Part shown: positions 1-64,000 of the stretch, piece after piece
How positions within the stretch are numbered: position 1 is the first letter of the stretch
Layout: the number at the start of each line of letters is the position of its first letter
Assembly (NCBI RefSeq): GCF_000300975.2
Contig: NZ_AEEC02000029.1
Coordinates: forward strand, 1-64,000
Reading direction: 5' to 3'
DNA: 64,000 nucleotides
Origin: Herbaspirillum frisingense GSF30
Lineage (GTDB): Bacteria; Pseudomonadota; Gammaproteobacteria; Burkholderiales; Burkholderiaceae_D
Made by a program: the position numbers and the translations under genes
Notes under the pieces: model-generated
What the model was told of the DNA's origin: nothing
Seen by the model: the letters and a program-made list of their open reading frames with translations, nothing else
Database searches by the model: none

Positions 1-32
1 ATTTTGCTTGGTTCTCTTCAAACCATCTGAAA

Positions 33-132
33 CCGTTCGGACTGAGTAGGCCCTTTAGGGCCGTATCGAAGGCGCTGCTCAGCTTGTGGTGCGCCTTCGA
101 TACGCGGCTACGCCGCTACTCAGGACGAACGG
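33..132. repeat. REP-like inverted repeat pair
   Basis: Two arms face each other across about 20 bases. The left arm starts CCGTTCGGACTGAGTAG and ends CCGTATCGAAGGCGC. The right arm reads GCGCCTTCGATACGCGG and then CTACTCAGGACGAACGG, close to the reverse complement of the left. Each arm also holds a small internal palindrome (GGCCCTTTAGGGCC on the left, GCGGCTACGCCGC on the right). This layout matches intergenic REP/BIME elements in proteobacteria. It lies downstream of the reverse-strand lipoprotein gene and could end its transcript. Copy number elsewhere in the genome cannot be seen here. Confidence 0.6.
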
Positions 133-276
133 TCAGCGGTGGTGCAAACAAAGTCTGAGCGAGCTTTCGAGCTGGTAACAAGCTTAACTGAACGGCATTA
201 CGGCCGAGGCCGCCATTGTCGTATCCGCGATGTGAGCCGTGCGCCGGGCGTGGTGAGCTTAACGCCTGAGTCCGGC

Positions 277-831
277 CTACTTCTTGGCCGGAGCGGCTTC
301 GTCGTCGACGTCGACCAGCAGATAGCGCTCTGCCGCGCCGAAGAAGCGATCGTAGAAATCGGGCGAGCGGATGGTCTCGCTGGAGACGCGCACCATGGAG
401 TCGTCGCTGGCGGCGAAGGGCATCGACACCGAGCCCAGCACGCTGACCCCGAGGCTGGCCGAACTGTTGCTCTTCTTGATGCCGTAGCCATCCTGGGTAG
501 CGCTGGCAAACATGGTCGAACTCTTGCCGTTGCCATTGGAGGCGCAGACGACGTGAAAAGCGATTTCCATGTGCTTGTCGCTGGCCGGCTGGAAGCTCTT
601 GTTGCCATCCATGGTGTTGTCGGTGGAACGGCTGATGACGTAGCCTTGGCCCAGTAGGGCGCGTCGAGCCGCTTCGCAGACGGCCTTTTCGCTACCGGGG
701 AAGCTGCGCGAGAAGGCGCTGGTATCGCTGAATTCTTCCTGGTGGTAGAAGGCGGTCTTGCCGGTGGAGCAGGCGGTCAGTCCAAGGGCGAGGACCAGGG
801 TGAGCGGGACATAAACACACGGGCGCGACAT
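277..831 (-). CDS. DUF2242-type outer-membrane lipoprotein
   Basis: A 184-residue protein with a clear lipoprotein signal: MSRPCVYVPLTLVLALGLTAC, where the lipobox LTAC puts the lipidated Cys at residue 21. The mature part is Ser-rich and mixed alpha/beta, and I match it from memory to the DUF2242 family of Burkholderiales lipoproteins, whose function is unknown. It ends in a charged tail (DVDDEAAPAKK). It is monocistronic, and the following gene diverges from it. The ATG gives the expected signal peptide, so the start is reasonably secure. Probably anchored to the inner leaflet of the outer membrane; the role is not inferable from context. Confidence 0.75.
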   Translation of the reverse strand: MSRPCVYVPLTLVLALGLTACSTGKTAFYHQEEFSDTSAFSRSFPGSEKAVCEAARRALLGQGYVISRSTDNTMDGNKSFQPASDKHMEIAFHVVCASNGNGKSSTMFASATQDGYGIKKSNSSASLGVSVLGSVSMPFAASDDSMVRVSSETIRSPDFYDRFFGAAERYLLVDVDDEAAPAKK

Positions 832-1122
832 GCAGCTAATCTCCGGCGACAGAAAATGGTGGCTGAATTGTAAAGGATTCGCCTGACGCAGGGTTTGGGC
901 AGATGGTAAAGATCGGTAACAGAAGGCTTATCGTCGAGTGAGAACAGATGTGAAGAGATTCGCAAGTCCCTTGCGTGAAGGTAAAATCACTTGTGAAATT
1001 GCCTGACTGAAAGTATCTTTAGGTGAGTCAAGAAAGTGGCGTTCGGGAGTGGTCTTCCATCGGGACGATCATGAATCTGCGCAGCGAGCTGGGCAAATTC
1101 GCATACGGCCTCGTCAAGGATA

Positions 1123-1344
1123 ATGGATAAAAATCAGAAAGCGGAATTGGCGCGCATCCAGAAGGAACTGGTGGATGCACACAATAAGGCTGCGTGGCAG
1201 ATGGCTGCTACGATCATCAAGGCTTCGCTGGTCAAGAATGGCATGGATCAGCCGCCCACCGCTGCTGAACTGGCCGACCTCAATGCCACCATCACCAATC
1301 TGCGCAGCGTGGCCGAGGATGCGCTGGAGTTGCTCAAGCGCTGA
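1123..1344 (+). CDS. Small conserved-looking helical protein of unknown function
   Basis: A 73-residue protein preceded by CAAGGATA at a normal ribosome-binding distance from the ATG. It is predicted almost all alpha-helical, with alternating charged and Ala/Leu residues, no signal peptide and no membrane segment. I do not recognise a family. It stands alone between the divergent lipoprotein gene and tRNA-Leu on the other strand. It is accepted as a gene because of its ribosome-binding site, amphipathic composition and lack of a better competing frame. Cytosolic by inference. Confidence 0.6.
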   Translation: MDKNQKAELARIQKELVDAHNKAAWQMAATIIKASLVKNGMDQPPTAAELADLNATITNLRSVAEDALELLKR

Positions 1345-1482
1345 CCGGTGACCAGGGCAATACAAGCTCGTCCGGCCATGCCGATCACGGGGCATGCCAC
1401 ACCAGGAAAAATTCGTAGCAGGAAATCGATAACTGAAGATGGAAGCGAAGAACCGGCACGACGTGCTGTCATCGCATTCTTC

Positions 1483-1575
1483 TGGTGCCTGAGGCCGGGG
1501 TCGAACCGGCACGCTCCCTTCCGGGTAGGCGGCGGATTTTAAGTCCGCTGTGTCTACCAATTTCACCACTCAGGC
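1483..1575 (-). tRNA. tRNA-Leu(TAA)
   Basis: On the reverse strand the acceptor stem GCCTGAG pairs with CTCAGGC. The anticodon stem-loop is GCGGA-CTTAAAA-TCCGC with anticodon TAA. The T arm is GCCGG-TTCGACC-CCGGC, there is a long variable arm as expected for a class II tRNA, and the CCA end is encoded (1483-1485). A TATAAT box lies about 38 bases upstream. It reads UUA and UUG codons. Confidence 0.95.
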
Positions 1576-1612
1576 ATGAGGATGCCGGCGAGGGTCGCCG
1601 GAAAAGGGACGC

Positions 1613-1618
1613 ATTATA
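1613..1618 (-). promoter_or_regulatory. Extended -10 promoter element of tRNA-Leu
   Basis: On the reverse strand the sequence TGCTATAAT gives an extended -10 box. No good -35 is visible at 16-18 bases. The spacing to the tRNA 5' end fits a short leader that RNase P would remove. Confidence 0.6.
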
Positions 1619-1814
1619 GCAGCGACTTGCGCAGCTTCATCTGTTTTTTGCTGGGGAAAAGGCAGGATGTCCTGATCATCCTTGCAGCGCGGCGCGCGCT
1701 CCGGTTTAGTCCTGTCATGCAGAGCGTTTTAAGTCCATGGGGCAGTCCATTTCCGGGTGATAAATCGGTTCGGGATAGTAGAATGACGACTTCTTTCACC
1801 AGAAAGCCGTCATC

Positions 1815-2681
1815 ATGACTGAAGCCGTAGTCAAGACAGTGCAATGCATCTCGCCCGCCGGGCTGCATACCATGGCCTACAAGGAATGGGGCGATGCCCG
1901 CAATCCCAATGTGCTGGTGTGTGTGCACGGGGTGACCCGGGTCTCCGACGATTTCGACCGCATGGCCCGTGAGCTCTGCGATACCTATCGCGTGATCTGC
2001 CCCGACGTGGTCGGTCGCGGGCGCTCCGGGCGCCTGGCCAATCCGCAGTTCTATACGGTGCCGCAGTACGTCAGCGACATGGTCACCCTGCTGGCGCGGG
2101 CCGATGCCGAGATCGTGGACTGGTTCGGCACCTCCATGGGCGGACTGATCGGCATGGCGCTCGCGTCGCTGCCGGGTAATCCCATCCGGCGCCTGGTGCT
2201 CAACGATATCGGCCCCTCCATCAATGGCGCGGCGCTGGCGCGCATCGGTGACTACATCGGCCAGGATGTGCGTTTCGACAGCTTCGAGGAAGCTGCGCAG
2301 TACATTCGTACCATCTCGGCCAGCTTTGGTCATCACAGTGATGAAGAGTGGCACAAGCTGGCCAGGGACGTGCTGCGCCAGAATGAGGATGGCAAGTGGG
2401 TGCGCCATTACGATCTGGCGCTGGCGGTGCCGTTCAAGCTGACCACGCCGGAAGCGGCCAGTGCCGCCGAGCAGATGCTGTGGGCTGCCTATGACGCCAT
2501 CACCTGCCCGACGCTGCTGGTGCGCGGCGCCCAATCCGACCTGCTGCTGCCCGAAGTGGCGCAGGAGATGACCCGTCGTGGCCCCCAGGCCAGGCTGGTG
2601 GAATTCCCCGAGGTCGGTCATGCGCCGACCTTCATGCATGCCCCGCAAATCGAGGTGGCGCGTCAGTTCCTGCTGGATTGA
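1815..2681 (+). CDS. Alpha/beta hydrolase
   Basis: A 288-residue alpha/beta-fold hydrolase. The oxyanion-hole motif CVHGV lies near residue 38, the nucleophile elbow G-T-S-M-G-G has Ser107, and the likely acid Asp242 and base His269 follow at normal spacing, so the triad is complete. There is no signal peptide, so it is cytosolic. The sequence resembles hydrolases of the esterase/lactonase or ring-cleavage type, but nothing in it fixes the substrate. The neighbouring ridA begins 70 bases downstream on the same strand, so the two may be co-transcribed. Confidence 0.85.
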   Translation: MTEAVVKTVQCISPAGLHTMAYKEWGDARNPNVLVCVHGVTRVSDDFDRMARELCDTYRVICPDVVGRGRSGRLANPQFYTVPQYVSDMVTLLARADAEIVDWFGTSMGGLIGMALASLPGNPIRRLVLNDIGPSINGAALARIGDYIGQDVRFDSFEEAAQYIRTISASFGHHSDEEWHKLARDVLRQNEDGKWVRHYDLALAVPFKLTTPEAASAAEQMLWAAYDAITCPTLLVRGAQSDLLLPEVAQEMTRRGPQARLVEFPEVGHAPTFMHAPQIEVARQFLLD

Positions 2682-2751
2682 ACGTTCAATCCGGTAAATT
2701 TTTGTCATGTGCCGGTTGCTGCTGAGCCGGCTTACCTATAAGGAAAATCCC

Positions 2752-3102
2752 ATGCCCATTCAACGCCTGCACGTCGGCAAGCGCCTCTCCGAAGTGGCCA
2801 TCCACAACGGCACCGTCTACCTGGCCGGCCAGATCGCCGAAGACGCCACCCAGAACATCGAAGGCCAGACCCGTGAAGTCCTGGGTCATATCGACCGCCT
2901 GCTGGCCGAAGCCGGCAGCGACAAGACCAAGATCCTGTCGTGCCAGATTTTCCTGTCCGATGTGAAGGATTTTGCTGGCATGAATTCGGTCTGGGACGAA
3001 TGGGTCGCCCCCGGCAACGCGCCGCCGCGCGCCACCGTCGAAGCCAAGCTGGCCCGTCCTGAACTGCTGGTGGAAATCATCATCGTCGCCGCACAGAAGT
3101 AA
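2752..3102 (+). CDS. RidA family protein (enamine/imine deaminase-like)
   Basis: A 116-residue YjgF/YER057c/UK114 (RidA) family protein. Members form trimers and hydrolyse reactive 2-aminoacrylate and related imines released by PLP enzymes. Family features seen are the N-terminal beta strands (VYLAGQIAED), the long central helix, and the RATVEAKLARPELLVEI segment, whose Arg sits where RidA proteins bind the substrate carboxylate. An upstream in-frame ATG at 2707 would add 15 residues, but only the ATG at 2752 has a Shine-Dalgarno (AAGGA) at the right distance. It lies six bases before relA, which suggests co-transcription. Confidence 0.9.
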   Translation: MPIQRLHVGKRLSEVAIHNGTVYLAGQIAEDATQNIEGQTREVLGHIDRLLAEAGSDKTKILSCQIFLSDVKDFAGMNSVWDEWVAPGNAPPRATVEAKLARPELLVEIIIVAAQK

Positions 3103-3108
3103 TCGTTT

Positions 3109-5361
3109 ATGGTTTCGGTAGCAAGTACACAGGGCGAAGGCCTGGCGGCGATCACCGCCGGCCTCGCCCCCGAGGATGTGACGCGGGTCGAGCAGGCGCT
3201 GGCCGAGCTCGAACCGTTGTATGCCGACAGGCAGATCCTGTCTGGGCAGAACGCCTTGCAATTCGCGGTTTCCGTGGCCACCGTGCTGACGGCGCTCAAT
3301 GTCGATGCGGCTACGCGTATCGCCGGCCTGGCCTTCGAGGCGCAGATGCTGCATCCGGAGCTGGAAGAAAAGCTGGAAGAGCGCTTCGGCAAGGAGATCG
3401 CCGAGCTGGTGGGTAACGTGCGCCAGTTGATGCGCTTCCATAGCCTCAGCTTCCAGCCGCAGAACCAGGAGGTCCTGCGCGGCAAGAACGCCGCCCAGCA
3501 GGCGGCTGCCCAGGTGGAAACACTGCGCAAGATGCTCCTGGCCATGGCCACCGACATGCGGGCGGTACTGGTGCGCCTGGCCTCCCGCGTGGCGACCTTG
3601 CGCTACTTTGCCGAAACCAAGCAGGAGAACGAGGCCAGTGCCCAGTATGCGCGACAGACCTTCGACCTCTATGCGCCGCTGGCCAACCGCCTGGGCATCT
3701 GGCAGCTGAAGTGGGAGCTGGAGGATCTGTCGTTCCGCTTTCTGGAGCCGCAGACCTACAAGCGCATCGCCAAGATGCTGGAAGAAAAGCGCCTGGAGCG
3801 CGAGGCCTTCGTGGCCAGTGCCATTGCGCGCCTGCGCTCGGAAATGGCGGCCCAGGACATCCGGGCCGAGGTCAGTGGCCGGCCCAAGCACATCTACAGC
3901 ATCTGGAACAAGATGCGCGGCAAGTCGATCGACTTTTCCGAGCTCTACGATGTGCGCGCCTTCCGGGTCATCGTCGACGACGTCAAGACCTGCTACGCGG
4001 TGCTGGGCATCGTGCACGATATCTGGACCCCGATTCCCGAAGAGTTCGACGACTACATCTCGCGCCCCAAGCAGAACGGCTACCAGTCCCTGCACACGGT
4101 GGTATTGGCCGAGGACGGTCGCGCCCTGGAGGTGCAGATCCGCACGCACGAGATGCATCACTTCGCCGAGTACGGCGTGGCGGCGCACTGGCGTTACAAG
4201 GAAAGTGGCGGCTCCAATTTCTCGGCGCAGAAATACGACGAGAAGATCGCCTGGTTGCGTCAGCTTCTGGCCTGGAAAAATGAAGTCACCGACGCCGTCG
4301 TGGATCAGGAAGAGGTCCGTCGAGACTGGGTGCAAAAGCTCAAGTCGGCCACGCTGGATGAGCGTATCTACGTGCTCACGCCGCAGGCGCGGGTGATCGA
4401 GCTGCCAAGCGGCGCCACGCCGATCGACTTCGCCTATCACCTGCACAGCGATGTCGGCCATCGCTGCCGCGGCGCCCGCGTAGATGGGGTGATGGTGCCG
4501 TTGAATACGGTGCTCAAGAACGGTCAGACGGTGGAGATCATCACGGCCAAGAGTGGCGCCGGTGTCGGGCCGTCGCGCGACTGGCTGAGTCCCGGTTATG
4601 CCGCTAGCTCACGCACCCGGTCCAAGATCCGCGCCTGGTTCAATGCCATCGAGCAGCAGGAAACCCTGTCGGTCGGTCGCGGCCTGCTGGAAAAGACCCT
4701 GCAGCGCGAGGGCAAGACGGCTGTCAACCTGGAAGAGCTGGCGCAGAAGCTGGGCTTTGCCAAGGTGGACGACCTGTGCCTGTCGTTGGCCAAGGAAGAG
4801 TTCAGCCTGCGTCATGTCGAGCAGGCTTTGCATGAAGGCCAGGACAAGAAGCCCGAGATCGATGACGAGGCGCTGATTACCCGCAAGAGTCGCGCTTCCA
4901 GCATCGTGCAGGGTGCCAAGTCCGGCGTGCTGGTGGTCGGCACCGATGGTTTGCTGACGCAACTGGCGCGCTGCTGCAAGCCGGCGCCACCGGATGTGAT
5001 TGCCGGCTTCGTCACGCGCGGCAAGGGGGTGTCGATCCATCGGGTGAACTGCAAGAATTTCGCCGAGATGGCCTCGCATGCGCCCGAGCGGGTGATCCAG
5101 ACCACCTGGGGTGCACCGGCGCGGGATACGGTCTATCCGGTCGATATCTTCGTGCTGGCCAGTGATCGTCAGGGTCTGCTGCGCGATATCTCCGATATCT
5201 TCCTGCGAGACAAGATCAATGTGATCGGGGTGAGCACGCAAAGCGTGAAGGGACATGCACGCATGGCCTTTACCGCCGAGATCGGTTCAACCGAACAATT
5301 GCAGAAAGCCCTGACGGTGATCCGCGATGTGAAGGGTGTGATCGAGGCCAAGCGGCAGTAG
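3109..5361 (+). CDS. relA: RelA, (p)ppGpp synthetase
   Basis: A 750-residue long RSH protein that makes (p)ppGpp from GTP/GDP and ATP on stalled ribosomes in the stringent response. The order is an N-terminal HD-fold hydrolase region (about 40-160), the synthetase (about 250-360) with RPKHIYSIWNKM at 258 and NGYQSLH, a TGS domain (about 405-465, ERIYVLTP), a Cys-rich conserved region (RCCKPAPPD) and a C-terminal ACT domain (about 670-745). The HD hydrolase motif is absent, which in this family means a synthetase-only enzyme. The synthetase carries E-F-D-D (312-315), the EXDD signature of RelA rather than the RXKD of bifunctional SpoT/Rel. SpoT must be elsewhere. Confidence 0.95.
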   Translation: MVSVASTQGEGLAAITAGLAPEDVTRVEQALAELEPLYADRQILSGQNALQFAVSVATVLTALNVDAATRIAGLAFEAQMLHPELEEKLEERFGKEIAELVGNVRQLMRFHSLSFQPQNQEVLRGKNAAQQAAAQVETLRKMLLAMATDMRAVLVRLASRVATLRYFAETKQENEASAQYARQTFDLYAPLANRLGIWQLKWELEDLSFRFLEPQTYKRIAKMLEEKRLEREAFVASAIARLRSEMAAQDIRAEVSGRPKHIYSIWNKMRGKSIDFSELYDVRAFRVIVDDVKTCYAVLGIVHDIWTPIPEEFDDYISRPKQNGYQSLHTVVLAEDGRALEVQIRTHEMHHFAEYGVAAHWRYKESGGSNFSAQKYDEKIAWLRQLLAWKNEVTDAVVDQEEVRRDWVQKLKSATLDERIYVLTPQARVIELPSGATPIDFAYHLHSDVGHRCRGARVDGVMVPLNTVLKNGQTVEIITAKSGAGVGPSRDWLSPGYAASSRTRSKIRAWFNAIEQQETLSVGRGLLEKTLQREGKTAVNLEELAQKLGFAKVDDLCLSLAKEEFSLRHVEQALHEGQDKKPEIDDEALITRKSRASSIVQGAKSGVLVVGTDGLLTQLARCCKPAPPDVIAGFVTRGKGVSIHRVNCKNFAEMASHAPERVIQTTWGAPARDTVYPVDIFVLASDRQGLLRDISDIFLRDKINVIGVSTQSVKGHARMAFTAEIGSTEQLQKALTVIRDVKGVIEAKRQ

Positions 5362-5442
5362 CGGGTTCGGGCGGAGCGGGATTGCGCGGGCGAGGAGGGT
5401 CAGGAGGTATGGAAATTATTTTAATTTTTCATCATTTACCTC

Positions 5443-5471
5443 TTGGCAAATTTTGAAAAGCCTCCTATACT
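5443..5471 (+). promoter_or_regulatory. Promoter of the tRNA-Val pair
   Basis: TTGGCA (5443-5448) and TATACT (5466-5471) are separated by exactly 17 bases, a strong sigma-70 promoter. The predicted transcript would start a few bases before the first tRNA-Val. Confidence 0.8.
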
Positions 5472-5485
5472 CTCGCTTCTTCGTT

Positions 5486-5562
5486 AGGCGCGTAGCTCAG
5501 CTGGTTAGAGCACTACCTTGACATGGTAGGGGTCGTTGGTTCGAGTCCAATCGTGCCTACCA
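5486..5562 (+). tRNA. tRNA-Val(GAC), copy 1
   Basis: 77 bases with CCA encoded. The acceptor AGGCGCG pairs with CGTGCCT, with one G-U. The anticodon arm is CTACC-TTGACAT-GGTAG, giving anticodon GAC. The T loop is TTCGAGT. It reads GUC and GUU codons. Confidence 0.96.
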
Positions 5563-5608
5563 ATCTTTCTTCCTTTCTGGGGATGTTGGGTTGGGGCGAA
5601 GCCAACTG

Positions 5609-5640
5609 AAAAGGAGGCGCATTCTTGGCTTCCTTTTTTA
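5609..5640 (+). terminator. Intrinsic terminator after tRNA-Val copy 1
   Basis: The stem AAAAGGAGGC pairs with GGCTTCCTTTT through one G-U around a short loop and is followed by a T-run. It resembles the terminator after copy 2, so the pair appears to be a tandem duplication of a tRNA-terminator unit. Confidence 0.8.
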
Positions 5641-5664
5641 TTTTCTCATCGGTAATTCTTCGAT

Positions 5665-5741
5665 AGGCGCGTAGCTCAGCTGGTTAGAGCACTACCTTGA
5701 CATGGTAGGGGTCGTTGGTTCGAGTCCAATCGTGCCTACCA
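5665..5741 (+). tRNA. tRNA-Val(GAC), copy 2
   Basis: The 77 bases are identical to copy 1 as far as I can compare them by eye. Its own promoter is not obvious in the short gap after the first terminator, so expression may rely on read-through or on a weak local promoter. Confidence 0.96.
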
Positions 5742-6057
5742 ATTCTTCTGTTGCAGTATCGAACGGGTGAGTTGGCGAAGATAAAAACGCAAAAGGAAGC
5801 GCATCGGCGGCTTCCTTTTTTGTTTTGTGGCCCCACATTGACATCTCCCATTGTTTCCATCTTTCTTTCCCGTATTGCGGGAGACTTGGGGTATGGCTGT
5901 TACGCTGTTTGGGCATAGCAGGGCGGAAGAGGGTGTTTTTACGTGTTTGCGTGACATATGTTTCGCGAAAGCATCTAAAAATGCTTTACACTTGCGTCGA
6001 ATTTTTTGTGAGTTTGCTCCTCAAACTCATATTCTCTACGGATGAACGAATTTTCCT
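5742..6057. other. Gene-free stretch before the orphan cheY
   Basis: About 316 bases. The first part holds the terminator of tRNA-Val copy 2. The rest becomes AT-richer towards the cheY-like gene, with a small hairpin AGCAT-CTAAAA-ATGCT near 5970. The promoter for the downstream gene should be here, but I see no convincing -35/-10 or sigma-28 pair. The short ORFs in it overlap both strands and lack ribosome-binding sites. Confidence 0.5.
5791..5820 (+). terminator. Intrinsic terminator after tRNA-Val copy 2
   Basis: A perfect 10-base stem AAAAGGAAGC / GCTTCCTTTT with a nine-base loop and a following T-run. Confidence 0.85.
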
Positions 6058-6465
6058 ATGGCAGCAGATGATCAGTATTTCCTCGTGGTTGATGACTTTT
6101 CGACGATGCGTCGTATTGTCAGCGGCCTGCTGAAGGAGCTTGAATACACCAAGATGGCGGAGGCTGACGACGGTACGTCCGCCCTGAAAATCCTGGAAGC
6201 AGGTGCCATGCCGATCACGTTCGTGTTGACCGACTGGAACATGCCCGGCATGGACGGCCTGACGCTGCTCAAGAAGATTCGCGCCACGCCATCCATGGCG
6301 CATCTGCCGGTGCTGATGATCACGGCCGAAGCCAAGAAGGAAAACATTGTCGAGGCCGCTCAGTCGGGAGCCGATGGTTATATCGTCAAGCCCTTCAATG
6401 CGGCGACGCTGAAGGACAAGATCGAGAAGATCCTGGCGCGACGCGCCAGCCTGGCCAAGGCCTGA
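6058..6465 (+). CDS. CheY-like single-domain response regulator, orphan
   Basis: A 135-residue stand-alone receiver domain. The acidic pair is Asp12/Asp13, the phospho-acceptor is Asp59 in [11 protein letters not shown], and the Thr of [10 protein letters not shown] and the Lys of IVKPF complete the active site. There is no output domain, so it should act by protein contact, as CheY does at the flagellar switch. It closely resembles the cheY at 59657 (shared [27 protein letters not shown] and VKPF blocks), yet it sits 53 kb away, next to tRNA genes and with no che gene nearby. It is probably a second CheY that tunes motor output or acts as a phosphate sink. It is monocistronic with its own terminator. 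Confidence 0.9.
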
Positions 6466-6488
6466 GGCTGGTAGGTGGTCGGTGAGCA

Positions 6489-6516
6489 AAAAACGGCATC
6501 TGCGGATGCCGTTTTT
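6489..6516 (+). terminator. Intrinsic terminator of the orphan cheY
   Basis: AAAAACGGCATC pairs perfectly with GATGCCGTTTTT around the tetraloop TGCG, followed by more Ts. It lies between convergent genes and could work in both directions. Confidence 0.9.
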
Positions 6517-6548
6517 GTTTTTTGGTGCGGAGGATGGAGGGGCGGGAT

Positions 6549-6734
6549 TCAGGCCAGGCCGAAGTAGCGGGCCACATCGCCGCGCGTCCAGGATTTGATG
6601 ACATCTCCGTCAAGTAGTACGCGGTACTCCTCATGGCGCTCGCCGTTCTCCAGTTCCACGGTGCGACTCTGCAGGGTGTATTCCCGGTTGTTGATCACGG
6701 TCTGGTGCTCGGTGTGATTTTTCTGGTCCGACAT
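6549..6734 (-). CDS. Small uncharacterised protein
   Basis: A 61-residue, mostly hydrophilic protein (Glu, Asn, Arg and Thr rich) without a signal peptide. It ends in a segment, SWTRGDVARYFGLA, that looks like a short helix-turn-helix-like tail, but this is weak. A GAGG Shine-Dalgarno precedes the start on the reverse strand. I do not recognise a family. It is divergent from the thrS leader and convergent with the orphan cheY, so no operon context helps. Confidence 0.6.
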   Translation of the reverse strand: MSDQKNHTEHQTVINNREYTLQSRTVELENGERHEEYRVLLDGDVIKSWTRGDVARYFGLA

Positions 6735-6831
6735 GATGCTGGCCTCCCTCTATGGACTTGGATGCTAGCACGGTGGCGCCCCTCTGCGTACGCTGCGGCA
6801 AGGGTAAGTTGTGTCGATGGTCGAGGGAATT

Positions 6832-6840
6832 TGCTATAAT
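6832..6840 (+). promoter_or_regulatory. Extended -10 promoter of the thrS operon
   Basis: TGC-TATAAT forms an extended -10 box. The -35 region is weak (TGTCGA at 17 bases). Transcription would start near 6847 and give a leader of about 260 bases before thrS, long enough for the leader peptide and terminator described below. Confidence 0.65.
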
Positions 6841-6929
6841 AGCTAGCTACGGTCGAGGTCACCTGTCAGTGGCGGCCTCCCGAATATCGATTCATTCCAA
6901 TCTGTAAGAGCGAGAAAGGCAATCCGGTT

Positions 6930-6971
6930 ATGACACCGCGAACTACCACCGAGGTTTTCACGCGACGCTAG
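6930..6971 (+). CDS. Threonine-rich leader peptide upstream of thrS
   Basis: A 13-codon ORF reads MTPRTTTEVFTRR and then TAG. Five of thirteen codons are Thr (positions 2, 5, 6, 7 and 11), three of them consecutive. A GAGAAAGG Shine-Dalgarno lies about 10 bases upstream. It sits between the operon promoter and an intrinsic terminator that begins 22 bases after its stop. This is the architecture of ribosome-mediated attenuation: low charged tRNA-Thr would stall the ribosome on the Thr codons, change leader folding and allow read-through into threonyl-tRNA synthetase. The ORF, its codons and the terminator are seen directly; the mechanism is inferred by analogy with thr, phe and his leaders. 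Confidence 0.7.
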   Translation: MTPRTTTEVFTRR

Positions 6972-6993
6972 TCGGGTTCTTTTTCGTCCTTTG

Positions 6994-7022
6994 AAAAAGC
7001 GCGGCTGGTCCGCGTTTTTTTT
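6994..7022 (+). terminator. Leader terminator (attenuator) before thrS
   Basis: CGCGG (7000-7004) pairs with CCGCG (7010-7014) around a five-base loop. The flanking AAAAAG run can pair with the following eight Ts. Upstream sequences could compete: CTTTTTC at 6979 with GAAAAAG at 6993, and CCGCG at 6936, inside the leader ORF, with CGCGG at 7000. Which alternative fold is used cannot be settled by eye. Confidence 0.8.
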
Positions 7023-7106
7023 CGTCCGTCTTTTCGCCATTTTCCTTGGCGACCCTCTTTTACCCTCAATAGGCAAGGCAGTCACGCTGCCGACATGGAG
7101 TGCACA

Positions 7107-9014
7107 ATGGTTTCAGTTCGTCTTCCCGATGGTTCGCAACGCCAGTTCGACAACCCGGTCACGGTGGCGCAGGTCGCCGCCAACATCGGCACCGGTCTGG
7201 CCAAGGCAGCCCTGGCTGGCCGCGTCGATGGCAAGCTGGTCGATACTTCCTACCTGATCGACAAGGATGCCGAGCTGGCCATCATCACCGACAAGGATCC
7301 CGATGGCCTGGAGGTGATCCGGCACTCCACCGCCCACTTGCTGGCATACGCGGTCAAGGAGTTGTTCCCGGACGCCCAGGTCACCATCGGCCCGGTCATC
7401 GACAACGGTTTCTACTACGACTTCTCGTACAAGCGCCCCTTCACTCCGGAAGACCTGCAGGCCATCGAAAAGAAGATGGCGGAGCTGGCCAAGAAGGATG
7501 AGCCGGTGACCCGCAAGGTGTTGCCGCGCGACGAGGCAGTGGCCTATTTCAAGTCCATCGGCGAAGCCTACAAGGCCGAGATCATCGCTTCCATTCCGCA
7601 GAACGAGGATGTCTCGCTCTACACCGAGGGTAGCTTCACCGACCTGTGCCGTGGTCCGCACGTGCCTTCCACCGGCAAGCTCAAGGTATTCAAGCTGATG
7701 AAGCTGGCCGGTGCCTACTGGCGCGGGGACTCCAACAACGAGATGCTGCAGCGGGTCTATGGCACCGCCTGGGCCAAGAAGGAAGACCAGGAGGCCTACC
7801 TGCACATGCTGGAAGAGGCGGAAAAGCGCGATCACCGCAAGCTGGGCCGTGCGCTGGACCTGTTCCACTTCCAGGATGAGGCGCCGGGCCTGATCTTCTG
7901 GCATCCCAAGGGCTGGACCATCTGGCAGCAGGTCGAGCAATACATGCGTCGCGTCTACCAGGACAACGGCTATCAGGAAGTGAAGGCGCCGCAGATCCTG
8001 GATCGCTCGCTGTGGGAAAAGACTGGTCACTGGGAAAACTATCGTGAAAACATGTTCACGACCGAGTCGGAAAACCGAGCCTACGCGCTCAAGCCGATGA
8101 ACTGCCCGGGCCACATCCAGATCTTCAACTCCGGTCTGCACAGCTATCGCGACCTGCCGCTGCGCTACGGCGAATTCGGCCAGTGCCATCGCAACGAGCC
8201 CTCGGGCGCGCTGCACGGGATGATGCGCGTGCGCGGCTTCACCCAGGACGATGGTCACATCTTCTGTACCGAAGACCAGATCCAGGAGGAAGTGGCTGCC
8301 TTCAACCGCGTGGTGCGCGAAGTCTACGATTGCTTCGGTTTCAAGGAAGTGGCGGTGAAGCTTGCCCTGCGCCCGGAAAAGCGCATTGGTGCCGAGGAAG
8401 TCTGGGACAAGGCCGAGAACGCCCTGCGCGAAGCCATCCGTGCCTCCGGTTCGGAGTGGGAAGAGCTGCCGGGTGAGGGCGCTTTCTATGGTCCCAAGAT
8501 CGAATACCACCTGAAGGACTCCATCGGTCGCTCCTGGCAATGCGGCACCATGCAGGTGGACTTCTCCATGCCGGCCCGCCTGGGCGCCGAGTATGTCACT
8601 GAAGACAACAACCGCAAGGTGCCAGTGATGTTGCACCGGGCCATCGTCGGTTCGCTGGAGCGTTTCATCGCCATCCTGATCGAAAACCACGCCGGCGCAA
8701 TGCCTTTGTGGCTGGCGCCAACACAAGTTGTCATCCTGAATATTTCCGACGCGCAAGCGGATTATGTGCAAAACGTTGCACAAACGCTGAAAAAACAAGG
8801 GTTTAGGGTCGAGACCGATTTGCGCAACGAAAAGATTACCTATAAAATACGGCAGCATTCTATTCAGAAGCCGCCCTATATCCTGGTTGTCGGCGATAAG
8901 GAACGGGATGCAAACACTGTGGCCGTGCGTGCGCGGGGCAATGTCGATCTGGGCGTCATGTCCATCGACACCTTGGTGGAGCGCCTCAAGGATGAGGTTG
9001 CCGCCAAAGCCTGA
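7107..9014 (+). CDS. thrS: Threonyl-tRNA synthetase
   Basis: A 635-residue class II synthetase that charges tRNA-Thr. It has an N-terminal TGS domain (1-62), the editing domain with HSTAH (His73, His77) and CRGPH, the class II core with motif 2 region PMNCPGH and motif 3 near [12 protein letters not shown], and an anticodon-binding domain at the C-terminus. An ATG 12 bases upstream is in frame, but the ATG at 7107 has GGAG six bases before it and gives the usual [10 protein letters not shown] start. It is the first structural gene of the operon continuing into infC 73 bases later. It is preceded by the Thr-rich leader and terminator. Confidence 0.97.
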
Positions 9015-9087
9015 GTCGGGGAAGCCTAGGGCTTCCTCCCAGCGCAAGAGCACGGCTTAATTTATTGGATTTTAAAAGGAAACTGCA

Positions 9088-9609
9088 ATAGCTACTGACA
9101 AGTCGCATCGCCTCAACCGCGAGATCACTGCGCCGGAAGTACGCCTTTCGGGTGTTGAAAACGAGCCTCTGGGCATCGTCAGCCTGGCTGAAGCCTTACG
9201 TCTTTCCGAAGAGGCCGAAGTCGATCTGGTCGAGATTGCGCCGACCGCGCAACCTCCCGTCTGCCGCCTGATGGACTACGGCAAGTTCAAGTACCAGGAG
9301 CAGAAGAAGGCGCATGAGGCCAAGCTCAAGCAGAAGGTCATCCAGGTCAAGGAAGTCAAGTTCCGCCCGGGTACCGATGATGGCGATTACAACATCAAGC
9401 TGCGCAACCTCACCAAGTTCCTGGAAGACGGTGACAAGACCAAGATCACCCTGCGTTTCCGCGGTCGTGAAATGGCTCACCAGGAAATCGGCATGCGTGT
9501 GCTGGAGCGTCTGAAGGCAGACCTGGAACCTTACGGCCAGGTCGAGCAGTTTCCCAAGATGGAAGGCCGCCAGATGATCATGGTGCTGGCGCCGAAGAAA
9601 AAGAAGTAA
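9088..9609 (+). CDS. infC: Translation initiation factor IF-3, non-AUG start
   Basis: A 173-residue IF-3, which dissociates ribosomal subunits and checks start-codon pairing. The N-domain runs from [11 protein letters not shown] to about 80, then the linker ([13 protein letters not shown]), then the C-domain ending [17 protein letters not shown]. The only start that gives a full-length protein with a Shine-Dalgarno (AAAAGGA, seven-base spacing) is ATA at 9088; an in-frame TAA lies 13 bases before it. The first ATG in frame, at 9271, would delete the N-domain. Rare AUU/AUC/AUA starts on infC are known and let IF-3 repress its own translation. Automatic annotation may truncate this gene. Confidence 0.93.
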
Positions 9610-9860
9610 ATCTTTTTCTGTTGTTCAGTTTCAAGCAGTTAGCCGTATCAGGACGACATCTCTCCGGTGTCGTCCATGCCGCGAAAGCCGCGGCAGCGTA
9701 GGGCCGACAAAGGATTTGCAGGGCGCAGGCGACTGCGCCGGGCAAAAGCAGCGGGATTACCCGCTGTCAAATAAGTGAGAGCAGGCATCAAAGAGCAGCG
9801 AGTATTTGCTGCCACCTGCAATCATCAAAAAATGGAGCTGTCCGGAAGGACAGAGTTGCT
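9610..9860 (+). promoter_or_regulatory. Structured infC-rpmI spacer, candidate L20-type operator
   Basis: About 250 bases without a gene but dense in inverted repeats: GACGACA...TGTCGTC near 9652, GCCGCG...CGCGGC near 9680, GGCGCA...TGCGCC near 9721, CAGCGGG...CCCGCTG near 9751, and GTCC...GGAC just before rpmI. In E. coli the ribosomal protein L20 binds a folded leader here and represses rpmI-rplT translation. A similar role is inferred from position and structure only. Confidence 0.45.
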
Positions 9861-10058
9861 ATGCCTAAGATGAAATCGAAGAGCAGCGCGAAGAAACGTT
9901 TTCGCGTGCGCCCGGGCGGTACCGTCAAGCGCGGTCAAGCCTTCAAGCGTCACATCCTGACCAAGAAGACCACCAAGAACAAGCGTCAACTGCGCGGTAC
10001 CGAGGGCGTCCATGAGACGAACCTGAATTCCGTTCGCGCAATGCTGCCGTTCGCTTAA
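9861..10058 (+). CDS. rpmI: 50S ribosomal protein L35
   Basis: 65 residues, highly basic, starting [14 protein letters not shown] as is typical of bL35. It has a Lys/Arg-rich middle ([19 protein letters not shown]) and the conserved Gly/Lys N-terminal module. It sits in the standard infC-rpmI-rplT order, 25 bases before rplT. Confidence 0.97.
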
Positions 10059-10083
10059 CCTCACCATACACTAAGGAGCTACT

Positions 10084-10446
10084 ATGCCTAGAGTCAAACG
10101 TGGGGTAACAGCACGTGCCCGCCACAAGAAAGTCCTCGCACTCGCCAAGGGTTACCGCGGCCGTCGCAAAAACGTCTACCGTATCGCCAAGCAAGCAGTC
10201 ATGCGCGCTGGTCAGTACGCGTACCGTGACCGTCGTAACAAGAAGCGCGTGTTCCGCGCACTGTGGATCGCCCGTATCAACGCCGCTGCGCGTTCGCACG
10301 GCGTGACCTACAGCGTGTTCATGAACGGCCTGAAGAAGGCTGCGATCGAACTGGATCGTAAGGTCCTGGCCGATATGGCTGTCACCGACAAGGCTGCATT
10401 TGCTGCCATCGTCAACCAGGTGAAGGCCAACATCGCTGCCGCCTAA
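10084..10446 (+). CDS. rplT: 50S ribosomal protein L20
   Basis: 120 residues starting [18 protein letters not shown], with the long basic N-terminal extension ([18 protein letters not shown]) that threads into 23S rRNA, and a globular C-domain (about 60-120). It is needed for early 50S assembly. AAGGAG lies at a good distance before the ATG. By analogy with other bacteria it may repress its own operon by binding the leader before rpmI. Confidence 0.97.
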
Positions 10447-10545
10447 ATCGACAGCGCATGTGCGGTAGCCGGCCGCAACATCCACGACGCAAGTCAGACG
10501 AGCAGCCGGCGCTGCAAAATCCTGCGGGGCAGAGGTGTCACACCG

Positions 10546-10635
10546 ATGCCCCGTATGTTTTTGATCCACGGTTTCGTGGATTTTTTTCCTTTTCGACTTC
10601 GTCGTCGGATTTTCGATTGGAGCGAGACTTACCGC
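10546..10635 (+). other. Phe-rich in-frame leader segment of pheS
   Basis: An ATG at 10546 with a good GAGGTG site eight bases upstream opens a 30-codon stretch that runs into pheS without a stop. Six codons are Phe (5, 10, 13, 14, 16 and 23), and the stretch overlaps the terminator at 10564. A ribosome stalled at Phe codon 5 (10558-10560) would cover the rising arm of the hairpin and could prevent termination. The E. coli pheST operon has a separate Phe leader peptide (pheM) at the same place. Part of the Phe content simply reflects the T-run of the terminator, so the case is suggestive, not proven. Confidence 0.4.
10564..10587 (+). terminator. Terminator/attenuator between rplT and pheS
   Basis: ATCCACG pairs perfectly with CGTGGAT around GTTT and is followed by six Ts. 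It would separate the ribosomal protein genes from pheST unless read-through is regulated. Confidence 0.85.
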
Positions 10636-11664
10636 ATGAATCCCCTAGACCAACTCCTGGGCCAACTGGTCACGCAGGCGCAGGCTGATTTCGCCGCCGC
10701 GCCGGACGCCGCCGCACTGGAAAACGCCAAGGCCAAGTACCTCGGCAAGACCGGCCAGATCACCGAGCAGATGAAGGGGCTGGGCAAGCTGGCGCCGGAA
10801 GAGCGCAAGGTACAAGGGGCGATCATCAACGTCGCCAAGGAACAGATCGAAAACGCACTGACCGCACGCCGCGATGCTCTGGCCAATGCCCAGATGCAGG
10901 CGCGCCTGAATGCGGAAGCCATCGACGTCACCCTGCCTGGTCGTGGTCGCGGCGTGGGTGGTATCCATCCGGTGATGCGCTCCTGGCAGCGCGTCGAGGA
11001 AATCTTCCGTTCCATCGGCTTCGATGTCGCCGACGGTCCCGAGATCGAGACCGACTGGACCAATTTCACCGCATTGAACAGCCCCGAAAATCACCCGGCG
11101 CGCTCGATGCAGGACACCTTCTACATCGAAGGTCACGATACCCAGGGCAAGCCCCTGCTGCTGCGTACCCACACCAGCCCGATGCAGGTGCGCTACGCCC
11201 GCATGAACAAGCCGCCCATCAAGGTCATTGCCCCGGGCCGCACCTACCGCGTGGACAGCGATGCCACGCACTCGCCGATGTTCCACCAGGTCGAAGGCCT
11301 GTGGATCGCCGAGGACATCAGCTTCGCCGACTTGAAGGGCGTCTACCTCAACTTCGTCAAGGCCTTCTTCGAGACCGACGACCTGCAGGTGCGCTTCCGT
11401 CCTTCCTATTTCCCTTTTACCGAACCCTCGGCCGAGATCGACATCGCCTTCGGCAGCGGCCCCCTCAAGGGGCGCTGGCTGGAAGTCTCCGGTGCCGGCC
11501 AGGTGCATCCCACCGTGGTGCGCAACATGGGGCTGGACCCCGAGCAGTACATCGGTTTCGCGTTCGGCTCCGGCCTTGAGCGCCTGACCATGCTGCGCTA
11601 TGGCATCAATGACCTGCGCCTGTTCTACGAAGGCGACCTGCGCTTCCTGAAGCAATTCAATTAA
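10636..11664 (+). CDS. pheS: Phenylalanyl-tRNA synthetase alpha subunit
   Basis: A 342-residue alpha subunit of the (alpha-beta)2 class II enzyme. An N-terminal coiled coil (1-100) is followed by the catalytic core with motif 1 ([14 protein letters not shown]), motif 2 ([13 protein letters not shown], then [21 protein letters not shown]) and motif 3 near the C-terminus ([18 protein letters not shown]). The start [11 protein letters not shown] has GGAGCGAG nine bases upstream and gives the normal family length. Starting at 10546 would add 30 unrelated residues. Confidence 0.95.
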
Positions 11665-11730
11665 TCCGATCAAGAAGGGCGCCGCGCCATGTCGCGACGC
11701 GCCTCTGGCTGATAGCTGAAAGTCTGAATC

Positions 11731-14157
11731 ATGCAATTCTCTGAAAACTGGCTGCGTACCATGGTCAATCCGACCATGACCTCGGATGAACTGTCGCATC
11801 TGCTGACCATGTCCGGCCTGGAAGTCGAGGAAGTCGAACCGGTCGCGCCCCCCTTCACCAATGTGGTGGTGGGTGAAGTGCTGGAAGTGACCAAGCACCC
11901 GGATGCGGATCGCCTGAACGTATGCCGCGTCAACGTGCACACCGGCACCATCCTCAACATCGTCTGCGGCGCGCCCAACGTGCGTGCCGGCCTGAAGGTT
12001 CCTTGCGCGATGGTAGGCGCGGTGCTGCCCCCGGGCGCCGATGGCAAGCCCTTCGAAATCAAGGTCGGCAAGCTGCGCGGTGTGGAATCGCAGGGCATGC
12101 TGTGTTCCGCGCGCGAACTGAAACTGTCGGAAGATCACGGCGGCCTGCTGGAACTGCCGGACGATGCACCGGTGGGTCAGAATTTCCGCGACTACCTGCA
12201 ATTGAACGATCTGAAGTTCACCATCAAGCTCACCCCCAACAAGGCGGACTGCCTGTCGGTGCTGGGCGTGGCGCGTGAAGTGTCGGCCCTGACCGGAACC
12301 CCCCTGAAGGCGCCGGTATATCAGGCGGCGACGGTCAATCTCGACGAGAAACTGCCCGTGCGCATTTCCGCGCCTGAGTTGTGCGGCCGTTTCGCCGGCC
12401 GCGTCATCCGTGGCCTCAATGCCAAGGCAGTCACGCCGCAATGGATGAAGCAGCGCCTGGAGCGCAGCGGTCAGCGCTCAATTTCTGCACTGGTGGATAT
12501 CTCCAACTACGTGATGCTGGAGCTGGGTCGTCCCTCGCACGTGTTCGACCTGGACAAGATCCATGGCGGCCTGGATGTGCGCTGGGGGCGCAAGGGCGAA
12601 TCGCTCAAGCTCCTCAACGGCAATACCGTGGAAGTCGATGAGTGGGTGGGCGTGATCTCCGACGACAAGGAAATCGAATCCCTGGCCGGTATCATGGGCG
12701 GCGACGCCACTGCAGTCTCGCTGGAGACCAGCAACATCTACCTGGAAGCCGCCTTCTGGTTCCCGCAGGCGATCCAGGGCCGAGCACGTCGCTACAACTT
12801 CTCCACCGATGCGGCGCATCGCTTCGAACGTGGTGTCGACTTCGCCACCGTGGTCGATCACATCGAACGCATTACTGCGTTGCTGCTGGAAATCTGCGGC
12901 ACCAGCGACACCCGCGTCGGCCCCATCGACGACCAGATCGTCAACCTGCCCAAGCGTGAGCCGGTCACGCTGCGCACTGCGCGTGCAGCCAAGGTGATCG
13001 GCGTGGAGATCACCGATGAGATGGTCTCGGACATCTTCAAGCGCCTGGGCCTGTCCTTCGACTATCAGCCTGGCCTGTTCTCGGTCACGCCGCCGTCCTA
13101 TCGCTTCGACATCGAGATCGAGGAAGACCTGATCGAGGAAGTCGCGCGCGTCTACGGCTTCGAGAACATCCCGGCGCTGCCGCCGGTGGCCGCCAATGCC
13201 ATGCGCATCGCGCCCGAGAACACCCGCTCGCTGTTCGCCATCCGGCGTCTGCTGGCGGACCAGGACTACCAGGAAGTGGTCAATTTCAGCTTCGTCGATA
13301 GCGCCTGGGAAGCAGACTTCGGCGGCAACGCCGATCCGATCAAGCTGCTCAATCCCATCGCCAGCCAGATGAGCGTCATGCGCTCTTCGCTGATCGCCGG
13401 GCTGGTGGCCAACGCACGCTACAACGTCAACCGCAAGGCGTCGCGCATCCGCGTCTTCGAAGCCGGTGCGATCTTCCGCAAGAATGCCGATATCGCCGAT
13501 GGCCCGCTGTCAGTGGCCGGTTTCGAGCAGCCCAAGCGCGTGGCCGCGCTGGCCTACGGCCCGGTGGCCGAGGAACAATGGGACCAGTCCAGCCGCAACG
13601 TCGATTACTTCGACGTCAAGGCCGATCTGGAAGCCTTGTTCGCACCGCGCACCCTGCGTTTCGTGAAGGCAGAACATCCGGCGTTGCACCCGGGTCGTAC
13701 CGCCCATGTGCTGCTGGGCGAGCAGGTCATCGGCGTGATCGGCGAACTGCATCCGAAGTGGCAGCAGAAGTACGAGCTGCCGTTGGCGCCGGTGGTCTTC
13801 GAAGTCGATGCCGATGCGCTGCAGCAGCGTGACCTGCCGGTCTACACCGAGATTTCCAAATTCCCGGCCGTCAGCCGTGACATCGCACTGGTGGTCAAGC
13901 AGTCGATTGGCGCCCAGCAATTGCTCGATGTTTTCGCTGCCGAGAAAGAGGCCAACCCCGCATGCGCCATCTTGCAAGCCCTTGTTTTATTTGATGAATA
14001 TCAAGGCAAGGGTCTGGAAAGCGACGAAAAAAGTCTTGCGTTCCGCTGCACCTTGCAAGATACTCAAAACACCCTTCAGGATGACAAGGTCGACCTTGCC
14101 GTGAGTGCGCTGGTGGCCGCTGCGGGCAGCAGGCTTGGCGCCAGGTTGCGTGCCTGA
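11731..14157 (+). CDS. pheT: Phenylalanyl-tRNA synthetase beta subunit
   Basis: An 808-residue beta subunit. The order is an EMAP/tRNA-binding domain (about 39-150), the B3/B4 editing domain, B5, the catalytically inactive class II-like core, and the FDX-ACB anticodon-binding domain from about residue 715 to the end ([17 protein letters not shown]). It partners with PheS to charge tRNA-Phe. Spacing of 66 bases from pheS and 4 bases to the next ATG indicates one operon. Confidence 0.97.
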
Positions 14158-14161
14158 CGTG

Positions 14162-14635
14162 ATGTCCGAGAGCGAAAATAATTACAGACCGGAATCGGTT
14201 GAGGCCCAGTCATTCATCGCCATGAACAACGTGAATTCGAACGAATTTCAATCCGTGCTGGACGCCGACCTGCATCGTGCCGTGATGGAATCGCAGGCAC
14301 GCTCGCAGGCCGATAAGAACCTGCCGACGCTGACCAAGGCCGAGCTGGCCGAACTTTTGTTCGAGCAGGTTGGTCTGAACAAGCGCGAAGCCAAGGACAT
14401 GGTGGAAACCTTCTTCGACGAGATCCGCAACGCGCTTGAGCGTGGTGAGGCCGTCAAGCTTTCCGGCTTCGGTAATTTCCAGCTGCGCGACAAGCCGCAA
14501 CGGCCTGGCCGCAATCCCAAGACAGGCGAGGAAATCCCGATCACGGCGCGCCGCGTCGTGACCTTCCATGCCAGCCAGAAATTGAAGGAAATGGTGGAAC
14601 TCTCCAGCGGTAGCACCGTTGAAATGTCCGTCTAA
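14162..14635 (+). CDS. ihfA: Integration host factor alpha subunit
   Basis: A HU/IHF family protein with the DNA-bending arm ([20 protein letters not shown]). IHF-alpha pairs with IHF-beta and bends DNA at specific sites. The conserved core begins near [16 protein letters not shown]; before it lies an extension of about 57 residues that is longer than in E. coli. Two starts are possible. ATG 14162 lies four bases after the pheT stop and fits translational coupling; ATG 14223 gives a shorter N-terminus. Neither has a good Shine-Dalgarno. The pheT-ihfA order is conserved in many proteobacteria. Confidence 0.9.
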
Positions 14636-14638
14636 TCT

Positions 14639-15040
14639 ATGAACGATCGTGTCAACAAGCCGGCAGCCATCGTGCTGCCGCCCATCCCGGCCAAGCGTTA
14701 TTTCACGATAGGTGAGGTCAGCGAGCTGTGTGGCGTCAAGCCGCACGTGTTGCGCTATTGGGAGCAAGAATTTACCCAGTTGAAGCCGGTGAAGCGACGT
14801 GGCAACCGTCGTTATTACCAGCATCATGAAGTGCTGCTGATCCGTCGTATCCGTGAACTGCTCTACGAGCAGGGCTTCACCATCAGTGGCGCCCGCAACA
14901 AGCTCGATGGTACCCATGAGGTCGAACAACCGGAAGAGCCGCAACCGCCCGCCATCAGTCTGGACGAGGCCGCCATCGACAGCCTGCGTGCCGAGCTGCA
15001 GGCGGTTCTGGAGACGCTCAAGCCGGGTGCGGCAGCCTGA
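14639..15040 (+). CDS. MerR family transcriptional regulator
   Basis: 133 residues. The N-terminal winged helix-turn-helix (about 20-90; YFTIGEVSELCGVKPHVLRYWEQEF) has the MerR recognition motif and the RRYYQHHEVLLIRRIRELLYEQGFTI wing and coil. The C-terminal part is short and lacks the Cys metal-binding loop, so the effector is unknown. It starts four bases after ihfA stops, and ihfA-merR adjacency is common in Burkholderiales. It is last in the operon and followed by a strong terminator. Confidence 0.9.
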   Translation: MNDRVNKPAAIVLPPIPAKRYFTIGEVSELCGVKPHVLRYWEQEFTQLKPVKRRGNRRYYQHHEVLLIRRIRELLYEQGFTISGARNKLDGTHEVEQPEEPQPPAISLDEAAIDSLRAELQAVLETLKPGAAA

Positions 15041-15126
15041 TGGGCTGATGGGCGACGCTATTCGTATCGGGGCGTCCTGCCCCCGGCAATAGCCTTATCC
15101 CCGTTCCGACTGACATTGCAATTCGA

Positions 15127-15170
15127 CGCGCCGCACGCTGGTCCTTATGGACCCCCGTGCGGCGCGTTTC
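15127..15170 (+). terminator. Strong terminator of the thrS-merR operon
   Basis: The 11-base stem CGCGCCGCACG / CGTGCGGCGCG encloses a second stem GGTCC-TTAT-GGACC. It is followed by TTTCCTTTC, a modest T-rich tail. Confidence 0.8.
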
Positions 15171-15218
15171 CTTTCAGGCCCGCCATCGCGAGGATGCCGA
15201 TGGCAAGGGAGATCAATC

Positions 15219-15740
15219 ATGACCCATTACCAATGGCGTGCGATGAAGGTGGACGACTTGTCGCATGTGATGGAGATCGCAGCGCTGGTTCACGCCGGTT
15301 ACTATGAGGCCCGCGAAGTCTTTGCCGAACGACTGGCCTTGTTTCCGCAAGGCTGCCGCATCGCCGCCCACATGACGCCAGCCGGTACCGAGGAAGTCAT
15401 CGGTTATGCCTTCATGCATCCGACCCGCCATGGTCAACCTCCCGCCTTGAACCGCTTGCTGCTGGAGCTCGAAGAGCGGGCGGACTGCCTGCATCTGCAT
15501 GACGTCGCCTTGTTGCCGCAAGCCCGGGGTTCGGGGCTGGGGCGCGCATTGGTGGAGGAAATCTGCCAGCTTGGTCGCGCCATTGGTCTGCAGCGCGCCA
15601 CATTGGTGGCCGTCCATGATTCCGGAGTCTACTGGCGCAATGCCGGATTCGAGAGCGATGATCAGGCCCATCTGCAAAGCTCCGATGCAATCTCCAGCTA
15701 TGGAGTTGGCGCTCGCTACATGTCCAGAACCTTGCGTTGA
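15219..15740 (+). CDS. GNAT family N-acetyltransferase
   Basis: 173 residues with the GNAT acetyl-CoA binding signature in LLPQARGSGLGRALVEEI (the Q-x-x-G-x-G-type pyrophosphate loop) and the following helix-strand LQRATLVAVHDSGVYWRNAGF. An AAGGGAG site sits before the chosen ATG. An upstream in-frame ATG at 15147 would start inside the preceding terminator and is unlikely. The acceptor substrate is unknown, and it is not obviously linked to either neighbour. Confidence 0.85.
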   Translation: MTHYQWRAMKVDDLSHVMEIAALVHAGYYEAREVFAERLALFPQGCRIAAHMTPAGTEEVIGYAFMHPTRHGQPPALNRLLLELEERADCLHLHDVALLPQARGSGLGRALVEEICQLGRAIGLQRATLVAVHDSGVYWRNAGFESDDQAHLQSSDAISSYGVGARYMSRTLR

Positions 15741-15969
15741 CCACTCCGCTTCCATACGGTGGGAAACTTGATTATTGTCAATGTGGCAAAATTTTCACAA
15801 GGACGCGATACTTCATCTTCCTACTTGATCAAGTGACAACTAAACCCTTAGAATTGATAAAAAATTTACAACTATTTGTGTGAATTTACGCGGTGTTGGC
15901 CGCGATCAATTATTGCCTGTGCCAGTTGGGAGATCTGACCGGGCGTCACTTCATTGAATCGGGGGTTTC

Positions 15970-17052
15970 ATGCTTGTCCGTTCCAAGTCGGTCCTGGCCA
16001 CGTTTGCCATCGCGCCGTTGCTGTCGCTCGGTCTGTCCGAAGCCGCCCAGGCGGCCACGACGTCGCTGACTGGCGCCGAAGCGCTTCAGCAATTCAACCT
16101 GGTCGTGCTCGGTAGTGCCACGTCCAATTCCCACGTCGATGGTCGTGCCTGGATCGGCGGCTCGCTCACCGGTGGCGATTACGTGCAGCATGTCGGCGAC
16201 ACTCCGGCCTCCAACTATGCGGGCCTGACGGTCATGGGTACCGCGACCAACGTACACGTCAACGGCCTGGGCTCGACTATCGGCGGCTCGCTGGTCAATT
16301 CCACGGTCAACACCGGCTCCAGCTACATCGGCGGCTCCGTCTCCAATAGCAATCTGAACGGCCCGGCCTATGTGGTCGGCGGCAGCACCGGCAGCAATTT
16401 CAATGGCGGCCATCTGTCCGCGCCGTCCTCGCTGATGCAGACCAACTTCGATGCAGCGGGCTCCACCAATTTCGGTAGCACCCTCGGCGCGCTGTCCAAC
16501 ACCCTCAAGAGTGCAGTCGCCAACAGCACGGTTTCGCTCAGCGGCAACAAGGCGACCTTCAATGCCGTTGCCAATGCCAAGGGTGTGGCCGTCTTCAACC
16601 TGGATAACACGACCAGCGCCTCGGTGTTCTCGGCTGGCGAATTCTCTTTCGCCGCCAATGGCGCCAGCACCATCATCATCAATTCGAGCGTGAGTTCGGC
16701 AGTGATCGGTGCCAACTTCCTGGGCGGGCAAGCACAGTCGCTGGGCAAGTCCATCGTCTGGAATTTCTATAACGCCAGCAGCCTCACCATCAACAACCAG
16801 TTTGGCGGCTCCATCCTGGCCACGCATGCCAGCCTGACCAATAACCAGAACATCGAGGGTGGTGTCTTCGTCAACAGCCTGACCCAGAATGGCGAACTGC
16901 ACCTGCAGTCCTTCACTGGCAACCTGGCAGCCGTGGCTCCGGTCCCGGAGCCTGAGCAATATCTGATGATGCTGTCCGGCCTGGTCATCGTCATTGGCGT
17001 GGCAGCGCTGCGTCGCAGGAATGTCCCGATGCCGGCGGCACTGGCTGCCTGA
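15970..17052 (+). CDS. Choice-of-anchor A family PEP-CTERM protein
   Basis: A 360-residue secreted protein. It has an N-terminal signal peptide ending SEAAQA, then a body rich in Asn, Ser, Gly and Thr with repeated short motifs (IGGSL, SNSNLNG) of the choice-of-anchor A domain. The C-terminal sorting signal is VPEPEQ, a hydrophobic segment and RRRN, followed by a 10-residue tail. PEP-CTERM signals are cut by exosortases, so this is a likely substrate of the XrtB-EpsI protein at 25176. It is probably a matrix or surface protein made with the exopolysaccharide. It is monocistronic, with a terminator 40 bases after its stop. Confidence 0.88.
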   Translation: MLVRSKSVLATFAIAPLLSLGLSEAAQAATTSLTGAEALQQFNLVVLGSATSNSHVDGRAWIGGSLTGGDYVQHVGDTPASNYAGLTVMGTATNVHVNGLGSTIGGSLVNSTVNTGSSYIGGSVSNSNLNGPAYVVGGSTGSNFNGGHLSAPSSLMQTNFDAAGSTNFGSTLGALSNTLKSAVANSTVSLSGNKATFNAVANAKGVAVFNLDNTTSASVFSAGEFSFAANGASTIIINSSVSSAVIGANFLGGQAQSLGKSIVWNFYNASSLTINNQFGGSILATHASLTNNQNIEGGVFVNSLTQNGELHLQSFTGNLAAVAPVPEPEQYLMMLSGLVIVIGVAALRRRNVPMPAALAA

Positions 17053-17091
17053 GGCCGCAGTCACCTAGCAGATAGACGTGATGCGCAAGAC

Positions 17092-17124
17092 ATGCCGTTC
17101 AGCGGATTGCTGAACGGCATTTTT
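17092..17124 (+). terminator. Intrinsic terminator of the PEP-CTERM gene
   Basis: ATGCCGTTCAGC pairs perfectly with GCTGAACGGCAT around a five-base loop and is followed by TTTTC. It lies between convergent genes. Confidence 0.85.
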
Positions 17125-17157
17125 CATGGTGAAGGGCAGGGCGCCGGCAGTGCCGGC

Positions 17158-17787
17158 TTACAACGGTTCGTGACGGAAATAGACCTCCGGCCGCCCCGAC
17201 AGATTCTTGGCCAGTTCCTGCAGGAAGCTCTGTGTGGGCGCCGGTTTGTCGAAGCCGGTCATCAGCAGCGCAGCCGCCAGGCCCAGTGGCAGCAAGAGAT
17301 GGCGCCAGGGAGGGGGGGCGCGATGCAGCGACAGGCTGAACGCCCAGGCCGCGCCGGCGCCAAGCAGCAGGCCCAGCAGCACCTCGGATTCGGAGTGCAC
17401 CTTGATCATCAGGCGTGAGACGCCGATCGCAGTCACCGCCAGTGCCGTCAATGCGAGCACCAGCGAGCGGCGAGGGCGGCTGCAACCTTGTGTCAGCACC
17501 AGCGCAATGGACAGATAGAGTGCACTGGAGGAGGCGGTATGGCCGCTGAAGCCAGTGAAATTGAGCATGGGAGGGGCGATGTCCCACCCCATGAACAACA
17601 GCTTGCTGACGACGACGATGAACATTGCCGTGCCGAAACAGACCAGCCACGCCAGCATCGGACGCCACATCCTGTTCAGGCCCAGCCAGAGTGCAAGGAT
17701 GCAGGCAGCCGGGATGGTAATGGCGCTGTCGCCGAAGAAGGTAATGGTATGCCAGGAGAGATTCATGGAAGACAAGGAGGTTTGCAA
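17158..17787 (-). CDS. PAP2-type membrane phosphatase
   Basis: 209 residues with about six membrane helices and PAP2 motifs: SGH in FTGFSGHTASSS, and SR-x5-H in VSRLMIKVHSESE, where Asp of the usual motif is replaced by Glu. The first PAP2 motif (K-x6-RP) is not clear, so activity is likely but the first substrate-binding motif is divergent. Family members dephosphorylate lipid pyrophosphates or phosphatidic acid at the inner membrane. Lying beside an exopolysaccharide operon, it could recycle undecaprenyl pyrophosphate released by polymerisation; that is inference. It is divergent from epsL. Confidence 0.82.
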   Translation of the reverse strand: MQTSLSSMNLSWHTITFFGDSAITIPAACILALWLGLNRMWRPMLAWLVCFGTAMFIVVVSKLLFMGWDIAPPMLNFTGFSGHTASSSALYLSIALVLTQGCSRPRRSLVLALTALAVTAIGVSRLMIKVHSESEVLLGLLLGAGAAWAFSLSLHRAPPPWRHLLLPLGLAAALLMTGFDKPAPTQSFLQELAKNLSGRPEVYFRHEPL

Positions 17788-18165
17788 GGCAGTGCGGAGA
17801 GGATCTTATCCGCTAGAAGGGGGCTGCGAAAGCGCTGGGACGCTTGATAGGAGATAAACGTTCAGTTTTTGTTGCGTCGCGATATAAATAGTTTATGTTT
17901 TTTCTTGCGATAGTTATTAAAACTGAAATATCCCGTTTGTCCTACAAAGGCATCCGTCATTGTCTGATTGTCCCGATTCTAGGGGTGCGTATCCTTACCG
18001 CATTGTTTTCTGGAGGGCAATCTTCAGCACAAATTTTTGCCTAAATATCAAAAATGATGCATGATTGACTCTAAATTTTTTCGTGTTGCGATGCAGCAAT
18101 TCGGATGCCAAATATTGCCATTGTTTTAAAAGTAAAACTAAAAAAAGAAAGGGCGCTGATTCGTG
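17788..18165. promoter_or_regulatory. AT-rich divergent regulatory region before epsL
   Basis: A 378-base, strongly AT-rich stretch with no credible gene. Two copies of a TGTTGCG-type motif stand out: TGTTGCGTCGCGA at 17870 and TGTTGCGATGCAGCAA at 18084. The second contains on the other strand TG-C-TGC-ATC-GCAA, which exactly fits the PhbF-type consensus TG(N)TGC(N3)GCAA as I recall it. Several candidate -10 boxes exist but none has a good -35. I did not find a convincing sigma-54 site. Confidence 0.5.
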
Positions 18166-19401
18166 ATGCCACGGCAGTTTCGCAATAGCAGCAAGCGCAA
18201 GACCCGGGTGCAAGTATGTGCGCTGCTGGTGTCCGTGACCTGCCCTTTGGCCTACGCGGCAGACCCCGGTCAGGTGGTTGTTCCGTATGTGCAGTACACC
18301 TATTTGCATGACGATAACCTGTTGCGGTTGAGTAGTCCGGAAGCGGCCCAAGCAGCGCTCGGCTCGTCCAAATTGTCGGACAACGTGCAGAGCCGGCTGG
18401 CCGGGATTCGTATCGACAAGAATCTCAGTCGCCAACACATCTATCTGGATGCGAGTGCGACCAAGAACACGTTTGATTATTTCAGGCAGTTCGACAACGA
18501 CGCGCGTGATCTGAAAGCAGACTGGGGTTGGGCCCTCGGAGAGCGTTTCTCGGGCAACGTCGGTTACGTGTATTCGCGTTCGTTGACACCTTTCCAGAAC
18601 TACCGGGTGCTGGATCTGAACATCCGCACGATGAGTACGAAATACGCGAACTTGGCATGGCAATTGCATCCCGATTGGACGTTGCGGGTCCAGGCATCGC
18701 GGTTTGGCTTGGCGTATGACCTGAGTACCCAGAAGGCAAACAGTTTTACCCAGAACCTGGCTGAAGTCGGACTGGACTACAACCCTGCCAGCGGCAGCAT
18801 AGCAGGGGTGCAGGTACGTAAGACCACGGGCAATTATCCGTATGACTCCGTGGTCAGTACCGGGACGATCAATAACTCGTTCAGCCAGGAAGACTACAAG
18901 GCCAAAATTGTCTGGCTTTACAGCGGCAAGACCAAACTTCAGTTTCTGGGTGGTATCACCCAGCGTGAGCGAAATTCAGCCGCTGATGCCGGTTATCGTG
19001 GATTCAACGCTCGCCTGATTGCAGACTGGGCGGCCACTGGCAAGACCAGTTTCAAGGCCAATCTCTGGCGTGAGATCGGTGGCGTGAACGATGTGGATGC
19101 GAATTTCGCGCTGACCAATGGCGTCAGCGTGGCGACGACCTATTTGCCCACGGCCAAATTGCGCGTGGATGGTTTGATCGATTATGAAAAGCGTAATTAT
19201 AACGGTGCCTCAATCGTGACTGGTGTGACACCCACGAATCGGCGGGACAACTATGAGAAGGCGAGCCTGAGTCTGACTTATTCGCCGACCACGTCCTTGT
19301 CGTTGATGTTGTCCATCTATCGAGAAAACCTGCAGTCGAACATCAATACCTTCAGCTACCTCTCCAACGGCATTTCCCTGACTTCGCGCTATGAATTCTG
19401 A
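18166..19401 (+). CDS. epsL: EpsL-type outer-membrane beta-barrel protein
   Basis: A 411-residue secreted protein. The signal peptide ends AYAAD, then come amphipathic beta strands with alternating aromatic residues and a C-terminal aromatic residue (TSRYEF), typical of outer-membrane barrels. It matches the EpsL family found at the head of exosortase-B exopolysaccharide operons. It is probably involved in export of the polymer across the outer membrane or in assembly at the surface. GTG 18163 directly precedes the ATG and cannot be excluded as the start. It is first in the eps operon, and its stop overlaps or touches the next gene. Confidence 0.85.
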   Translation: MPRQFRNSSKRKTRVQVCALLVSVTCPLAYAADPGQVVVPYVQYTYLHDDNLLRLSSPEAAQAALGSSKLSDNVQSRLAGIRIDKNLSRQHIYLDASATKNTFDYFRQFDNDARDLKADWGWALGERFSGNVGYVYSRSLTPFQNYRVLDLNIRTMSTKYANLAWQLHPDWTLRVQASRFGLAYDLSTQKANSFTQNLAEVGLDYNPASGSIAGVQVRKTTGNYPYDSVVSTGTINNSFSQEDYKAKIVWLYSGKTKLQFLGGITQRERNSAADAGYRGFNARLIADWAATGKTSFKANLWREIGGVNDVDANFALTNGVSVATTYLPTAKLRVDGLIDYEKRNYNGASIVTGVTPTNRRDNYEKASLSLTYSPTTSLSLMLSIYRENLQSNINTFSYLSNGISLTSRYEF

Positions 19402-19411
19402 GGCCCCCAAA

Positions 19412-20821
19412 ATGAGTGACCTGCATGATGGCCTGCCGTTGGTCAACGTCAAGCCTAATACCATCACCATGGTATTCAAGCGCTTTGTCGAGCCTGCGCT
19501 GATCGTGGCCTACCTGTGGGTTCTGGTCCGCCTGCATGGTCACACCTTTACTGGCGACTACTGGGTGCTGGCCATCATGGCCTTTTTCCTCTCGTCTTAT
19601 TTCTTCACCGAATTACATCAGCGTCGCTTGCGCCGCAATCCTAAAGGCCCCTCCGCGCTGGCGCCGGTGCTGGACTGGATGGCAGTGGCTGCGGTGCTGG
19701 TCCTAGTGGCCTATATCTGCGAGTTCTACCAAAGCTTCTCGATGCGTGCGATCTTCTTCTGGGTGGTCAGCACGCCCATCGGTCTGATCATTTCGCAGCA
19801 TGTGCAATCACGCGTCCTGCGCGACCTGCATACCAAGGGCGAGGTACGCAAGGCCATCATCATTGGTGTCAATCCGGCTGCGCTGAAGCTGGCAGACCGC
19901 ATGGAGAAGTATCCCTCCCTGATGATCAAGCTCATGGGCTTCTTCGATGACCGCGAGTTGAATCGCCAGCCGGCCGGTACCTATACCCCTCTGCATGGCA
20001 AGATGTCTGATGTTGCTGCCTATGTCCGCCAGCACAACATCAACATGGTCTACATCAGCATGCCGATCTCCGCCCAGCCGCGCGTGCTGCAGATGATCGA
20101 CGAATTGCAGGACACAACCGCATCGATCTATTTCATCCCGGACATCTACATCTTCAACCTGATCCAGGCCCGCTTCGACTATGTGGGCGGGATGGCGGTG
20201 ATGGCGATCTGCGAAACACCCTTTACCGGAACCAACAATCTGGTCAAGCGCGTGAGCGACGTGATTCTGGCCTCCGCCATTCTGCTGATGTTGTTGCCAG
20301 TGATGATGGTCATTGCCATCTGCGTCAAGCTCACCTCGCCGGGGCCGGTCATCTTCAAGCAGCGCCGTTACGGCCTGGATGGCGAAGAAATCGTGGTCTA
20401 CAAATTCCGCTCCATGACGGTGATGGAAGACGGCGGCAAGGTCACGCAAGCCACCAAAGGGGATATGCGACTGACCAAGATCGGCGGCTTCCTGCGCTCC
20501 AGCTCCCTTGATGAATTGCCCCAGTTCTTCAACGTCCTGCAGGGTCGTATGAGCATCGTCGGACCGCGTCCACATGCGGTGGCCCACAACGAGCTGTATC
20601 GCAAGCAGATCAAGGGCTACATGCTGCGCCACAAGGTCAAGCCGGGCATCACGGGCTGGGCCCAGGTCAATGGCCTGCGCGGCGAGACCGAAACACTGGA
20701 CAAGATGAAAGCCCGTATCGAGTTCGATCTGGAGTATCTGCGTCGCTGGTCGCTGGTATTCGATCTGTGGATCATCTTCCAGACCGTACGCATGGTAGTG
20801 AAGCGCGACAACGCCTATTGA
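19412..20821 (+). CDS. epsB: Undecaprenyl-phosphate sugar phosphotransferase (initiating enzyme)
   Basis: A 469-residue polyprenyl glycosylphosphotransferase of the WcaJ/EpsB type. It has four N-terminal membrane helices, a cytosolic Rossmann-like middle (about 150-270), a fifth membrane helix (VILASAILLMLLPVMMVIAIC) and the catalytic C-domain with KFRSM, SLDELPQFFNVL, MSIVGPRPH and KPGITGWAQVNG. It transfers a hexose-1-phosphate, probably glucose, to undecaprenyl phosphate to begin the repeat unit. An in-frame ATG at 19391 overlaps the epsL stop; ATG 19412 is preferred because GAGG lies eight bases before it. Confidence 0.9.
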   Translation: MSDLHDGLPLVNVKPNTITMVFKRFVEPALIVAYLWVLVRLHGHTFTGDYWVLAIMAFFLSSYFFTELHQRRLRRNPKGPSALAPVLDWMAVAAVLVLVAYICEFYQSFSMRAIFFWVVSTPIGLIISQHVQSRVLRDLHTKGEVRKAIIIGVNPAALKLADRMEKYPSLMIKLMGFFDDRELNRQPAGTYTPLHGKMSDVAAYVRQHNINMVYISMPISAQPRVLQMIDELQDTTASIYFIPDIYIFNLIQARFDYVGGMAVMAICETPFTGTNNLVKRVSDVILASAILLMLLPVMMVIAICVKLTSPGPVIFKQRRYGLDGEEIVVYKFRSMTVMEDGGKVTQATKGDMRLTKIGGFLRSSSLDELPQFFNVLQGRMSIVGPRPHAVAHNELYRKQIKGYMLRHKVKPGITGWAQVNGLRGETETLDKMKARIEFDLEYLRRWSLVFDLWIIFQTVRMVVKRDNAY

Positions 20822-20928
20822 TGGGCGATGCTTCTTAACCGGCGAGTGCGCTCGGTATGAGGTGTACCGGCGCCTGGGCAACAAGTGGTAGCGAATAAAC
20901 AGAATGAAAAAATCGAGAGCTTGGTGAA

Positions 20929-21882
20929 ATGAAAATCGGGAACGAAGCGGTGATAAAACATAACAAAATGGCGACCAGGATGCTCGTCTCGACCATGCTC
21001 TTGATGGGCCTTGCTGCCTGCGGCGAGAAAAAGCCGGCTGCGGCGTCCTCCAGTCAGGTAGTAGCCATCGTCGATGGTCAGGAAATCACGATCCACCAGG
21101 TCAACAATGAATTGGCCAAGACCGGTGGTCAGCAGGTCACCAAACAGTTGCTTGATGGCCTGGTCGCGCGCCAGCTATTGATCAATGCCGCCAAGAAGGA
21201 CAAGCTCGATACCGATCCGGCCGTGCTGGCCGACATGGAGCGCGCGCGCAATCTGGTGCTCGCCCAAAGTTATGCAGCCACCAAGGTGAAGGCGCCTGCC
21301 CGGCCCCTGGATCAGGACATCGACGACCTGTATCGCAAGAACCCGGACTGGTTTGCGCAGCGCCGCCAATTTGAGTTCGCACAGTTGATCGTCGCTGGCT
21401 CCAGTGTCACACCCGAGCTGCGTGAGTTGATGGATCAGCGTGGCAAGAGGCTTGAGGACGTCGTGGCCTGGCTGGACGCGCATCGCGTCCAGTACGTCCG
21501 CCAAAACGTCATCAAGACCTCGGCAGACCTCCCGCCGCAGATGAATGCCACCCTGAAGAACATGGAGCGAGGAACACTGTTCATCGTGATCGAAGGTCAG
21601 ACCTCGATCCTGACCTCGTTGCAGGACGTCAAGAATGCGCCCGTATCGTTGGCCGTGGCGACACCTCAGATTGTGCAATATCTGGTGACGCAGAAGCAGA
21701 ATCAGGCCTCTGAACAATTGCTGGATCGTCTCAAGAGCGAGGCCAAGATCGAGTATTCCGAGCAGGCGAAATCGTTCAAGGATTTGAGTGTCGCGAGCCC
21801 TGCTGAAAAGGACGATGCCGGGAAGACAGCCGAGAGTGTCAAGAACGATGCAATATCGCGCGGCGTGGCCAGTTTCAAGTAA
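20929..21882 (+). CDS. epsD: EpsD family lipoprotein, peptidyl-prolyl isomerase-like
   Basis: A 317-residue lipoprotein with lipobox LAAC near residue 31, then a SurA/PpiD-like N-terminal chaperone helix region (VDGQEITIHQVNNELAK...) as in the EpsD family. It is periplasmic and membrane anchored. It probably assists folding or assembly of outer-membrane parts of the export machine. A later ATG at 20968 would give a tighter signal peptide but has no better ribosome-binding site. The C-terminal 40 residues are charged and look disordered. Confidence 0.82.
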   Translation: MKIGNEAVIKHNKMATRMLVSTMLLMGLAACGEKKPAAASSSQVVAIVDGQEITIHQVNNELAKTGGQQVTKQLLDGLVARQLLINAAKKDKLDTDPAVLADMERARNLVLAQSYAATKVKAPARPLDQDIDDLYRKNPDWFAQRRQFEFAQLIVAGSSVTPELRELMDQRGKRLEDVVAWLDAHRVQYVRQNVIKTSADLPPQMNATLKNMERGTLFIVIEGQTSILTSLQDVKNAPVSLAVATPQIVQYLVTQKQNQASEQLLDRLKSEAKIEYSEQAKSFKDLSVASPAEKDDAGKTAESVKNDAISRGVASFK

Positions 21883-21952
21883 GGAAGTATTGATCAACAT
21901 CCGGGCGTCCGACGCCTGAATCAAGAACCTGATGTACTGCGGAGTAATGACA

Positions 21953-22747
21953 ATGATGAGAAAAATGGTATTTCTGCTGGTCGGCCTGTTGCTCGCCAGC
22001 ACCAGTCTGTTTGCCAAGGCCGATGACATCCTGCTGGGTGCGGGTGACGTCATTCGCGTCAAGGTGTATGGCAGCGACGACCTGAGTCTGGAAACCCGGA
22101 TCAGTGAAGCCGGTGTGATCAGCTATCCGCTGGTGGGCGAAGTCAAGGTTGGTGGCCTGTCCACGGCGCAGGCGGAGACCAAGATCGCCAGTCTGCTCAA
22201 GAACGGTGGTTACCTGAACAATCCGCAGGTCAACATTCTGGTTACCGTGCCGCAAAGCCAGATGATCTCGGTGCTGGGCCAGGTGACCAAGCCGGGTCGT
22301 TACCCGCTGGATGGTCGACGCAACGTGGCTGACGTGATTGCCTTGGCTGGCGGCGTCACCCCCGACGGTGGCGATGCCGTGACCATCGTGCGCCCGGATG
22401 GTAAGGGCGGTGTTACCAAACAGCTCGTCGATATCTACACCATTACCCACAGTGGTGATACCACTTCTCTGCCGGGTGTCGGCGCCAATGACGTGGTCTA
22501 TGTCGAACGTTCACTGCGCTTCTACATTTACGGTGAAGTGCAACGTCCCGGCATGTACAAGCTGGAACGCAACACCACCGTGTTGCAGGCGTTATCCGTG
22601 GGTGGCGGCCTGACCCAACGGGGTACCGAGCGTGGTCTGCTGGTCAAGCGTCGTGATCCCGAGGGCAACCTGCAGGAGGTCCCCGTCAAGAAGGACGACC
22701 TGCTCCAGGCCGACGACATCGTTTATGTGAAGGAAAGCTGGTTCTAA
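21953..22747 (+). CDS. epsE: EpsE, Wza-type polysaccharide export protein
   Basis: 264 residues. The signal peptide ends SLFAKA, followed by a Poly_export domain (ILLGAGDVIRVKVYG...EVKVGG) and two SLBB beta-grasp domains. It belongs to the outer-membrane auxiliary (OPX) family that forms or gates the export channel, although it lacks a lipobox Cys and the long C-terminal helix of Wza, so EpsL may supply the barrel. Four clustered ATGs are possible; 21953 is chosen because GGAG sits eight bases before it. Confidence 0.88.
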   Translation: MMRKMVFLLVGLLLASTSLFAKADDILLGAGDVIRVKVYGSDDLSLETRISEAGVISYPLVGEVKVGGLSTAQAETKIASLLKNGGYLNNPQVNILVTVPQSQMISVLGQVTKPGRYPLDGRRNVADVIALAGGVTPDGGDAVTIVRPDGKGGVTKQLVDIYTITHSGDTTSLPGVGANDVVYVERSLRFYIYGEVQRPGMYKLERNTTVLQALSVGGGLTQRGTERGLLVKRRDPEGNLQEVPVKKDDLLQADDIVYVKESWF

Positions 22748-22818
22748 CCAGTCTGTCCGACATCGTAGAAGTGCGTTTTTTTAGTGAATGAAATACGCCA
22801 ACCAGGAGGCGTGATCCT

Positions 22819-24216
22819 ATGAACCTATCCCAATTTCTTCTGATCCTTCAGGCGCGTCGCAAAGTGATCCTGCTCATTCTGGCGGTCACGGTGGTAGTGA
22901 CGCTGGCGGTTAGCCTTGTACTGCCCAAACAATACAAGGCGACATCGTCCGTGGTGCTCAACTACAAGGCTTCGGACCCGGTCACCGGTCTGGTGGTCTC
23001 GCCTCAGGCGCTACCCGGTTTCATGCCGACGCAGGTGGCCATCATCAACAGCCCCTCGGTGGCGCTGGCGGTGGTCGACAGCCTCAAGCTGACGCAGCAG
23101 CAGGCCGTCAAGGATGCCTATGAGGCCGATGATCACGGCGAACTGGACATCCGTAACTGGCTGGCTGCGCTGCTGCTGAAAAAGCTTGATGCCGTTGCCT
23201 CCAAGGAGAGCAGCGTGATCGATATCACCTACAGGGCAGAAGATCCGCAGTTTGCCGCGCTCGTTTCCAATGCCTTCGCCGCTGCCTACCAGAATGTGAG
23301 CATGCAGCTGAAGCTGGACCCGACCCGCAAGGCCTCGGTCTATTTCAACGATCAGGTCAAGGTTCTGCGCGACGCGTATGAGCAGGCTCAAACCAAGCTG
23401 TCCAAGTACCAGGAAGAGCACGGCATCACCAACCTGGACAACCGTACCGACGTCGAAAATAATCGCCTCAACGATTTGTCGACCCAGCTGGTCATGGCTC
23501 AGGGGGCTCTGGCGGAAGCCCAGTCCCGTCGCCGTCAGGCCAGCGGTGGTGGCGCCGGTGAATCGCCGGACGTCAACTCCAACGCCTTGATCCAGAACCT
23601 GCGCGCTAATCTTGCCAGCTCGGAAGCACGCTTCGAGCAAGCCGCCAAGCGACTGGGTACCAATCATCCGGACTACCAGTCGGCCAAGGCCGAGCGCGAC
23701 GGTCTGCGTGCCCAGTTGGCTGCTGCCACTTCCTCGATCTCGGCTTCGGTGGGCAGCAATGCGACCATCCTGGCCAAGCGCGAGGCAGAAATCCGCGCCG
23801 AGTTCGAAGCCCAGAAGCGCAAGGTCCTGGAGATGAATCGCACCCGTGACGAACTGTCGGTGCTTACCCGCGAACTGGAAAGTGCCCAGCGCGCCTACGA
23901 GTTGACCACCCAGCGCTTCGCACAGACGAATCTGGAGGGGCAGTCCAACCAGTCGGACATTTCCCTGCTGTCGGCAGCAGTGCCGCCTGCCAATCCCTCC
24001 AGTCCCCGTATTTTTGTCAACCTGGTGCTGTCGATCTTCGTCGGTACCATCCTGGGCGTGATGGCAGCCCTGGGTCTGGAACTGACCAATCGTCGTGTGC
24101 GTTCGGAACATGATCTGGTTGAAGAACTGGGTCTGCCGGTGCTGGGTGCCATTACCCGCCCCGTCGCTGCGACACGTCGCGGCCGGTTCGGCTTTGGCCG
24201 CTCCAAACCAGTGTGA
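22819..24216 (+). CDS. epsF: EpsF, chain-length determinant (Wzz/Wzc N-part)
   Basis: 465 residues with membrane segments at about 14-35 and 400-420 around a large periplasmic coiled coil (about 165-370), the PCP fold that sets polymer length. It lacks the cytosolic kinase domain; that activity is encoded by epsG 51 bases downstream, so EpsF and EpsG together replace a Wzc-type protein. The short cytosolic tail (TRRGRFGFGRSKPV) is basic. Confidence 0.88.
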   Translation: MNLSQFLLILQARRKVILLILAVTVVVTLAVSLVLPKQYKATSSVVLNYKASDPVTGLVVSPQALPGFMPTQVAIINSPSVALAVVDSLKLTQQQAVKDAYEADDHGELDIRNWLAALLLKKLDAVASKESSVIDITYRAEDPQFAALVSNAFAAAYQNVSMQLKLDPTRKASVYFNDQVKVLRDAYEQAQTKLSKYQEEHGITNLDNRTDVENNRLNDLSTQLVMAQGALAEAQSRRRQASGGGAGESPDVNSNALIQNLRANLASSEARFEQAAKRLGTNHPDYQSAKAERDGLRAQLAAATSSISASVGSNATILAKREAEIRAEFEAQKRKVLEMNRTRDELSVLTRELESAQRAYELTTQRFAQTNLEGQSNQSDISLLSAAVPPANPSSPRIFVNLVLSIFVGTILGVMAALGLELTNRRVRSEHDLVEELGLPVLGAITRPVAATRRGRFGFGRSKPV

Positions 24217-24267
24217 GTGCGGACTGCTCTCGTTCATCGATAAAAAATATGAATCCCCGGGAATAAC

Positions 24268-25146
24268 ATGACTACTGCAACGTTGACCTTCAATGAAGGC
24301 GCATCCCTGCCGAACCGCTCCATCGGTGCGATCCTGGTCGATAGCGGCAAGCTCTCCCCCGAGAACGCGGAACGTATCCTGCGCCTGCAGCGCGAGCGCG
24401 GTTTGCGCTTTGGGGACGCGGCAATCCAGTTGGGACTGCTGACCCAGTCCGATATCGATCAGGCGCTGTCGCGCCAGTTCGACTACCCCTATCTGCTCAA
24501 GGGCGAGAGCAAGGTCAGCGAGAAAGTCGTTGCCGCCTACAACCCGTTCAGCAAGCAGGTCGAAGCCCTGCGGGCGCTGCGCAGCCAGTTGATGGTGCGT
24601 TGGTTCGACGTCGACGGCAAGCACAAGTCCCTGTCGATCGTGAGCCCGGAGAGCGGGGAAGGGCGCAGTTTCATTGCCTCCAACCTGGCGGTGGTGTTCT
24701 CGCAGCTGGGCGAACGCACCTTGCTGATCGACGCCGACATGCGTCATCCTTGCCAGCACGAATTGTTCGGACTGGACAATCGCAATGGTCTGTCGGGCGT
24801 GATCGCCGGTCGTTGTTCCGCAGCCGATGCGCTTCAACGCGTGCCGGATCTGCTGGATCTGTCGGTGCTGCCGGCGGGTCCTACGCCACCCAATCCGCAG
24901 GAGCTGCTGGGACGTCCGAACTTCACGCAGATGCTCACCGACCTGGCGCAGGAGTTCGACATCATCCTGGTGGACACGCCCTCTGGCGCCCAATACGCCG
25001 ACGGCAACATGATCTCGGCCCGCACCGGTGCCAGTCTGGTGGTGGTGCGCACCAATGTGACCCATATTTCTGCGGTGCGTACGTTGACGGATAACCTGAC
25101 CAGTGCGCATGTGGCCGTGGTCGGCAGTGTCGTCAACGAATTCTGA
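24268..25146 (+). CDS. epsG: EpsG, BY-kinase-like chain-length partner
   Basis: 292 residues. The N-terminal region (about 18-75) resembles the GspE-type N domain (ILVDSGKLSPENAERILRLQ). A MinD/BY-kinase ATPase follows, with the P-loop SGEGRS near residue 130, Walker A' LLIDADMRHP and Walker B IILVDTP. The usual P-loop Lys is Arg here (GEGRS). No Tyr cluster is present at the C-terminus (ends VVNEF), so classical autophosphorylation on a Tyr tail is unlikely. It acts with EpsF to regulate polymerisation and export. Confidence 0.87.
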   Translation: MTTATLTFNEGASLPNRSIGAILVDSGKLSPENAERILRLQRERGLRFGDAAIQLGLLTQSDIDQALSRQFDYPYLLKGESKVSEKVVAAYNPFSKQVEALRALRSQLMVRWFDVDGKHKSLSIVSPESGEGRSFIASNLAVVFSQLGERTLLIDADMRHPCQHELFGLDNRNGLSGVIAGRCSAADALQRVPDLLDLSVLPAGPTPPNPQELLGRPNFTQMLTDLAQEFDIILVDTPSGAQYADGNMISARTGASLVVVRTNVTHISAVRTLTDNLTSAHVAVVGSVVNEF

Positions 25147-25175
25147 CGGCTGTTTATCCGCCGGAGAAAGTCCAG

Positions 25176-26819
25176 ATGACTGCAGAGACCGTCCGCCCGA
25201 TGCCCGAACCACGATTTTCCGGCCTGCCCTGGCTGGTGATCGCGGCAGGTCTGGCGGCGATGTACATTCCAAGTTTCATCGATCTGTTCCATGGAGTGTG
25301 GGGGACCGAGCGTAACGCACACGGTCCGATCGTTCTCGCTGTCGCCTGCTGCTACCTGGTGGTGCGGGTCCGCCAACTGTTGCAGGAAGGATTGATCGAA
25401 CGCCGCCCTGCGCCAATCCCGGGCATGGCGTTTCTGTTGATCGGGATACTCAGTTTTGTACTCGGGCGGTCGCAGACGGTACTGTTTCTGGAAGCCGGCT
25501 CCCTGATTCCTATCCTCATGGGAATCGTGCTGCTGCAATTTGGCGTGCGTACCTGTCGTCGGCTGTGGTTCGCGTTTTTCTTCATGCTCTTCATGGTGCC
25601 GCTGCCCGCCTCGGTGGTCGATCTCCTGACGCAGCCGTTGAAGATTGGGGTGTCCTATGTGTCGGAGCAGGTGTTGCGCCTGCTCGGCTACCCCATCGCA
25701 CGCAGTGGTGTGATTCTCTACATCGGCCCATACCAGTTGCTGGTCGCCGATGCCTGCGCCGGCCTCAATTCGCTGTTTACGCTCGAGGCACTGGGACTGT
25801 TGTACATGAATCTGGTGCGCCATCAGTCACTCCTGCGAAACGTGTTGCTGGCGGTTCTGATCGTGCCGATTTCTTTCACCGCCAATACCGTGCGCGTCAT
25901 GGTGCTGGCACTGATCACCTACTATCTGGGCGATGCCGCAGGGCAGGGCTTCCTGCATGGCTTTGCCGGCATGCTGCTGTTCCTGGTGGCTCTGGGACTG
26001 ATCATTGCATTAGATGGACTGCTACGCTGGATCGCTGCGCGTCATGCAAACTGGAAGGGTCGGGCCGCGCCGATGCCAGTGCAACGCGAGAGGGTGGACA
26101 CCAGCCAAGCTGTCCGCGACAAGTTCGTCATGAACATTCGTCTGGCCGTACCGGTGGCCATCGTCATGGCAGTGTCGGTAGCAGTCGCAGGCCTGCTGGT
26201 ACCCCATGAGATGCAGACCGTGAAGGCCGCCAAGCTGTCCGCCGTCGTGCCGACCCAATTCGGCGACTGGCGGGAAATGCCGTCGCCTTTCTTGCAGGTC
26301 GACGTCGGACTGGATGACGGGACCGGTCGCAATTCGGATCAACCTTACGACGATGTGCTCAGCCGCACCTACGTCAACAGCCACGGTCAGATGGTGATGC
26401 TGGCTCTGGCCTATGCCAACGAGCAGACCCAGGACGTCAAGATCCACCTGCCCGAGGTCTGCTACGTCGCCCAGGGATTCAAACTCAGGGATGAGCAGCG
26501 GGTTGAGATGCCGATGCGCGGACAGGATCATCCGATTGCCGCTTCGCGTTTCGTGGCCACTCAGAAGAATCGTGTCGAGGCGGTCAGCTATTGGGTGCGC
26601 ATCGGTGATGGTTTCCCCAATGGGGGCCTGGCTGCGCGATGGAAGATTTTCAAGGATGGCATGGCAGGTCGGGTCTCGGACGGCATTCTTGTGCGGGCCT
26701 CCAGTTTGATGGCGGAAAAGGATGACGAGGCCGACGCCTTTGCCTTGCAGCAGAAGTTCCTGCAAGACCTGGATGCCGCTGTGCGCGTTGGCCAACCTGG
26801 CCTCTTGGTGCCGGTCTGA
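25176..26819 (+). CDS. xrtB: Exosortase B fused to EpsI domain
   Basis: 547 residues. The N-terminal half (about 15-290) is an eight-helix exosortase with the full catalytic set: Cys194 in ADACAGLNS, Arg240 in ANTVRVM and His261 in GFLHGF. A final helix at about 325-345 leads into an EpsI domain (about 345-530; PTQFGDWRE, LPEVCYVAQGF, VSYWVRIG). Exosortases cleave PEP-CTERM tails at the inner membrane and probably transfer the protein to another molecule. Having EpsI in the same chain suggests the two act as one unit. Likely substrates are the proteins at 15970 and 47362. Confidence 0.9.
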   Translation: MTAETVRPMPEPRFSGLPWLVIAAGLAAMYIPSFIDLFHGVWGTERNAHGPIVLAVACCYLVVRVRQLLQEGLIERRPAPIPGMAFLLIGILSFVLGRSQTVLFLEAGSLIPILMGIVLLQFGVRTCRRLWFAFFFMLFMVPLPASVVDLLTQPLKIGVSYVSEQVLRLLGYPIARSGVILYIGPYQLLVADACAGLNSLFTLEALGLLYMNLVRHQSLLRNVLLAVLIVPISFTANTVRVMVLALITYYLGDAAGQGFLHGFAGMLLFLVALGLIIALDGLLRWIAARHANWKGRAAPMPVQRERVDTSQAVRDKFVMNIRLAVPVAIVMAVSVAVAGLLVPHEMQTVKAAKLSAVVPTQFGDWREMPSPFLQVDVGLDDGTGRNSDQPYDDVLSRTYVNSHGQMVMLALAYANEQTQDVKIHLPEVCYVAQGFKLRDEQRVEMPMRGQDHPIAASRFVATQKNRVEAVSYWVRIGDGFPNGGLAARWKIFKDGMAGRVSDGILVRASSLMAEKDDEADAFALQQKFLQDLDAAVRVGQPGLLVPV

Positions 26820-26989
26820 ATTTGGCTGGCAGTCAGACCGATGGGGAGTTTCTCCTGATTCGCCGGCGGCTCCAGCCCCAATTGCAAATGGGCGGATGGT
26901 CCCGGTGAAACCGAGGCAGATGCGTACTGCCTGGGCAGACATGATGATTGATCGAATGGCCGGTATGGCAGCCATTCGCCAAGGAAGAA

Positions 26990-28420
26990 ATGATGAGAAG
27001 AATCAACCTCCCACCCTCTGAGCTGAAGTTCCTGCTCGCCGCCTGCGTCATTGCAGCCATGGCGGGTCTGGTCCTGCCTGTGGTAGCCGGCCTTCTGGAA
27101 GGTAGCTATGCACGCCTCGCTGCATTGCCGGCACTGCTGATCTTCGGGGGGCTGTTCCTCTTCAACAAGCGCCTGCTCTTGTTGATCGTGCTTCTGCTGC
27201 GTGCTTCCGGGGACATCGTGCTCGAGTCCACGCGTGTCGGTTCCGGCGGTAGTCTGTCGCTGGGTCTGGGCGGGGCTATCAACGGCTTGATCATCCTGAT
27301 GGCTTTCCTGTTCTTTATCGAGAAGCCCAAGCTGCTGCCGCGCAAGGCATGGCTCTACTGGATGATATTGATGGTCGTCGCCTTTGCGGGTATGGCCGTC
27401 TCGCCCGACAAGGGGGCGGCACTCAAGATCGTTCTGGGCCTGTGCTCCTATTTTGCCGTGTTCGTCTGCGCGTTCTACCTGGTGCGTACGCCTGAGGAAT
27501 TCAGATCGATGGTCTTGTTGATCCTCGCGTCTTCACTGATTCCGGCAGTCTACGGCCTGGTCAGCACCGCGCTCAATGCACGCGGTGGACTGAGCGGATT
27601 TCGCCTGCAAGGTACCTTCGGTCACCCCAATATCTTCGCTTTCTATCTGACCCTGGTCATCGCGCTGGGCCTGTATGTGATCAAGAGTGCCGAATTCAAG
27701 CTCGACCAGTTCAAGCGCTTCGTACTGGCGGGCTATCTGGGCGTGCTCTTCCTGCTGTTGTTGTTGACGCAGACCCGTAGCGCCTGGGTGGCGTGTTTCC
27801 TGATCTTCTTCCTGTACGGCGTGAAGTTCGAGCGGCGCTACCTGGTGTACATGCTTGTGCTTGGCACCTTGGCGCTGATGGTCCCCAGTGTGCAGGAGCG
27901 TATCCTGCAACTGGATTCGGGCAATACCGTCACGACCTACGCGAAGCTGAATTCCTTCGCCTGGCGAACTTATCTCTGGCAGTCGGGATTGAACTGGATG
28001 ACGCCTTCGCACTACATCTTTGGCTACGGGGTCGAAGCCTTCCCCTTCTATTCGGGTATGTTTTTCCCCCTGGCCGGCGGCGTAAAGTGGGGGGCGCACA
28101 GCGTGTTCGTGCAGTGGTTCTTCGATACGGGATTGGCGGGTATGGTGGCCTATCTCGCCATCTTCTATCAGGTCATGCGGGTGCTCATTCGCTATTACTC
28201 GGTGGACAAGCTCGGCGCCGTGATCCTGATCTGTACGCTGATTGAATACTTGGTCGTTTCGGCGTCGGACAACATGCTTTCCTACCTGGCCTTCAACTGG
28301 TATTTCTGGTTGGTGATGGGCATGGGCTGGTCGGTCTATGCCAACAGCGAGGCCGGCAAACAGGAAGCCATGAAGAAGAAACGCACCGCGCTGCAACCGG
28401 TTCCCGCCGTATCTTCCTGA
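26990..28420 (+). CDS. O-antigen ligase/Wzy-like polymerase
   Basis: About 476 residues with some 11 membrane helices. A long periplasmic loop contains the Wzy_C/WaaL-type region around LQGTFGHPNIFAFY and LWQSGLNWMTPSHYIFGYGVEAF. Family members polymerise lipid-linked repeat units or ligate polymer to an acceptor. As the only such gene in the eps operon, it is the best candidate for the polymerase. AAGGAAG lies just before two adjacent ATGs (26990 and 26993); either may be used. Confidence 0.82.
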   Translation: MMRRINLPPSELKFLLAACVIAAMAGLVLPVVAGLLEGSYARLAALPALLIFGGLFLFNKRLLLLIVLLLRASGDIVLESTRVGSGGSLSLGLGGAINGLIILMAFLFFIEKPKLLPRKAWLYWMILMVVAFAGMAVSPDKGAALKIVLGLCSYFAVFVCAFYLVRTPEEFRSMVLLILASSLIPAVYGLVSTALNARGGLSGFRLQGTFGHPNIFAFYLTLVIALGLYVIKSAEFKLDQFKRFVLAGYLGVLFLLLLLTQTRSAWVACFLIFFLYGVKFERRYLVYMLVLGTLALMVPSVQERILQLDSGNTVTTYAKLNSFAWRTYLWQSGLNWMTPSHYIFGYGVEAFPFYSGMFFPLAGGVKWGAHSVFVQWFFDTGLAGMVAYLAIFYQVMRVLIRYYSVDKLGAVILICTLIEYLVVSASDNMLSYLAFNWYFWLVMGMGWSVYANSEAGKQEAMKKKRTALQPVPAVSS

Positions 28421-28506
28421 AACCAGGTTCGGTCGCTCCATTCCGAACCATCGATATTCGTACTCCGGCCTCGCCGCCGGGGCATGCACTCGCCATCGAA
28501 TCTGTC

Positions 28507-29748
28507 ATGACAAAAAAAATCGCCTATTTCATCAACCAGTATCCCAAGGTCAGCCACAGCTTCATCCGCCGTGAAATCGCTGCGGTGGAACTGCAGGGCT
28601 TTGCCATCGACCGCATTGCGCTGCGTGGCTGGGACGCCGAAGTGGTGGATGAAGACGATCGCGCTGAACGTGACCGCACCCGCTATATCCTCGAGCGAGG
28701 CGTGTTTGCCTTGCTGGCGCCGATGCTGCGCCAGGTGCTGAGCAACCCCAAGGGCGCGCTGGCCGCACTGGGCCTGGCTTTCAAGATGGCGCGTCGCGGT
28801 GAGCGTGGGCTGATCTATCACCTGGTGTACTTGCTGGAAGCAGCCCAGGTGGTTGAATGGACTCGGGATTTTGGTGCCACTCACATCCACGCGCATTTCG
28901 GCACCAATTCCACTGAGATCGTGATGCTGGCGCATTGCCTGGGTGGCCCGACCTACAGTTTCACCGTGCACGGCCCTGAAGAATTCGACAAGCCACTGGC
29001 ATTGGGCCTGGACGAGAAGATCCGGCGTTCAGCCTTTACAGTGGCCATCACCTCGTTCTGCCAGAGCCAGTTGTATCGCTGGGTGGAGCAGAGCGTGTGG
29101 TCCAAGGTGGCCATCGTCCATTGCGGACTGGATCGCGGTTTCTATTCGGATGCGCCGGCACAGGCTCAGGCTGCGGCGCGCCTGGTGTGTGTCGGACGCC
29201 TATGTGAACAGAAGGGGCAGTTGCTGCTGGTCGAGGCCGCAGCAGCGCTCCATCGCAAAGGCCTGTCCTTCGAGCTGGTGCTGGCCGGCGACGGTGAGAT
29301 GCGCCCGCAGATCGAGGAGCGTATCCGTCATCACGGACTGCAGGAAAAAATCCGTATTACGGGATGGATCAGCAGTCGCCAGGTGCGCGATGAATTGCTT
29401 GCCGCCCGTGCCATGGTTCTGCCCAGCTTTGCAGAGGGATTGCCGGTGGTCGTGATGGAAGCCATGGCGTTGCGCCGGCCCGTGTTGACGACTTTCATCG
29501 CAGGCATCCCCGAATTGGTGATCGATGGAGAGAACGGCTGGCTGTTCCCGGCAGGTGACGTGGAGCGCCTGGTGAATTCCATGCAGGCCTGCCTGCAAGC
29601 TTCGCCTGAACAACTGGAACGCATGGGGGAGGCGGCCCACGTCCGTGCAGTGGCCCGTCACTCCATTGATACGGAGGCGGCCAAACTTGCGGCTTTGTTC
29701 TCCGGCCATTCCGGGCAAGCAGTCGCTTCCCAGGGAGCAGTGGCATGA
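28507..29748 (+). CDS. GT4 family glycosyltransferase
   Basis: 413 residues with a GT-B fold. The C-terminal nucleotide-sugar domain has LVCVGRLCEQKGQ, LVLAGDG and the E-x7-E motif EGLPVVVME (near residue 313). It is similar to WcaL-type exopolysaccharide glycosyltransferases. Retaining, cytosolic and peripheral to the inner membrane. Donor and acceptor are unknown. Its TGA overlaps the next ATG (ATGA), so translation is coupled. Confidence 0.87.
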   Translation: MTKKIAYFINQYPKVSHSFIRREIAAVELQGFAIDRIALRGWDAEVVDEDDRAERDRTRYILERGVFALLAPMLRQVLSNPKGALAALGLAFKMARRGERGLIYHLVYLLEAAQVVEWTRDFGATHIHAHFGTNSTEIVMLAHCLGGPTYSFTVHGPEEFDKPLALGLDEKIRRSAFTVAITSFCQSQLYRWVEQSVWSKVAIVHCGLDRGFYSDAPAQAQAAARLVCVGRLCEQKGQLLLVEAAAALHRKGLSFELVLAGDGEMRPQIEERIRHHGLQEKIRITGWISSRQVRDELLAARAMVLPSFAEGLPVVVMEAMALRRPVLTTFIAGIPELVIDGENGWLFPAGDVERLVNSMQACLQASPEQLERMGEAAHVRAVARHSIDTEAAKLAALFSGHSGQAVASQGAVA

Positions 29749-30803
29749 GCATGGTGCATACCAAGCATCAGGACATCGCTTCGCTGGACGGGTGGCGTGC
29801 TGTTGCCATCATCATTGTCGCAGCCAGTCATGCGGGCCTGGGCAAGATCGTGCCGGGCGGTCTGGGTGTGACCATATTCTTCTTCCTGAGTGGCTATCTG
29901 ATCACGACCTTGCTCCTGCGGGAATATGCCGCCAGCGGTGCGATCAACATCAAGCATTTCTATCTGCGCCGCTTGCTCCGTTTGACGCCCCCCTTGCTGC
30001 TGGTACTGGTGGTGACGTACCTGTTGACCTACTTGGGGTGGTTCAAGGGGTATGCAACCTGGCAGGGTTTTTTTGCACAGCTTTTTTATTTTGCCAATTA
30101 CTACGGCTTGTTCTTCGACGCCGCTCATACGGTTCCATTGGGGACGGGCGTGTTCTGGTCGCTGGCGGTGGAAGAGCATTTCTATTTCTTCTTCCCCGCC
30201 TTGCTGCTGCTGATGCTGCATCGGGCCCAGCGAAGACATATCCCGGTCTACCTGGCAGTGGCGTGCTTGTTGTTCCTTGCGTGGCGCTGCTATCTGGTCC
30301 TGGGTGTGGGCGTGTCGGTCGAGCGGACATATTACGCCAGCGATACCCGTATCGATTCCATGCTGTACGGCTGCATTCTGGCCACCGTGCAAATATCCGA
30401 GCGCTGGCAGCAGACATTGCAGAGGCCAGTGGTTCGTCATGTTGCCGTGTTGTCGGGGCTGATTTTGTTGTTGGCTTCGCTGGTTGTGCGTAATGATGCT
30501 TTTCGCGAGACCATTCGCTATTCCCTGCAGGGTATTGCACTGCTTCCTCTGTTCTATTATTCGGTCAACAATCCTGGAATCTGGCCGTTTCGCTGGCTCA
30601 ATATCGGGTGGATACGCCGTATCGGCATCTATTCCTATTCGATCTATCTGGCCCACTACGTCATGCTCAACAACGTTGACTGGATCTCTCGTCACGCTGT
30701 AGTCAACGTCCTCGTTGCACTGATTATTTCCTGCCTGTTTGCCATCGCGGTAGATCGCTTTGTCGATGCTCCATTGCGCGTGCTCCGAGCGCGGCTTCGT
30801 TAG
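29745..30803 (+). CDS. Acyltransferase 3 family membrane protein
   Basis: 352 residues with about ten membrane helices. The conserved His-containing first block LDGWRAVAIIIVAASHAGLG and the RRLLRLTPPLL block identify the AT3 family, which O-acetylates or otherwise acylates surface glycans. It is coupled to the glycosyltransferase before it and closely followed by a second acyltransferase, so it probably decorates the same polysaccharide. Confidence 0.87.
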   Translation: MSMVHTKHQDIASLDGWRAVAIIIVAASHAGLGKIVPGGLGVTIFFFLSGYLITTLLLREYAASGAINIKHFYLRRLLRLTPPLLLVLVVTYLLTYLGWFKGYATWQGFFAQLFYFANYYGLFFDAAHTVPLGTGVFWSLAVEEHFYFFFPALLLLMLHRAQRRHIPVYLAVACLLFLAWRCYLVLGVGVSVERTYYASDTRIDSMLYGCILATVQISERWQQTLQRPVVRHVAVLSGLILLLASLVVRNDAFRETIRYSLQGIALLPLFYYSVNNPGIWPFRWLNIGWIRRIGIYSYSIYLAHYVMLNNVDWISRHAVVNVLVALIISCLFAIAVDRFVDAPLRVLRARLR

Positions 30804-30831
30804 TCCGGCACTGGTCGAGAAAGCCCATCAC

Positions 30832-32871
30832 ATGGTCACACACAACGAAAATCCTGTTATTGAGAAAGACGCGGCGGATTTGTCTGCGCCTCCCATCACA
30901 TCGGGTTCCGCCTTGCCCCAGCTGCACCCCAAATACCGCGCCGATATCGATGGCCTGCGTGCTATCGCCGTCGGTTCGGTAGTGATCTTCCATGCCTTTC
31001 CGGAGTGGTTCAAGGGGGGCTTCATTGGCGTGGATATCTTCTTCGTCATTTCCGGTTTCCTCATTTCGCTGATCATCTTCAATAATCTGGAGCATGATCG
31101 CTTCAGCATCGTCGATTTCTACATCCGCCGTGTCAAACGTATTTTCCCGGCATTGATGACGGTGATGGTCCTGTGCGCGGTGGTCGGTGGCATCATTCTT
31201 TTTGCCGATGAATACCGTCAGCTTGGCAAACACCTGCTGGGTGGCTCTACCTTCATTTCCAATATCCTTTTCTGGCGCGAGAGCGGTTATTTCGACAACT
31301 CCGCCGAAACCAAGCCCTTACTCCATCTCTGGAGTCTGGCCATCGAGGAGCAGTTCTATCTATTCTGGCCGCTCCTGCTGGCTTTCGTGTGGAAACGCAA
31401 ATGGGGCTTCCTGCGCATCATCGGCGTGATCGCACTGGCATCCTTTGTGGTCAATCTGTATCTGATCGGACATGACCAGACAGCCGCCTTCTATTCGCCC
31501 TTCGCCCGCTTCTGGGAATTGATGGTGGGTGGGGCCTTGGCGTATATCAACCTGCACAGAGCTGATCTCAATGCCCGCTACAAGGATGTGCAGTCCTGGC
31601 TGGGCGTGATCTTCCTCGCGGTGGGGTTCGTGCTGCTCAACGCGTCGCGCAGTTTCCCCGGATGGTGGGCGCTACTGCCGTGCGTGGGGACCTTCCTGCT
31701 GCTCTCTGCCGGTCCGGGCGCCTGGTTCAATCGCAAGGTGTTGGCCAGCAAACCGATGGTCTGGATCGGACTCATCAGCTACCCGCTGTATCTCTGGCAT
31801 TGGCCCTTGCTGGCCTTCGCCGCGATTATCGCAGGGGAGACCGCCCCACAGGAGTGGCGGCTGATCGCGATGGTCGCTGCAGTAGCACTGGCCTGGATTA
31901 CCTTCCTCTTCATCGAACGACCGTTGCGCCATGCCCGCGGGACCAAAGTGGTACTGGTCTTGCTGGCTGTCAATGTGATCGTCGGCGCCGCAGGTGCGGC
32001 GATCTACGTCAATGGTGGTTTCCCGCAGCGGGCGATCAATGAAAAGCTCGACTATCTGGCACGTGCTGATGTATTCGAAGGTTCGCGCAACTCCGATGGT
32101 AGCTGCGCACGCCTGAATCAACTGAGCGAAGTCAGCGAAGAGGTGTGTCTATCCAACTCTGCACAGCCGGAGGTACTTTTCGTCGGTGACAGCCATGTGA
32201 TGGCATTGCACTCGGCGGTCTTCGACCGGCAGTTGGCGCTTCCTTCCATCATGGTCGCAGGGCACGCCTGCCGCGTCTATCCCAATTTGCCCTACGAAGC
32301 TGCCAACGTGCGGCGCTGGTCCAATAACTGCACTGAAATTGCGAAGCAGGCCATCATGGTCGGCGCCAGACTGCCGTCCATTCAGACGGTGGTTATCAGT
32401 GGCGCCTATCCACGCGGCAATCTGGACTCGCCGTCCCAGTACAAGGTCAATGGGCATACTATCTCGCAGCGCGAGGCATTCATGGCAGGCTACGGAGCCT
32501 TGATCGAAAGCTTTATCGCACAGGGCAAGCGTGTGGTCTTCGTCGCTGATGTGCCCTACCTGAAGCTGGACCCGCACTCTTGCGTCAATCGGTTCGGTAC
32601 CGAGCCCACGCGCGAATGTGCGTTCACACAGGCCGAGCATGAGCAGATACGCAAATCTTATGACGCGGCGGTAGCCGAATTACGCCAGCTGCATCCGAAG
32701 GCAACGGTATTCGATCCGGTGTCCCTGTTCTGCAAACAGGGTAAGTGCCAGGCCAAGATCGATGGCGCTTATCTCTACAACGATGATCAGCACATCAGCC
32801 TGGCTGCATCGAAGTACTTGCTGCAGTCGATGCAACATGACGGCTTGTTGCCGCCAACGTCGTCCAAATAG
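30832..32871 (+). CDS. Acyltransferase 3-SGNH fusion (OafA/YrhL-like)
   Basis: 679 residues. The membrane AT3 domain (about 30-370; YRADIDGLRAIAVGSVVIFHAF, RRVKRIFPALM) is followed by a periplasmic SGNH hydrolase-fold domain with GDSH (VLFVGDSHV near residue 450) and the closing Asp-His pair in DDQHIS near the C-terminus. In OafA-like enzymes the membrane part moves the acyl group and the SGNH part attaches it to the glycan outside. It is last in the eps operon and ends at a hairpin. ATG 30832 was chosen over 30760 because the latter overlaps the preceding gene. Confidence 0.88.
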   Translation: MVTHNENPVIEKDAADLSAPPITSGSALPQLHPKYRADIDGLRAIAVGSVVIFHAFPEWFKGGFIGVDIFFVISGFLISLIIFNNLEHDRFSIVDFYIRRVKRIFPALMTVMVLCAVVGGIILFADEYRQLGKHLLGGSTFISNILFWRESGYFDNSAETKPLLHLWSLAIEEQFYLFWPLLLAFVWKRKWGFLRIIGVIALASFVVNLYLIGHDQTAAFYSPFARFWELMVGGALAYINLHRADLNARYKDVQSWLGVIFLAVGFVLLNASRSFPGWWALLPCVGTFLLLSAGPGAWFNRKVLASKPMVWIGLISYPLYLWHWPLLAFAAIIAGETAPQEWRLIAMVAAVALAWITFLFIERPLRHARGTKVVLVLLAVNVIVGAAGAAIYVNGGFPQRAINEKLDYLARADVFEGSRNSDGSCARLNQLSEVSEEVCLSNSAQPEVLFVGDSHVMALHSAVFDRQLALPSIMVAGHACRVYPNLPYEAANVRRWSNNCTEIAKQAIMVGARLPSIQTVVISGAYPRGNLDSPSQYKVNGHTISQREAFMAGYGALIESFIAQGKRVVFVADVPYLKLDPHSCVNRFGTEPTRECAFTQAEHEQIRKSYDAAVAELRQLHPKATVFDPVSLFCKQGKCQAKIDGAYLYNDDQHISLAASKYLLQSMQHDGLLPPTSSK

Positions 32872-32874
32872 AAA

Positions 32875-32899
32875 AGCCGCCGTCGGTACGACGGCGGCT
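32875..32899. terminator. Bidirectional terminator hairpin
   Basis: AGCCGCCGTCG pairs perfectly with CGACGGCGGCT around GTA. AAAA precedes it, giving a T-run for the reverse strand only. It ends the reverse gene at 32918 and stops eps transcripts less surely. Confidence 0.7.
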
Positions 32900-32917
32900 G
32901 AGTGAACATGGCGTTCG

Positions 32918-34321
32918 TCAGTTGGCTTTGAGAAGCTGACCGCCTACGGCAGTGCTGTTGCCCACACCGCTTTGCGCGTAGAGCGCGAGGCGAGGCGAGT
33001 TTGCATTCCAGGTAAAGGTCTTGCTTTCGCCGTTGGCCAGATAGCCGCTGTCGAAAACGACTTTGCCCGCCAACTGGTCATAGATGCTCATGCGCAGTTT
33101 GCCGCCGTTGGTGGTACGGGCGGTGAGCGTGTAGCTGGCGCCCATGACCGGTTTGGCCCAGGTGACGGCATTCATGCCGCGGTTGCTGTAGTTGACCACC
33201 TCCGAGACCGAACTGGTTGCCGGGAAGACGACTGCCTGGTCCCAGGAACTGAACTTGCCCAGGACGCTTCCCGACTGCTGAGTCCAGTTGCCGCGCATGG
33301 AAAGCAGGTTGAGGTTCTGGTTAGGCGTGAATTTGTTGCCGTTGCCATCGACCCAGCTTTCTGCGCTGATCACGCGGCGCAGGCCAGCTCGCACGGACTG
33401 CAATTCGTTGGCGACGGTGTTGTTCCAGCCACTGGGCGAAGGGTTGGCATCGGAGCCGATTTCGGCGTAGATGACGAAGGGCGTACCGATGTTGGCATCG
33501 ACGATATAGGCGCCATAGCGCTTGAGCGTCTCGGCGATGCGGCGCACTTCGGCATTGCTGATACGGCTGGTGTCGAAATCCGGTGGCAGCATGACCAGGC
33601 TGCCCTCAGGAATACTGCCTTTGTTGCGTGTGGCGGCATAGGTATCGGCCGAGGTCGCCGGGAAGACATAAGCTGGATTGGGGCTCAGCCCCGAATAGCT
33701 CAGGGACATGGCCAGGGCGTGCTTGTAGTACTCAGGCTTCTGCGCTGCTTCGTGGGTACGGATGATACCTGCCGCAGCCGGCACACCCGTGGCGCGCGCG
33801 CCCTGGTAGTAATGGCCGGGTTCCGGCCAGCCGCGGCCGTCGATCCTGGTCCAGGCATACATGGCAGCGGTCCACTGGGTGCCTTCCTGCTTGAGCTTGA
33901 ACAGCGAGTGGACGATGCCTGTGGTCGGGTCGACGATGTCGGCATGGCCGTCGGTGCCCGGCGCGGCGCGGGCCGCAGCGGGCCAGTGTGGGATGGTGAC
34001 GTCGTGGTAATTCTCGTCGTCGGTATTGAACAGCCCCTTGCTGCCGGTGAGCCCCTTGACGGTCACCGGTGGGTCATCGGGCGAGGCCAGAAAGATGCCG
34101 GTGGAATAGGTGTTGTTGGTCACCGCCGGGAAATACGTGTCGGTCGGTATCACGAAATTATCGAATACCGGATTGACCGGGCGGCTGTTCCATAGCGAGT
34201 CTGCAGCGAATGGCTTGAGGTAGCTGCCCCATTCCTGCGCCCAGGTGGGTGAGGTCGAAAGCAGGGCGGTCATCGCCAGGGTAAGTTGAAGACGCCGTAG
34301 CGTTTTTTGTGGCCGTTGCAT
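32918..34321 (-). CDS. Secreted protein of unrecognised family within the EPS locus
   Basis: 467 residues with a signal peptide cut after SPTWAQ. Blocks rich in Trp, Tyr, Pro and Gly suggest a beta-rich, carbohydrate-interacting fold, for example PFAADSLWNSRPVNP, IPTDTYFPAV, IVHSLFKL, HEAAQKPEYYKHALAMSLS and LKRYGAYIVDANIGTPFVIYAE. The last 100 residues (SYTLTARTTNGGKLRMSIYDQ) look like a separate small beta-sandwich, such as a carbohydrate-binding module. I cannot assign a family with confidence. Its location, opposite to and between two polysaccharide operons, makes a lyase, hydrolase or polymer-binding role plausible. Confidence 0.75.
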   Translation of the reverse strand: MQRPQKTLRRLQLTLAMTALLSTSPTWAQEWGSYLKPFAADSLWNSRPVNPVFDNFVIPTDTYFPAVTNNTYSTGIFLASPDDPPVTVKGLTGSKGLFNTDDENYHDVTIPHWPAAARAAPGTDGHADIVDPTTGIVHSLFKLKQEGTQWTAAMYAWTRIDGRGWPEPGHYYQGARATGVPAAAGIIRTHEAAQKPEYYKHALAMSLSYSGLSPNPAYVFPATSADTYAATRNKGSIPEGSLVMLPPDFDTSRISNAEVRRIAETLKRYGAYIVDANIGTPFVIYAEIGSDANPSPSGWNNTVANELQSVRAGLRRVISAESWVDGNGNKFTPNQNLNLLSMRGNWTQQSGSVLGKFSSWDQAVVFPATSSVSEVVNYSNRGMNAVTWAKPVMGASYTLTARTTNGGKLRMSIYDQLAGKVVFDSGYLANGESKTFTWNANSPRLALYAQSGVGNSTAVGGQLLKAN

Positions 34322-34767
34322 GGGCAGCTCCTGTGAGGGTGGAATAGCGATGATCTGGGTCGGAAGATTAAGTTCTACTCAACTGGAAATGTAAGTAGTT
34401 TTATGGAAGAGCTGAAAAGTATAGCGAGCATTCCCGCGAAGTATTGTCAAAAAGCGCAAGTGCTCAAGCTTTTTGCTTCAAAATTTCCACGAAAAAGGTG
34501 AAGGAAAATTTTTGAGCGCTGAGCCAGATAATAATTGTCGCGATGCAGCAATTTTGTGATTGCGTGTCGCATAATGGAGTCGGCAGAGTTGCGTTACTGT
34601 GCGGCAGAGCAGTCGGTGCTGCCCAATGGTAATTGAATTCCGGCAACTGGGCGCTGTGGCGAACCAATTTGCCCAACGACCAGCCTTGCAACTTGCTGCG
34701 AGGCAATTGAAATGCGAGCTTATGTTTTCCGCCGCGCCTCCGGTTTTACTTGGAAATGGAAATATTG
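34322..34767. promoter_or_regulatory. AT-rich divergent region before the GT2 operon
   Basis: 446 bases without a gene. It contains TGTCGCGATGCAGCAA at 34536-34551, nearly the same as the motif upstream of epsL (18084). A TGGC...TTTGCC arrangement near 34658 resembles sigma-54, but the GG-GC spacing is one base too long. Promoters for both divergent genes should lie here. Confidence 0.45.
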
Positions 34768-35958
34768 ATGATCATCGTGCTATTGCAAATGATGCTATTG
34801 GCGGGCCTGGTACTCCTGGCTGTACCGGTACTGGTGTTGCTGGTACAGGTCCTCTGTGCCCGCTGGGCTGCCCCGCGCTCTGCGGCATTGAGTGCGACGC
34901 GACCGCGTATCGCTGTGCTGGTGCCAGCCCACAATGAAGCTGGTGGGATTGGCGAAGTGGTAGCCGGTATCCGCCGTCAGTTGCTTGCCGCCGACCGGGT
35001 CCTGGTGGTCGCGGACAATTGTTCTGACCATACCGCTCACATTGCCCGCGAGGCCGGCGCAGAAGTCACTGAACGCTTTCACGATGAATTGCGCGGCAAG
35101 GGTTATGCACTCGACCACGGTATTCGCCAATTGGCTGAGGATGCGCCGGACGTGGTCATCATCGTCGATGCCGATTGCTATCTGGGCGCGCAGGCGCTGG
35201 AGACGATTGCGCGCTCCTGCGTGCAATCGAATCGTCCTGTGCAGGCGCTCTACCTGATGCATGCACCAGAAGGCGGGGGCCCGATGCGCAAGATCGCCGA
35301 GTTCGCCTGGCTGGTCAAGAATCTGGTGCGTCCGCTCGGTTTCCAGAAGCTGGGCCAGCCTTGCCAGCTGATGGGCACTGGCATGGCCTTCACCTGGCAG
35401 CAGATCAGCCAGGCCAATCTGGCCACCGGTCATATCGTGGAAGACATGAAACTGGGCGTGGACCTGGCCGAAGCCGGCCAGCCGCCACTGTTCTGTCCCG
35501 AAGCCATGGTCTACAGTTTCTTCCCTTCCAGCGACAGCGGAGTCAGCACCCAGCGTACGCGCTGGGAACATGGTCACCTGAGCGTGATCCAGTCTTACGT
35601 GCCGCGCTTGCTGGGTGGCGCTGTGACGCATCGCAACGCTGCCCTGGCGGCATTGGCTCTGGATCTGAGCGTGCCGCCGCTGGCATTGCTGGTGATGCTG
35701 GTGGTGCTGGCATGGGGTGTGAATGCGATTATCTGGCTGGCATGGGGCCTGGTATGGCCCTTGCTGCTGGCTAGCCTGCTGGTGGTGTCGATCGCTGTCT
35801 CGGTCTTGCTGGCATGGTCGGGCTATGGTCGCAAGGTCATCGGCCTGGGCGAATTGCTTGGTGCGTTCGGTTATGTAGCGCGCAAGCTGCCTCTGTATGT
35901 CAAATTTCTCTTCAACCGCCAGGTGGCATGGGTAAGGTCAAAACGTGACTCAGAATAA
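34768..35958 (+). CDS. GT2 family membrane glycosyltransferase
   Basis: 396 residues. There is an N-terminal membrane helix, then a GT-A domain (about 45-270) with VPAHNEAGGIG, the metal-binding VDADC, VEDMKLG and the Q-R-T-R-W motif typical of membrane processive GT2 enzymes, and then three C-terminal helices. Inverting, using a nucleotide sugar on the cytosolic side. TTG 34750 and ATG 34756 are also in frame; ATG 34768 has TGGAAATGGA at the right distance. Its end overlaps the next gene by 14 bases. Confidence 0.85.
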   Translation: MIIVLLQMMLLAGLVLLAVPVLVLLVQVLCARWAAPRSAALSATRPRIAVLVPAHNEAGGIGEVVAGIRRQLLAADRVLVVADNCSDHTAHIAREAGAEVTERFHDELRGKGYALDHGIRQLAEDAPDVVIIVDADCYLGAQALETIARSCVQSNRPVQALYLMHAPEGGGPMRKIAEFAWLVKNLVRPLGFQKLGQPCQLMGTGMAFTWQQISQANLATGHIVEDMKLGVDLAEAGQPPLFCPEAMVYSFFPSSDSGVSTQRTRWEHGHLSVIQSYVPRLLGGAVTHRNAALAALALDLSVPPLALLVMLVVLAWGVNAIIWLAWGLVWPLLLASLLVVSIAVSVLLAWSGYGRKVIGLGELLGAFGYVARKLPLYVKFLFNRQVAWVRSKRDSE

Positions 35959-37120
35959 CGTCTATCAGATTGCACCGGACACGGTCTCGCATGCGGCTAT
36001 CGCGCATCTGCCCGATTTCAACCGTGATGTCTTCTGTATCCTGGGCCTGCCGTTTGACCGGGTCAGCCTGGCCGATGCCGAACGCATCACGCGCACTGCG
36101 GTGCTACAGCGACAGCGCTGCTTCCTGTCCACTCCCAACCTGAACTTTGCAATTGCCTGCCTGGAAGACCCGCAGTTCCGCCTCTCGGTCATCCAGAGCG
36201 ATCTCTCCATCGCCGACGGCATGCCGCTGATCTGGATCGCGCGTGCTACCGGCTTGCCGATCAATGAACGGGTCGCCGGCTCCTCGCTATTCCAGAGCCT
36301 GCGCCAGGCAGCGCTGCCGGCCGGTGGCGAAGCGCTGCGGGTGTACTTCTTCGGCGGCCCTCCAGGCGTGGCCCAGGCCGCCAGCGAGAAGCTCAACGCC
36401 AGTGCCTCGTCAATGACGGCCGTCGGCTTCGACAGCCCCGGCTTCGGCTCCATAGAAGAAATGAGCGACCCCGTCAGTATCGAGCGCATCAATGCCAGTG
36501 GTGCCGACTTCCTGGTCGTGGCGCTCGGGGCCAAGAAAGGCCAGGCATGGATCCAATACAATCTGCCCCGGTTACGCGTGCCCTTGGTCAGTCACCTTGG
36601 TGCGGTCGTCAACTTCGTCGCCGGTACCGTCTCGCGGGCGCCGGTCTGGGCGCAGAAGACCGGCCTGGAGTGGCTCTGGCGCATCAAGGAAGAACCCAAG
36701 TTGTGGCGTCGTTATTGGGATGATGGCGTCGGCCTGCTCACGCTGCTGGTCGATCGCGTCATTCCTCTGGCAATGGCAGCTCGGCGGCAGACGCCGGTGG
36801 CCACCCAGTTCGAAGCGGCACACATGGCAGTGGAAGAACGGGAGGGCGATTGCATACTGCGCCTGTCCGGCGCCGTGGGGCAAGCCAACATCGGACGCTT
36901 GCGTGCACTGCTGCCGGAGGCGGCCCGCTCATCAAGCCCGCTGGTGGTGGATTGCACCGGTCTGGGCCATCTCGACAGCGCAGCCCTGGCGTCCCTGATG
37001 CTGTTGTATGGCGCATGTCATGCCGCCAAACGACCGTGGGCCGTACTGGGTGTGTCGCCGGAACTGCGCAAGCAGTTTGGGCTGCACTGCGCTGAATATC
37101 TGTTACAGCCGTCGGCATGA
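35945..37120 (+). CDS. WecG/TagA/CpsF glycosyltransferase fused to a STAS domain
   Basis: 391 residues. Residues 25-265 form a GT26 domain (STPNLNFAIACLEDPQF, SIADGMPLIW, LVVALGAKKGQAW, HLGAVVNF), which usually transfers ManNAc-type or similar sugars to a lipid-linked acceptor. Residues about 295-390 form a STAS domain (LRLSGAVGQANIGRLRALL, VVDCTGLGHLDSAALASLMLLY). The D-S-A-A site resembles MlaB-type STAS rather than the phosphorylated D-S-S of SpoIIAA. The start is GTG with AAGG upstream, inside the end of the GT2 gene, so translation is coupled. Confidence 0.85.
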   Translation: MTQNNVYQIAPDTVSHAAIAHLPDFNRDVFCILGLPFDRVSLADAERITRTAVLQRQRCFLSTPNLNFAIACLEDPQFRLSVIQSDLSIADGMPLIWIARATGLPINERVAGSSLFQSLRQAALPAGGEALRVYFFGGPPGVAQAASEKLNASASSMTAVGFDSPGFGSIEEMSDPVSIERINASGADFLVVALGAKKGQAWIQYNLPRLRVPLVSHLGAVVNFVAGTVSRAPVWAQKTGLEWLWRIKEEPKLWRRYWDDGVGLLTLLVDRVIPLAMAARRQTPVATQFEAAHMAVEEREGDCILRLSGAVGQANIGRLRALLPEAARSSSPLVVDCTGLGHLDSAALASLMLLYGACHAAKRPWAVLGVSPELRKQFGLHCAEYLLQPSA

Positions 37121-37237
37121 GCGGTCGCCGTTTCGCATAGACCGCGAGCGCAGCGGGTAGCCGGCACTTGGTCGGCACCTGTTGGAGTCGTCTACCTGAG
37201 TAGCACCGAACACCTATCGTCAATAGAAGAGGCATTC

Positions 37238-38383
37238 ATGAAAGCAATGATTCTGGCAGCCGGCAAGGGAACCCGGGTTCGCCCCCTGACCTATGCGCTG
37301 CCCAAGCCGATGATCCCCATCCTGGGCAAGCCGGTGATGGAATACCTGATCGAACACCTGGTGAAGTTCGGCGTCCAGGACATCATGGTCAATGTCAGCT
37401 ACCTGCACGACCGCATCGAAAATTATTTCGGCGAAGGGCAGCGTTTTGGTGCGCGCATCGGCTATTCCTTCGAAGGCTATGTGGACGACGACGGCCAGGT
37501 CTTCCCCAATCCCATCGGCTCGGCCGGTGGCATGAAGAAGATCCAGGAATTCGGTGGCTTCTTCGACGAAACCACCCTGGTCATCTGCGGCGATGCCCTG
37601 ATCGACCTCGATCTGCATTCGGCATTGTTCGAGCATCGCCGCAAAGGTGCGCTGGTGAGCGTGATCACCAAGGAAGTGCCGATGGAACAGGTGTCCAGCT
37701 ATGGCATCGTGGTCGCCGAGCCGGACGGCAAGGTCAAGTCCTTCCAGGAAAAGCCCATCCAGGAAGAGGCACTGTCCAATCTCGCCAGTACCGGTATCTA
37801 CATCATGGAACCGGCGGCGCTGGACCTGATCCCCAAGGACAAGTTCTTCGACATCGGCGCCGACCTGTTCCCGCTGCTGGTGGAGAAGAAATTACCGTTC
37901 TACGCCCAGAAGCGTTTCTTCAACTGGATCGATATTGGCAATGTCACCGACTTCTGGTCGGTGCTGCAAAGCGTGCTCAAGGGCGAAGTCGCGCAGATGT
38001 ACGTCCCCGGTACCCAGATCCAGGAAGGCGTCTGGGTGGGCTTGAATACCCGCATCGACTGGGAAGGCACGACCATTGAGGGGCCCGTCTACATCGGCGC
38101 CGGCTCCCATGTCGAGGCCGGCTCCAGGATTGTCGGCCCGGCCTGGATCGGTCACGGCAGCCACATCTGCAGTGGCGCGGAAGTGATTCGCAGCGTGCTC
38201 TTCGAATATACTCGCGTAGCCAGCGGCACCAGGTTTGAAAACAGCGTCGTCTACGGTGCCTACAGTGTCACCCACGACGGCGAAATGAAACATACGTCCG
38301 ATCAGCCGGACGAACAATGGAACGATGCACGGGACCGCCGCCTCAAACCGCGCAGTGAAATCAAGGAAACAAGGAGTGCCTAA
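37238..38383 (+). CDS. Sugar-1-phosphate nucleotidyltransferase (GDP-mannose pyrophosphorylase-like)
   Basis: 381 residues. The N-terminal nucleotidyltransferase has the signature LAAGKGTRVRPLTYALPKPM. The C-terminal left-handed beta-helix (about 270-355) has hexapeptide repeats (GTTIEGPVYIGAGSHV). It makes an NDP-sugar from NTP and sugar-1-phosphate. Mannose-1-phosphate and GTP are favoured because manC follows directly, its start overlapping this stop as TAATG, but the base and sugar are not fixed by what I can see. Confidence 0.85.
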   Translation: MKAMILAAGKGTRVRPLTYALPKPMIPILGKPVMEYLIEHLVKFGVQDIMVNVSYLHDRIENYFGEGQRFGARIGYSFEGYVDDDGQVFPNPIGSAGGMKKIQEFGGFFDETTLVICGDALIDLDLHSALFEHRRKGALVSVITKEVPMEQVSSYGIVVAEPDGKVKSFQEKPIQEEALSNLASTGIYIMEPAALDLIPKDKFFDIGADLFPLLVEKKLPFYAQKRFFNWIDIGNVTDFWSVLQSVLKGEVAQMYVPGTQIQEGVWVGLNTRIDWEGTTIEGPVYIGAGSHVEAGSRIVGPAWIGHGSHICSGAEVIRSVLFEYTRVASGTRFENSVVYGAYSVTHDGEMKHTSDQPDEQWNDARDRRLKPRSEIKETRSA

Positions 38384-39810
38384 TGTCTAATACCAAAATC
38401 TATCCCGTCATTTTGTCCGGTGGTTCGGGTACCCGCTTGTGGCCGCTTTCGCGTGCGGCTTACCCCAAGCAGCTGCTGCCGCTGGTGAGCGAGCAGACCA
38501 TGCTGCAGGAGACCGTGGCCCGCGTGGGTAGCTGGGCCGAGGTACAAGCGCCGCTGATCGTCTGCGGCAACGAACATCGTTTCATGATCGCCGAGCAGAT
38601 GCGCGAGATCGGGGTACGTCCCCTGAGCATCATGCTGGAACCGCAAGGCCGCAATACTGCGCCGGCGGTCGCTGCCGCGGCACTGCATCTGCAACGCCTG
38701 GACCCTGAGGCCGTCATGCTGGTGCTGCCGGCCGACCACGTCATCACCGATGTCCTGTCTTTCCACGAAGCCGTGCGACGCGCGCTGGTGTCGGTGCAGC
38801 AAGGTGCGCTGGCGACCTTCGGCATCGAGCCGACCCAGCCGGAAACCGGTTACGGCTATATCCTGCGCGGTGCTGCGCATGCTGCCGAGGGTAGCAACTT
38901 CATGGTGGATCGTTTCGTCGAGAAGCCAGATCTGGCCACCGCCACCGGCTTCCTGCAACAAGGTGGCTACTACTGGAACAGCGGCATGTTCCTCTTCAAG
39001 GCCCGTGATTACCTGGCGGAACTGGAAGTGCACCGTCCGCTCATCGGCGCTGCCGTCAAGGACGCCGTTGCCAAGGCCTACAATGATCTCGATTTCTGCC
39101 GTCTGGACGAGGCCGCATTTGCTGCATCCCCCTCGGAGTCCATCGACTATGCCGTGATGGAAAATACCTCGCGCGCGGTGGTGGTGCCGGCCAGCATTGG
39201 CTGGAGCGATGTGGGTTCCTGGAGCGCATTGCATGAAGTGCTGCCAGCGGACGCCGAGGGCAACGTGGTGCGCGGTGACGTGCACCTGAACCAGGTCAAA
39301 AATACCCTGGTGCGTGCTGAGAGTCGCATGGTCGCGGTGCTGGGCGTGGAAGACCTGGTCGTGGTGGAGACCGACGATGCCGTGCTGGTGGCGCATCGCG
39401 ACAAGGTGCAGGACGTCAAGTCCTTCGTGGACACGCTCAAGAGTGCCAAGCGCACCGAACACGTCCATCACAAGCGCGTCTTCCGCCCCTGGGGCAGCTA
39501 CGAAAGCGTCGATTCGGGCGAGCGCTTCCAGGTCAAGCGCATCATCGTCAAGCCGGGCGAGAAGCTGTCGCTGCAGATGCATTACCATCGCGCCGAGCAC
39601 TGGGTGGTGGTCAGTGGATCAGCTCTGGTTACACGCGGCGAGGAAGTGACGCTGCTCAGCGAAAACGAATCGATCTACCTGCCCATCGGCGTCACCCATC
39701 GTCTGGAAAACCCGGGCAAGCTGCCGCTGCACCTGATCGAGGTGCAATCAGGCAGTTATCTGGGCGAGGATGATATCGTGCGCTTCGATGACGTCTACAA
39801 GCGCGCCTGA
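38383..39810 (+). CDS. manC: Mannose-1-phosphate guanylyltransferase/mannose-6-phosphate isomerase
   Basis: A 475-residue type II bifunctional enzyme. The N-terminal GDP-mannose pyrophosphorylase (1-350) has PVILSGGSGTRLWPLSR and FVEKPD. The C-terminal cupin isomerase (about 360-475) has RPWGSYESVDSGERFQVKRI, the metal-binding HYHRAEHW and EDDIVRFDDVY. It turns fructose-6-phosphate into mannose-6-phosphate and mannose-1-phosphate into GDP-mannose; phosphomannomutase must come from elsewhere. It is last in its operon. Confidence 0.93.
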   Translation: MSNTKIYPVILSGGSGTRLWPLSRAAYPKQLLPLVSEQTMLQETVARVGSWAEVQAPLIVCGNEHRFMIAEQMREIGVRPLSIMLEPQGRNTAPAVAAAALHLQRLDPEAVMLVLPADHVITDVLSFHEAVRRALVSVQQGALATFGIEPTQPETGYGYILRGAAHAAEGSNFMVDRFVEKPDLATATGFLQQGGYYWNSGMFLFKARDYLAELEVHRPLIGAAVKDAVAKAYNDLDFCRLDEAAFAASPSESIDYAVMENTSRAVVVPASIGWSDVGSWSALHEVLPADAEGNVVRGDVHLNQVKNTLVRAESRMVAVLGVEDLVVVETDDAVLVAHRDKVQDVKSFVDTLKSAKRTEHVHHKRVFRPWGSYESVDSGERFQVKRIIVKPGEKLSLQMHYHRAEHWVVVSGSALVTRGEEVTLLSENESIYLPIGVTHRLENPGKLPLHLIEVQSGSYLGEDDIVRFDDVYKRA

Positions 39811-39828
39811 GGTAGCGGTCGCGCAATG

Positions 39829-39861
39829 AAAAAAGGAGAGCATTCGTGCTCTCCTTTTTTT
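39829..39861. terminator. Bidirectional terminator between manC and the Kdo operon
   Basis: AAAAAAGGAGAGCA pairs perfectly with TGCTCTCCTTTTTT around TTCG. A/T runs on both sides make it work for both converging operons. Confidence 0.92.
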
Positions 39862-39895
39862 GTTCTCGCCACCCGTGTTGTCTGGGGGGGGCGAT

Positions 39896-41254
39896 TCAAC
39901 TGTTGGCAACGGACCTGGTGGATATGGTCTCTGCGCTTGCACTGCTCGCGTGCAGGGCCACAAGTCGCTCAGCCAGCGCTGGTCCGGCCTGGATGCAGGC
40001 TGGGTACTTCCATGTACCTTTTACGAAAAGGGTGCGATCCAGTGCCTCCAGGAAGCGATCGATACGCGCCGACATCATCTCATCCACCCCGCTGGTCGCG
40101 CGCTGCACGTTAGCATCAAGCTGGGACAGGTCCTTGACCACGAAAGCGATCTCCGGCTTGGAATAGAAGGACTCCCCCAGCACCACGGTCGGCTTCTTGC
40201 GGCGTACGGCCTGCAAGCCCACCGACGAGTTGATCACGAACACCATGGTGGCGCGATCCAGCAGCAATTCGATGTCGAACTTGCGCAGCCAGATCACGTC
40301 CGGGTATTTCTGGCGTAGTTCACTGTAGTCGTAGCGCCCCAGGTCTTCCGGGTGCTCCTTGACGATGATGGGATAGTCCGGTCCACAGGTCCGGCGAATG
40401 GCGGCATGAACGGTCTCGAAGAACTCCTCCACCGAATGTACCAGCCTGGAGTTGAGCAGCACCTGGGTATCGTCGTGGACCTGCAGGGGGACGAAAGCAA
40501 AGTGTTCGGGCAACGTGACCTGGTCGTTCGGGATGGCAGCGCGTTCACGCTTGATCTGCCAGGTCTTGATGCGGCTGGAACCGCGTTGTTCCGGATACTG
40601 GGTGTAGTAGCCGAGATTGGCGCGATGGGCCAGCGCGATGGCCGCCAGTTGGGTGCGGGTCAGGGGGCGGATTTCGAGCGCCGGGGCCGTCTGGACATCA
40701 TTGCCGGACGTAGGCTGGGACTGGGCTTGTGCAAGAACGGCATCGTAGTCCAGTGCCGCCAGGGTGGCCGAGGCATTCACGCCGGCCAGGTCGGCTTGCA
40801 GTGTGTTGGCGAAGTAACCGTTCTCCAGGTAGACCACCGGAATATTTTTGCGTCGGCACAGGACGCTGATGACCTGGCCGATGTGATCCTGGCCATTCCA
40901 GACCACGAACAGATCAGGTGCCTCTGCATCGACGAAGCGCTGTACGTAACGTGCCACCGCATTGACCCGCCCATGCCACTCGGTCAGGCTGCCACCGTGC
41001 TTGAGTTGCATGAAGTTGACCATGTCCTTCACGTCGTCCTGCTGGAACAGAATGTTCTGCTCCTGGGCGCTGCCGTCGAGTGTTTCCAGATCGCGCGGGA
41101 AGAGCTGCTCCGTGTTCTTGGATAGCAGCTTGTGGTCATGCGGCAGGAAATTCAGGTAGCGTACCTGGTGGCCATGGCGCTGTTCCAGGCAGTTGCCGGT
41201 GCTGAGCATCAGCGGCACGAACATGTCGGCCAGGACAAAGATGGCAATTTTCAT
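39896..41254 (-). CDS. KpsS-like capsule glycosyltransferase
   Basis: 452 residues of the capsule polysaccharide biosynthesis family (KpsS/KpsC, retaining beta-Kdo transferases). Seen motifs are FVPLQVHDDTQVLLNSR, IIVKEHPED and VFVINSSVGLQAV near the C-terminus, typical of this family's nucleotide-binding half. Known members build the poly-Kdo linker of ABC-dependent capsules or add beta-Kdo to glycans, using CMP-Kdo. The four activities that make CMP-Kdo are encoded directly upstream, which strongly supports a Kdo-transferase role. No kpsMTED genes are present. It is last gene of the reverse operon. Confidence 0.82.
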   Translation of the reverse strand: MKIAIFVLADMFVPLMLSTGNCLEQRHGHQVRYLNFLPHDHKLLSKNTEQLFPRDLETLDGSAQEQNILFQQDDVKDMVNFMQLKHGGSLTEWHGRVNAVARYVQRFVDAEAPDLFVVWNGQDHIGQVISVLCRRKNIPVVYLENGYFANTLQADLAGVNASATLAALDYDAVLAQAQSQPTSGNDVQTAPALEIRPLTRTQLAAIALAHRANLGYYTQYPEQRGSSRIKTWQIKRERAAIPNDQVTLPEHFAFVPLQVHDDTQVLLNSRLVHSVEEFFETVHAAIRRTCGPDYPIIVKEHPEDLGRYDYSELRQKYPDVIWLRKFDIELLLDRATMVFVINSSVGLQAVRRKKPTVVLGESFYSKPEIAFVVKDLSQLDANVQRATSGVDEMMSARIDRFLEALDRTLFVKGTWKYPACIQAGPALAERLVALHASSASAETISTRSVANS

Positions 41255-41279
41255 CGAGGATACCCGTTCGGAAGTTGGA

Positions 41280-42710
41280 TCATTTCTTGATTCGTTTGAA
41301 GGCCAGGCGGAAGAACTCCTTGGCCGCGGCCCGCTGGAACAGGGCTACCGTGATCAGCCAGAAGAGCGCGCCGGCCCCAGCCAGCAACGTAAAGAGCAGC
41401 GTTCCCGTGGCCGGGATGCGGTCGCGGCAGAACATGACAAAGAGCATCATGCCCACGCCGGAAAGCAGCGACGGCAGCAGCGCAACCAGAAAATCCTTGA
41501 GACCCACGGCAATAAGCCGGCATGCGAAATAGAAGGTGGGGAAGGCCATCACCACCGACACCGCAAGGTAAGCCAGCGCCAGGCCTTGAACGCCATCCTG
41601 GCGCGCACCAAGCACGAACGCCAGTACATACAGCGGCGTGCCGATCAGCGACAGGCGAAGCATCCAGCCGGTCTTGCCCAGGGCCATGAAGACCGGAGCA
41701 GCCACACTGGTGATGACCTGCAGATAACCGACCAGGCCCAGGAACAGCAGGATGTCGCCCACCAGTGCCCATTTGGGGCCGAGGAAGACCGCTACGAACA
41801 GGTGCGACAGACTGGCTACCCCGAACATCATCGGCGCGGCTACGAAGGAAATCAGGCTCAGGGAGCGCAGCGACAGACTGGACAGATAGGCGCGATCGTC
41901 CTGGCGCCGGCTCATGACCGGGAACAGCGAGCGCACCGCCACCCAGGAGATGTTCTGTACCGGGAACAGCATGAGTTTGTAGGCCAGCGAGTAATTGCCC
42001 AGGACGGAGGCGCCCAGCATCTTGCCGACCACGAAGCTGTCGGCATTGCGAAAAACGTAGGCTGCCATCTGGTTGCCAGCCATTGCCCCGCTGAAGGAAA
42101 AGACGCTGCGAATCGATGCGCGGTCGAAGATCATCTTCGGTCGCCACGGTGAATAGCGCCATAGCAGCAGGGTCGTGCAGACTGCCGTGATCACCGCCTG
42201 CGCCGTCAGGCTCCATACGCCGGCGCCCTGGAAGGCCAGGACCAGCGCGATGGCCAGCGACAGCAGCGAGGCCGCCGATTCGATCCCGGCAATGAGCCGG
42301 AAGCGCGACACCCGCTCCAGCAGAGCCTGATGCACCATCGAACTGGCCGCCACCGGGAAGGTAATGGCCAGTACCCACAGCACATGGGTCAAGCGTGGCT
42401 CACCGAAGGTGGACGACATGAAAGGCGCCGCCAGCCACAGCAATAGCATCAGCACCATTCCGCCGATCATGTTCAGCCAGAACACGGACGAGCTGTCGTT
42501 ATCGTGCAGCTCGGCCTTCTGGATGATGGCGGCGGCGGTACCCATATCGCGCAGGATGAACGCCAGATTGGTCGCGATGCCGGCCATGGCCATGAGGCCG
42601 TACTCGGAAGGGGGTATCAGCCGCGTCAACACGAACATGTTGACCAGCTGGGAGCCAATCTTGACGAACTGCGTTATCGCGATCCAGCGGACATTGGAAG
42701 CAGCGCTCAT
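41280..42710 (-). CDS. Wzx-like oligosaccharide flippase
   Basis: About 476 residues with some 12-14 membrane helices and the MATE/MVF-like polysaccharide transporter pattern (ITQFVKIGSQLVNMFVLTRLIPPSEYGLMAMA; LGNYSLAYKLMLFPVQNISW). It should flip lipid-linked repeat units across the inner membrane for the Wzy-like polymerase at 26990. It is the only flippase candidate in this window. The start MSAASNVRW was preferred because GGGGAGC stands just before it; an ATG 27 bases upstream is also in frame. Confidence 0.87.
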   Translation of the reverse strand: MSAASNVRWIAITQFVKIGSQLVNMFVLTRLIPPSEYGLMAMAGIATNLAFILRDMGTAAAIIQKAELHDNDSSSVFWLNMIGGMVLMLLLWLAAPFMSSTFGEPRLTHVLWVLAITFPVAASSMVHQALLERVSRFRLIAGIESAASLLSLAIALVLAFQGAGVWSLTAQAVITAVCTTLLLWRYSPWRPKMIFDRASIRSVFSFSGAMAGNQMAAYVFRNADSFVVGKMLGASVLGNYSLAYKLMLFPVQNISWVAVRSLFPVMSRRQDDRAYLSSLSLRSLSLISFVAAPMMFGVASLSHLFVAVFLGPKWALVGDILLFLGLVGYLQVITSVAAPVFMALGKTGWMLRLSLIGTPLYVLAFVLGARQDGVQGLALAYLAVSVVMAFPTFYFACRLIAVGLKDFLVALLPSLLSGVGMMLFVMFCRDRIPATGTLLFTLLAGAGALFWLITVALFQRAAAKEFFRLAFKRIKK

Positions 42711-42813
42711 GCCGCTCCCCGGAACGCCAGGTGGCAAGCCCGCAGGCCAGCGATGGACGCCGACAACGCCGCGCCCGGTGAAAGCTTGGCAGCCTCAATG
42801 GGAGCGGCCATGC

Positions 42814-43683
<870 letters not shown>

Positions 43684-43745
43684 TCAAATTACGGCGTCGA
43701 CCGGGTCGCGCCTGGAGGGGGAGAATACTTCGGTTTGCGCCGAAA

Positions 43746-44693
43746 TCACAGACGCTTGGCGTCCAGCAGCTTGAGTACGCCCACCACGTGCTGTTCCTGG
43801 TTCAGGGCCACCAGGGCAGTGATGTTCAGTTCCAGCATCTTGGCTTCGGCGTCGACGAACATTTCGCTTTCCGGGACGGTCTTGGGCGAGCGGTTCATCA
43901 GGTCGGCGGCGGTGATGTGATAGATGTCCTTGCGGGCGGCCAGGGCGCGGCGCAAGTCACCGTCGGTGATCACGCCACTCAGGGTCTGGCGCTTGCCGTC
44001 ATCGCTGACCAGGGCCATACCCAGGCCACCTTCAGTCATCTGGCCGATCACATCGATGAGGGGGGTGTCTTGCATGACCCAGGGCACCTGGGTGTGCATC
44101 ACATCCTTGACGCGGGTGAGCAGGCGCTTGCCCAGGCTGCCGCCCGGGTGGAAGCGGGCGAAGTCGTTGGGTTTGAAATCACGCTTCTCGATCAGTGCCA
44201 CGGCCAGGGCATCGCCCATTACCAGGGTGGCGGTGGTGGACGTGGTCGGGGCCAGGTTGTTGGGGCAGGCTTCACGCGGTACCGAAACATCCAGGACCAC
44301 ATCCGCATTCTTGCCCAGGGTCGAATTGCGCTTGCCGACGATGGCGATGATGCGCAGGCCGAAGTGGCGCAGGGAGGGAATCAGGCGGATCACCTCTTCG
44401 GTCTCGCCGCTGTAGGAGATGAGGATCGCGGTATCGGCCTCGGTGAACATGCCCAGGTCGCCGTGATAGGCCTCACCCGGGTGCACGAAGAAGGACGATG
44501 TGCCGGTGGAGGCGAGGGTAGCGGCGATCTTGCTGCCGATGATGCCCGACTTGCCCATGCCCGAGACGATCACGCGACCGCGGGTGTTGTACATCAGCTC
44601 GACGGCCTGTTCGAATTCGTCGGCCAGGCGCTCGGCGATCATGTTCAGGGCTTGCGCCTGTTCCTGGAATACCCGGATACCGGTTTTTCTCAT
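43746..44693 (-). CDS. kpsF: Arabinose-5-phosphate isomerase (KpsF/KdsD)
   Basis: 315 residues. The SIS isomerase domain (about 30-190) has VSGMGKSGIIGSKIAATLASTGTSS... ending with the HPGGSLGKRL region, followed by two CBS domains (about 205-315; DVMHTQVPWVM, LMNRSPKTVP). It interconverts ribulose-5-phosphate and arabinose-5-phosphate, the first step of Kdo synthesis. It lies 30 bases after kdsBC and 92 bases before kdsA. Being in a polysaccharide cluster argues for the capsule/EPS-dedicated KpsF rather than the LPS housekeeping KdsD, which I would expect elsewhere. Confidence 0.93.
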   Translation of the reverse strand: MRKTGIRVFQEQAQALNMIAERLADEFEQAVELMYNTRGRVIVSGMGKSGIIGSKIAATLASTGTSSFFVHPGEAYHGDLGMFTEADTAILISYSGETEEVIRLIPSLRHFGLRIIAIVGKRNSTLGKNADVVLDVSVPREACPNNLAPTTSTTATLVMGDALAVALIEKRDFKPNDFARFHPGGSLGKRLLTRVKDVMHTQVPWVMQDTPLIDVIGQMTEGGLGMALVSDDGKRQTLSGVITDGDLRRALAARKDIYHITAADLMNRSPKTVPESEMFVDAEAKMLELNITALVALNQEQHVVGVLKLLDAKRL

Positions 44694-44723
44694 GGTGTGC
44701 TCACTTGTTTCTGTTGGGGCGGG

Positions 44724-46004
44724 TCACTGCGTCATGCGGCTCATGGCCTGGGCATAACCAGCAACGCTGTCATAGATGGCAGAACGGTTCTGGGCGTTCA
44801 ATACACTGTCGGAAAATTCCCGGAAAGCGCCGTGGCCGCCGGGCTTGGCCAGCACGATGCGGGCATGGCGCTTGACGTAGTCAGCTGCGTCGCCGACGGC
44901 CACCGGCCAGTCGCAGGCGGCGAAGCCGGGCAGGTCGATGCTGTCATCGCCGATCATGGCCGTGGCTTCGCGACCGACGCCGTATTGCGCCATGATGTCC
45001 TGGCAGGCGGCGGCCTTGTCCTTGGCGCCGAGGTGGAATACGGTGATGCCCAGGTCGGCCAGCCGACGGCGCAGCGTGGCCGAATCGCGGCCGGAGATGA
45101 CGGCCACGTTGACACCGGCTTCCTGCAGCATCTTGATGCCCATGCCATCACGCACGTGGAAGCGCTTGAGGCATTCGCCGCTGTCGTCGTACCAGATGCC
45201 GCCGTCGGTGAGAACTCCGTCGATATCGGTAATCACCAGCTTCAGGTCCGCCAGGCTGCCGGCTTTGAGCGCTGGATCGGGCAGGCCAGCCATCAGGGCA
45301 CGTACGCGCTCCAGGCAGGCCGGCGTATCCACGCCAGTGGCGGCGTGATCGACTTCGATGACGCGGATCTGCCAGCCGGCATCCATGATGCGCAGTTGTT
45401 CCAGCATTTCCGCGCGCTCCAGCTCGCTGGCCGGCAATTCGGGGAAAGCCGCCAGCAGTTCGGCACGATAGGCGTAGACCCCGATGTGCTTGAAGTAGCG
45501 TGTCTTGCCGGTGGACTCGCGTTCAAAGGGAATGCGTGCGCGGCTGAAATACAGCGCGTCACCTGCACGATTGCGCACGACCTTGACGGTATTGGGGTTC
45601 TCCGCCTCGCTGGCGCTGATCGGGTGACAAAGGGTGCCGACCTGCACCTGCGGTGCGCCCAGCATGGCTTGCAGCAGGCTGCGCAGGTGCGCCGGATTGA
45701 CCAGCGGTTCGTCACCTTGCACGTTGAGATAGAGATCGGCCGGATGGTGTTGCATGACCTCGCGCAGACGATCGGTACCGGAAGGATGGTCAGGCGAAGT
45801 CAGGACGGCCTTGCCACCGAAGGCGGTGACCGCGGCCACGATGCGTTCATCGTCGGTGGCCACCACCACATCGGCCAGTTCTTCGAGAGTCTTCACGCGT
45901 TCGTAGACATGCTGGATCATCGGTTTGCCCAGGATGTCGGCCAGCGGTTTGCCGGGCAGGCGGCTGGAGCCAAAGCGTGCCGGGATGACAGCGATACAGC
46001 GCAT
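44724..46004 (-). CDS. kdsB: CMP-Kdo synthetase-Kdo-8-phosphate phosphatase fusion
   Basis: 426 residues. Residues 1-250 are KdsB (CIAVIPARFGSSRLPGKPLADI, VATDDERI, LYLNVQGDEPL, FERESTG), which couples Kdo to CMP. Residues about 257-410 are a HAD phosphatase of the KdsC type (ITDIDGVLTDGGIWYDD, then VRDGMGIK, SGRDS, and MIGDDSIDLPG). Together they perform the last two steps to CMP-Kdo. Both active sites look intact. No frameshift or internal stop separates the halves, and a linker of only about 10 residues (KAGSLADLK) joins them. It is first gene of the reverse operon. Confidence 0.92.
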   Translation of the reverse strand: MRCIAVIPARFGSSRLPGKPLADILGKPMIQHVYERVKTLEELADVVVATDDERIVAAVTAFGGKAVLTSPDHPSGTDRLREVMQHHPADLYLNVQGDEPLVNPAHLRSLLQAMLGAPQVQVGTLCHPISASEAENPNTVKVVRNRAGDALYFSRARIPFERESTGKTRYFKHIGVYAYRAELLAAFPELPASELERAEMLEQLRIMDAGWQIRVIEVDHAATGVDTPACLERVRALMAGLPDPALKAGSLADLKLVITDIDGVLTDGGIWYDDSGECLKRFHVRDGMGIKMLQEAGVNVAVISGRDSATLRRRLADLGITVFHLGAKDKAAACQDIMAQYGVGREATAMIGDDSIDLPGFAACDWPVAVGDAADYVKRHARIVLAKPGGHGAFREFSDSVLNAQNRSAIYDSVAGYAQAMSRMTQ

Positions 46005-46654
46005 GCGGGACCTCAGCCCAGCGCCGCCGGCCGGGGCGCCAGCGTGTTCGTCATGTCGGGGCGGTGCGATACGTTGGTCATGGAAGTGCTTTCATGTGAG
46101 GGAGTTCGGTGCCCCATGGCTGGGTGCCTGCCGCGCAGGGAGGTCATCCTGGTCATCAGCTACGCTTCGGTTGCGGCTCAGGTGTGCCGATCGCTGCCAC
46201 TGCTCGTGATTTTGGTAACCGCAGAGGCGGGCAGGTCGGTGACATCGATACGACAGTTTCAGCTGGCGGCATTTGCTCTTGTCATGGTGGACGTTGCGAC
46301 GTCGGGTTCACGTGTCCCCGACGTCCGCCTGGTAGGCAAGGCGCGAGGAACTGTGATGTTCTTATCTGGCCAGGTGCAAAGATTCAAATATGAAAGAAAA
46401 AGTTCCGCAAAAATTTGCTGAGTGGAAATTTCCCGGCATTTGCTTGCAGTTACTGGCTTGTTCGACAAATTTATCATATTGTTGCGCTGCACAGTCGCAT
46501 TTTTGCCTGAAATGCCGCGCTGAATAGGTGCATACTTTTTGTTGTCATTGAGTGAACTTTTATTCGCAAATAATGACAAGACGTCAAGATAGCGTTTGAT
46601 GCTGATTGATGCCGAGAGAAGATTGAATAATCAGTGATTTTGAGAGGAAAAAAG
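46005..46654. promoter_or_regulatory. 650-base divergent spacer before the Kdo operon and acetyltransferase
   Basis: No credible gene. The half next to kdsBC is GC-rich; from about 46370 it becomes sharply AT-rich. TGTTGCGCTGCACA at 46480 matches the first twelve positions of the motif upstream of epsL with one change. Small ORFs on both strands lack ribosome-binding sites and coding-like composition. Promoters for both divergent units should be here. Confidence 0.4.
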
Positions 46655-47185
46655 ATGTCGCGGGACCCTGACTGGCTGGCCGATCTGGAGCGCTATAACT
46701 TGCGCCGTCCGTTTCTGAAAGAACAATCGATCTGGGCCATCTGGGTCTATCGCTGGGGGCGGCGCATCGAGGCAAAACCGCCCGGTCTTGCCCGCAAGCT
46801 GCAGAACGCGCTGTATTGGCCGCTGTTCCGGCTGACCGAAACCGCTTCCGGCATCAGTCTTCCACGTGGCGCCAGGATCGGTCCCGGCCTGCGTATCTGG
46901 CATTTCGGCAACATCTTCGTCAATGAGCAGGCTGTCATTGGCGCAGGCTGCACCTTGCGACAGGGCGTGACCATCGGCAATCGCCATGCAGGCGGTCCGT
47001 CTCCGGTGATCGGCGATGATGTGGAGTTCGGCGCCTATGCGCAGGTGCTCGGTGGCATCCGTCTGGGAGATGGCTGCAAGATCGGGGCAATGTCGGTGGT
47101 GTTGCACGACGTACCTGCCGGCGCCACGGTGGTCGGGGCGCCGGCTCGCGTAGTTTCGACGGCAGTGAAGATCGACGAAGTCTAA
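46655..47185 (+). CDS. CysE/LbH-type O-acetyltransferase
   Basis: 176 residues. The C-terminal left-handed beta-helix has hexapeptide repeats (ISLPRGARIGPGLRI, VIGAGCTLRQGVTIG, PVIGDDVEFGAYAQVLGGIRLGDG) and the catalytic-type His in LRIWHFGNIFV. It is similar to serine acetyltransferases, but the N-terminal CysE domain is too short. With an exopolysaccharide cluster on one side, it is more likely a sugar or glycan O-acetyltransferase using acetyl-CoA. GAGAGGAAAAAAG precedes the ATG. Monocistronic with its own terminator. Confidence 0.85.
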   Translation: MSRDPDWLADLERYNLRRPFLKEQSIWAIWVYRWGRRIEAKPPGLARKLQNALYWPLFRLTETASGISLPRGARIGPGLRIWHFGNIFVNEQAVIGAGCTLRQGVTIGNRHAGGPSPVIGDDVEFGAYAQVLGGIRLGDGCKIGAMSVVLHDVPAGATVVGAPARVVSTAVKIDEV

Positions 47186-47215
47186 GCGCTCTCGTTTTTG
47201 TCGTTCGTTCCGCCA

Positions 47216-47244
47216 GGCCCGCGCATAACGCGGGCCATTTTTTT
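47216..47244 (+). terminator. Intrinsic terminator of the acetyltransferase gene
   Basis: GGCCCGCG pairs perfectly with CGCGGGCC around CATAA and is followed by ATTTTTTT. Confidence 0.9.
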
Positions 47245-47311
47245 GAGCCCGCGGCCGGGACGGAGCAGGATATTTGCCTGCAGACTTGCATGAAGCTCGC
47301 CCCCAAATGAA

Positions 47312-47337
47312 AAAACGCCCGATTGCTCGGGCGTTTT
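47312..47337. terminator. Bidirectional terminator at the end of the second PEP-CTERM gene
   Basis: AAAACGCCCGA pairs with TCGGGCGTTTT around TTGC. The reverse strand ends in TTTTT, serving the reverse gene at 47362. Confidence 0.85.
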
Positions 47338-47361
47338 CTCTGCGTATTGCCTTGCTGCTGA

Positions 47362-47916
47362 TCAGGCGGCAGTCATGCCCATGGGCATGGACAGCTTCTG
47401 GTCGCCGCGACGGCGACGCCACGCCATCATGCCCACGAAGGCCAGGCCGCCCAGCATCATGCTGGTGGTGGATGCTTCGGGAACCGAGGAGATCAGGGTA
47501 AGGTTGCCGCCATAGGAGCCGTTGCCGGTGACGGTCAGCTTGTAGAGGCCGGCCGCCAGCGAAGTGGCCAAAATGCCGTAAGTCGTCTCGTACTTCTTCA
47601 CGCCGTTGGTGGTGGTGATGCTGGTGCTGGCAGAGCTGGTGTAGGTGGCGCCAGTTGCAATGCTGGTCAGCAAGAAGCTGGTCAGCGTGGTCGGAGCAGT
47701 GTTCGAACGGGTAACGATGGAAGCCGTCACCGAAGACGACAGATCCGACAGGTTGCTGATCGTGAAGTTGTAGGTATCGCTGAAAGCGCCAGTATGGGAG
47801 GCGCTGAAGCCGACCTGATCGTGGACCAGAGTCAGTGTGGTGACGTCTGCATGGGCTGCGGTGCCAGCCATGGACAATACCAGCGCAACAGCGGAAGCGG
47901 CGAGAAGTTTTTTCAT
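47362..47916 (-). CDS. FxDxF-type PEP-CTERM protein
   Basis: A 184-residue secreted protein with a signal peptide ending AAHA. The F-S-D-T-Y-N-F segment matches the FxDxF PEP-CTERM family. A Ser/Thr-rich beta body is followed by the sorting signal: VPEAST, a hydrophobic stretch (MMLGGLAFVGMMAW) and RRRR. The motif is PEA rather than PEP, and 14 residues follow the Arg cluster. It is a likely small, abundant surface protein processed by XrtB. Monocistronic, with a good terminator and a long AT-rich upstream region. Confidence 0.87.
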   Translation of the reverse strand: MKKLLAASAVALVLSMAGTAAHADVTTLTLVHDQVGFSASHTGAFSDTYNFTISNLSDLSSSVTASIVTRSNTAPTTLTSFLLTSIATGATYTSSASTSITTTNGVKKYETTYGILATSLAAGLYKLTVTGNGSYGGNLTLISSVPEASTTSMMLGGLAFVGMMAWRRRRGDQKLSMPMGMTAA

Positions 47917-48585
47917 GGGATCAATCCTTTAGGTTCACATCTTATTTATGACGAGGATTGCGCGTGGCGCTCTCCATTCAAAAGCAAATCAACTCACTTT
48001 GATGCTGGATTGCCCTGGGACAGCTTCGTCGCAGTCAATCTTTTTGTTGCCAAAAAATCATCTCATCCTGACAAAAACTGACAGGATTTAACAAATAATG
48101 TGTTGATGTCGGAAATATAACATTGCGTTCACTGGCTGAGCAATAAAAATCAGCCCGAAATCAGCTTTTTTTTGAATTTTCTTATCGCCTGAAACCCGCT
48201 CCAGTAAAGGATTACGAGAGTTTCTGCCAGGGAATTGATGAGCTTTATTGCGGTGCGGTAACGAACAAATCCACGGGGCAATTTATTTGTCGAATTAATA
48301 ACTAAAATCGCCTAAAAATAGATAAAAAGATAATTTTTTTCGCGAAATTAAATTACATTTTTTGCAATTTTAAATTGCCGCACTTTACATTTGCCTGGCG
48401 GTAAAAATTGGCGTGAGTTTATTGACACATTGTGACCCGCTGTCTTGTCCGAAAAATGTTGCGGATACGGGTCGAGAAAAAGACAAACGACCTGATGCGC
48501 AATGCCATGCCGCATCAGGTTGCTTCGGTGGAGGGGGGCTGGGTGATGGAAGCTGATCCCGCAGGAATCTGCGGGGTGGGGGATG
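47917..48585. other. 669-base AT-rich stretch without a gene
   Basis: Unusually AT-rich for this genome, with long A and T runs (48170-48420), so probably curved DNA and promoter sequence for the PEP-CTERM gene. TTGCGGTGC at 48248 weakly resembles the TGTTGCG motif seen before other EPS units. A hairpin at 48491 ends the glycerate kinase transcript. No tRNA or coding ORF found. Confidence 0.4.
48491..48519 (-). terminator. Terminator of the glycerate kinase gene
   Basis: CCTGATGCG pairs with CGCATCAGG. On the reverse strand it is followed by a T-rich tail (GTCTTTTTC about 10 bases on). Confidence 0.55.
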
Positions 48586-49746
48586 TCAGCAGCTACGGCC
48601 GGCTTGCCACAGGCGCGCCAACTGCTCGCCGCTGTCGCGTAGCAATCCCGGCGCCTGTGCAATGGCGTCTTGCAGGCTCATGGGGCCGAAGCTGATGGAA
48701 AAGCAGCCGGAAAACCCGGTCTGCAGCTTTTCCAGCGACGTTCTATCAATGCCTCCGGAGAGCAGAGTTGTGGGGACGCCCGCGCGGCGCGCGCGCTGGC
48801 TTGCGATGAAGGGGGCCTTGCCGTGCAAAGTCTGGGCGTCGCTGCGACCTTCGCCCGTGATGAGCCAGTCGGCACCTGCCAGCGCATCATCCAGTCCGAT
48901 ATGGTCGGCCACCGTTTCTGCGCCCGAGCGGAATTGCGCACCCAGCATCAGCAGTGCATACCCCAGACCACCCGCGGCCCCCGCGCCCGGTTGATCCGAG
49001 GCCCGGCGGCCGAGTGCCGGCTCAAGGACGCTGGCGAAATGTCGCAAGGCGCTGTCTATAACCGCAACCTGGTCAGCTGTCACGCCTTTTTGCGGTCCGA
49101 AGACCGCCGTTGCGCCCTCTTCGCCGCACAGGGGATTATCGACGTCGGACATGGCCACGAAATGGGCTTCCTTGATGCGGGGGTCCAACGCGGACACATC
49201 AATGCTGACTACCCGGTGTAGCTGCGCGGGTTGCGGTGGTATCGCCTCGCCGGCACCATCCCGCAATACCGCGCCCAGGGCCACAAGCAGGCCGGCGCCG
49301 CCGTCATTGGTGCTGCTGCCGCCCAGCGCAACCAGGAATCGGCGCGCGCCGCGATCCAGGAGGCTCTTGATCGCGTCGCCTACGCCCAGGGTGGTGCGCA
49401 ATTGCACCGCTACGCCTGTTCCTGCCGGGTCGGTCAGTCCGACGATGGCAGCCGATTCCACGACGGCACTGCCATCCTTGAGGATGCCCACGGGTGCGTT
49501 CGCGTCTTGTCCGGCGGCATTGCGGCAATTGACGGTGAAGCGTTCGCCGCCCGCATGCATGAGCGCATCGAGCGTGCCTTCGCCACCGTCGGCGATGGGG
49601 CAAAGCCGGACTTTGGCATCAGGAATTGCGGCCGAGATCCCGGCGCCGATGGCCGCGGCGACTTCTTCAGCCGAGAGAGAGCCCTTAAACGAATCGGGCG
49701 CGATGACGATGATGGGTTTGGGCAAGGAGGGGCGGGCAGAGGTCAT
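48586..49746 (-). CDS. glxK: Glycerate kinase
   Basis: 386 residues of the GarK/GlxK family that phosphorylates glycerate with ATP in glyoxylate and glycolate metabolism. The opening IVIAPDSFKGSLSAEEVAAAI, DGGEGTLDAL, ALGGSSTNDGGAG, GAAGGLGYAL and the ITGEGRSDAQTLHGKAP blocks are conserved. Cytosolic. It stands alone, with no glyoxylate genes beside it. Whether it forms 2- or 3-phosphoglycerate cannot be decided from sequence by eye. Confidence 0.92.
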   Translation of the reverse strand: MTSARPSLPKPIIVIAPDSFKGSLSAEEVAAAIGAGISAAIPDAKVRLCPIADGGEGTLDALMHAGGERFTVNCRNAAGQDANAPVGILKDGSAVVESAAIVGLTDPAGTGVAVQLRTTLGVGDAIKSLLDRGARRFLVALGGSSTNDGGAGLLVALGAVLRDGAGEAIPPQPAQLHRVVSIDVSALDPRIKEAHFVAMSDVDNPLCGEEGATAVFGPQKGVTADQVAVIDSALRHFASVLEPALGRRASDQPGAGAAGGLGYALLMLGAQFRSGAETVADHIGLDDALAGADWLITGEGRSDAQTLHGKAPFIASQRARRAGVPTTLLSGGIDRTSLEKLQTGFSGCFSISFGPMSLQDAIAQAPGLLRDSGEQLARLWQAGRSC

Positions 49747-50058
49747 GGTGGGTTCGTAGGCTCAGGCCATGCGCATTGCGGCGTCAGGCGTGTTGGAAAG
49801 GTCTCGTGATGTTTTGTGCAGCGGACAGTCGGCGTTGCTGTTGCTGGCTTTGGCGTGATTATATAAGCTGGGTACGGTTTGATTATGGCCTTGCAGGTAT
49901 AGACAGTAGCAACGGTGGCAAAAGCCGCAGGGCTGAAGATTTCTTCGTAGACTGTCAATTGAGGCTGAAGCGCGTAACAAAAGGTAAGGAGGGTGGCTGG
50001 TCAGAAGCGACTGAGCGATAGTGCGATGTTGGCAAACTGCGCCCAAGGAGTAATGCCT
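49747..50058. other. 312-base spacer between divergent genes
   Basis: Promoter region for glxK (reverse) and the mini-lipoprotein (forward). A TATATAAG sequence near 49860 is a possible -10 box. Nothing else is recognisable. Confidence 0.35.
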
Positions 50059-50313
50059 ATGAAGCCCTCTGTCCGTGTACCGCTCTATCGCGGTCTTCTG
50101 CTGGCCGCCTTGCCTGCCTCCTTGTTGCTGGGCGGCTGCGTGGCTGTGCCCGTCAGTCCATACAATGGTGCTGCCGTCTATCCCGCCCAACCGGTTTATT
50201 CCCCCTATTACGCTTATCCATCCTATCCCGCGTATCCGGCGTACAGCTATCCGTCGTCTTCCTTCTACTTTGGCTACAGCAATGGCTGGGGTGGGCGAGG
50301 GCGCTGGCGTTGA
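50059..50313 (+). CDS. Tyr/Pro-rich mini-lipoprotein
   Basis: 84 residues. The signal peptide has lipobox LGGC; the Cys is followed by VAVPVSPYNG. The mature part is a low-complexity Tyr/Pro/Ser/Ala stretch (YPAQPVYSPYYAYPSYPAYP) ending GWGGRGRWR. ATG 50059 has AAGGAG eight bases upstream; ATG 50053 is too close to it. Its architecture resembles the lipoprotein at 53071. Probably an outer-membrane-associated small protein. I do not know its function. Confidence 0.72.
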   Translation: MKPSVRVPLYRGLLLAALPASLLLGGCVAVPVSPYNGAAVYPAQPVYSPYYAYPSYPAYPAYSYPSSSFYFGYSNGWGGRGRWR

Positions 50314-50496
50314 GCTGCATGGTAAGCAGTATCCGTGGCTTGAACTCGCTGTGTCCATGGCAAAACCGGCTAGAATGTTGCCTTCCTTGATAGATGGGCC
50401 TGACAGGGTGGGTGTAGGTTGGGGCGCATGGGCGTTTCATCCGTAGCGTAATGGCATCGACCGCAGATCGGCCGCCCACTGCTGTCGCCACATGGT

Positions 50497-51351
50497 ATGA
50501 GTTTTAACGTTTCGTCGACCCGATCAGATATTATTTCCCGCTCCCGGCGTCGCACGATGCTGGGTATCGTGTCGTCCGTACTTGTCCATGCGGCGGTATT
50601 CATGTTTGTGCGGGCCAAGCTCAATGAGGCGCCGCTCAAGCTGGAGTCTCCAGGTCGACCCGATGCCCCCTTGCAGGTCAGCTTCGTACGTCCGCCAGCC
50701 CCGGTGCGCGTGGAGCAACCGGAGCCCCCCAAGGCTGTACCGGAACCCAAGAAAGTCCAGCCTCCCCCCAAGAAGCCGGTGGCCAGGTCGGTACCCCGGC
50801 ACAGTCCGACACCTGGGCGCCAGGCGTCGCCGCTCCCAACGGCGCCCACGCCCAGCAGCAATGCATCCGCGTCGGTTCAGGCAGCACCTGCCGAAGACTT
50901 CATGACTTTCGCCAATCGCAATCGCCAAAGGCGTGAAGAAGCAGAGCAGGCGGCAGCGCAGGAGAATGCGGCAGCGCGAGCTGCCGAAAACCCTTCGGCC
51001 AATGACATTGCCCGCGCCAACATCGCCTTCCAGGACAAACGGGGGCGCGGCACGAACGGCGTCTTCCAGATCATCAGCATGGGGCCGCGGGTAGCGCAGT
51101 ACAGTTTCCGCGGCTGGACCACGGATCAGCGCCGGAGCCAGAATCAGTTGATCGAAGTGGATGCCGGCTTTGGCGGCAATGTGCAGCTGGCTGTGGTCGA
51201 CAACATGATTGCGCTCATCCGCCGTTACTATCAAGGCGATTTCAATTTCGACTCGCAGCGACTGGGTAGAGTGGTGACGCTTTCTGCCCGGCCGGAAGAC
51301 ACCAAGGGCTTGCAGAATTTCTTGCTCAACGAGTTCTTTGGCGGTCGCTGA
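50497..51351 (+). CDS. TonB-like single-helix envelope protein, function unknown
   Basis: 284 residues. A cytosolic stub is followed by one membrane helix (about 20-38, [18 protein letters not shown]), a Pro-rich spacer (64-110; [19 protein letters not shown]) and a charged helix (about 140-175). The C-terminal domain does not show the TonB C-terminal motif. The layout, with an N-terminal SVLVHAA helix plus Pro/Lys spacer, is that of TonB, but energy coupling to receptors is doubtful. No exbB/exbD nearby. Confidence 0.7.
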
Positions 51352-51463
51352 ACGAATACGGCAGCGACGCTGCGGGATCGCGGTTGAGCAGTGTGTTCGT
51401 GCGATCCGGAATGATGCCCTCGCGAAGCTGCCCGAAATATTTAAAAATGTTTTTGAGAAACAG

Positions 51464-51493
51464 TTGAATTAATAACATATTCGCTGCTATAAT
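51464..51493 (+). promoter_or_regulatory. Promoter of tRNA-Pro
   Basis: TTGAAT (51464-51469) and an extended -10 TGC-TATAAT (TATAAT at 51488-51493) are 18 bases apart. The tRNA begins 14 bases after the -10. Confidence 0.8.
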
Positions 51494-51506
51494 CTTTGTC
51501 TTCAGT

Positions 51507-51583
51507 CGGGGCGTAGCGCAGCCTGGTAGCGTACTTGCATGGGGTGCAAGGGGTCGTGTGTTCGAATCACACCGTCCCGACCA
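51507..51583 (+). tRNA. tRNA-Pro(GGG)
   Basis: 77 bases with CCA encoded. The acceptor CGGGGCG pairs with CGTCCCG, with one G-U. The anticodon arm is CTTGC-ATGGGGT-GCAAG, giving anticodon GGG. The T loop is TTCGAAT. It reads CCC and CCU. Confidence 0.95.
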
Positions 51584-51615
51584 ATCAATTTGAAAGTGTG
51601 ACGAAAGTCACGCAT

Positions 51616-51664
51616 AAACAGCACTGTGATTAGGCGAGAGCTTGATTCCAGTGCTGTTTTTCTT
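51616..51664 (+). terminator. Intrinsic terminator after tRNA-Pro
   Basis: AAACAGCACTG pairs with CAGTGCTGTTT around a 22-base loop and is followed by TTC. The loop is long, but the stem is perfect. Confidence 0.7.
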
Positions 51665-51801
51665 TGCTGCCTCACTTTTGATGCCCCCGGTTCGGCCCGA
51701 ATAAGGCATGGCGCTTTGTGCTGTGCGAGAAAAAACTCCGAATTACTGCAACCGCATCGCCTTGCGCGAGGTCTCTACAGAATTTGCGGAGTGACCTCGC
51801 G

Positions 51802-52899
51802 ATGAACCAGTCAAATCAGCCCGGGCAATCTACCCAAGCCCATCGGCGCTATCACGACGTTGATATCCTTCGTTTTTGCGCCGCAGTCGGTGTCATGCTG
51901 CTGCATTATCTGGTCCGCGGTTTTGCACAGGGGGATGATTACTCTCCAGTGTTCTATGGCGAGGTTGCCAACTTCGTCAAGTACAACTACCTGGCAGTCA
52001 ATCTGTTTTTCATGATTTCCGGTTTCGTCATCTTGATGAGTTCGGAGAACGTCACGCCTCGTGTCTTCCTGCGCTCGCGCGTGCTGCGTCTGTATCCTGC
52101 GTACTGGTTCTGCTGCACAGTCAGCTTCGTTCTCACCTATATCTTCATCAACCATATCTTTCATCTCACCGTGCCGCGATATGTGTTGAACATGACCATG
52201 CTCAACGGATTCTTCGGCATCGGTTTTGTCGATGGGGTCTACTGGACGTTGCTCGTGGAATTGAAGTTCTATCTTCTGGTTCTTTTCGTCCTGTTCCTGG
52301 GGCAGATGGCAAGGATTGAATGGGTCTTGGCAGCTTGGTTATTGTTGTCGATCCTGCAGATCTTTTTGAAGAGCGAGCTGGTGGAAAAGTATTTCATTAC
52401 CAATTTCGCCAGCTTTTTCATCGCCGGTTGTCTCTTCTATCGCATTTCCAAGCGAGGTGTTACGTGGTTCCGGCTCGCGCTACTGGTATTGACCCTACCC
52501 GTGGGCATCCACTATGAGCTTCTGGACCTGGTGCGGCGGGCCGCCCATTACACGGGCCTTGCCTACTACAATGAATCGGTTGTCGTCATTTGCACGGCGT
52601 TCTACCTGCTGTTTGTCGTGGTCATCACCCGTCGATCGACCTCTGCCACCTATGCAGGTGTTTCACGCCTGCTAGGCAGTCTGTCCTACCCGATCTATCT
52701 GATCCACTTGAACGTCGGGCTGGTGCTCTACAACCTGATCGGTAACAGGCTGGACAAGTGGCTGTTGTTGGCGCTGGTTTGCGCCACGATGATCGTTTTT
52801 GCCTACCTGATCAACCGGTATGTCGAACGCCCATTGGCTGGTTTCATGGGGCGAAAGATTCCATCAGGTTCGACCCGCGCGAGCTCTTCATTGGCGTGA
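51802..52899 (+). CDS. Acyltransferase 3 family membrane protein
   Basis: 365 residues with about ten membrane helices. The first conserved block is YHDVDILRFCAAVGVMLLHYLVRGFAQ, then NYLAVNLFFMISGFVILMSSE and RSRVLRLYPAYWFC, typical of AT3 enzymes. Substrate unknown. It is the third such enzyme in the window but lies outside the eps operons, after tRNA-Pro. ATG 51802 gives the usual start; GGAG is about ten bases upstream. ATG 51718 would add 28 unrelated residues. Confidence 0.85.
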   Translation: MNQSNQPGQSTQAHRRYHDVDILRFCAAVGVMLLHYLVRGFAQGDDYSPVFYGEVANFVKYNYLAVNLFFMISGFVILMSSENVTPRVFLRSRVLRLYPAYWFCCTVSFVLTYIFINHIFHLTVPRYVLNMTMLNGFFGIGFVDGVYWTLLVELKFYLLVLFVLFLGQMARIEWVLAAWLLLSILQIFLKSELVEKYFITNFASFFIAGCLFYRISKRGVTWFRLALLVLTLPVGIHYELLDLVRRAAHYTGLAYYNESVVVICTAFYLLFVVVITRRSTSATYAGVSRLLGSLSYPIYLIHLNVGLVLYNLIGNRLDKWLLLALVCATMIVFAYLINRYVERPLAGFMGRKIPSGSTRASSSLA

Positions 52900-53070
52900 T
52901 CGATTTTGCGTGGGGCTTGAGCCTGGCGGGAAGGGGGGGCGAGGTTACATAAACACACAATTCCGCGTCCGCCCGTGCTTAACCCCATCCGTTATCTGAT
53001 CACCACTTATAAGTGGCAGCCGGCCAACCCTAGCCGGTACATTCCGCCAAACAAGATCAGGAGCGCAAGC

Positions 53071-53313
53071 ATGAAATCCCTACTATTGATTCCGGCCGTG
53101 GCCGTGGTCACGGCCCTGAGCGGCTGCGTGGTCGCACCGCCTACCGTGCGGCCCGCCTACGTGGCACAGCCGACCTACGTTGCGCCCCCGGGTGTGGTCT
53201 ACGTGCAGCCGACCTACGCTTCACCCGGACCCGGCTGGGTCTGGGAATACCATTCCTATTACGGCTGGGGCTGGCATCATCCGCACTATGGCTGGCATCG
53301 CGGCTGGCGCTGA
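53071..53313 (+). CDS. Tyr/Pro/Trp/His-rich mini-lipoprotein
   Basis: 80 residues. The signal peptide has lipobox LSGC, then a Pro/Val/Tyr-rich segment (APPTVRPAYVAQPTYVAPP) and a Gly/Trp/Tyr/His tail (YYGWGWHHPHYGWHRGWR). CAGGAG lies 9 bases before the ATG. The His-rich end could bind metal, and a metal exporter follows convergently, but that link is speculative. It is similar in build to the lipoprotein at 50059. Confidence 0.72.
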   Translation: MKSLLLIPAVAVVTALSGCVVAPPTVRPAYVAQPTYVAPPGVVYVQPTYASPGPGWVWEYHSYYGWGWHHPHYGWHRGWR

Positions 53314-53362
53314 TTGATGCCGAATGCTGCATATAGGTGTAAGAAAAGCGGCACATAACGCG

Positions 53363-53389
53363 AAAACAGCGGCCTACGCCGCTGTTTTT
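53363..53389. terminator. Bidirectional terminator
   Basis: AAAACAGCGGC pairs perfectly with GCCGCTGTTTT around CTAC. Runs of A and T on both sides suit both converging genes. Confidence 0.9.
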
Positions 53390-53427
53390 CATTTCTGTGT
53401 GTGTGGGGGGGGCTCACCACGCCGGTA

Positions 53428-54420
53428 TCAGCGCAGTCTCAATTCCAACGTGAGATGTCGCAGGCCGTCCACTTCCGATAATTTCTGACGAAGCAGGTCT
53501 TCAGAAGCCGCCTTCGCGGCGGATACGCTCACAATTGCCGCCCGCGCAGTCGGTCCAATGCGCCAGACATGCAGGTCATCGATCTGTACCTCCGCGCCGG
53601 CCAGCGCCTGCTCTATGCGGGCAGCGACCTGGGCATCGGTCACGTCGAGCAGCACCGCCGCACTGGAGCGCAGCAGGCTATACGACCAGCGTGCAATGAC
53701 CACGGCACCCACCACGCCCATCAAGGGATCCAGCCAGGTCCAGCCCAGATAGAGACCAGCCAGCAAGGCAGCAATGGCCAGCACCGAGGTCAGGGCGTCG
53801 GCCACGACGTGCAGATAGGCCGAGCGCAGATTGTTGTCGTGTCCATGGTGATGGTGGCCGTGTCCATGCCCGTCCTGAGGATGGGCATGGTGTTCATGCG
53901 CATGCCCGTGATCATGATCGTGATGACCCGGATGACCGTGATGGTCGTGATCCCCATGATGCCCATTATGCCCCTCCATCAGCAGCCAGGCGCTGGCGAT
54001 ATTGACGATCAGTCCGACCACGGCGATCGGGATGGCTTCGCTGAAATCGACCGCACTCGGGCTGGCCAGGCGCCACAGGGATTCGCCGCCGATGCCGATG
54101 GCAATCACCGCCAGTACCAGCGCGGAGGCGAAGCCGGCCAGGTCGCCGACCTTGCCGGTGCCGAAGCTGAAGCGCCCATCATGGGCATGGCGGCGGGCGA
54201 ATACATAGGCGCCGGCGGCAATGGCCAGCGCACCAGTGTGGGTCGCCATGTGAAAGCCGTCGGCCAGCAGTGCCATCGATCCGGTCAGGTAGCCTGCAGC
54301 GATTTCGGCCACCATCATCACGGCGGTGAGGGCGACCACCCACAGGGTGCGGCGGGTATTGCGGTCGTGGTTGGCGCCAAGATAGACGTGGTCATGGCGC
54401 AAGGGGGAGGTGCTTGGCAT
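53428..54420 (-). CDS. dmeF: DmeF-type cation diffusion facilitator (metal exporter)
   Basis: 330 residues with six membrane helices. The H-x-x-x-D sites are in LLADGFHMATHTGAL (helix 2) and YLHVVADALTSVL (helix 5), and a His-rich cytosolic loop of about 50 residues between helices 4 and 5 carries some twenty His. The C-terminal CDF domain starts near residue 245. Exports divalent cations by proton exchange; cobalt and nickel are inferred from the regulator beside it. The gene lies nine bases after dmeR stops. Confidence 0.9.
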   Translation of the reverse strand: MPSTSPLRHDHVYLGANHDRNTRRTLWVVALTAVMMVAEIAAGYLTGSMALLADGFHMATHTGALAIAAGAYVFARRHAHDGRFSFGTGKVGDLAGFASALVLAVIAIGIGGESLWRLASPSAVDFSEAIPIAVVGLIVNIASAWLLMEGHNGHHGDHDHHGHPGHHDHDHGHAHEHHAHPQDGHGHGHHHHGHDNNLRSAYLHVVADALTSVLAIAALLAGLYLGWTWLDPLMGVVGAVVIARWSYSLLRSSAAVLLDVTDAQVAARIEQALAGAEVQIDDLHVWRIGPTARAAIVSVSAAKAASEDLLRQKLSEVDGLRHLTLELRLR

Positions 54421-54429
54421 GTCGTTTCC

Positions 54430-54705
54430 TTATTTGGCGTAGCGGCGGATGGCTTCCAGGACTTCTTCCAGTCCTTGCTTGCGTTCCTCGTCGGTCAGCC
54501 CGGGGCGGGCCACATGTTCGCGGGCATGGGCTTCGATCAATTCGTCCATCAGGCCGTGCACCGCGCCGCGGATGGCGGCGGCCAGGTGCAGGGTGCGGCC
54601 ACACTCGGCGTCACCTTCCAGTGCGCGTTCCAGGGCCTGGACCTGGCCGCCGATGCGTCGCACACGGTTGAGCAGGGCATCCTTGTCTTGCTTCAGGTGT
54701 GCCAT
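54430..54705 (-). CDS. dmeR: DmeR/RcnR-type metal-sensing repressor
   Basis: 91 residues of the CsoR/RcnR four-helix family. Residues in the positions of the E. coli RcnR cobalt/nickel ligands are all present: His3, Cys35, His60 and His64. That set separates it from CsoR (copper) and FrmR (formaldehyde). It should leave DNA when it binds Co(II) or Ni(II), allowing dmeF transcription. It is first in the two-gene operon and has its own operator immediately upstream. Confidence 0.9.
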
Positions 54706-54710
54706 ATACC

Positions 54711-54722
54711 ATACCCCCCTAT
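54711..54722. promoter_or_regulatory. dmeR operator candidate
   Basis: ATA-CCCCCC-TAT, a C/G tract flanked by an AT inverted repeat, lies six bases upstream of the dmeR start. G/C-tract operators with AT flanks are what RcnR-type proteins recognise. Overlap with the probable promoter fits autorepression. Confidence 0.6.
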
Positions 54723-54970
54723 CCTATAAAGCCGCCATTATAAGCTGTCCCGGGCTGCATGAGGTGAGGGGCGTTTTGCCGCAATCCGGGACACTGCATG
54801 CATTCCCATGCTGTGAAAAAATACTTGCCCATGTGCAGTTTTATTCAGTTATACGTAAGCTCTGCGCTATAGCCTCGGGACAATGCGGCGTGTTGCGTCA
54901 TGTTTCGTCCGCAGCCAACTCTGCCCAGGGCGGAAATAAAAGAAGCGGGGCTACCCGCAAGGAGACATCG

Positions 54971-56683
54971 ATGGCGAAGAACAAAAGTGCGCGGGCGGCC
55001 GGCGCCGGGGTGACGTCGCAGGCCTGGCAGGTGGCATTGCCCTGGTTGGCCGGGCTGGTACTCGGTGGCGGTGCGGCGCTGGCGTTGGATGCCATGGGGG
55101 CAGGGCGCTGGCTGGCGGCACCTTTGGTCAGTTGCGTGGCCGTGCTGCTGGGCCTGGTCGGTTTTGCGCTGGCGCGCGGCCGTGGGCAGCCTCGTGGCGA
55201 TGCGATGGTCGACAGGATCAGCGGCGAAATTGATCACATCATGATCGGTGCAGCTGAAACCTCGTTCTTCGTCGATACCATCAAGAACAAGATCAGCAAG
55301 GACGTGGGAGCGGCCGATCGGATTGCTGCCAGAGCCGAGCAGAATGCGGCCACCACCGAGCAGATTGCCGCCAATGCGGAGCGCGCCTCGGCGATCGCCG
55401 CCGAAGTGCGTACCGAGAGCGTCAGCGGCCGGGCCGAGGTCGATCGCGGCCTGCAGCAGATCGGGCAGGCGCGCACCGACGCCCTGTCGGCATCGTCGAT
55501 GATGGCGCAACTGCAGGAAAAGTCGCGCCGCATCCATGGCATTACCGAGGTCATCAGTGAAATCGCCGCCCGTACCAATCTGCTGGCATTGAACGCGGCC
55601 ATCGAGGCCGCGCGCGCCGGCGAGCAGGGGCGCGGGTTTGCGGTGGTGGCAGGGGAGGTGCGGCAACTGGCCCAGCGCACCAAGGAAGCCACCGACGACA
55701 TCGGCGTCATGGTGCGCGCCATCACTGAAGAGGCCGAGCGGGCGGCCTCGGGGATGAACTCGCTGAGCAGCAAGGTGTTGGAGGCGGCCCAGAACGTGGA
55801 GAAGGTGCATACGCTGCTCAACAGCATCGAGCGTTCTTCCAGCCAGTCGCAGGAGCAGATCGAGGAAATCGCTGTGGCCTCGCGCGAACATGTCCAGACG
55901 ACCCAGGAAATCGCCGAGGCCATCACCGACATCCGCAACGGTATGCTGCAGACCGACGGTGAGCTGCCCCGCGTGGCGGCGTCGGCGATGCTGCTCTCAG
56001 AGCGGGCGGAGGCGGTATTCGAGGCCATCGTCGATGGCGGTGCGCGCAGCGGTCATGATGAGATCCGCGAGGCCGCCTCAGAAGCCGCGCAGGCGGTGGG
56101 GAGCCTGTTCGAAAAGGCGATCCGCGCCGGGCAGATTTCCGAGACGGCGCTCTTCGATCGCACTTACAAGCCGATTGCCAATACCTCGCCGCAAAAACAC
56201 TCCAGCCAGTTCGACGGCTTTACCGACCGCGTATTGCCCGCACTGCAAGAGGCGCTGCTGGAGCGCATGCCGCAACTGGCCTATGCCGGTGCGGTGGACA
56301 ACAACGGCTACTTTCCTACTCACAACAAGAAGTTTTCCCAGCCGTTGACTGGTAATTATGATGTCGACCTGGTCAACAATCGTACCAAGCGCATCTTCAG
56401 TGACCGCACCGGCAAGCGCTGCGGGGCCAATACCAAGCCTTTCCTGCTGCAGACCTACAAGCGCGATACCGGTGAGGTGATGCACGACCTGTCGGTGCCG
56501 ATCTATGTCAATGGCAAGCACTGGGGCGGCTTCCGGGTCGGCTATCGGTCCAGCCATGCGGCTGCGCCTGCGGCGGTACCGGTGGTCTCGACTACTACGT
56601 CTGCCACCCCGGCGCCGTCCACTGCAGTACGGGCGTCGGCCGCCCCGCGCGGGGCAAGGCCGGTGAGGATTTCCAAGGTTTGA
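54971..56683 (+). CDS. Chemoreceptor with a C-terminal sensor domain
   Basis: 570 residues. Two close membrane helices near the N-terminus (about 20-66) leave almost no periplasmic loop. The methyl-accepting signalling domain follows (about 85-380; tip [21 protein letters not shown]). A further domain comes after it, about 415-535 ([54 protein letters not shown]), which looks Cache-like and would be cytosolic. A disordered Pro/Ala/Thr tail ends RISKV, so there is no CheR-binding pentapeptide. AAGGAG precedes the ATG. Confidence 0.88.
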
Positions 56684-56878
56684 GAAGGGTATGCATGCCC
56701 GTGTCGGATTGACTTGTCGCAATAGGGGGGTAAAACCATTTCATTTCCGAGGCTGATTCGCTTGACCCCGTCCGGCGCCTGTTAGATTATTCGACGAGGG
56801 GACGCTCGCCCGCATGGGACGGGCGATAGACAGCAAGTGGCCGGCCTGCGAGCGGGCTGCGCGAGGGAAGGAAAGACA

Positions 56879-57751
56879 GTGAAGCCTACGGTGCCAAGCA
56901 AGGGCGAATCATCCGGCAAGGAGTTCGATTTCAATAGCCGTGATTTCGAGCGCGTGCGTGGCCTGATCTACCAGCGGGCCGGGATCGCCCTGGCCGACAG
57001 CAAGCAGGAGATGGTGTACAGCCGCCTGGCGCGGCGCCTTCGGGCCACCGGCATCACTTCCTTCCAGCAGTATCTCGACATGCTCGAACGCACCCACGAC
57101 TCCGACGAGTGGGAAGCCTTCACCAACGCCCTGACCACCAACCTGACCTCGTTCTTCCGCGAGGCTCACCATTTCCCCATCCTGGCGGATTTCCTCAAGA
57201 CCCTGAAGGAGCCGGTCACCATCTGGTGCTCGGCGGCTTCTACCGGGGAAGAGCCCTATACCATCGCCATGACCGCCTGCGAGGCCTATGGCTCGATGAC
57301 GCCACCGGTGCAGATCGTGGCCACCGACATCGATACCAATGTCCTGGCCACCGGCGCCAATGGCGTCTATCCCATGGAGCGCATCGAAAAGATGTCGCCC
57401 GAACGGGTCAAGAAGTTTTTCCTGCGCGGCAAGGGTAACCATGAGGGTTACGTGCGCGTGCGCCCGGAATTGCGCAAGCTGATCACCTTCAAGCAACTGA
57501 ACCTGCTGGCCGATGGCTGGCCCATCAACGGTCAGTTCGATGTGATCTTCTGTCGCAACGTGATGATCTATTTCGATAAACCTACCCAGAGCAAGATCCT
57601 GTCCCGATTCGTTCCATTGATGAAGCCTCATGCCTTGCTGTTCGCCGGCCATTCGGAGAACTTCCTGTATGTCTCCGATGCCCTCAAGCTCAAAGGCAAG
57701 ACGGTCTATGAACTCAACGCAACGCAGCGTGGCGCAAGGACCAAGCCATGA
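56879..57751 (+). CDS. cheR: Chemotaxis methyltransferase CheR
   Basis: 290 residues. The all-helical N-domain (about 20-90; [16 protein letters not shown]) is followed by the SAM methyltransferase domain with [16 protein letters not shown] and [14 protein letters not shown]. It methylates receptor Glu residues with SAM. The start is GTG at 56879 with AAGGAA seven bases before it. Its stop overlaps the cheD ATG (ATGA). Confidence 0.93.
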
Positions 57752-58353
57752 GTCAGGCGTCCGAGCAGATTGCCACCAATCTCTACTACGACCGCACCTT
57801 CGATTGCGACGCCGCCAAGATCCTGCCGGGCGAGTATTACTTCACCGGCAAGGACATGATGATCGTCACCGTGCTGGGCTCCTGCGTCTCGGCCTGTATC
57901 CGGGACCGTGTCTCCGGCATTGGTGGCATGAACCATTTCATGCTGCCCGACGGGGGCGGTGACGACGGCAGTCCGATCTCGGCCTCGGCTCGCTATGGCA
58001 CCTATGCCATGGAAGTGCTGATCAACGAAGTGCTCAAGTCCGGCGCCCGTCGCGAAAACCTGGAAGCGAAGGTGTTCGGCGGCGGCAACGTGCTGCGCGG
58101 CTTTTCGGCCATCAACGTGGGCGAGCGCAATGCCGAATTCGTACGGCGCTACCTCAAGGCAGAAAACATCCGTGTGGTGGCCGAAGACCTGAACGATATC
58201 TATCCCCGCAAGGTGTATTTCTTCCCCCGCACCGGCAAGGTGCTGGTGAAAAAGCTGAAACAGATGCACAACAATACCCTGGTGGACCGCGAAAAAGCCT
58301 ACGCCAGCAAGCTGGTTACCAAGCCGGTGGGCGGCGAGGTGGACCTGTTCTGA
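57748..58353 (+). CDS. cheD: Receptor deamidase CheD
   Basis: 201 residues. The catalytic Cys and His lie in [26 protein letters not shown]; the following Thr-type motif region is also conserved. It deamidates Gln residues in chemoreceptors to Glu. Translation is coupled to cheR. Confidence 0.93.
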
Positions 58354-58402
58354 CGGCCATGATCAGTCAGCAGGGTAATTCCGAAATTTGAGTGATTGAG
58401 TG

Positions 58403-59479
58403 ATGAAAATTAAAGTTCTTATCGTCGACGACTCCGCACTGATCCGCAGTGTCATGCGCGAAATCATCGGCAGCCAGCCGGACATGGAAGTGGTGGGCGT
58501 GGCGCCCGACCCGATCATCGCCCGCGAGCTGATCAAGCAGACCAACCCGGACGTGCTGACGCTGGACGTGGAAATGCCGCGCATGGACGGCCTGGATTTC
58601 CTGGAAAAGCTGATGCGCCTGCGCCCCATGCCGGTGGTGATGGTGTCTTCGCTGACCGAGCGTGGTTCCGAAATCACCCTGCGGGCGCTGGAGCTGGGCG
58701 CCATCGATTTCGTGACCAAGCCCAAGATCTCCATCCAGAGCGGCATGCAGGAATATGCCGACATGATCGCCGACAAGATCCGCGCCGCCGCCAAGGCACG
58801 CGTGCGCGCTCGCCCGTCACGTGCGGCCGAGCAGGCAGCCACCCCCGGCGAGGCCTTGCCGCAGATCCGCAATCCGCTCACCAGTAGTGAAAAGCTGATC
58901 ATCATCGGCGCTTCCACCGGCGGCACCGAGGCCATCAAGGAATTCCTGATCCGCATGCCTTCGGACTGCCCCGGCATCCTGATCACCCAGCATATGCCCG
59001 AAGGATTCACCCGTTCCTTCGCTCAGCGCCTGAACAACCTGTGCAAGATTTCCGTTGTGGAATCGGCCGGCAACGAGCGCGTGCTCCCGGGGCACGCCTA
59101 TATTGCACCCGGCCATTCCCACCTGAAGCTGGTGCGCAGCGGCGCCAACTACATGACCCAGCTCGACCAGGGCCCGCCGGTGAACCGCCACCGGCCGTCA
59201 GTGGATGTGCTGTTCCAGTCGGCTGCGACCTGCGCCGGCAAGAACGCCGTGGGCGTGATCCTGACCGGTATGGGCAAGGACGGCGCACAGGGCATGCTGG
59301 AAATGCGCAATGCCGGCGCCTACAACTTTGCCCAGGACGAGGCCTCCTGCGTGGTCTTCGGCATGCCCCGCGAAGCCATCGCCATTGGTGCGGCGCATGA
59401 GGTTCTTTCGCTGCAGGCCATGCCGGGCAGGGTACTGGCGTGGCTGGCGGAACACGGAAGCCGTGCCCTGCGGGTTTGA
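58403..59479 (+). CDS. cheB: Chemotaxis methylesterase CheB
   Basis: 358 residues. The receiver domain (1-120; Asp9/Asp10, phospho-acceptor Asp55 in [11 protein letters not shown]) is joined by an Arg/Ala-rich linker to the methylesterase domain with Ser in [10 protein letters not shown], His in ITQHMPEGF and Asp in GMGKDGA. It demethylates receptors when phosphorylated by CheA. GTG 58400 directly precedes the ATG and cannot be excluded. Confidence 0.94.
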
Positions 59480-59656
59480 AGCTGCGCGATACGCTTATTG
59501 TTCTGCCAAATTTGCTGTTGCTGCACTACAATGCGTTGCATATGAGAGGCAGCCTGAGGGTTCACCTCAAGCTGGGAAGATAAGAAGGATTCGGTTCAAG
59601 TGAGCGTAGGCACTTGCCGTTATCCACGAATTCAATTGTTCAGATGGAGTCTTAGC

Positions 59657-60052
59657 ATGTCGGGTCCCAATACCAAGTTCTTAGTCGTCGACGATTTCTC
59701 GACCATGCGCCGCATCGTGCGCAATCTGCTCAAGGAATTGGGCTACACCAATGTGGACGAGGCCGAAGATGGCGTGCAGGCGCTGCAAAAGCTGCGTAGC
59801 GACCAGTTCGATTTCGTCGTCTCCGACTGGAACATGCCCAACATGGATGGCCTGACCATGCTGCAGGAAATCCGCAAGGACCCGGCCCTGTCCAAGCTGC
59901 CCGTGCTGATGGTCACCGCCGAAGCCAAGAAGGAAAACATCGTCGCCGCTGCCCAGGCGGGTGCCAACGGCTACGTGGTCAAGCCTTTCACCGCGGCCAC
60001 GCTGGATGAGAAGCTGGGCAAGATCTTCGAAAAGATGGCTGCAGGTGGCTGA
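59657..60052 (+). CDS. cheY: Chemotaxis response regulator CheY
   Basis: A 131-residue single receiver domain: Asp12 and Asp13, phospho-acceptor Asp57 in [11 protein letters not shown], with the Thr and Lys of [10 protein letters not shown] and VVKPF. It binds the flagellar switch. GGAG lies seven bases before the ATG. Its TGA lies inside the start region of cheZ. It is the partner of the orphan paralogue at 6058. Confidence 0.95.
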
Positions 60053-60704
60053 GGTGGAAGGCGGCCTCAATCCCGCCCGTACCGCGTCCACCGAGGGTGC
60101 CGCGGTCAGCGAAGAGGTATTGGTCCGTATCGGCCACATGACGCGCAACCTGCACGACAGCTTGCGCGGTCTGGGCTTCGACCGCCTGCTGGAGCGCGCC
60201 GCCAGCGACATGCCCGACGCGCGTGACCGCCTGGAATACGTGGCCCGCATGACCGAACAGGCCGCCCAGCGTGTGCTCAATGCCACTGAACTGGCCAGCC
60301 CCTTGCAGGAGCGCATCCACGACGGTGCCGGCGAGCTCAAGGCGCAGTGGGAAGCGGCTACCGCCGGCAGCTTCTCGGAAGCCCAGTACCGCGAACTGGG
60401 TGCCCGCACCTCGGCCTTCCTGGCGCAGGCTGGCGAAGACAGCAGCGTGACCAAGCAGCAACTGCTGGACATCATGATGGCGCAGGATTTCCAGGACCTG
60501 ACGGGTCAGGTCATCAAGCGCGTCACCAAGCTGGCACACGACCTGGAGTCGCAACTGGTGCAACTGCTGGTCGATTACTCGCCCTCGGAAACCAAGCGCG
60601 AAGACACGGGCCTGCTCAATGGCCCCCAGATCGACCCGGCCGGCAAGGATGTCATCGCCAACCAGGGGCAGGTCGACGATCTGCTGGAGAGCCTGGGCTT
60701 CTGA
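60045..60704 (+). CDS. cheZ: CheY-P phosphatase CheZ
   Basis: About 219 residues, helical. The catalytic helix region has [19 protein letters not shown] (Gln and Asp of the active site), and the CheY-binding tail DDLLESLGF is intact at the C-terminus. It removes phosphate from CheY. The start is probably GTG 60045, overlapping the cheY stop by eight bases; GTG 60054 is an alternative. ATG starts in this frame lie inside cheY and are not credible. Confidence 0.92.
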
Positions 60705-61064
60705 TCCTGCGGGTATCTTCATCGAAGGCCTTGCATATTGTCTGATGGGCAATATGCAAGGCCTTCGTCATTGTTGCCCTAGTATGTCGTGGAAATGCCA
60801 CGTATCACATTCAACATGCAAATCTGACTTTGCCTTGTATCGCCCATGCCCGAAGAAGCGTGCGGTACACCGCCTTCGAGACGCGCCGTTCTGTCCAAGG
60901 CAGAGCCTGGGGCTTTTGCCTAGTCCGAAATGGGGGACGTTTTCGCCCCTATTCCCGTGATGATGGCGCCTCCTGGTCGCCAATAATCCTAGCCTATTGT
61001 TCTAGAAATCCGTCCAGCGCACGCGACGCCGGGGGGCAAGCAGTTTTGCAGGGGGATACGGCGG
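60705..61064. other. 360-base spacer between cheZ and flhB
   Basis: Holds the hairpin above and, further on, a small GTGG-AAAT-CCAC hairpin near 60790. Promoter for the flhB-flhA operon should be here, but I see no clear sigma-70, sigma-28 or sigma-54 site. No gene. Confidence 0.4.
60723..60767 (+). terminator. Long hairpin after cheZ
   Basis: An 18-base perfect stem CGAAGGCCTTGCATATTG / CAATATGCAAGGCCTTCG around TCTGATGGG. No T-run follows (GTCATTGTT), so it may be a processing or 3'-protecting hairpin as well as a terminator. Confidence 0.6.
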
Positions 61065-62240
61065 ATGGCCGAAGACAGCGATATGGAGCGGACAGAACCC
61101 GCCACGAGTAAACGCATTGAGCGTGCTCGTGAGCAGGGTGATGTGCCGCGCTCGCGCGAGCTGGCCACTTGCCTGATGCTGCTGGTGGGCGGTAGTTGCG
61201 TCTGGGCCTTCAGCGGCCCGGTCGTGACCAGCCTGGACCGCATCATGGTCGCTACCCTGAGCATGGAGCGTGCCGCGGCCTTCGATCCGGTGGTGCTGTT
61301 CAACATGCTCAGCGCCCATCTGCTGGATGTGGCCATTGCCATGATCCCCATCGCCTTCATGATGACACTGGCTGCCATGGCCGCGCCCCTGATGCTGGGC
61401 GGGTGGCTGTTCAACGTCGAATCACTGGCCCCCAAGTTCAGCAAGCTCAATCCCATCAGCGGTTTTGGCAACATGTTCTCGGTCAACTCCCTGGTCGAGC
61501 TGGGCAAGGCTGTCCTCAAGACGCTGCTGGTGGGGACCGTTGCCTGGTTGGCCATTCGCGGCCAGATTGATGCCGTGCTGGGGCTGGGCGTGGAATCGCT
61601 CAAGACCGCCGGCGCCCATTCGGCGTATCTACTATGGGTGAGCTTCATCACCATCGTATCGGCGCTGATCCTCATTGCCGTACTGGACGTCCCTTATCAG
61701 ATCTGGAACTACGGCCGCAAGCTGCGCATGACGCGCGAAGAGGTCAAGCAGGAGCACAAGGAATCCGAAGGCGATCCTCACGTCAAGGGCAAGATCCGCG
61801 CCATGCAGCGCGCCATGGCACGCCGCCGCATGATGGCCGAGGTGCCCACCGCCGACGTGGTGGTGACCAACCCGACCCACTACGCGGTCGCGCTGAAATA
61901 TACCGAAGGCAAGATGGGGGCACCGAAGGTGGTGGCCAAGGGTGCCGACGACATCGCCGCCAAGATCCGCGAACTGGCGCGCGAGCACAAGGTGCCGCTG
62001 CTGGAAGCGCCGCCCCTGGCGCGTGCCTTGCACACCCATACCGAGATCGGCGACGAGATCCCCGAAGCCCTTTATACCGCCGTGGCCGAGGTGCTGGCCT
62101 ACGTGTTCCAGTTGCGCACCTTTGGCAAGTTCGGTGGCGACCGACCGGTGGAGCCGACCGACCTGGCCGTGCCCAAGGACCTCGATCCGGCCACTGCACC
62201 TCCCAAGACACGCGGCCCCAAGAATAGAAGCAGGCAGTAA
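61065..62240 (+). CDS. flhB: Flagellar export switch protein FlhB
   Basis: 391 residues. The four-helix membrane part (about 30-220) is followed by the cytosolic domain with the self-cleavage motif N-P-T-H in VTNPTHYAVAL (near residue 269), where cleavage between Asn and Pro switches export from rod/hook to filament. The C-terminal tail is long and Pro-rich. AGGGGG lies upstream of the ATG. It starts the flhB-flhA unit and ends two bases before flhA. Confidence 0.95.
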   Translation: MAEDSDMERTEPATSKRIERAREQGDVPRSRELATCLMLLVGGSCVWAFSGPVVTSLDRIMVATLSMERAAAFDPVVLFNMLSAHLLDVAIAMIPIAFMMTLAAMAAPLMLGGWLFNVESLAPKFSKLNPISGFGNMFSVNSLVELGKAVLKTLLVGTVAWLAIRGQIDAVLGLGVESLKTAGAHSAYLLWVSFITIVSALILIAVLDVPYQIWNYGRKLRMTREEVKQEHKESEGDPHVKGKIRAMQRAMARRRMMAEVPTADVVVTNPTHYAVALKYTEGKMGAPKVVAKGADDIAAKIRELAREHKVPLLEAPPLARALHTHTEIGDEIPEALYTAVAEVLAYVFQLRTFGKFGGDRPVEPTDLAVPKDLDPATAPPKTRGPKNRSRQ

Positions 62241-62242
62241 CG

Positions 62243-64000
62243 ATGGCGACCAAACTCAATACGATGAAAATTCCGGCCTGGGTGCCGATCAAGAGCGGCA
62301 AGGCCTTCGCCGCGCCGATCCTGATCGTCATGATGCTGGCGATGATGGTGCTGCCGCTGCCAGCCTTCATGCTGGACCTGCTGTTCAGCTTCAACATCTC
62401 GCTCTCGGTGATTGTGCTGATGACGGCGCTCTATACTGTCAAGCCGCTGGATTTCATCGCCTTCCCGGCGGTGCTGCTGGTGTCGACTATGCTGCGCCTG
62501 TCACTGAACGTGGCCTCGACCCGGGTCGTGCTGACCGAGGGCCATACCGGCCCGGACGCCGCCGGCAAGGTGATCGAAGCCTTCGGTCACTTCCTGATCG
62601 GCGGCAACTACACGGTCGGTATCGTGGTGTTCGTGATCCTGACCATCATCAACTTCATGGTGGTGACCAAGGGTGCCGGCCGTATCGCCGAAGTGGGTGC
62701 GCGCTTCACCCTGGATGCGATGCCGGGCAAGCAGATGGCGATCGACGCCGACCTCAATGCCGGCCTGATCGGTGAGCCGGAGGCCCGCGCCCGCCGCAAG
62801 GAAGTGGCACAGGAGTCGGAGTTCTACGGTGCCATGGACGGTGCCTCCAAGTACGTGCGCGGCGACGCCATCGCCGGCATCATCGTGACCGTGGTCAACA
62901 TCGTCGGCGGTCTGGTGGTGGGGATGGTCCAGCACGACCTGGCCTTCGACGCCGCACTGAAGAACTACACGCTGCTGGCCATCGGTGATGGCCTGGTGGC
63001 GCAGATTCCCTCGCTGATCATTTCGACGGCCGCCGGTGTGGTGGTCTCGCGCGTGGCCAACGACCAGGACGTGGGCGGCCAGCTGATCAACCAGCTCTTC
63101 GCCAAGCCGGAAGTGCTCTACATCACCGCCGTCATCATCGGCGGCATGGGCCTGATCCCGGGCATGCCGCATATCGCCTTCCTGCTGCTGGCGGCTGCCA
63201 TGGGCGGTGGCGCGTATGCCATCAGCAAGCGCGTCCAGACCGCCAAGGCCGAAAGTGCCGCCGCCACCCCGCAAGCCGCAGCAGCTGCGGCCGCGCCCGC
63301 CGAAGGCGAGGAGGCCAGCTGGAACGACGTCATGCCGGTCGATACCCTGGGCCTGGAAGTGGGCTATCGCCTCATCCCGCTGGTGGACAAGGGGCAGGGT
63401 GGCGAACTGCTCAAGCGCATCAAGGGCATCCGCAAGAAATTCGCCCAGGAAGTCGGCTTCCTGTCGCCGCCCATCCATATCCGCGACAATCTGGAATTGA
63501 AACCCTCGGCCTACCGCATCACCCTCAAAGGCGTGGAAGTGGGCAATGGCGAGGCGCATGCCGGCCAGTACCTGGCGATCAACCCGGGCATGGTGACCGG
63601 CCCCTTGCCGGGCATGATGACTTCCGACCCGGCCTTCGGTCTGCCGGCCGTCTGGATCGACAACAGCCTGCGCGAACAGGCCTCGACCATGGGCTATACC
63701 GTGGTCGATGCCGGCACCGTCGTCGCCACCCACCTGAACCATCTGATCACCACCCATGCTTCCGAGCTGCTGGGCCGCCAGGAAGTGCAGAGCCTGCTGG
63801 ACCACCTGGCCAAGGAAGCGCCCAAGCTGGTGGAAGATCTGGTACCGAAGATGTTGCCCCTGGGTACCTTGCAGAAAGTGTTGCAGAACCTGCTCACCGA
63901 AGGCGTGCACATTCGCGATATGCGCACTATCATCGAAACCTTGGCCGAGCACGCCGCGCGCATCCAGGACCCGACCGATCTCACGGCCATCGTCCGCATC
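62243..64000 (+). CDS. flhA: Flagellar export gate protein FlhA (5' part, runs off the window)
   Basis: The reading frame is open from ATG 62243 to the window end, giving the first 586 residues of a protein usually about 690-700 long. Eight membrane helices (1-310), then the cytosolic domain. The FHIPEP signature GARFTLDAMPGKQMAIDADL is at about residue 150. It forms the nonameric gate of the flagellar type III export apparatus. It starts two bases after flhB. The C-terminus is not visible. Confidence 0.95.
   Translation, partial: MATKLNTMKIPAWVPIKSGKAFAAPILIVMMLAMMVLPLPAFMLDLLFSFNISLSVIVLMTALYTVKPLDFIAFPAVLLVSTMLRLSLNVASTRVVLTEGHTGPDAAGKVIEAFGHFLIGGNYTVGIVVFVILTIINFMVVTKGAGRIAEVGARFTLDAMPGKQMAIDADLNAGLIGEPEARARRKEVAQESEFYGAMDGASKYVRGDAIAGIIVTVVNIVGGLVVGMVQHDLAFDAALKNYTLLAIGDGLVAQIPSLIISTAAGVVVSRVANDQDVGGQLINQLFAKPEVLYITAVIIGGMGLIPGMPHIAFLLLAAAMGGGAYAISKRVQTAKAESAAATPQAAAAAAAPAEGEEASWNDVMPVDTLGLEVGYRLIPLVDKGQGGELLKRIKGIRKKFAQEVGFLSPPIHIRDNLELKPSAYRITLKGVEVGNGEAHAGQYLAINPGMVTGPLPGMMTSDPAFGLPAVWIDNSLREQASTMGYTVVDAGTVVATHLNHLITTHASELLGRQEVQSLLDHLAKEAPKLVEDLVPKMLPLGTLQKVLQNLLTEGVHIRDMRTIIETLAEHAARIQDPTDLTAIVRI

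Follow-up and report, generated by a model that had tools for sequence, protein, structure and literature searches.

A putative ribosome-mediated attenuator with a threonine-rich leader peptide upstream of thrS in Betaproteobacteria

Organization of the region upstream of thrS

The region analysed here, referred to as the window, is a 64,000-nt stretch of contig NZ_AEEC02000029.1 of Herbaspirillum frisingense GSF30, and all coordinates given below are window positions on the + strand. The gene for threonyl-tRNA synthetase, thrS, occupies positions 7107–9014 (+); 7107 is a likelier start than 7095, and a GGAG motif lies at 7097–7100. Among the named loci described below, the closest thrS comes from a MAG of Herbaspirillum frisingense, at 96% identity over the best-matching segment. 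Two identical tRNA-Val(GAC) genes (5486–5562 and 5665–5741) stand ~1.2 kb above the leader discussed here, with an ORF in between that we take to be response-regulator-like. Closer to thrS, an extended -10 element, TGCTATAAT (6832–6840, +), is identical in the window and in loci L003, L004 and L083, where the flanks differ, and was not seen in L084. The element is absent from the output of a consensus promoter scan, whose sole promoter-like match falls at 7258–7285, inside thrS. The window's leader is probably driven by this promoter of its own, and we infer a transcript start at ~6847.

Downstream of the element lies a short ORF (6930–6971, +) with the codons ATG ACA CCG CGA ACT ACC ACC GAG GTT TTC ACG CGA CGC TAG, which reads MTPRTTTEVFTRR and contains five threonines in total, including a run of three (Thr codons at 6933–6935, 6942–6950 and 6960–6962). 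Its Shine-Dalgarno region, GAGCGAGAAAGG (6908–6919, +), is conserved and ends 10 nt before the ATG, a spacing that is long yet conserved, with the motif AGAAAGG kept. The leader stop codon is separated from the thrS start by 135 nt, and an intrinsic terminator (6994–7022, +) begins 22 nt past this stop, leaving about 85 nt to thrS. The terminator consists of an A-tract, a stem (7000–7004/7010–7014) with an A:U extension, a loop and a run of eight T (7015–7022), and the hairpin including the A:U extension has a predicted folding energy of -12.6 kcal/mol. A consensus terminator scan gave no + strand site at 6994–7022 and only a reverse one at 7014–7000; the hairpin and its eight T are plain by eye. 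The initial annotation had described a 13-codon ORF with five Thr codons, three of them consecutive, its own Shine-Dalgarno sequence and a stop, followed 22 bases later by a terminator ahead of thrS, and the sequence agrees with it in every one of these details. A second + strand terminator-like hairpin (7034–7052, six pairs and a T-rich tail) is found between this terminator and thrS.

The Thr-rich leader ORF is beyond chance. An ATG ORF of 7–20 codons containing at least five Thr, a consecutive triplet among them, did not arise in any of 5000 dinucleotide shuffles of 6848–7106, while at least three Thr within five residues appeared in 9 of the 5000. Across both strands of the 64 kb, two ATG ORFs carry at least five Thr including such a triplet, namely the leader ORF and MDTTTICARPICTSWPTP. 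The leader uses the rare Thr codons ACA and ACT, which account for 5 and 10 of the 135 Thr codons in seven window genes, at positions 2 and 5.

Distribution and coding character of the leader

Related loci were searched with a strict rule, namely an ATG ORF of 7–25 codons, no more than 300 nt from thrS, in which some stretch of five residues holds three or more Thr. The named set comprises 81 loci, the window plus the best 80 of 590 confirmed matches, so that close relatives prevail. For the order-wide set, 80 genomes were hand-picked for family spread; 296 genomes gave a match, and the choice was made among the matches listed, which stop short of the weakest. The 29 order-wide loci closest in thrS (L083–L111) were counted apart as a further order set. 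For the class, 29 loci (L192–L220) and 60 regions cover 89 of 138 matching genomes, including one (G048) from the window's own order.

A Thr-cluster ORF precedes thrS in 56/81 named loci and in 26/80 order-wide genomes, the latter spread over 12 of 35 families, and shuffles of the 80 order-wide loci yielded a mean of 0.8 such ORFs and a maximum of 3 in 50 rounds; the enrichment of Thr codons in related genomes that the initial annotation had anticipated is thus present. Within L083–L111 the count was 15/29, one being a read-through frame of tRNA-Val. By the same cluster rule the next residue was Val (17/81 named, 9/80 order-wide), the Val-rich ORFs inspected being mostly the tRNA-Val gene read as protein, and Thr alone of the 20 residues was strongly enriched. 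The strict rule found no Thr ORF in 25/81 named and 54/80 order-wide loci, Polynucleobacter loci among them. On these counts and the class-wide count below, the leader is a feature of Betaproteobacteria, which we take to be the order Burkholderiales in the GTDB sense, but not of all of them. In six Polynucleobacter loci (L042, L043, L047, L048, L050 and L051) and the Burkholderiaceae MAG L045, the order of elements is tRNA-Val, a GC hairpin with a T-run, and thrS, with no Thr ORF, and the leader seems to have been lost or never gained there.

Where the ORF is present, a terminator between the leader stop and thrS accompanies it in 56/56 named and 25/26 order-wide leaders; since the last 220 nt contain a terminator in 64/81 named and 65/80 order-wide loci overall, terminator presence by itself is weak evidence. 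A 21-base core of the leader matched 218/294 genomes of the window's family, with no match for the reversed control, and thrS adjoins the match in all four of the core-match loci given (L283–L286). Across the class, the strict rule retrieved 3/89 (L238, L249 and L262). The match in L249 reads through tRNA-Val and that in L262 sits directly in front of a tRNA gene, so that L238 alone looks like a leader. This locus, from a gammaproteobacterium outside the order, encodes MSTTTAQR* followed by a hairpin with a T-rich tail before thrS, and is possibly an independent or borrowed case.

Codon counts were made on 51 of 56 leaders, those with CGA as codon 4; the 56 leaders retrieved by the pattern rule and the 56 retrieved by the strict rule are one locus apart each way (L067, L052). 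Synonymous turnover is seen at codons 5 and 6. The latter is ACC in 10, ACT in 16, ACA in 11, ACG in 11 and another codon in 3 leaders, so that Thr is encoded in 48/51, and on the thrS DNA tree the changes at bases 1, 2 and 3 number 0, 0 and 6 for codon 5 and 3, 2 and 16 for codon 6. Codon 8, with 24 changes on the same tree, varies freely. The frame from the ATG to a conserved TA(G/A) is kept in 47/48 placeable leaders. In Oxalobacteraceae the peptide start MTPRT is conserved, and the peptides of other families, MFRTTTTTGK, MNTNTTRTTTTRHT, MTPRTLTETTSERR, MFFPLARTTTRNFRPMSR, MRPPTTLQGKTR and MRPPTT..., keep their threonines; the leader is too divergent between families for a single covariance model. 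Comparison of thrS upstream regions across Burkholderiales, as the initial annotation had proposed, came out in its favour: in many families a terminator and a small ORF with a Thr codon cluster persist before thrS while the other residues of the peptide change. These patterns indicate that the leader ORF is a coding element and that selection has kept its Thr codon cluster.

Elsewhere in the genome, upstream of the homoserine dehydrogenase gene hom, another open frame ends ~75 bases before the likely start and a short ORF, MRTRRSFSSTTKTI, overlaps it; the hom upstream region showed no leader that would leave space for a terminator.

Pairing segments and ribosome position

Three segments between the end of the leader ORF and the terminator loop can form an alternative structure. 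Segment 2a, GCUAGUCG (6967–6974, +), overlaps the leader stop codon and forms the 5' side of the antiterminator by pairing with 7002–7009, while segment 2b, CUUUUUCG (6979–6986, +), forms an inner helix with 6992–6999; the 3' side, segment 3 (6992–7009, +), also supplies the terminator with its 5' arm and loop. From the leader end to the terminator loop, the two helices together fold at -18.4 kcal/mol, versus -12.6 kcal/mol for the terminator alone. In the fold of the naked leader, the Shine-Dalgarno region instead pairs with CUUUUUCGUC, as the 5' side of a helix with segment 2, and the terminator is formed (the classical 1:2 plus 3:4 state).

Conservation of these helices was assessed in alignment A1, which holds 48 of the 56 leaders (without L039, L062, L066, L067, L071, L076, L081 and L082) and in which the Shine-Dalgarno region is likewise conserved. 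The terminator is paired in 96.3% of cells, the outer antiterminator helix in 91.1%, the 1:2 helix (Shine-Dalgarno region with segment 2) in 78.9% and the inner antiterminator helix in 74.4%. All 31 double-change cells fall in the inner helix, with 2/500 shuffles as high, and no pair of the outer helix has changed on both sides. Three covariation measures did not exceed the shuffles of A1 (445/500 for double-change pairs, 500/500 for pair types and 99/500 for the covariation score). When the partner is slid by 1–3 columns, pairing falls to 39–48%, a comparison to be read with the fact that the structure derives from one of the aligned sequences. In other families the arms have different sequences that are still complementary, for instance UCGAGG to CCUCGA (L076 and f30 leaders) and GUCGCGUU to AACGCGGC (loci of Bordetella and similar ones). 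In Janthinobacterium-like leaders with an earlier stop, GCUAGUCG is retained and is there non-coding.

Beyond these relatives, the order-wide counts of complementarity, own versus foreign arms, ribosome states and tRNA-Val linkage use 37 leaders that satisfy a looser rule and have a terminator; five artefacts (L155, L165, L169, L172 and L174) were dropped from the looser-rule set, in which L140, L160 and L168 are without a terminator. Complementarity is above the shuffle mean in 29 of the 37 (mean z -0.81, 6/37 at p <=0.05; sign test 0.0004, if the leaders are independent), and the 55 named leaders have a mean z of -1.72, with 26 at p <=0.05. When whole stretches were compared, segments paired better with their own arm than with arms from foreign families: 805 of 20000 permutations did as well with one genome per family, as did 21 and 53 of 5000 in two random draws. 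The top-scoring partner was the own one in no more than 1 to 3 of 18 families. The pooled tests (1/20000; 0/5000) mix close relatives and are not usable as probabilities. A comparison by 11 groups was not significant, 92832 of 400001 permutations doing as well; there the permutations were truncated in order and the stretch taken for segment 2 fell short in one group. Together, alignment and folding lend moderate support to an antiterminator pairing that would be exclusive with the terminator. L039, left out of the complementarity and own-versus-foreign-arm tests, has ~80 extra bases between leader and terminator (a gap of 117 nt, against 32–33 in L041 and L077), and this insertion is possibly a natural disruption of the switch.

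The position of the ribosome was modelled with a footprint extending 12 nt downstream of the first A-site nucleotide, and three footprints were tried. A ribosome at codons 5–7 leaves 6967–6974 free, whereas one at the stop codon covers it. If the RNA 5' of the ribosome is ignored, the predicted terminator probability in the window is 0.00 at codons 5–7 and 0.97–1.00 at the stop, and stalling increases sequestration of the terminator 5' arm in 49/56 named and 29/37 order-wide leaders (and decreases it in 3 and 1, respectively). If pairing across the ribosome is allowed, at equilibrium, CUUUUUCGUC is captured by the Shine-Dalgarno region and the terminator is the favoured structure at codons 5–7, with a probability of 0.69–1.00 over the three footprints (0.71, 0.93 and 0.97 at codons 5, 6 and 7 with the 12-nt footprint). 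Under this condition, codon 2 is the one Thr codon that favours antitermination (terminator 0.06–0.42). With the ribosome halted at codon 11, also Thr, termination is predicted (1.00). The mean final terminator probability, stalled versus at the stop, hardly changes order-wide (0.93 versus 0.96) and is 0.79 versus 0.97 among named leaders.

Kinetic trapping may answer this equilibrium objection in part: before the 3' arm is made, the modelled 5' arm is sequestered at 0.66–0.79 with the ribosome at codons 5–7. The answer is partial because the arm is sequestered at the stop as well, at 0.64 without and 0.32 with pairing across the ribosome. In these models the switch is well supported under one usual simplification and not at full equilibrium, which is the main weakness of the attenuator reading.

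Attenuation of thrS, alternative explanations and genomic context

We consider it about 85% probable, on the grounds of sequence and modelling, that the leader controls thrS by ribosome-mediated transcription attenuation. RNA polymerase would transcribe the leader while a ribosome translates MTPRTTT.... When charged Thr-tRNA is available, the ribosome would reach the stop codon and mask segment 2, the terminator would form, and transcription would end ahead of thrS. When it is scarce, the ribosome would halt on codons 5–7, perhaps on codon 2 too, so that segment 2 stays available for pairing with the terminator's 5' arm, and the resulting antitermination would carry transcription into thrS and probably infC-rpmI-rplT. 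In this manner thrS would probably be switched on when threonine-loaded tRNA is short.

A tRNA-Val(GAC) gene lies upstream of the leader in 67 of 92 loci (45/55 named and 22/37 order-wide), with a median gap of 44 nt among named and 27.5 nt among order-wide leaders. A terminator falls within this gap in just 1 of the 67 (named 1, order-wide 0), and where tRNA-Val precedes the leader the attenuator terminator presumably ends the tRNA transcript as well. We give even odds to a broader reading, in which the terminator of the tRNA-Val unit is a Thr-dependent gate in most Betaproteobacteria with the leader, and thrS-infC-rpmI-rplT would be expressed as conditional read-through of the tRNA transcript; the window's lineage would then have its leader apart from tRNA-Val, under a promoter of its own.

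The same linkage could be read more simply, with the terminator merely ending the upstream transcript, of tRNA-Val or otherwise, the Thr ORF being incidental and the thrS promoter lying below the terminator. Both the presence of tRNA-Val(GAC) in most loci and the frequency of terminators before thrS without a Thr ORF are in keeping with it, but an incidental ORF would not be expected to keep its Thr codons under synonymous turnover, nor Thr to be the one strongly enriched residue, and the ~85 nt between terminator and thrS offer little room for a promoter, the sole promoter-like match being internal to thrS; we hold this explanation to be highly improbable. Slightly less improbable, though still very unlikely, is a leader that senses ThrRS or acts through RNA structure, with the nearly invariant GGUUAUGACACCGCGAACUAC as a binding site and the peptide secondary. 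The 21-nt pattern is indeed widespread in the family while its reversed control is not found, and codons 1 and 4 are unchanged in 51 leaders, which says little given that the leaders were chosen for an ATG and for CGA as codon 4. Outside the family, however, GGUUAUGACACCGCGAACUAC dissolves into peptides such as MFRTTTTTGK, MNTNTTRTTTTRHT and MRPPTT..., with the Thr codons kept, no Rfam family matches the leader, and its invariance can be explained by base-pairing with segment 2.

A coding leader might also act by translational coupling or nascent-peptide arrest rather than by sensing Thr-tRNA, and in this way govern the terminator or the translation of thrS. The conserved MTPRT start in Oxalobacteraceae would suit such a mechanism, but the peptide past the Thr cluster is kept neither among relatives, as the turnover at codon 8 illustrates, nor across families, and the 135 nt from leader stop to thrS start in the window speak against coupling, which makes this the least probable of the alternatives, at a few chances in a hundred.

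In E. coli, the trp, thr, his, ilv and pheST systems are peptide-leader attenuators of amino acid or aminoacyl-tRNA synthetase operons. As far as can be judged from sequence features that can be tested, the window leader resembles them, with a short ORF rich in the codon for the product's amino acid, an antiterminator overlapping segment 3, an intrinsic terminator and the gene directly downstream; it differs in that the target is thrS, the host group is Betaproteobacteria and the leader lies mostly behind a tRNA-Val gene. The E. coli thrS operator has the same target gene but is not known to involve a leader peptide or a terminator, and there ThrRS binds the mRNA and blocks translation.

In Bacillota, thrS carries tandem T-boxes (PMC12452182), which likewise sense Thr-tRNA charging before thrS, whereas T-box RNA reads the tRNA directly and no T-box match is found in the window. 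Rfam, including the threonine operon leader and T-box families, gave no leader match at the gathering score, and up to E = 5 the only match was asX2, on the other strand, with 15.1 bits versus a gathering score of 70. The main text of Naville and Gautheret 2010 (PMC2965389) mentions threonyl-tRNA synthetase once, for the self-regulation of E. coli ThrRS, and 'thrS' nowhere. The initial annotation knew of no described peptide attenuator for thrS in Betaproteobacteria, and none appears in the titles and abstract openings listed by full-text searches; Lopatovskaya et al. 2010 (Mol Biol 44:128, on aminoacyl-tRNA operons by its title) or Vitreschak et al. 2004 may predict this leader. The idea as such has a precedent outside this group, as a study of Streptomyces lividans TK24 (PMC8079986) proposes a leader peptide, thrL, before thrS, alongside leaders before leuS, trpS and alaS; thrL shares the Thr-containing peptide ahead of thrS and has two Thr, compared to five in the window leader.

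If the attenuator reading is true, it would add a third way for thrS to sense its own product, beside protein-mRNA feedback in E. coli and T-boxes in Bacillota, and would bring a housekeeping enzyme under peptide-leader attenuation across a large part of an order. The linkage to tRNA-Val is its unusual side, since one tRNA gene would be gated by the charging of another tRNA. Natural variants, with four Thr codons used or with altered arms, form a good set in which to test how codons and pairing set read-through.

The initial annotation had suggested that the regulation could reach downstream to infC, rpmI, rplT, pheST and ihfA. In a scan of 8950–10700, no + strand terminator-like site was found up to the end of rplT (10446), and the thrS operon probably also makes IF3, L35 and L20. 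Between rplT and pheS, the same scan returned three terminator-like hairpins on the + strand (10534–10609), the best of which is GATCCACG-GTTT-CGTGGATT (10563–10582) with a T-rich tail, so that pheST and ihfA would not necessarily be affected; visual inspection showed no Phe-rich leader ORF ahead of the best hairpin. Within the operon, infC seems to start at ATA (window position 9088). Among the retrieved loci that fit the start pattern, the window's locus included, 45 have ATA and 22 have ATC at this position, and infC of E. coli likewise starts at a rare codon, AUU.
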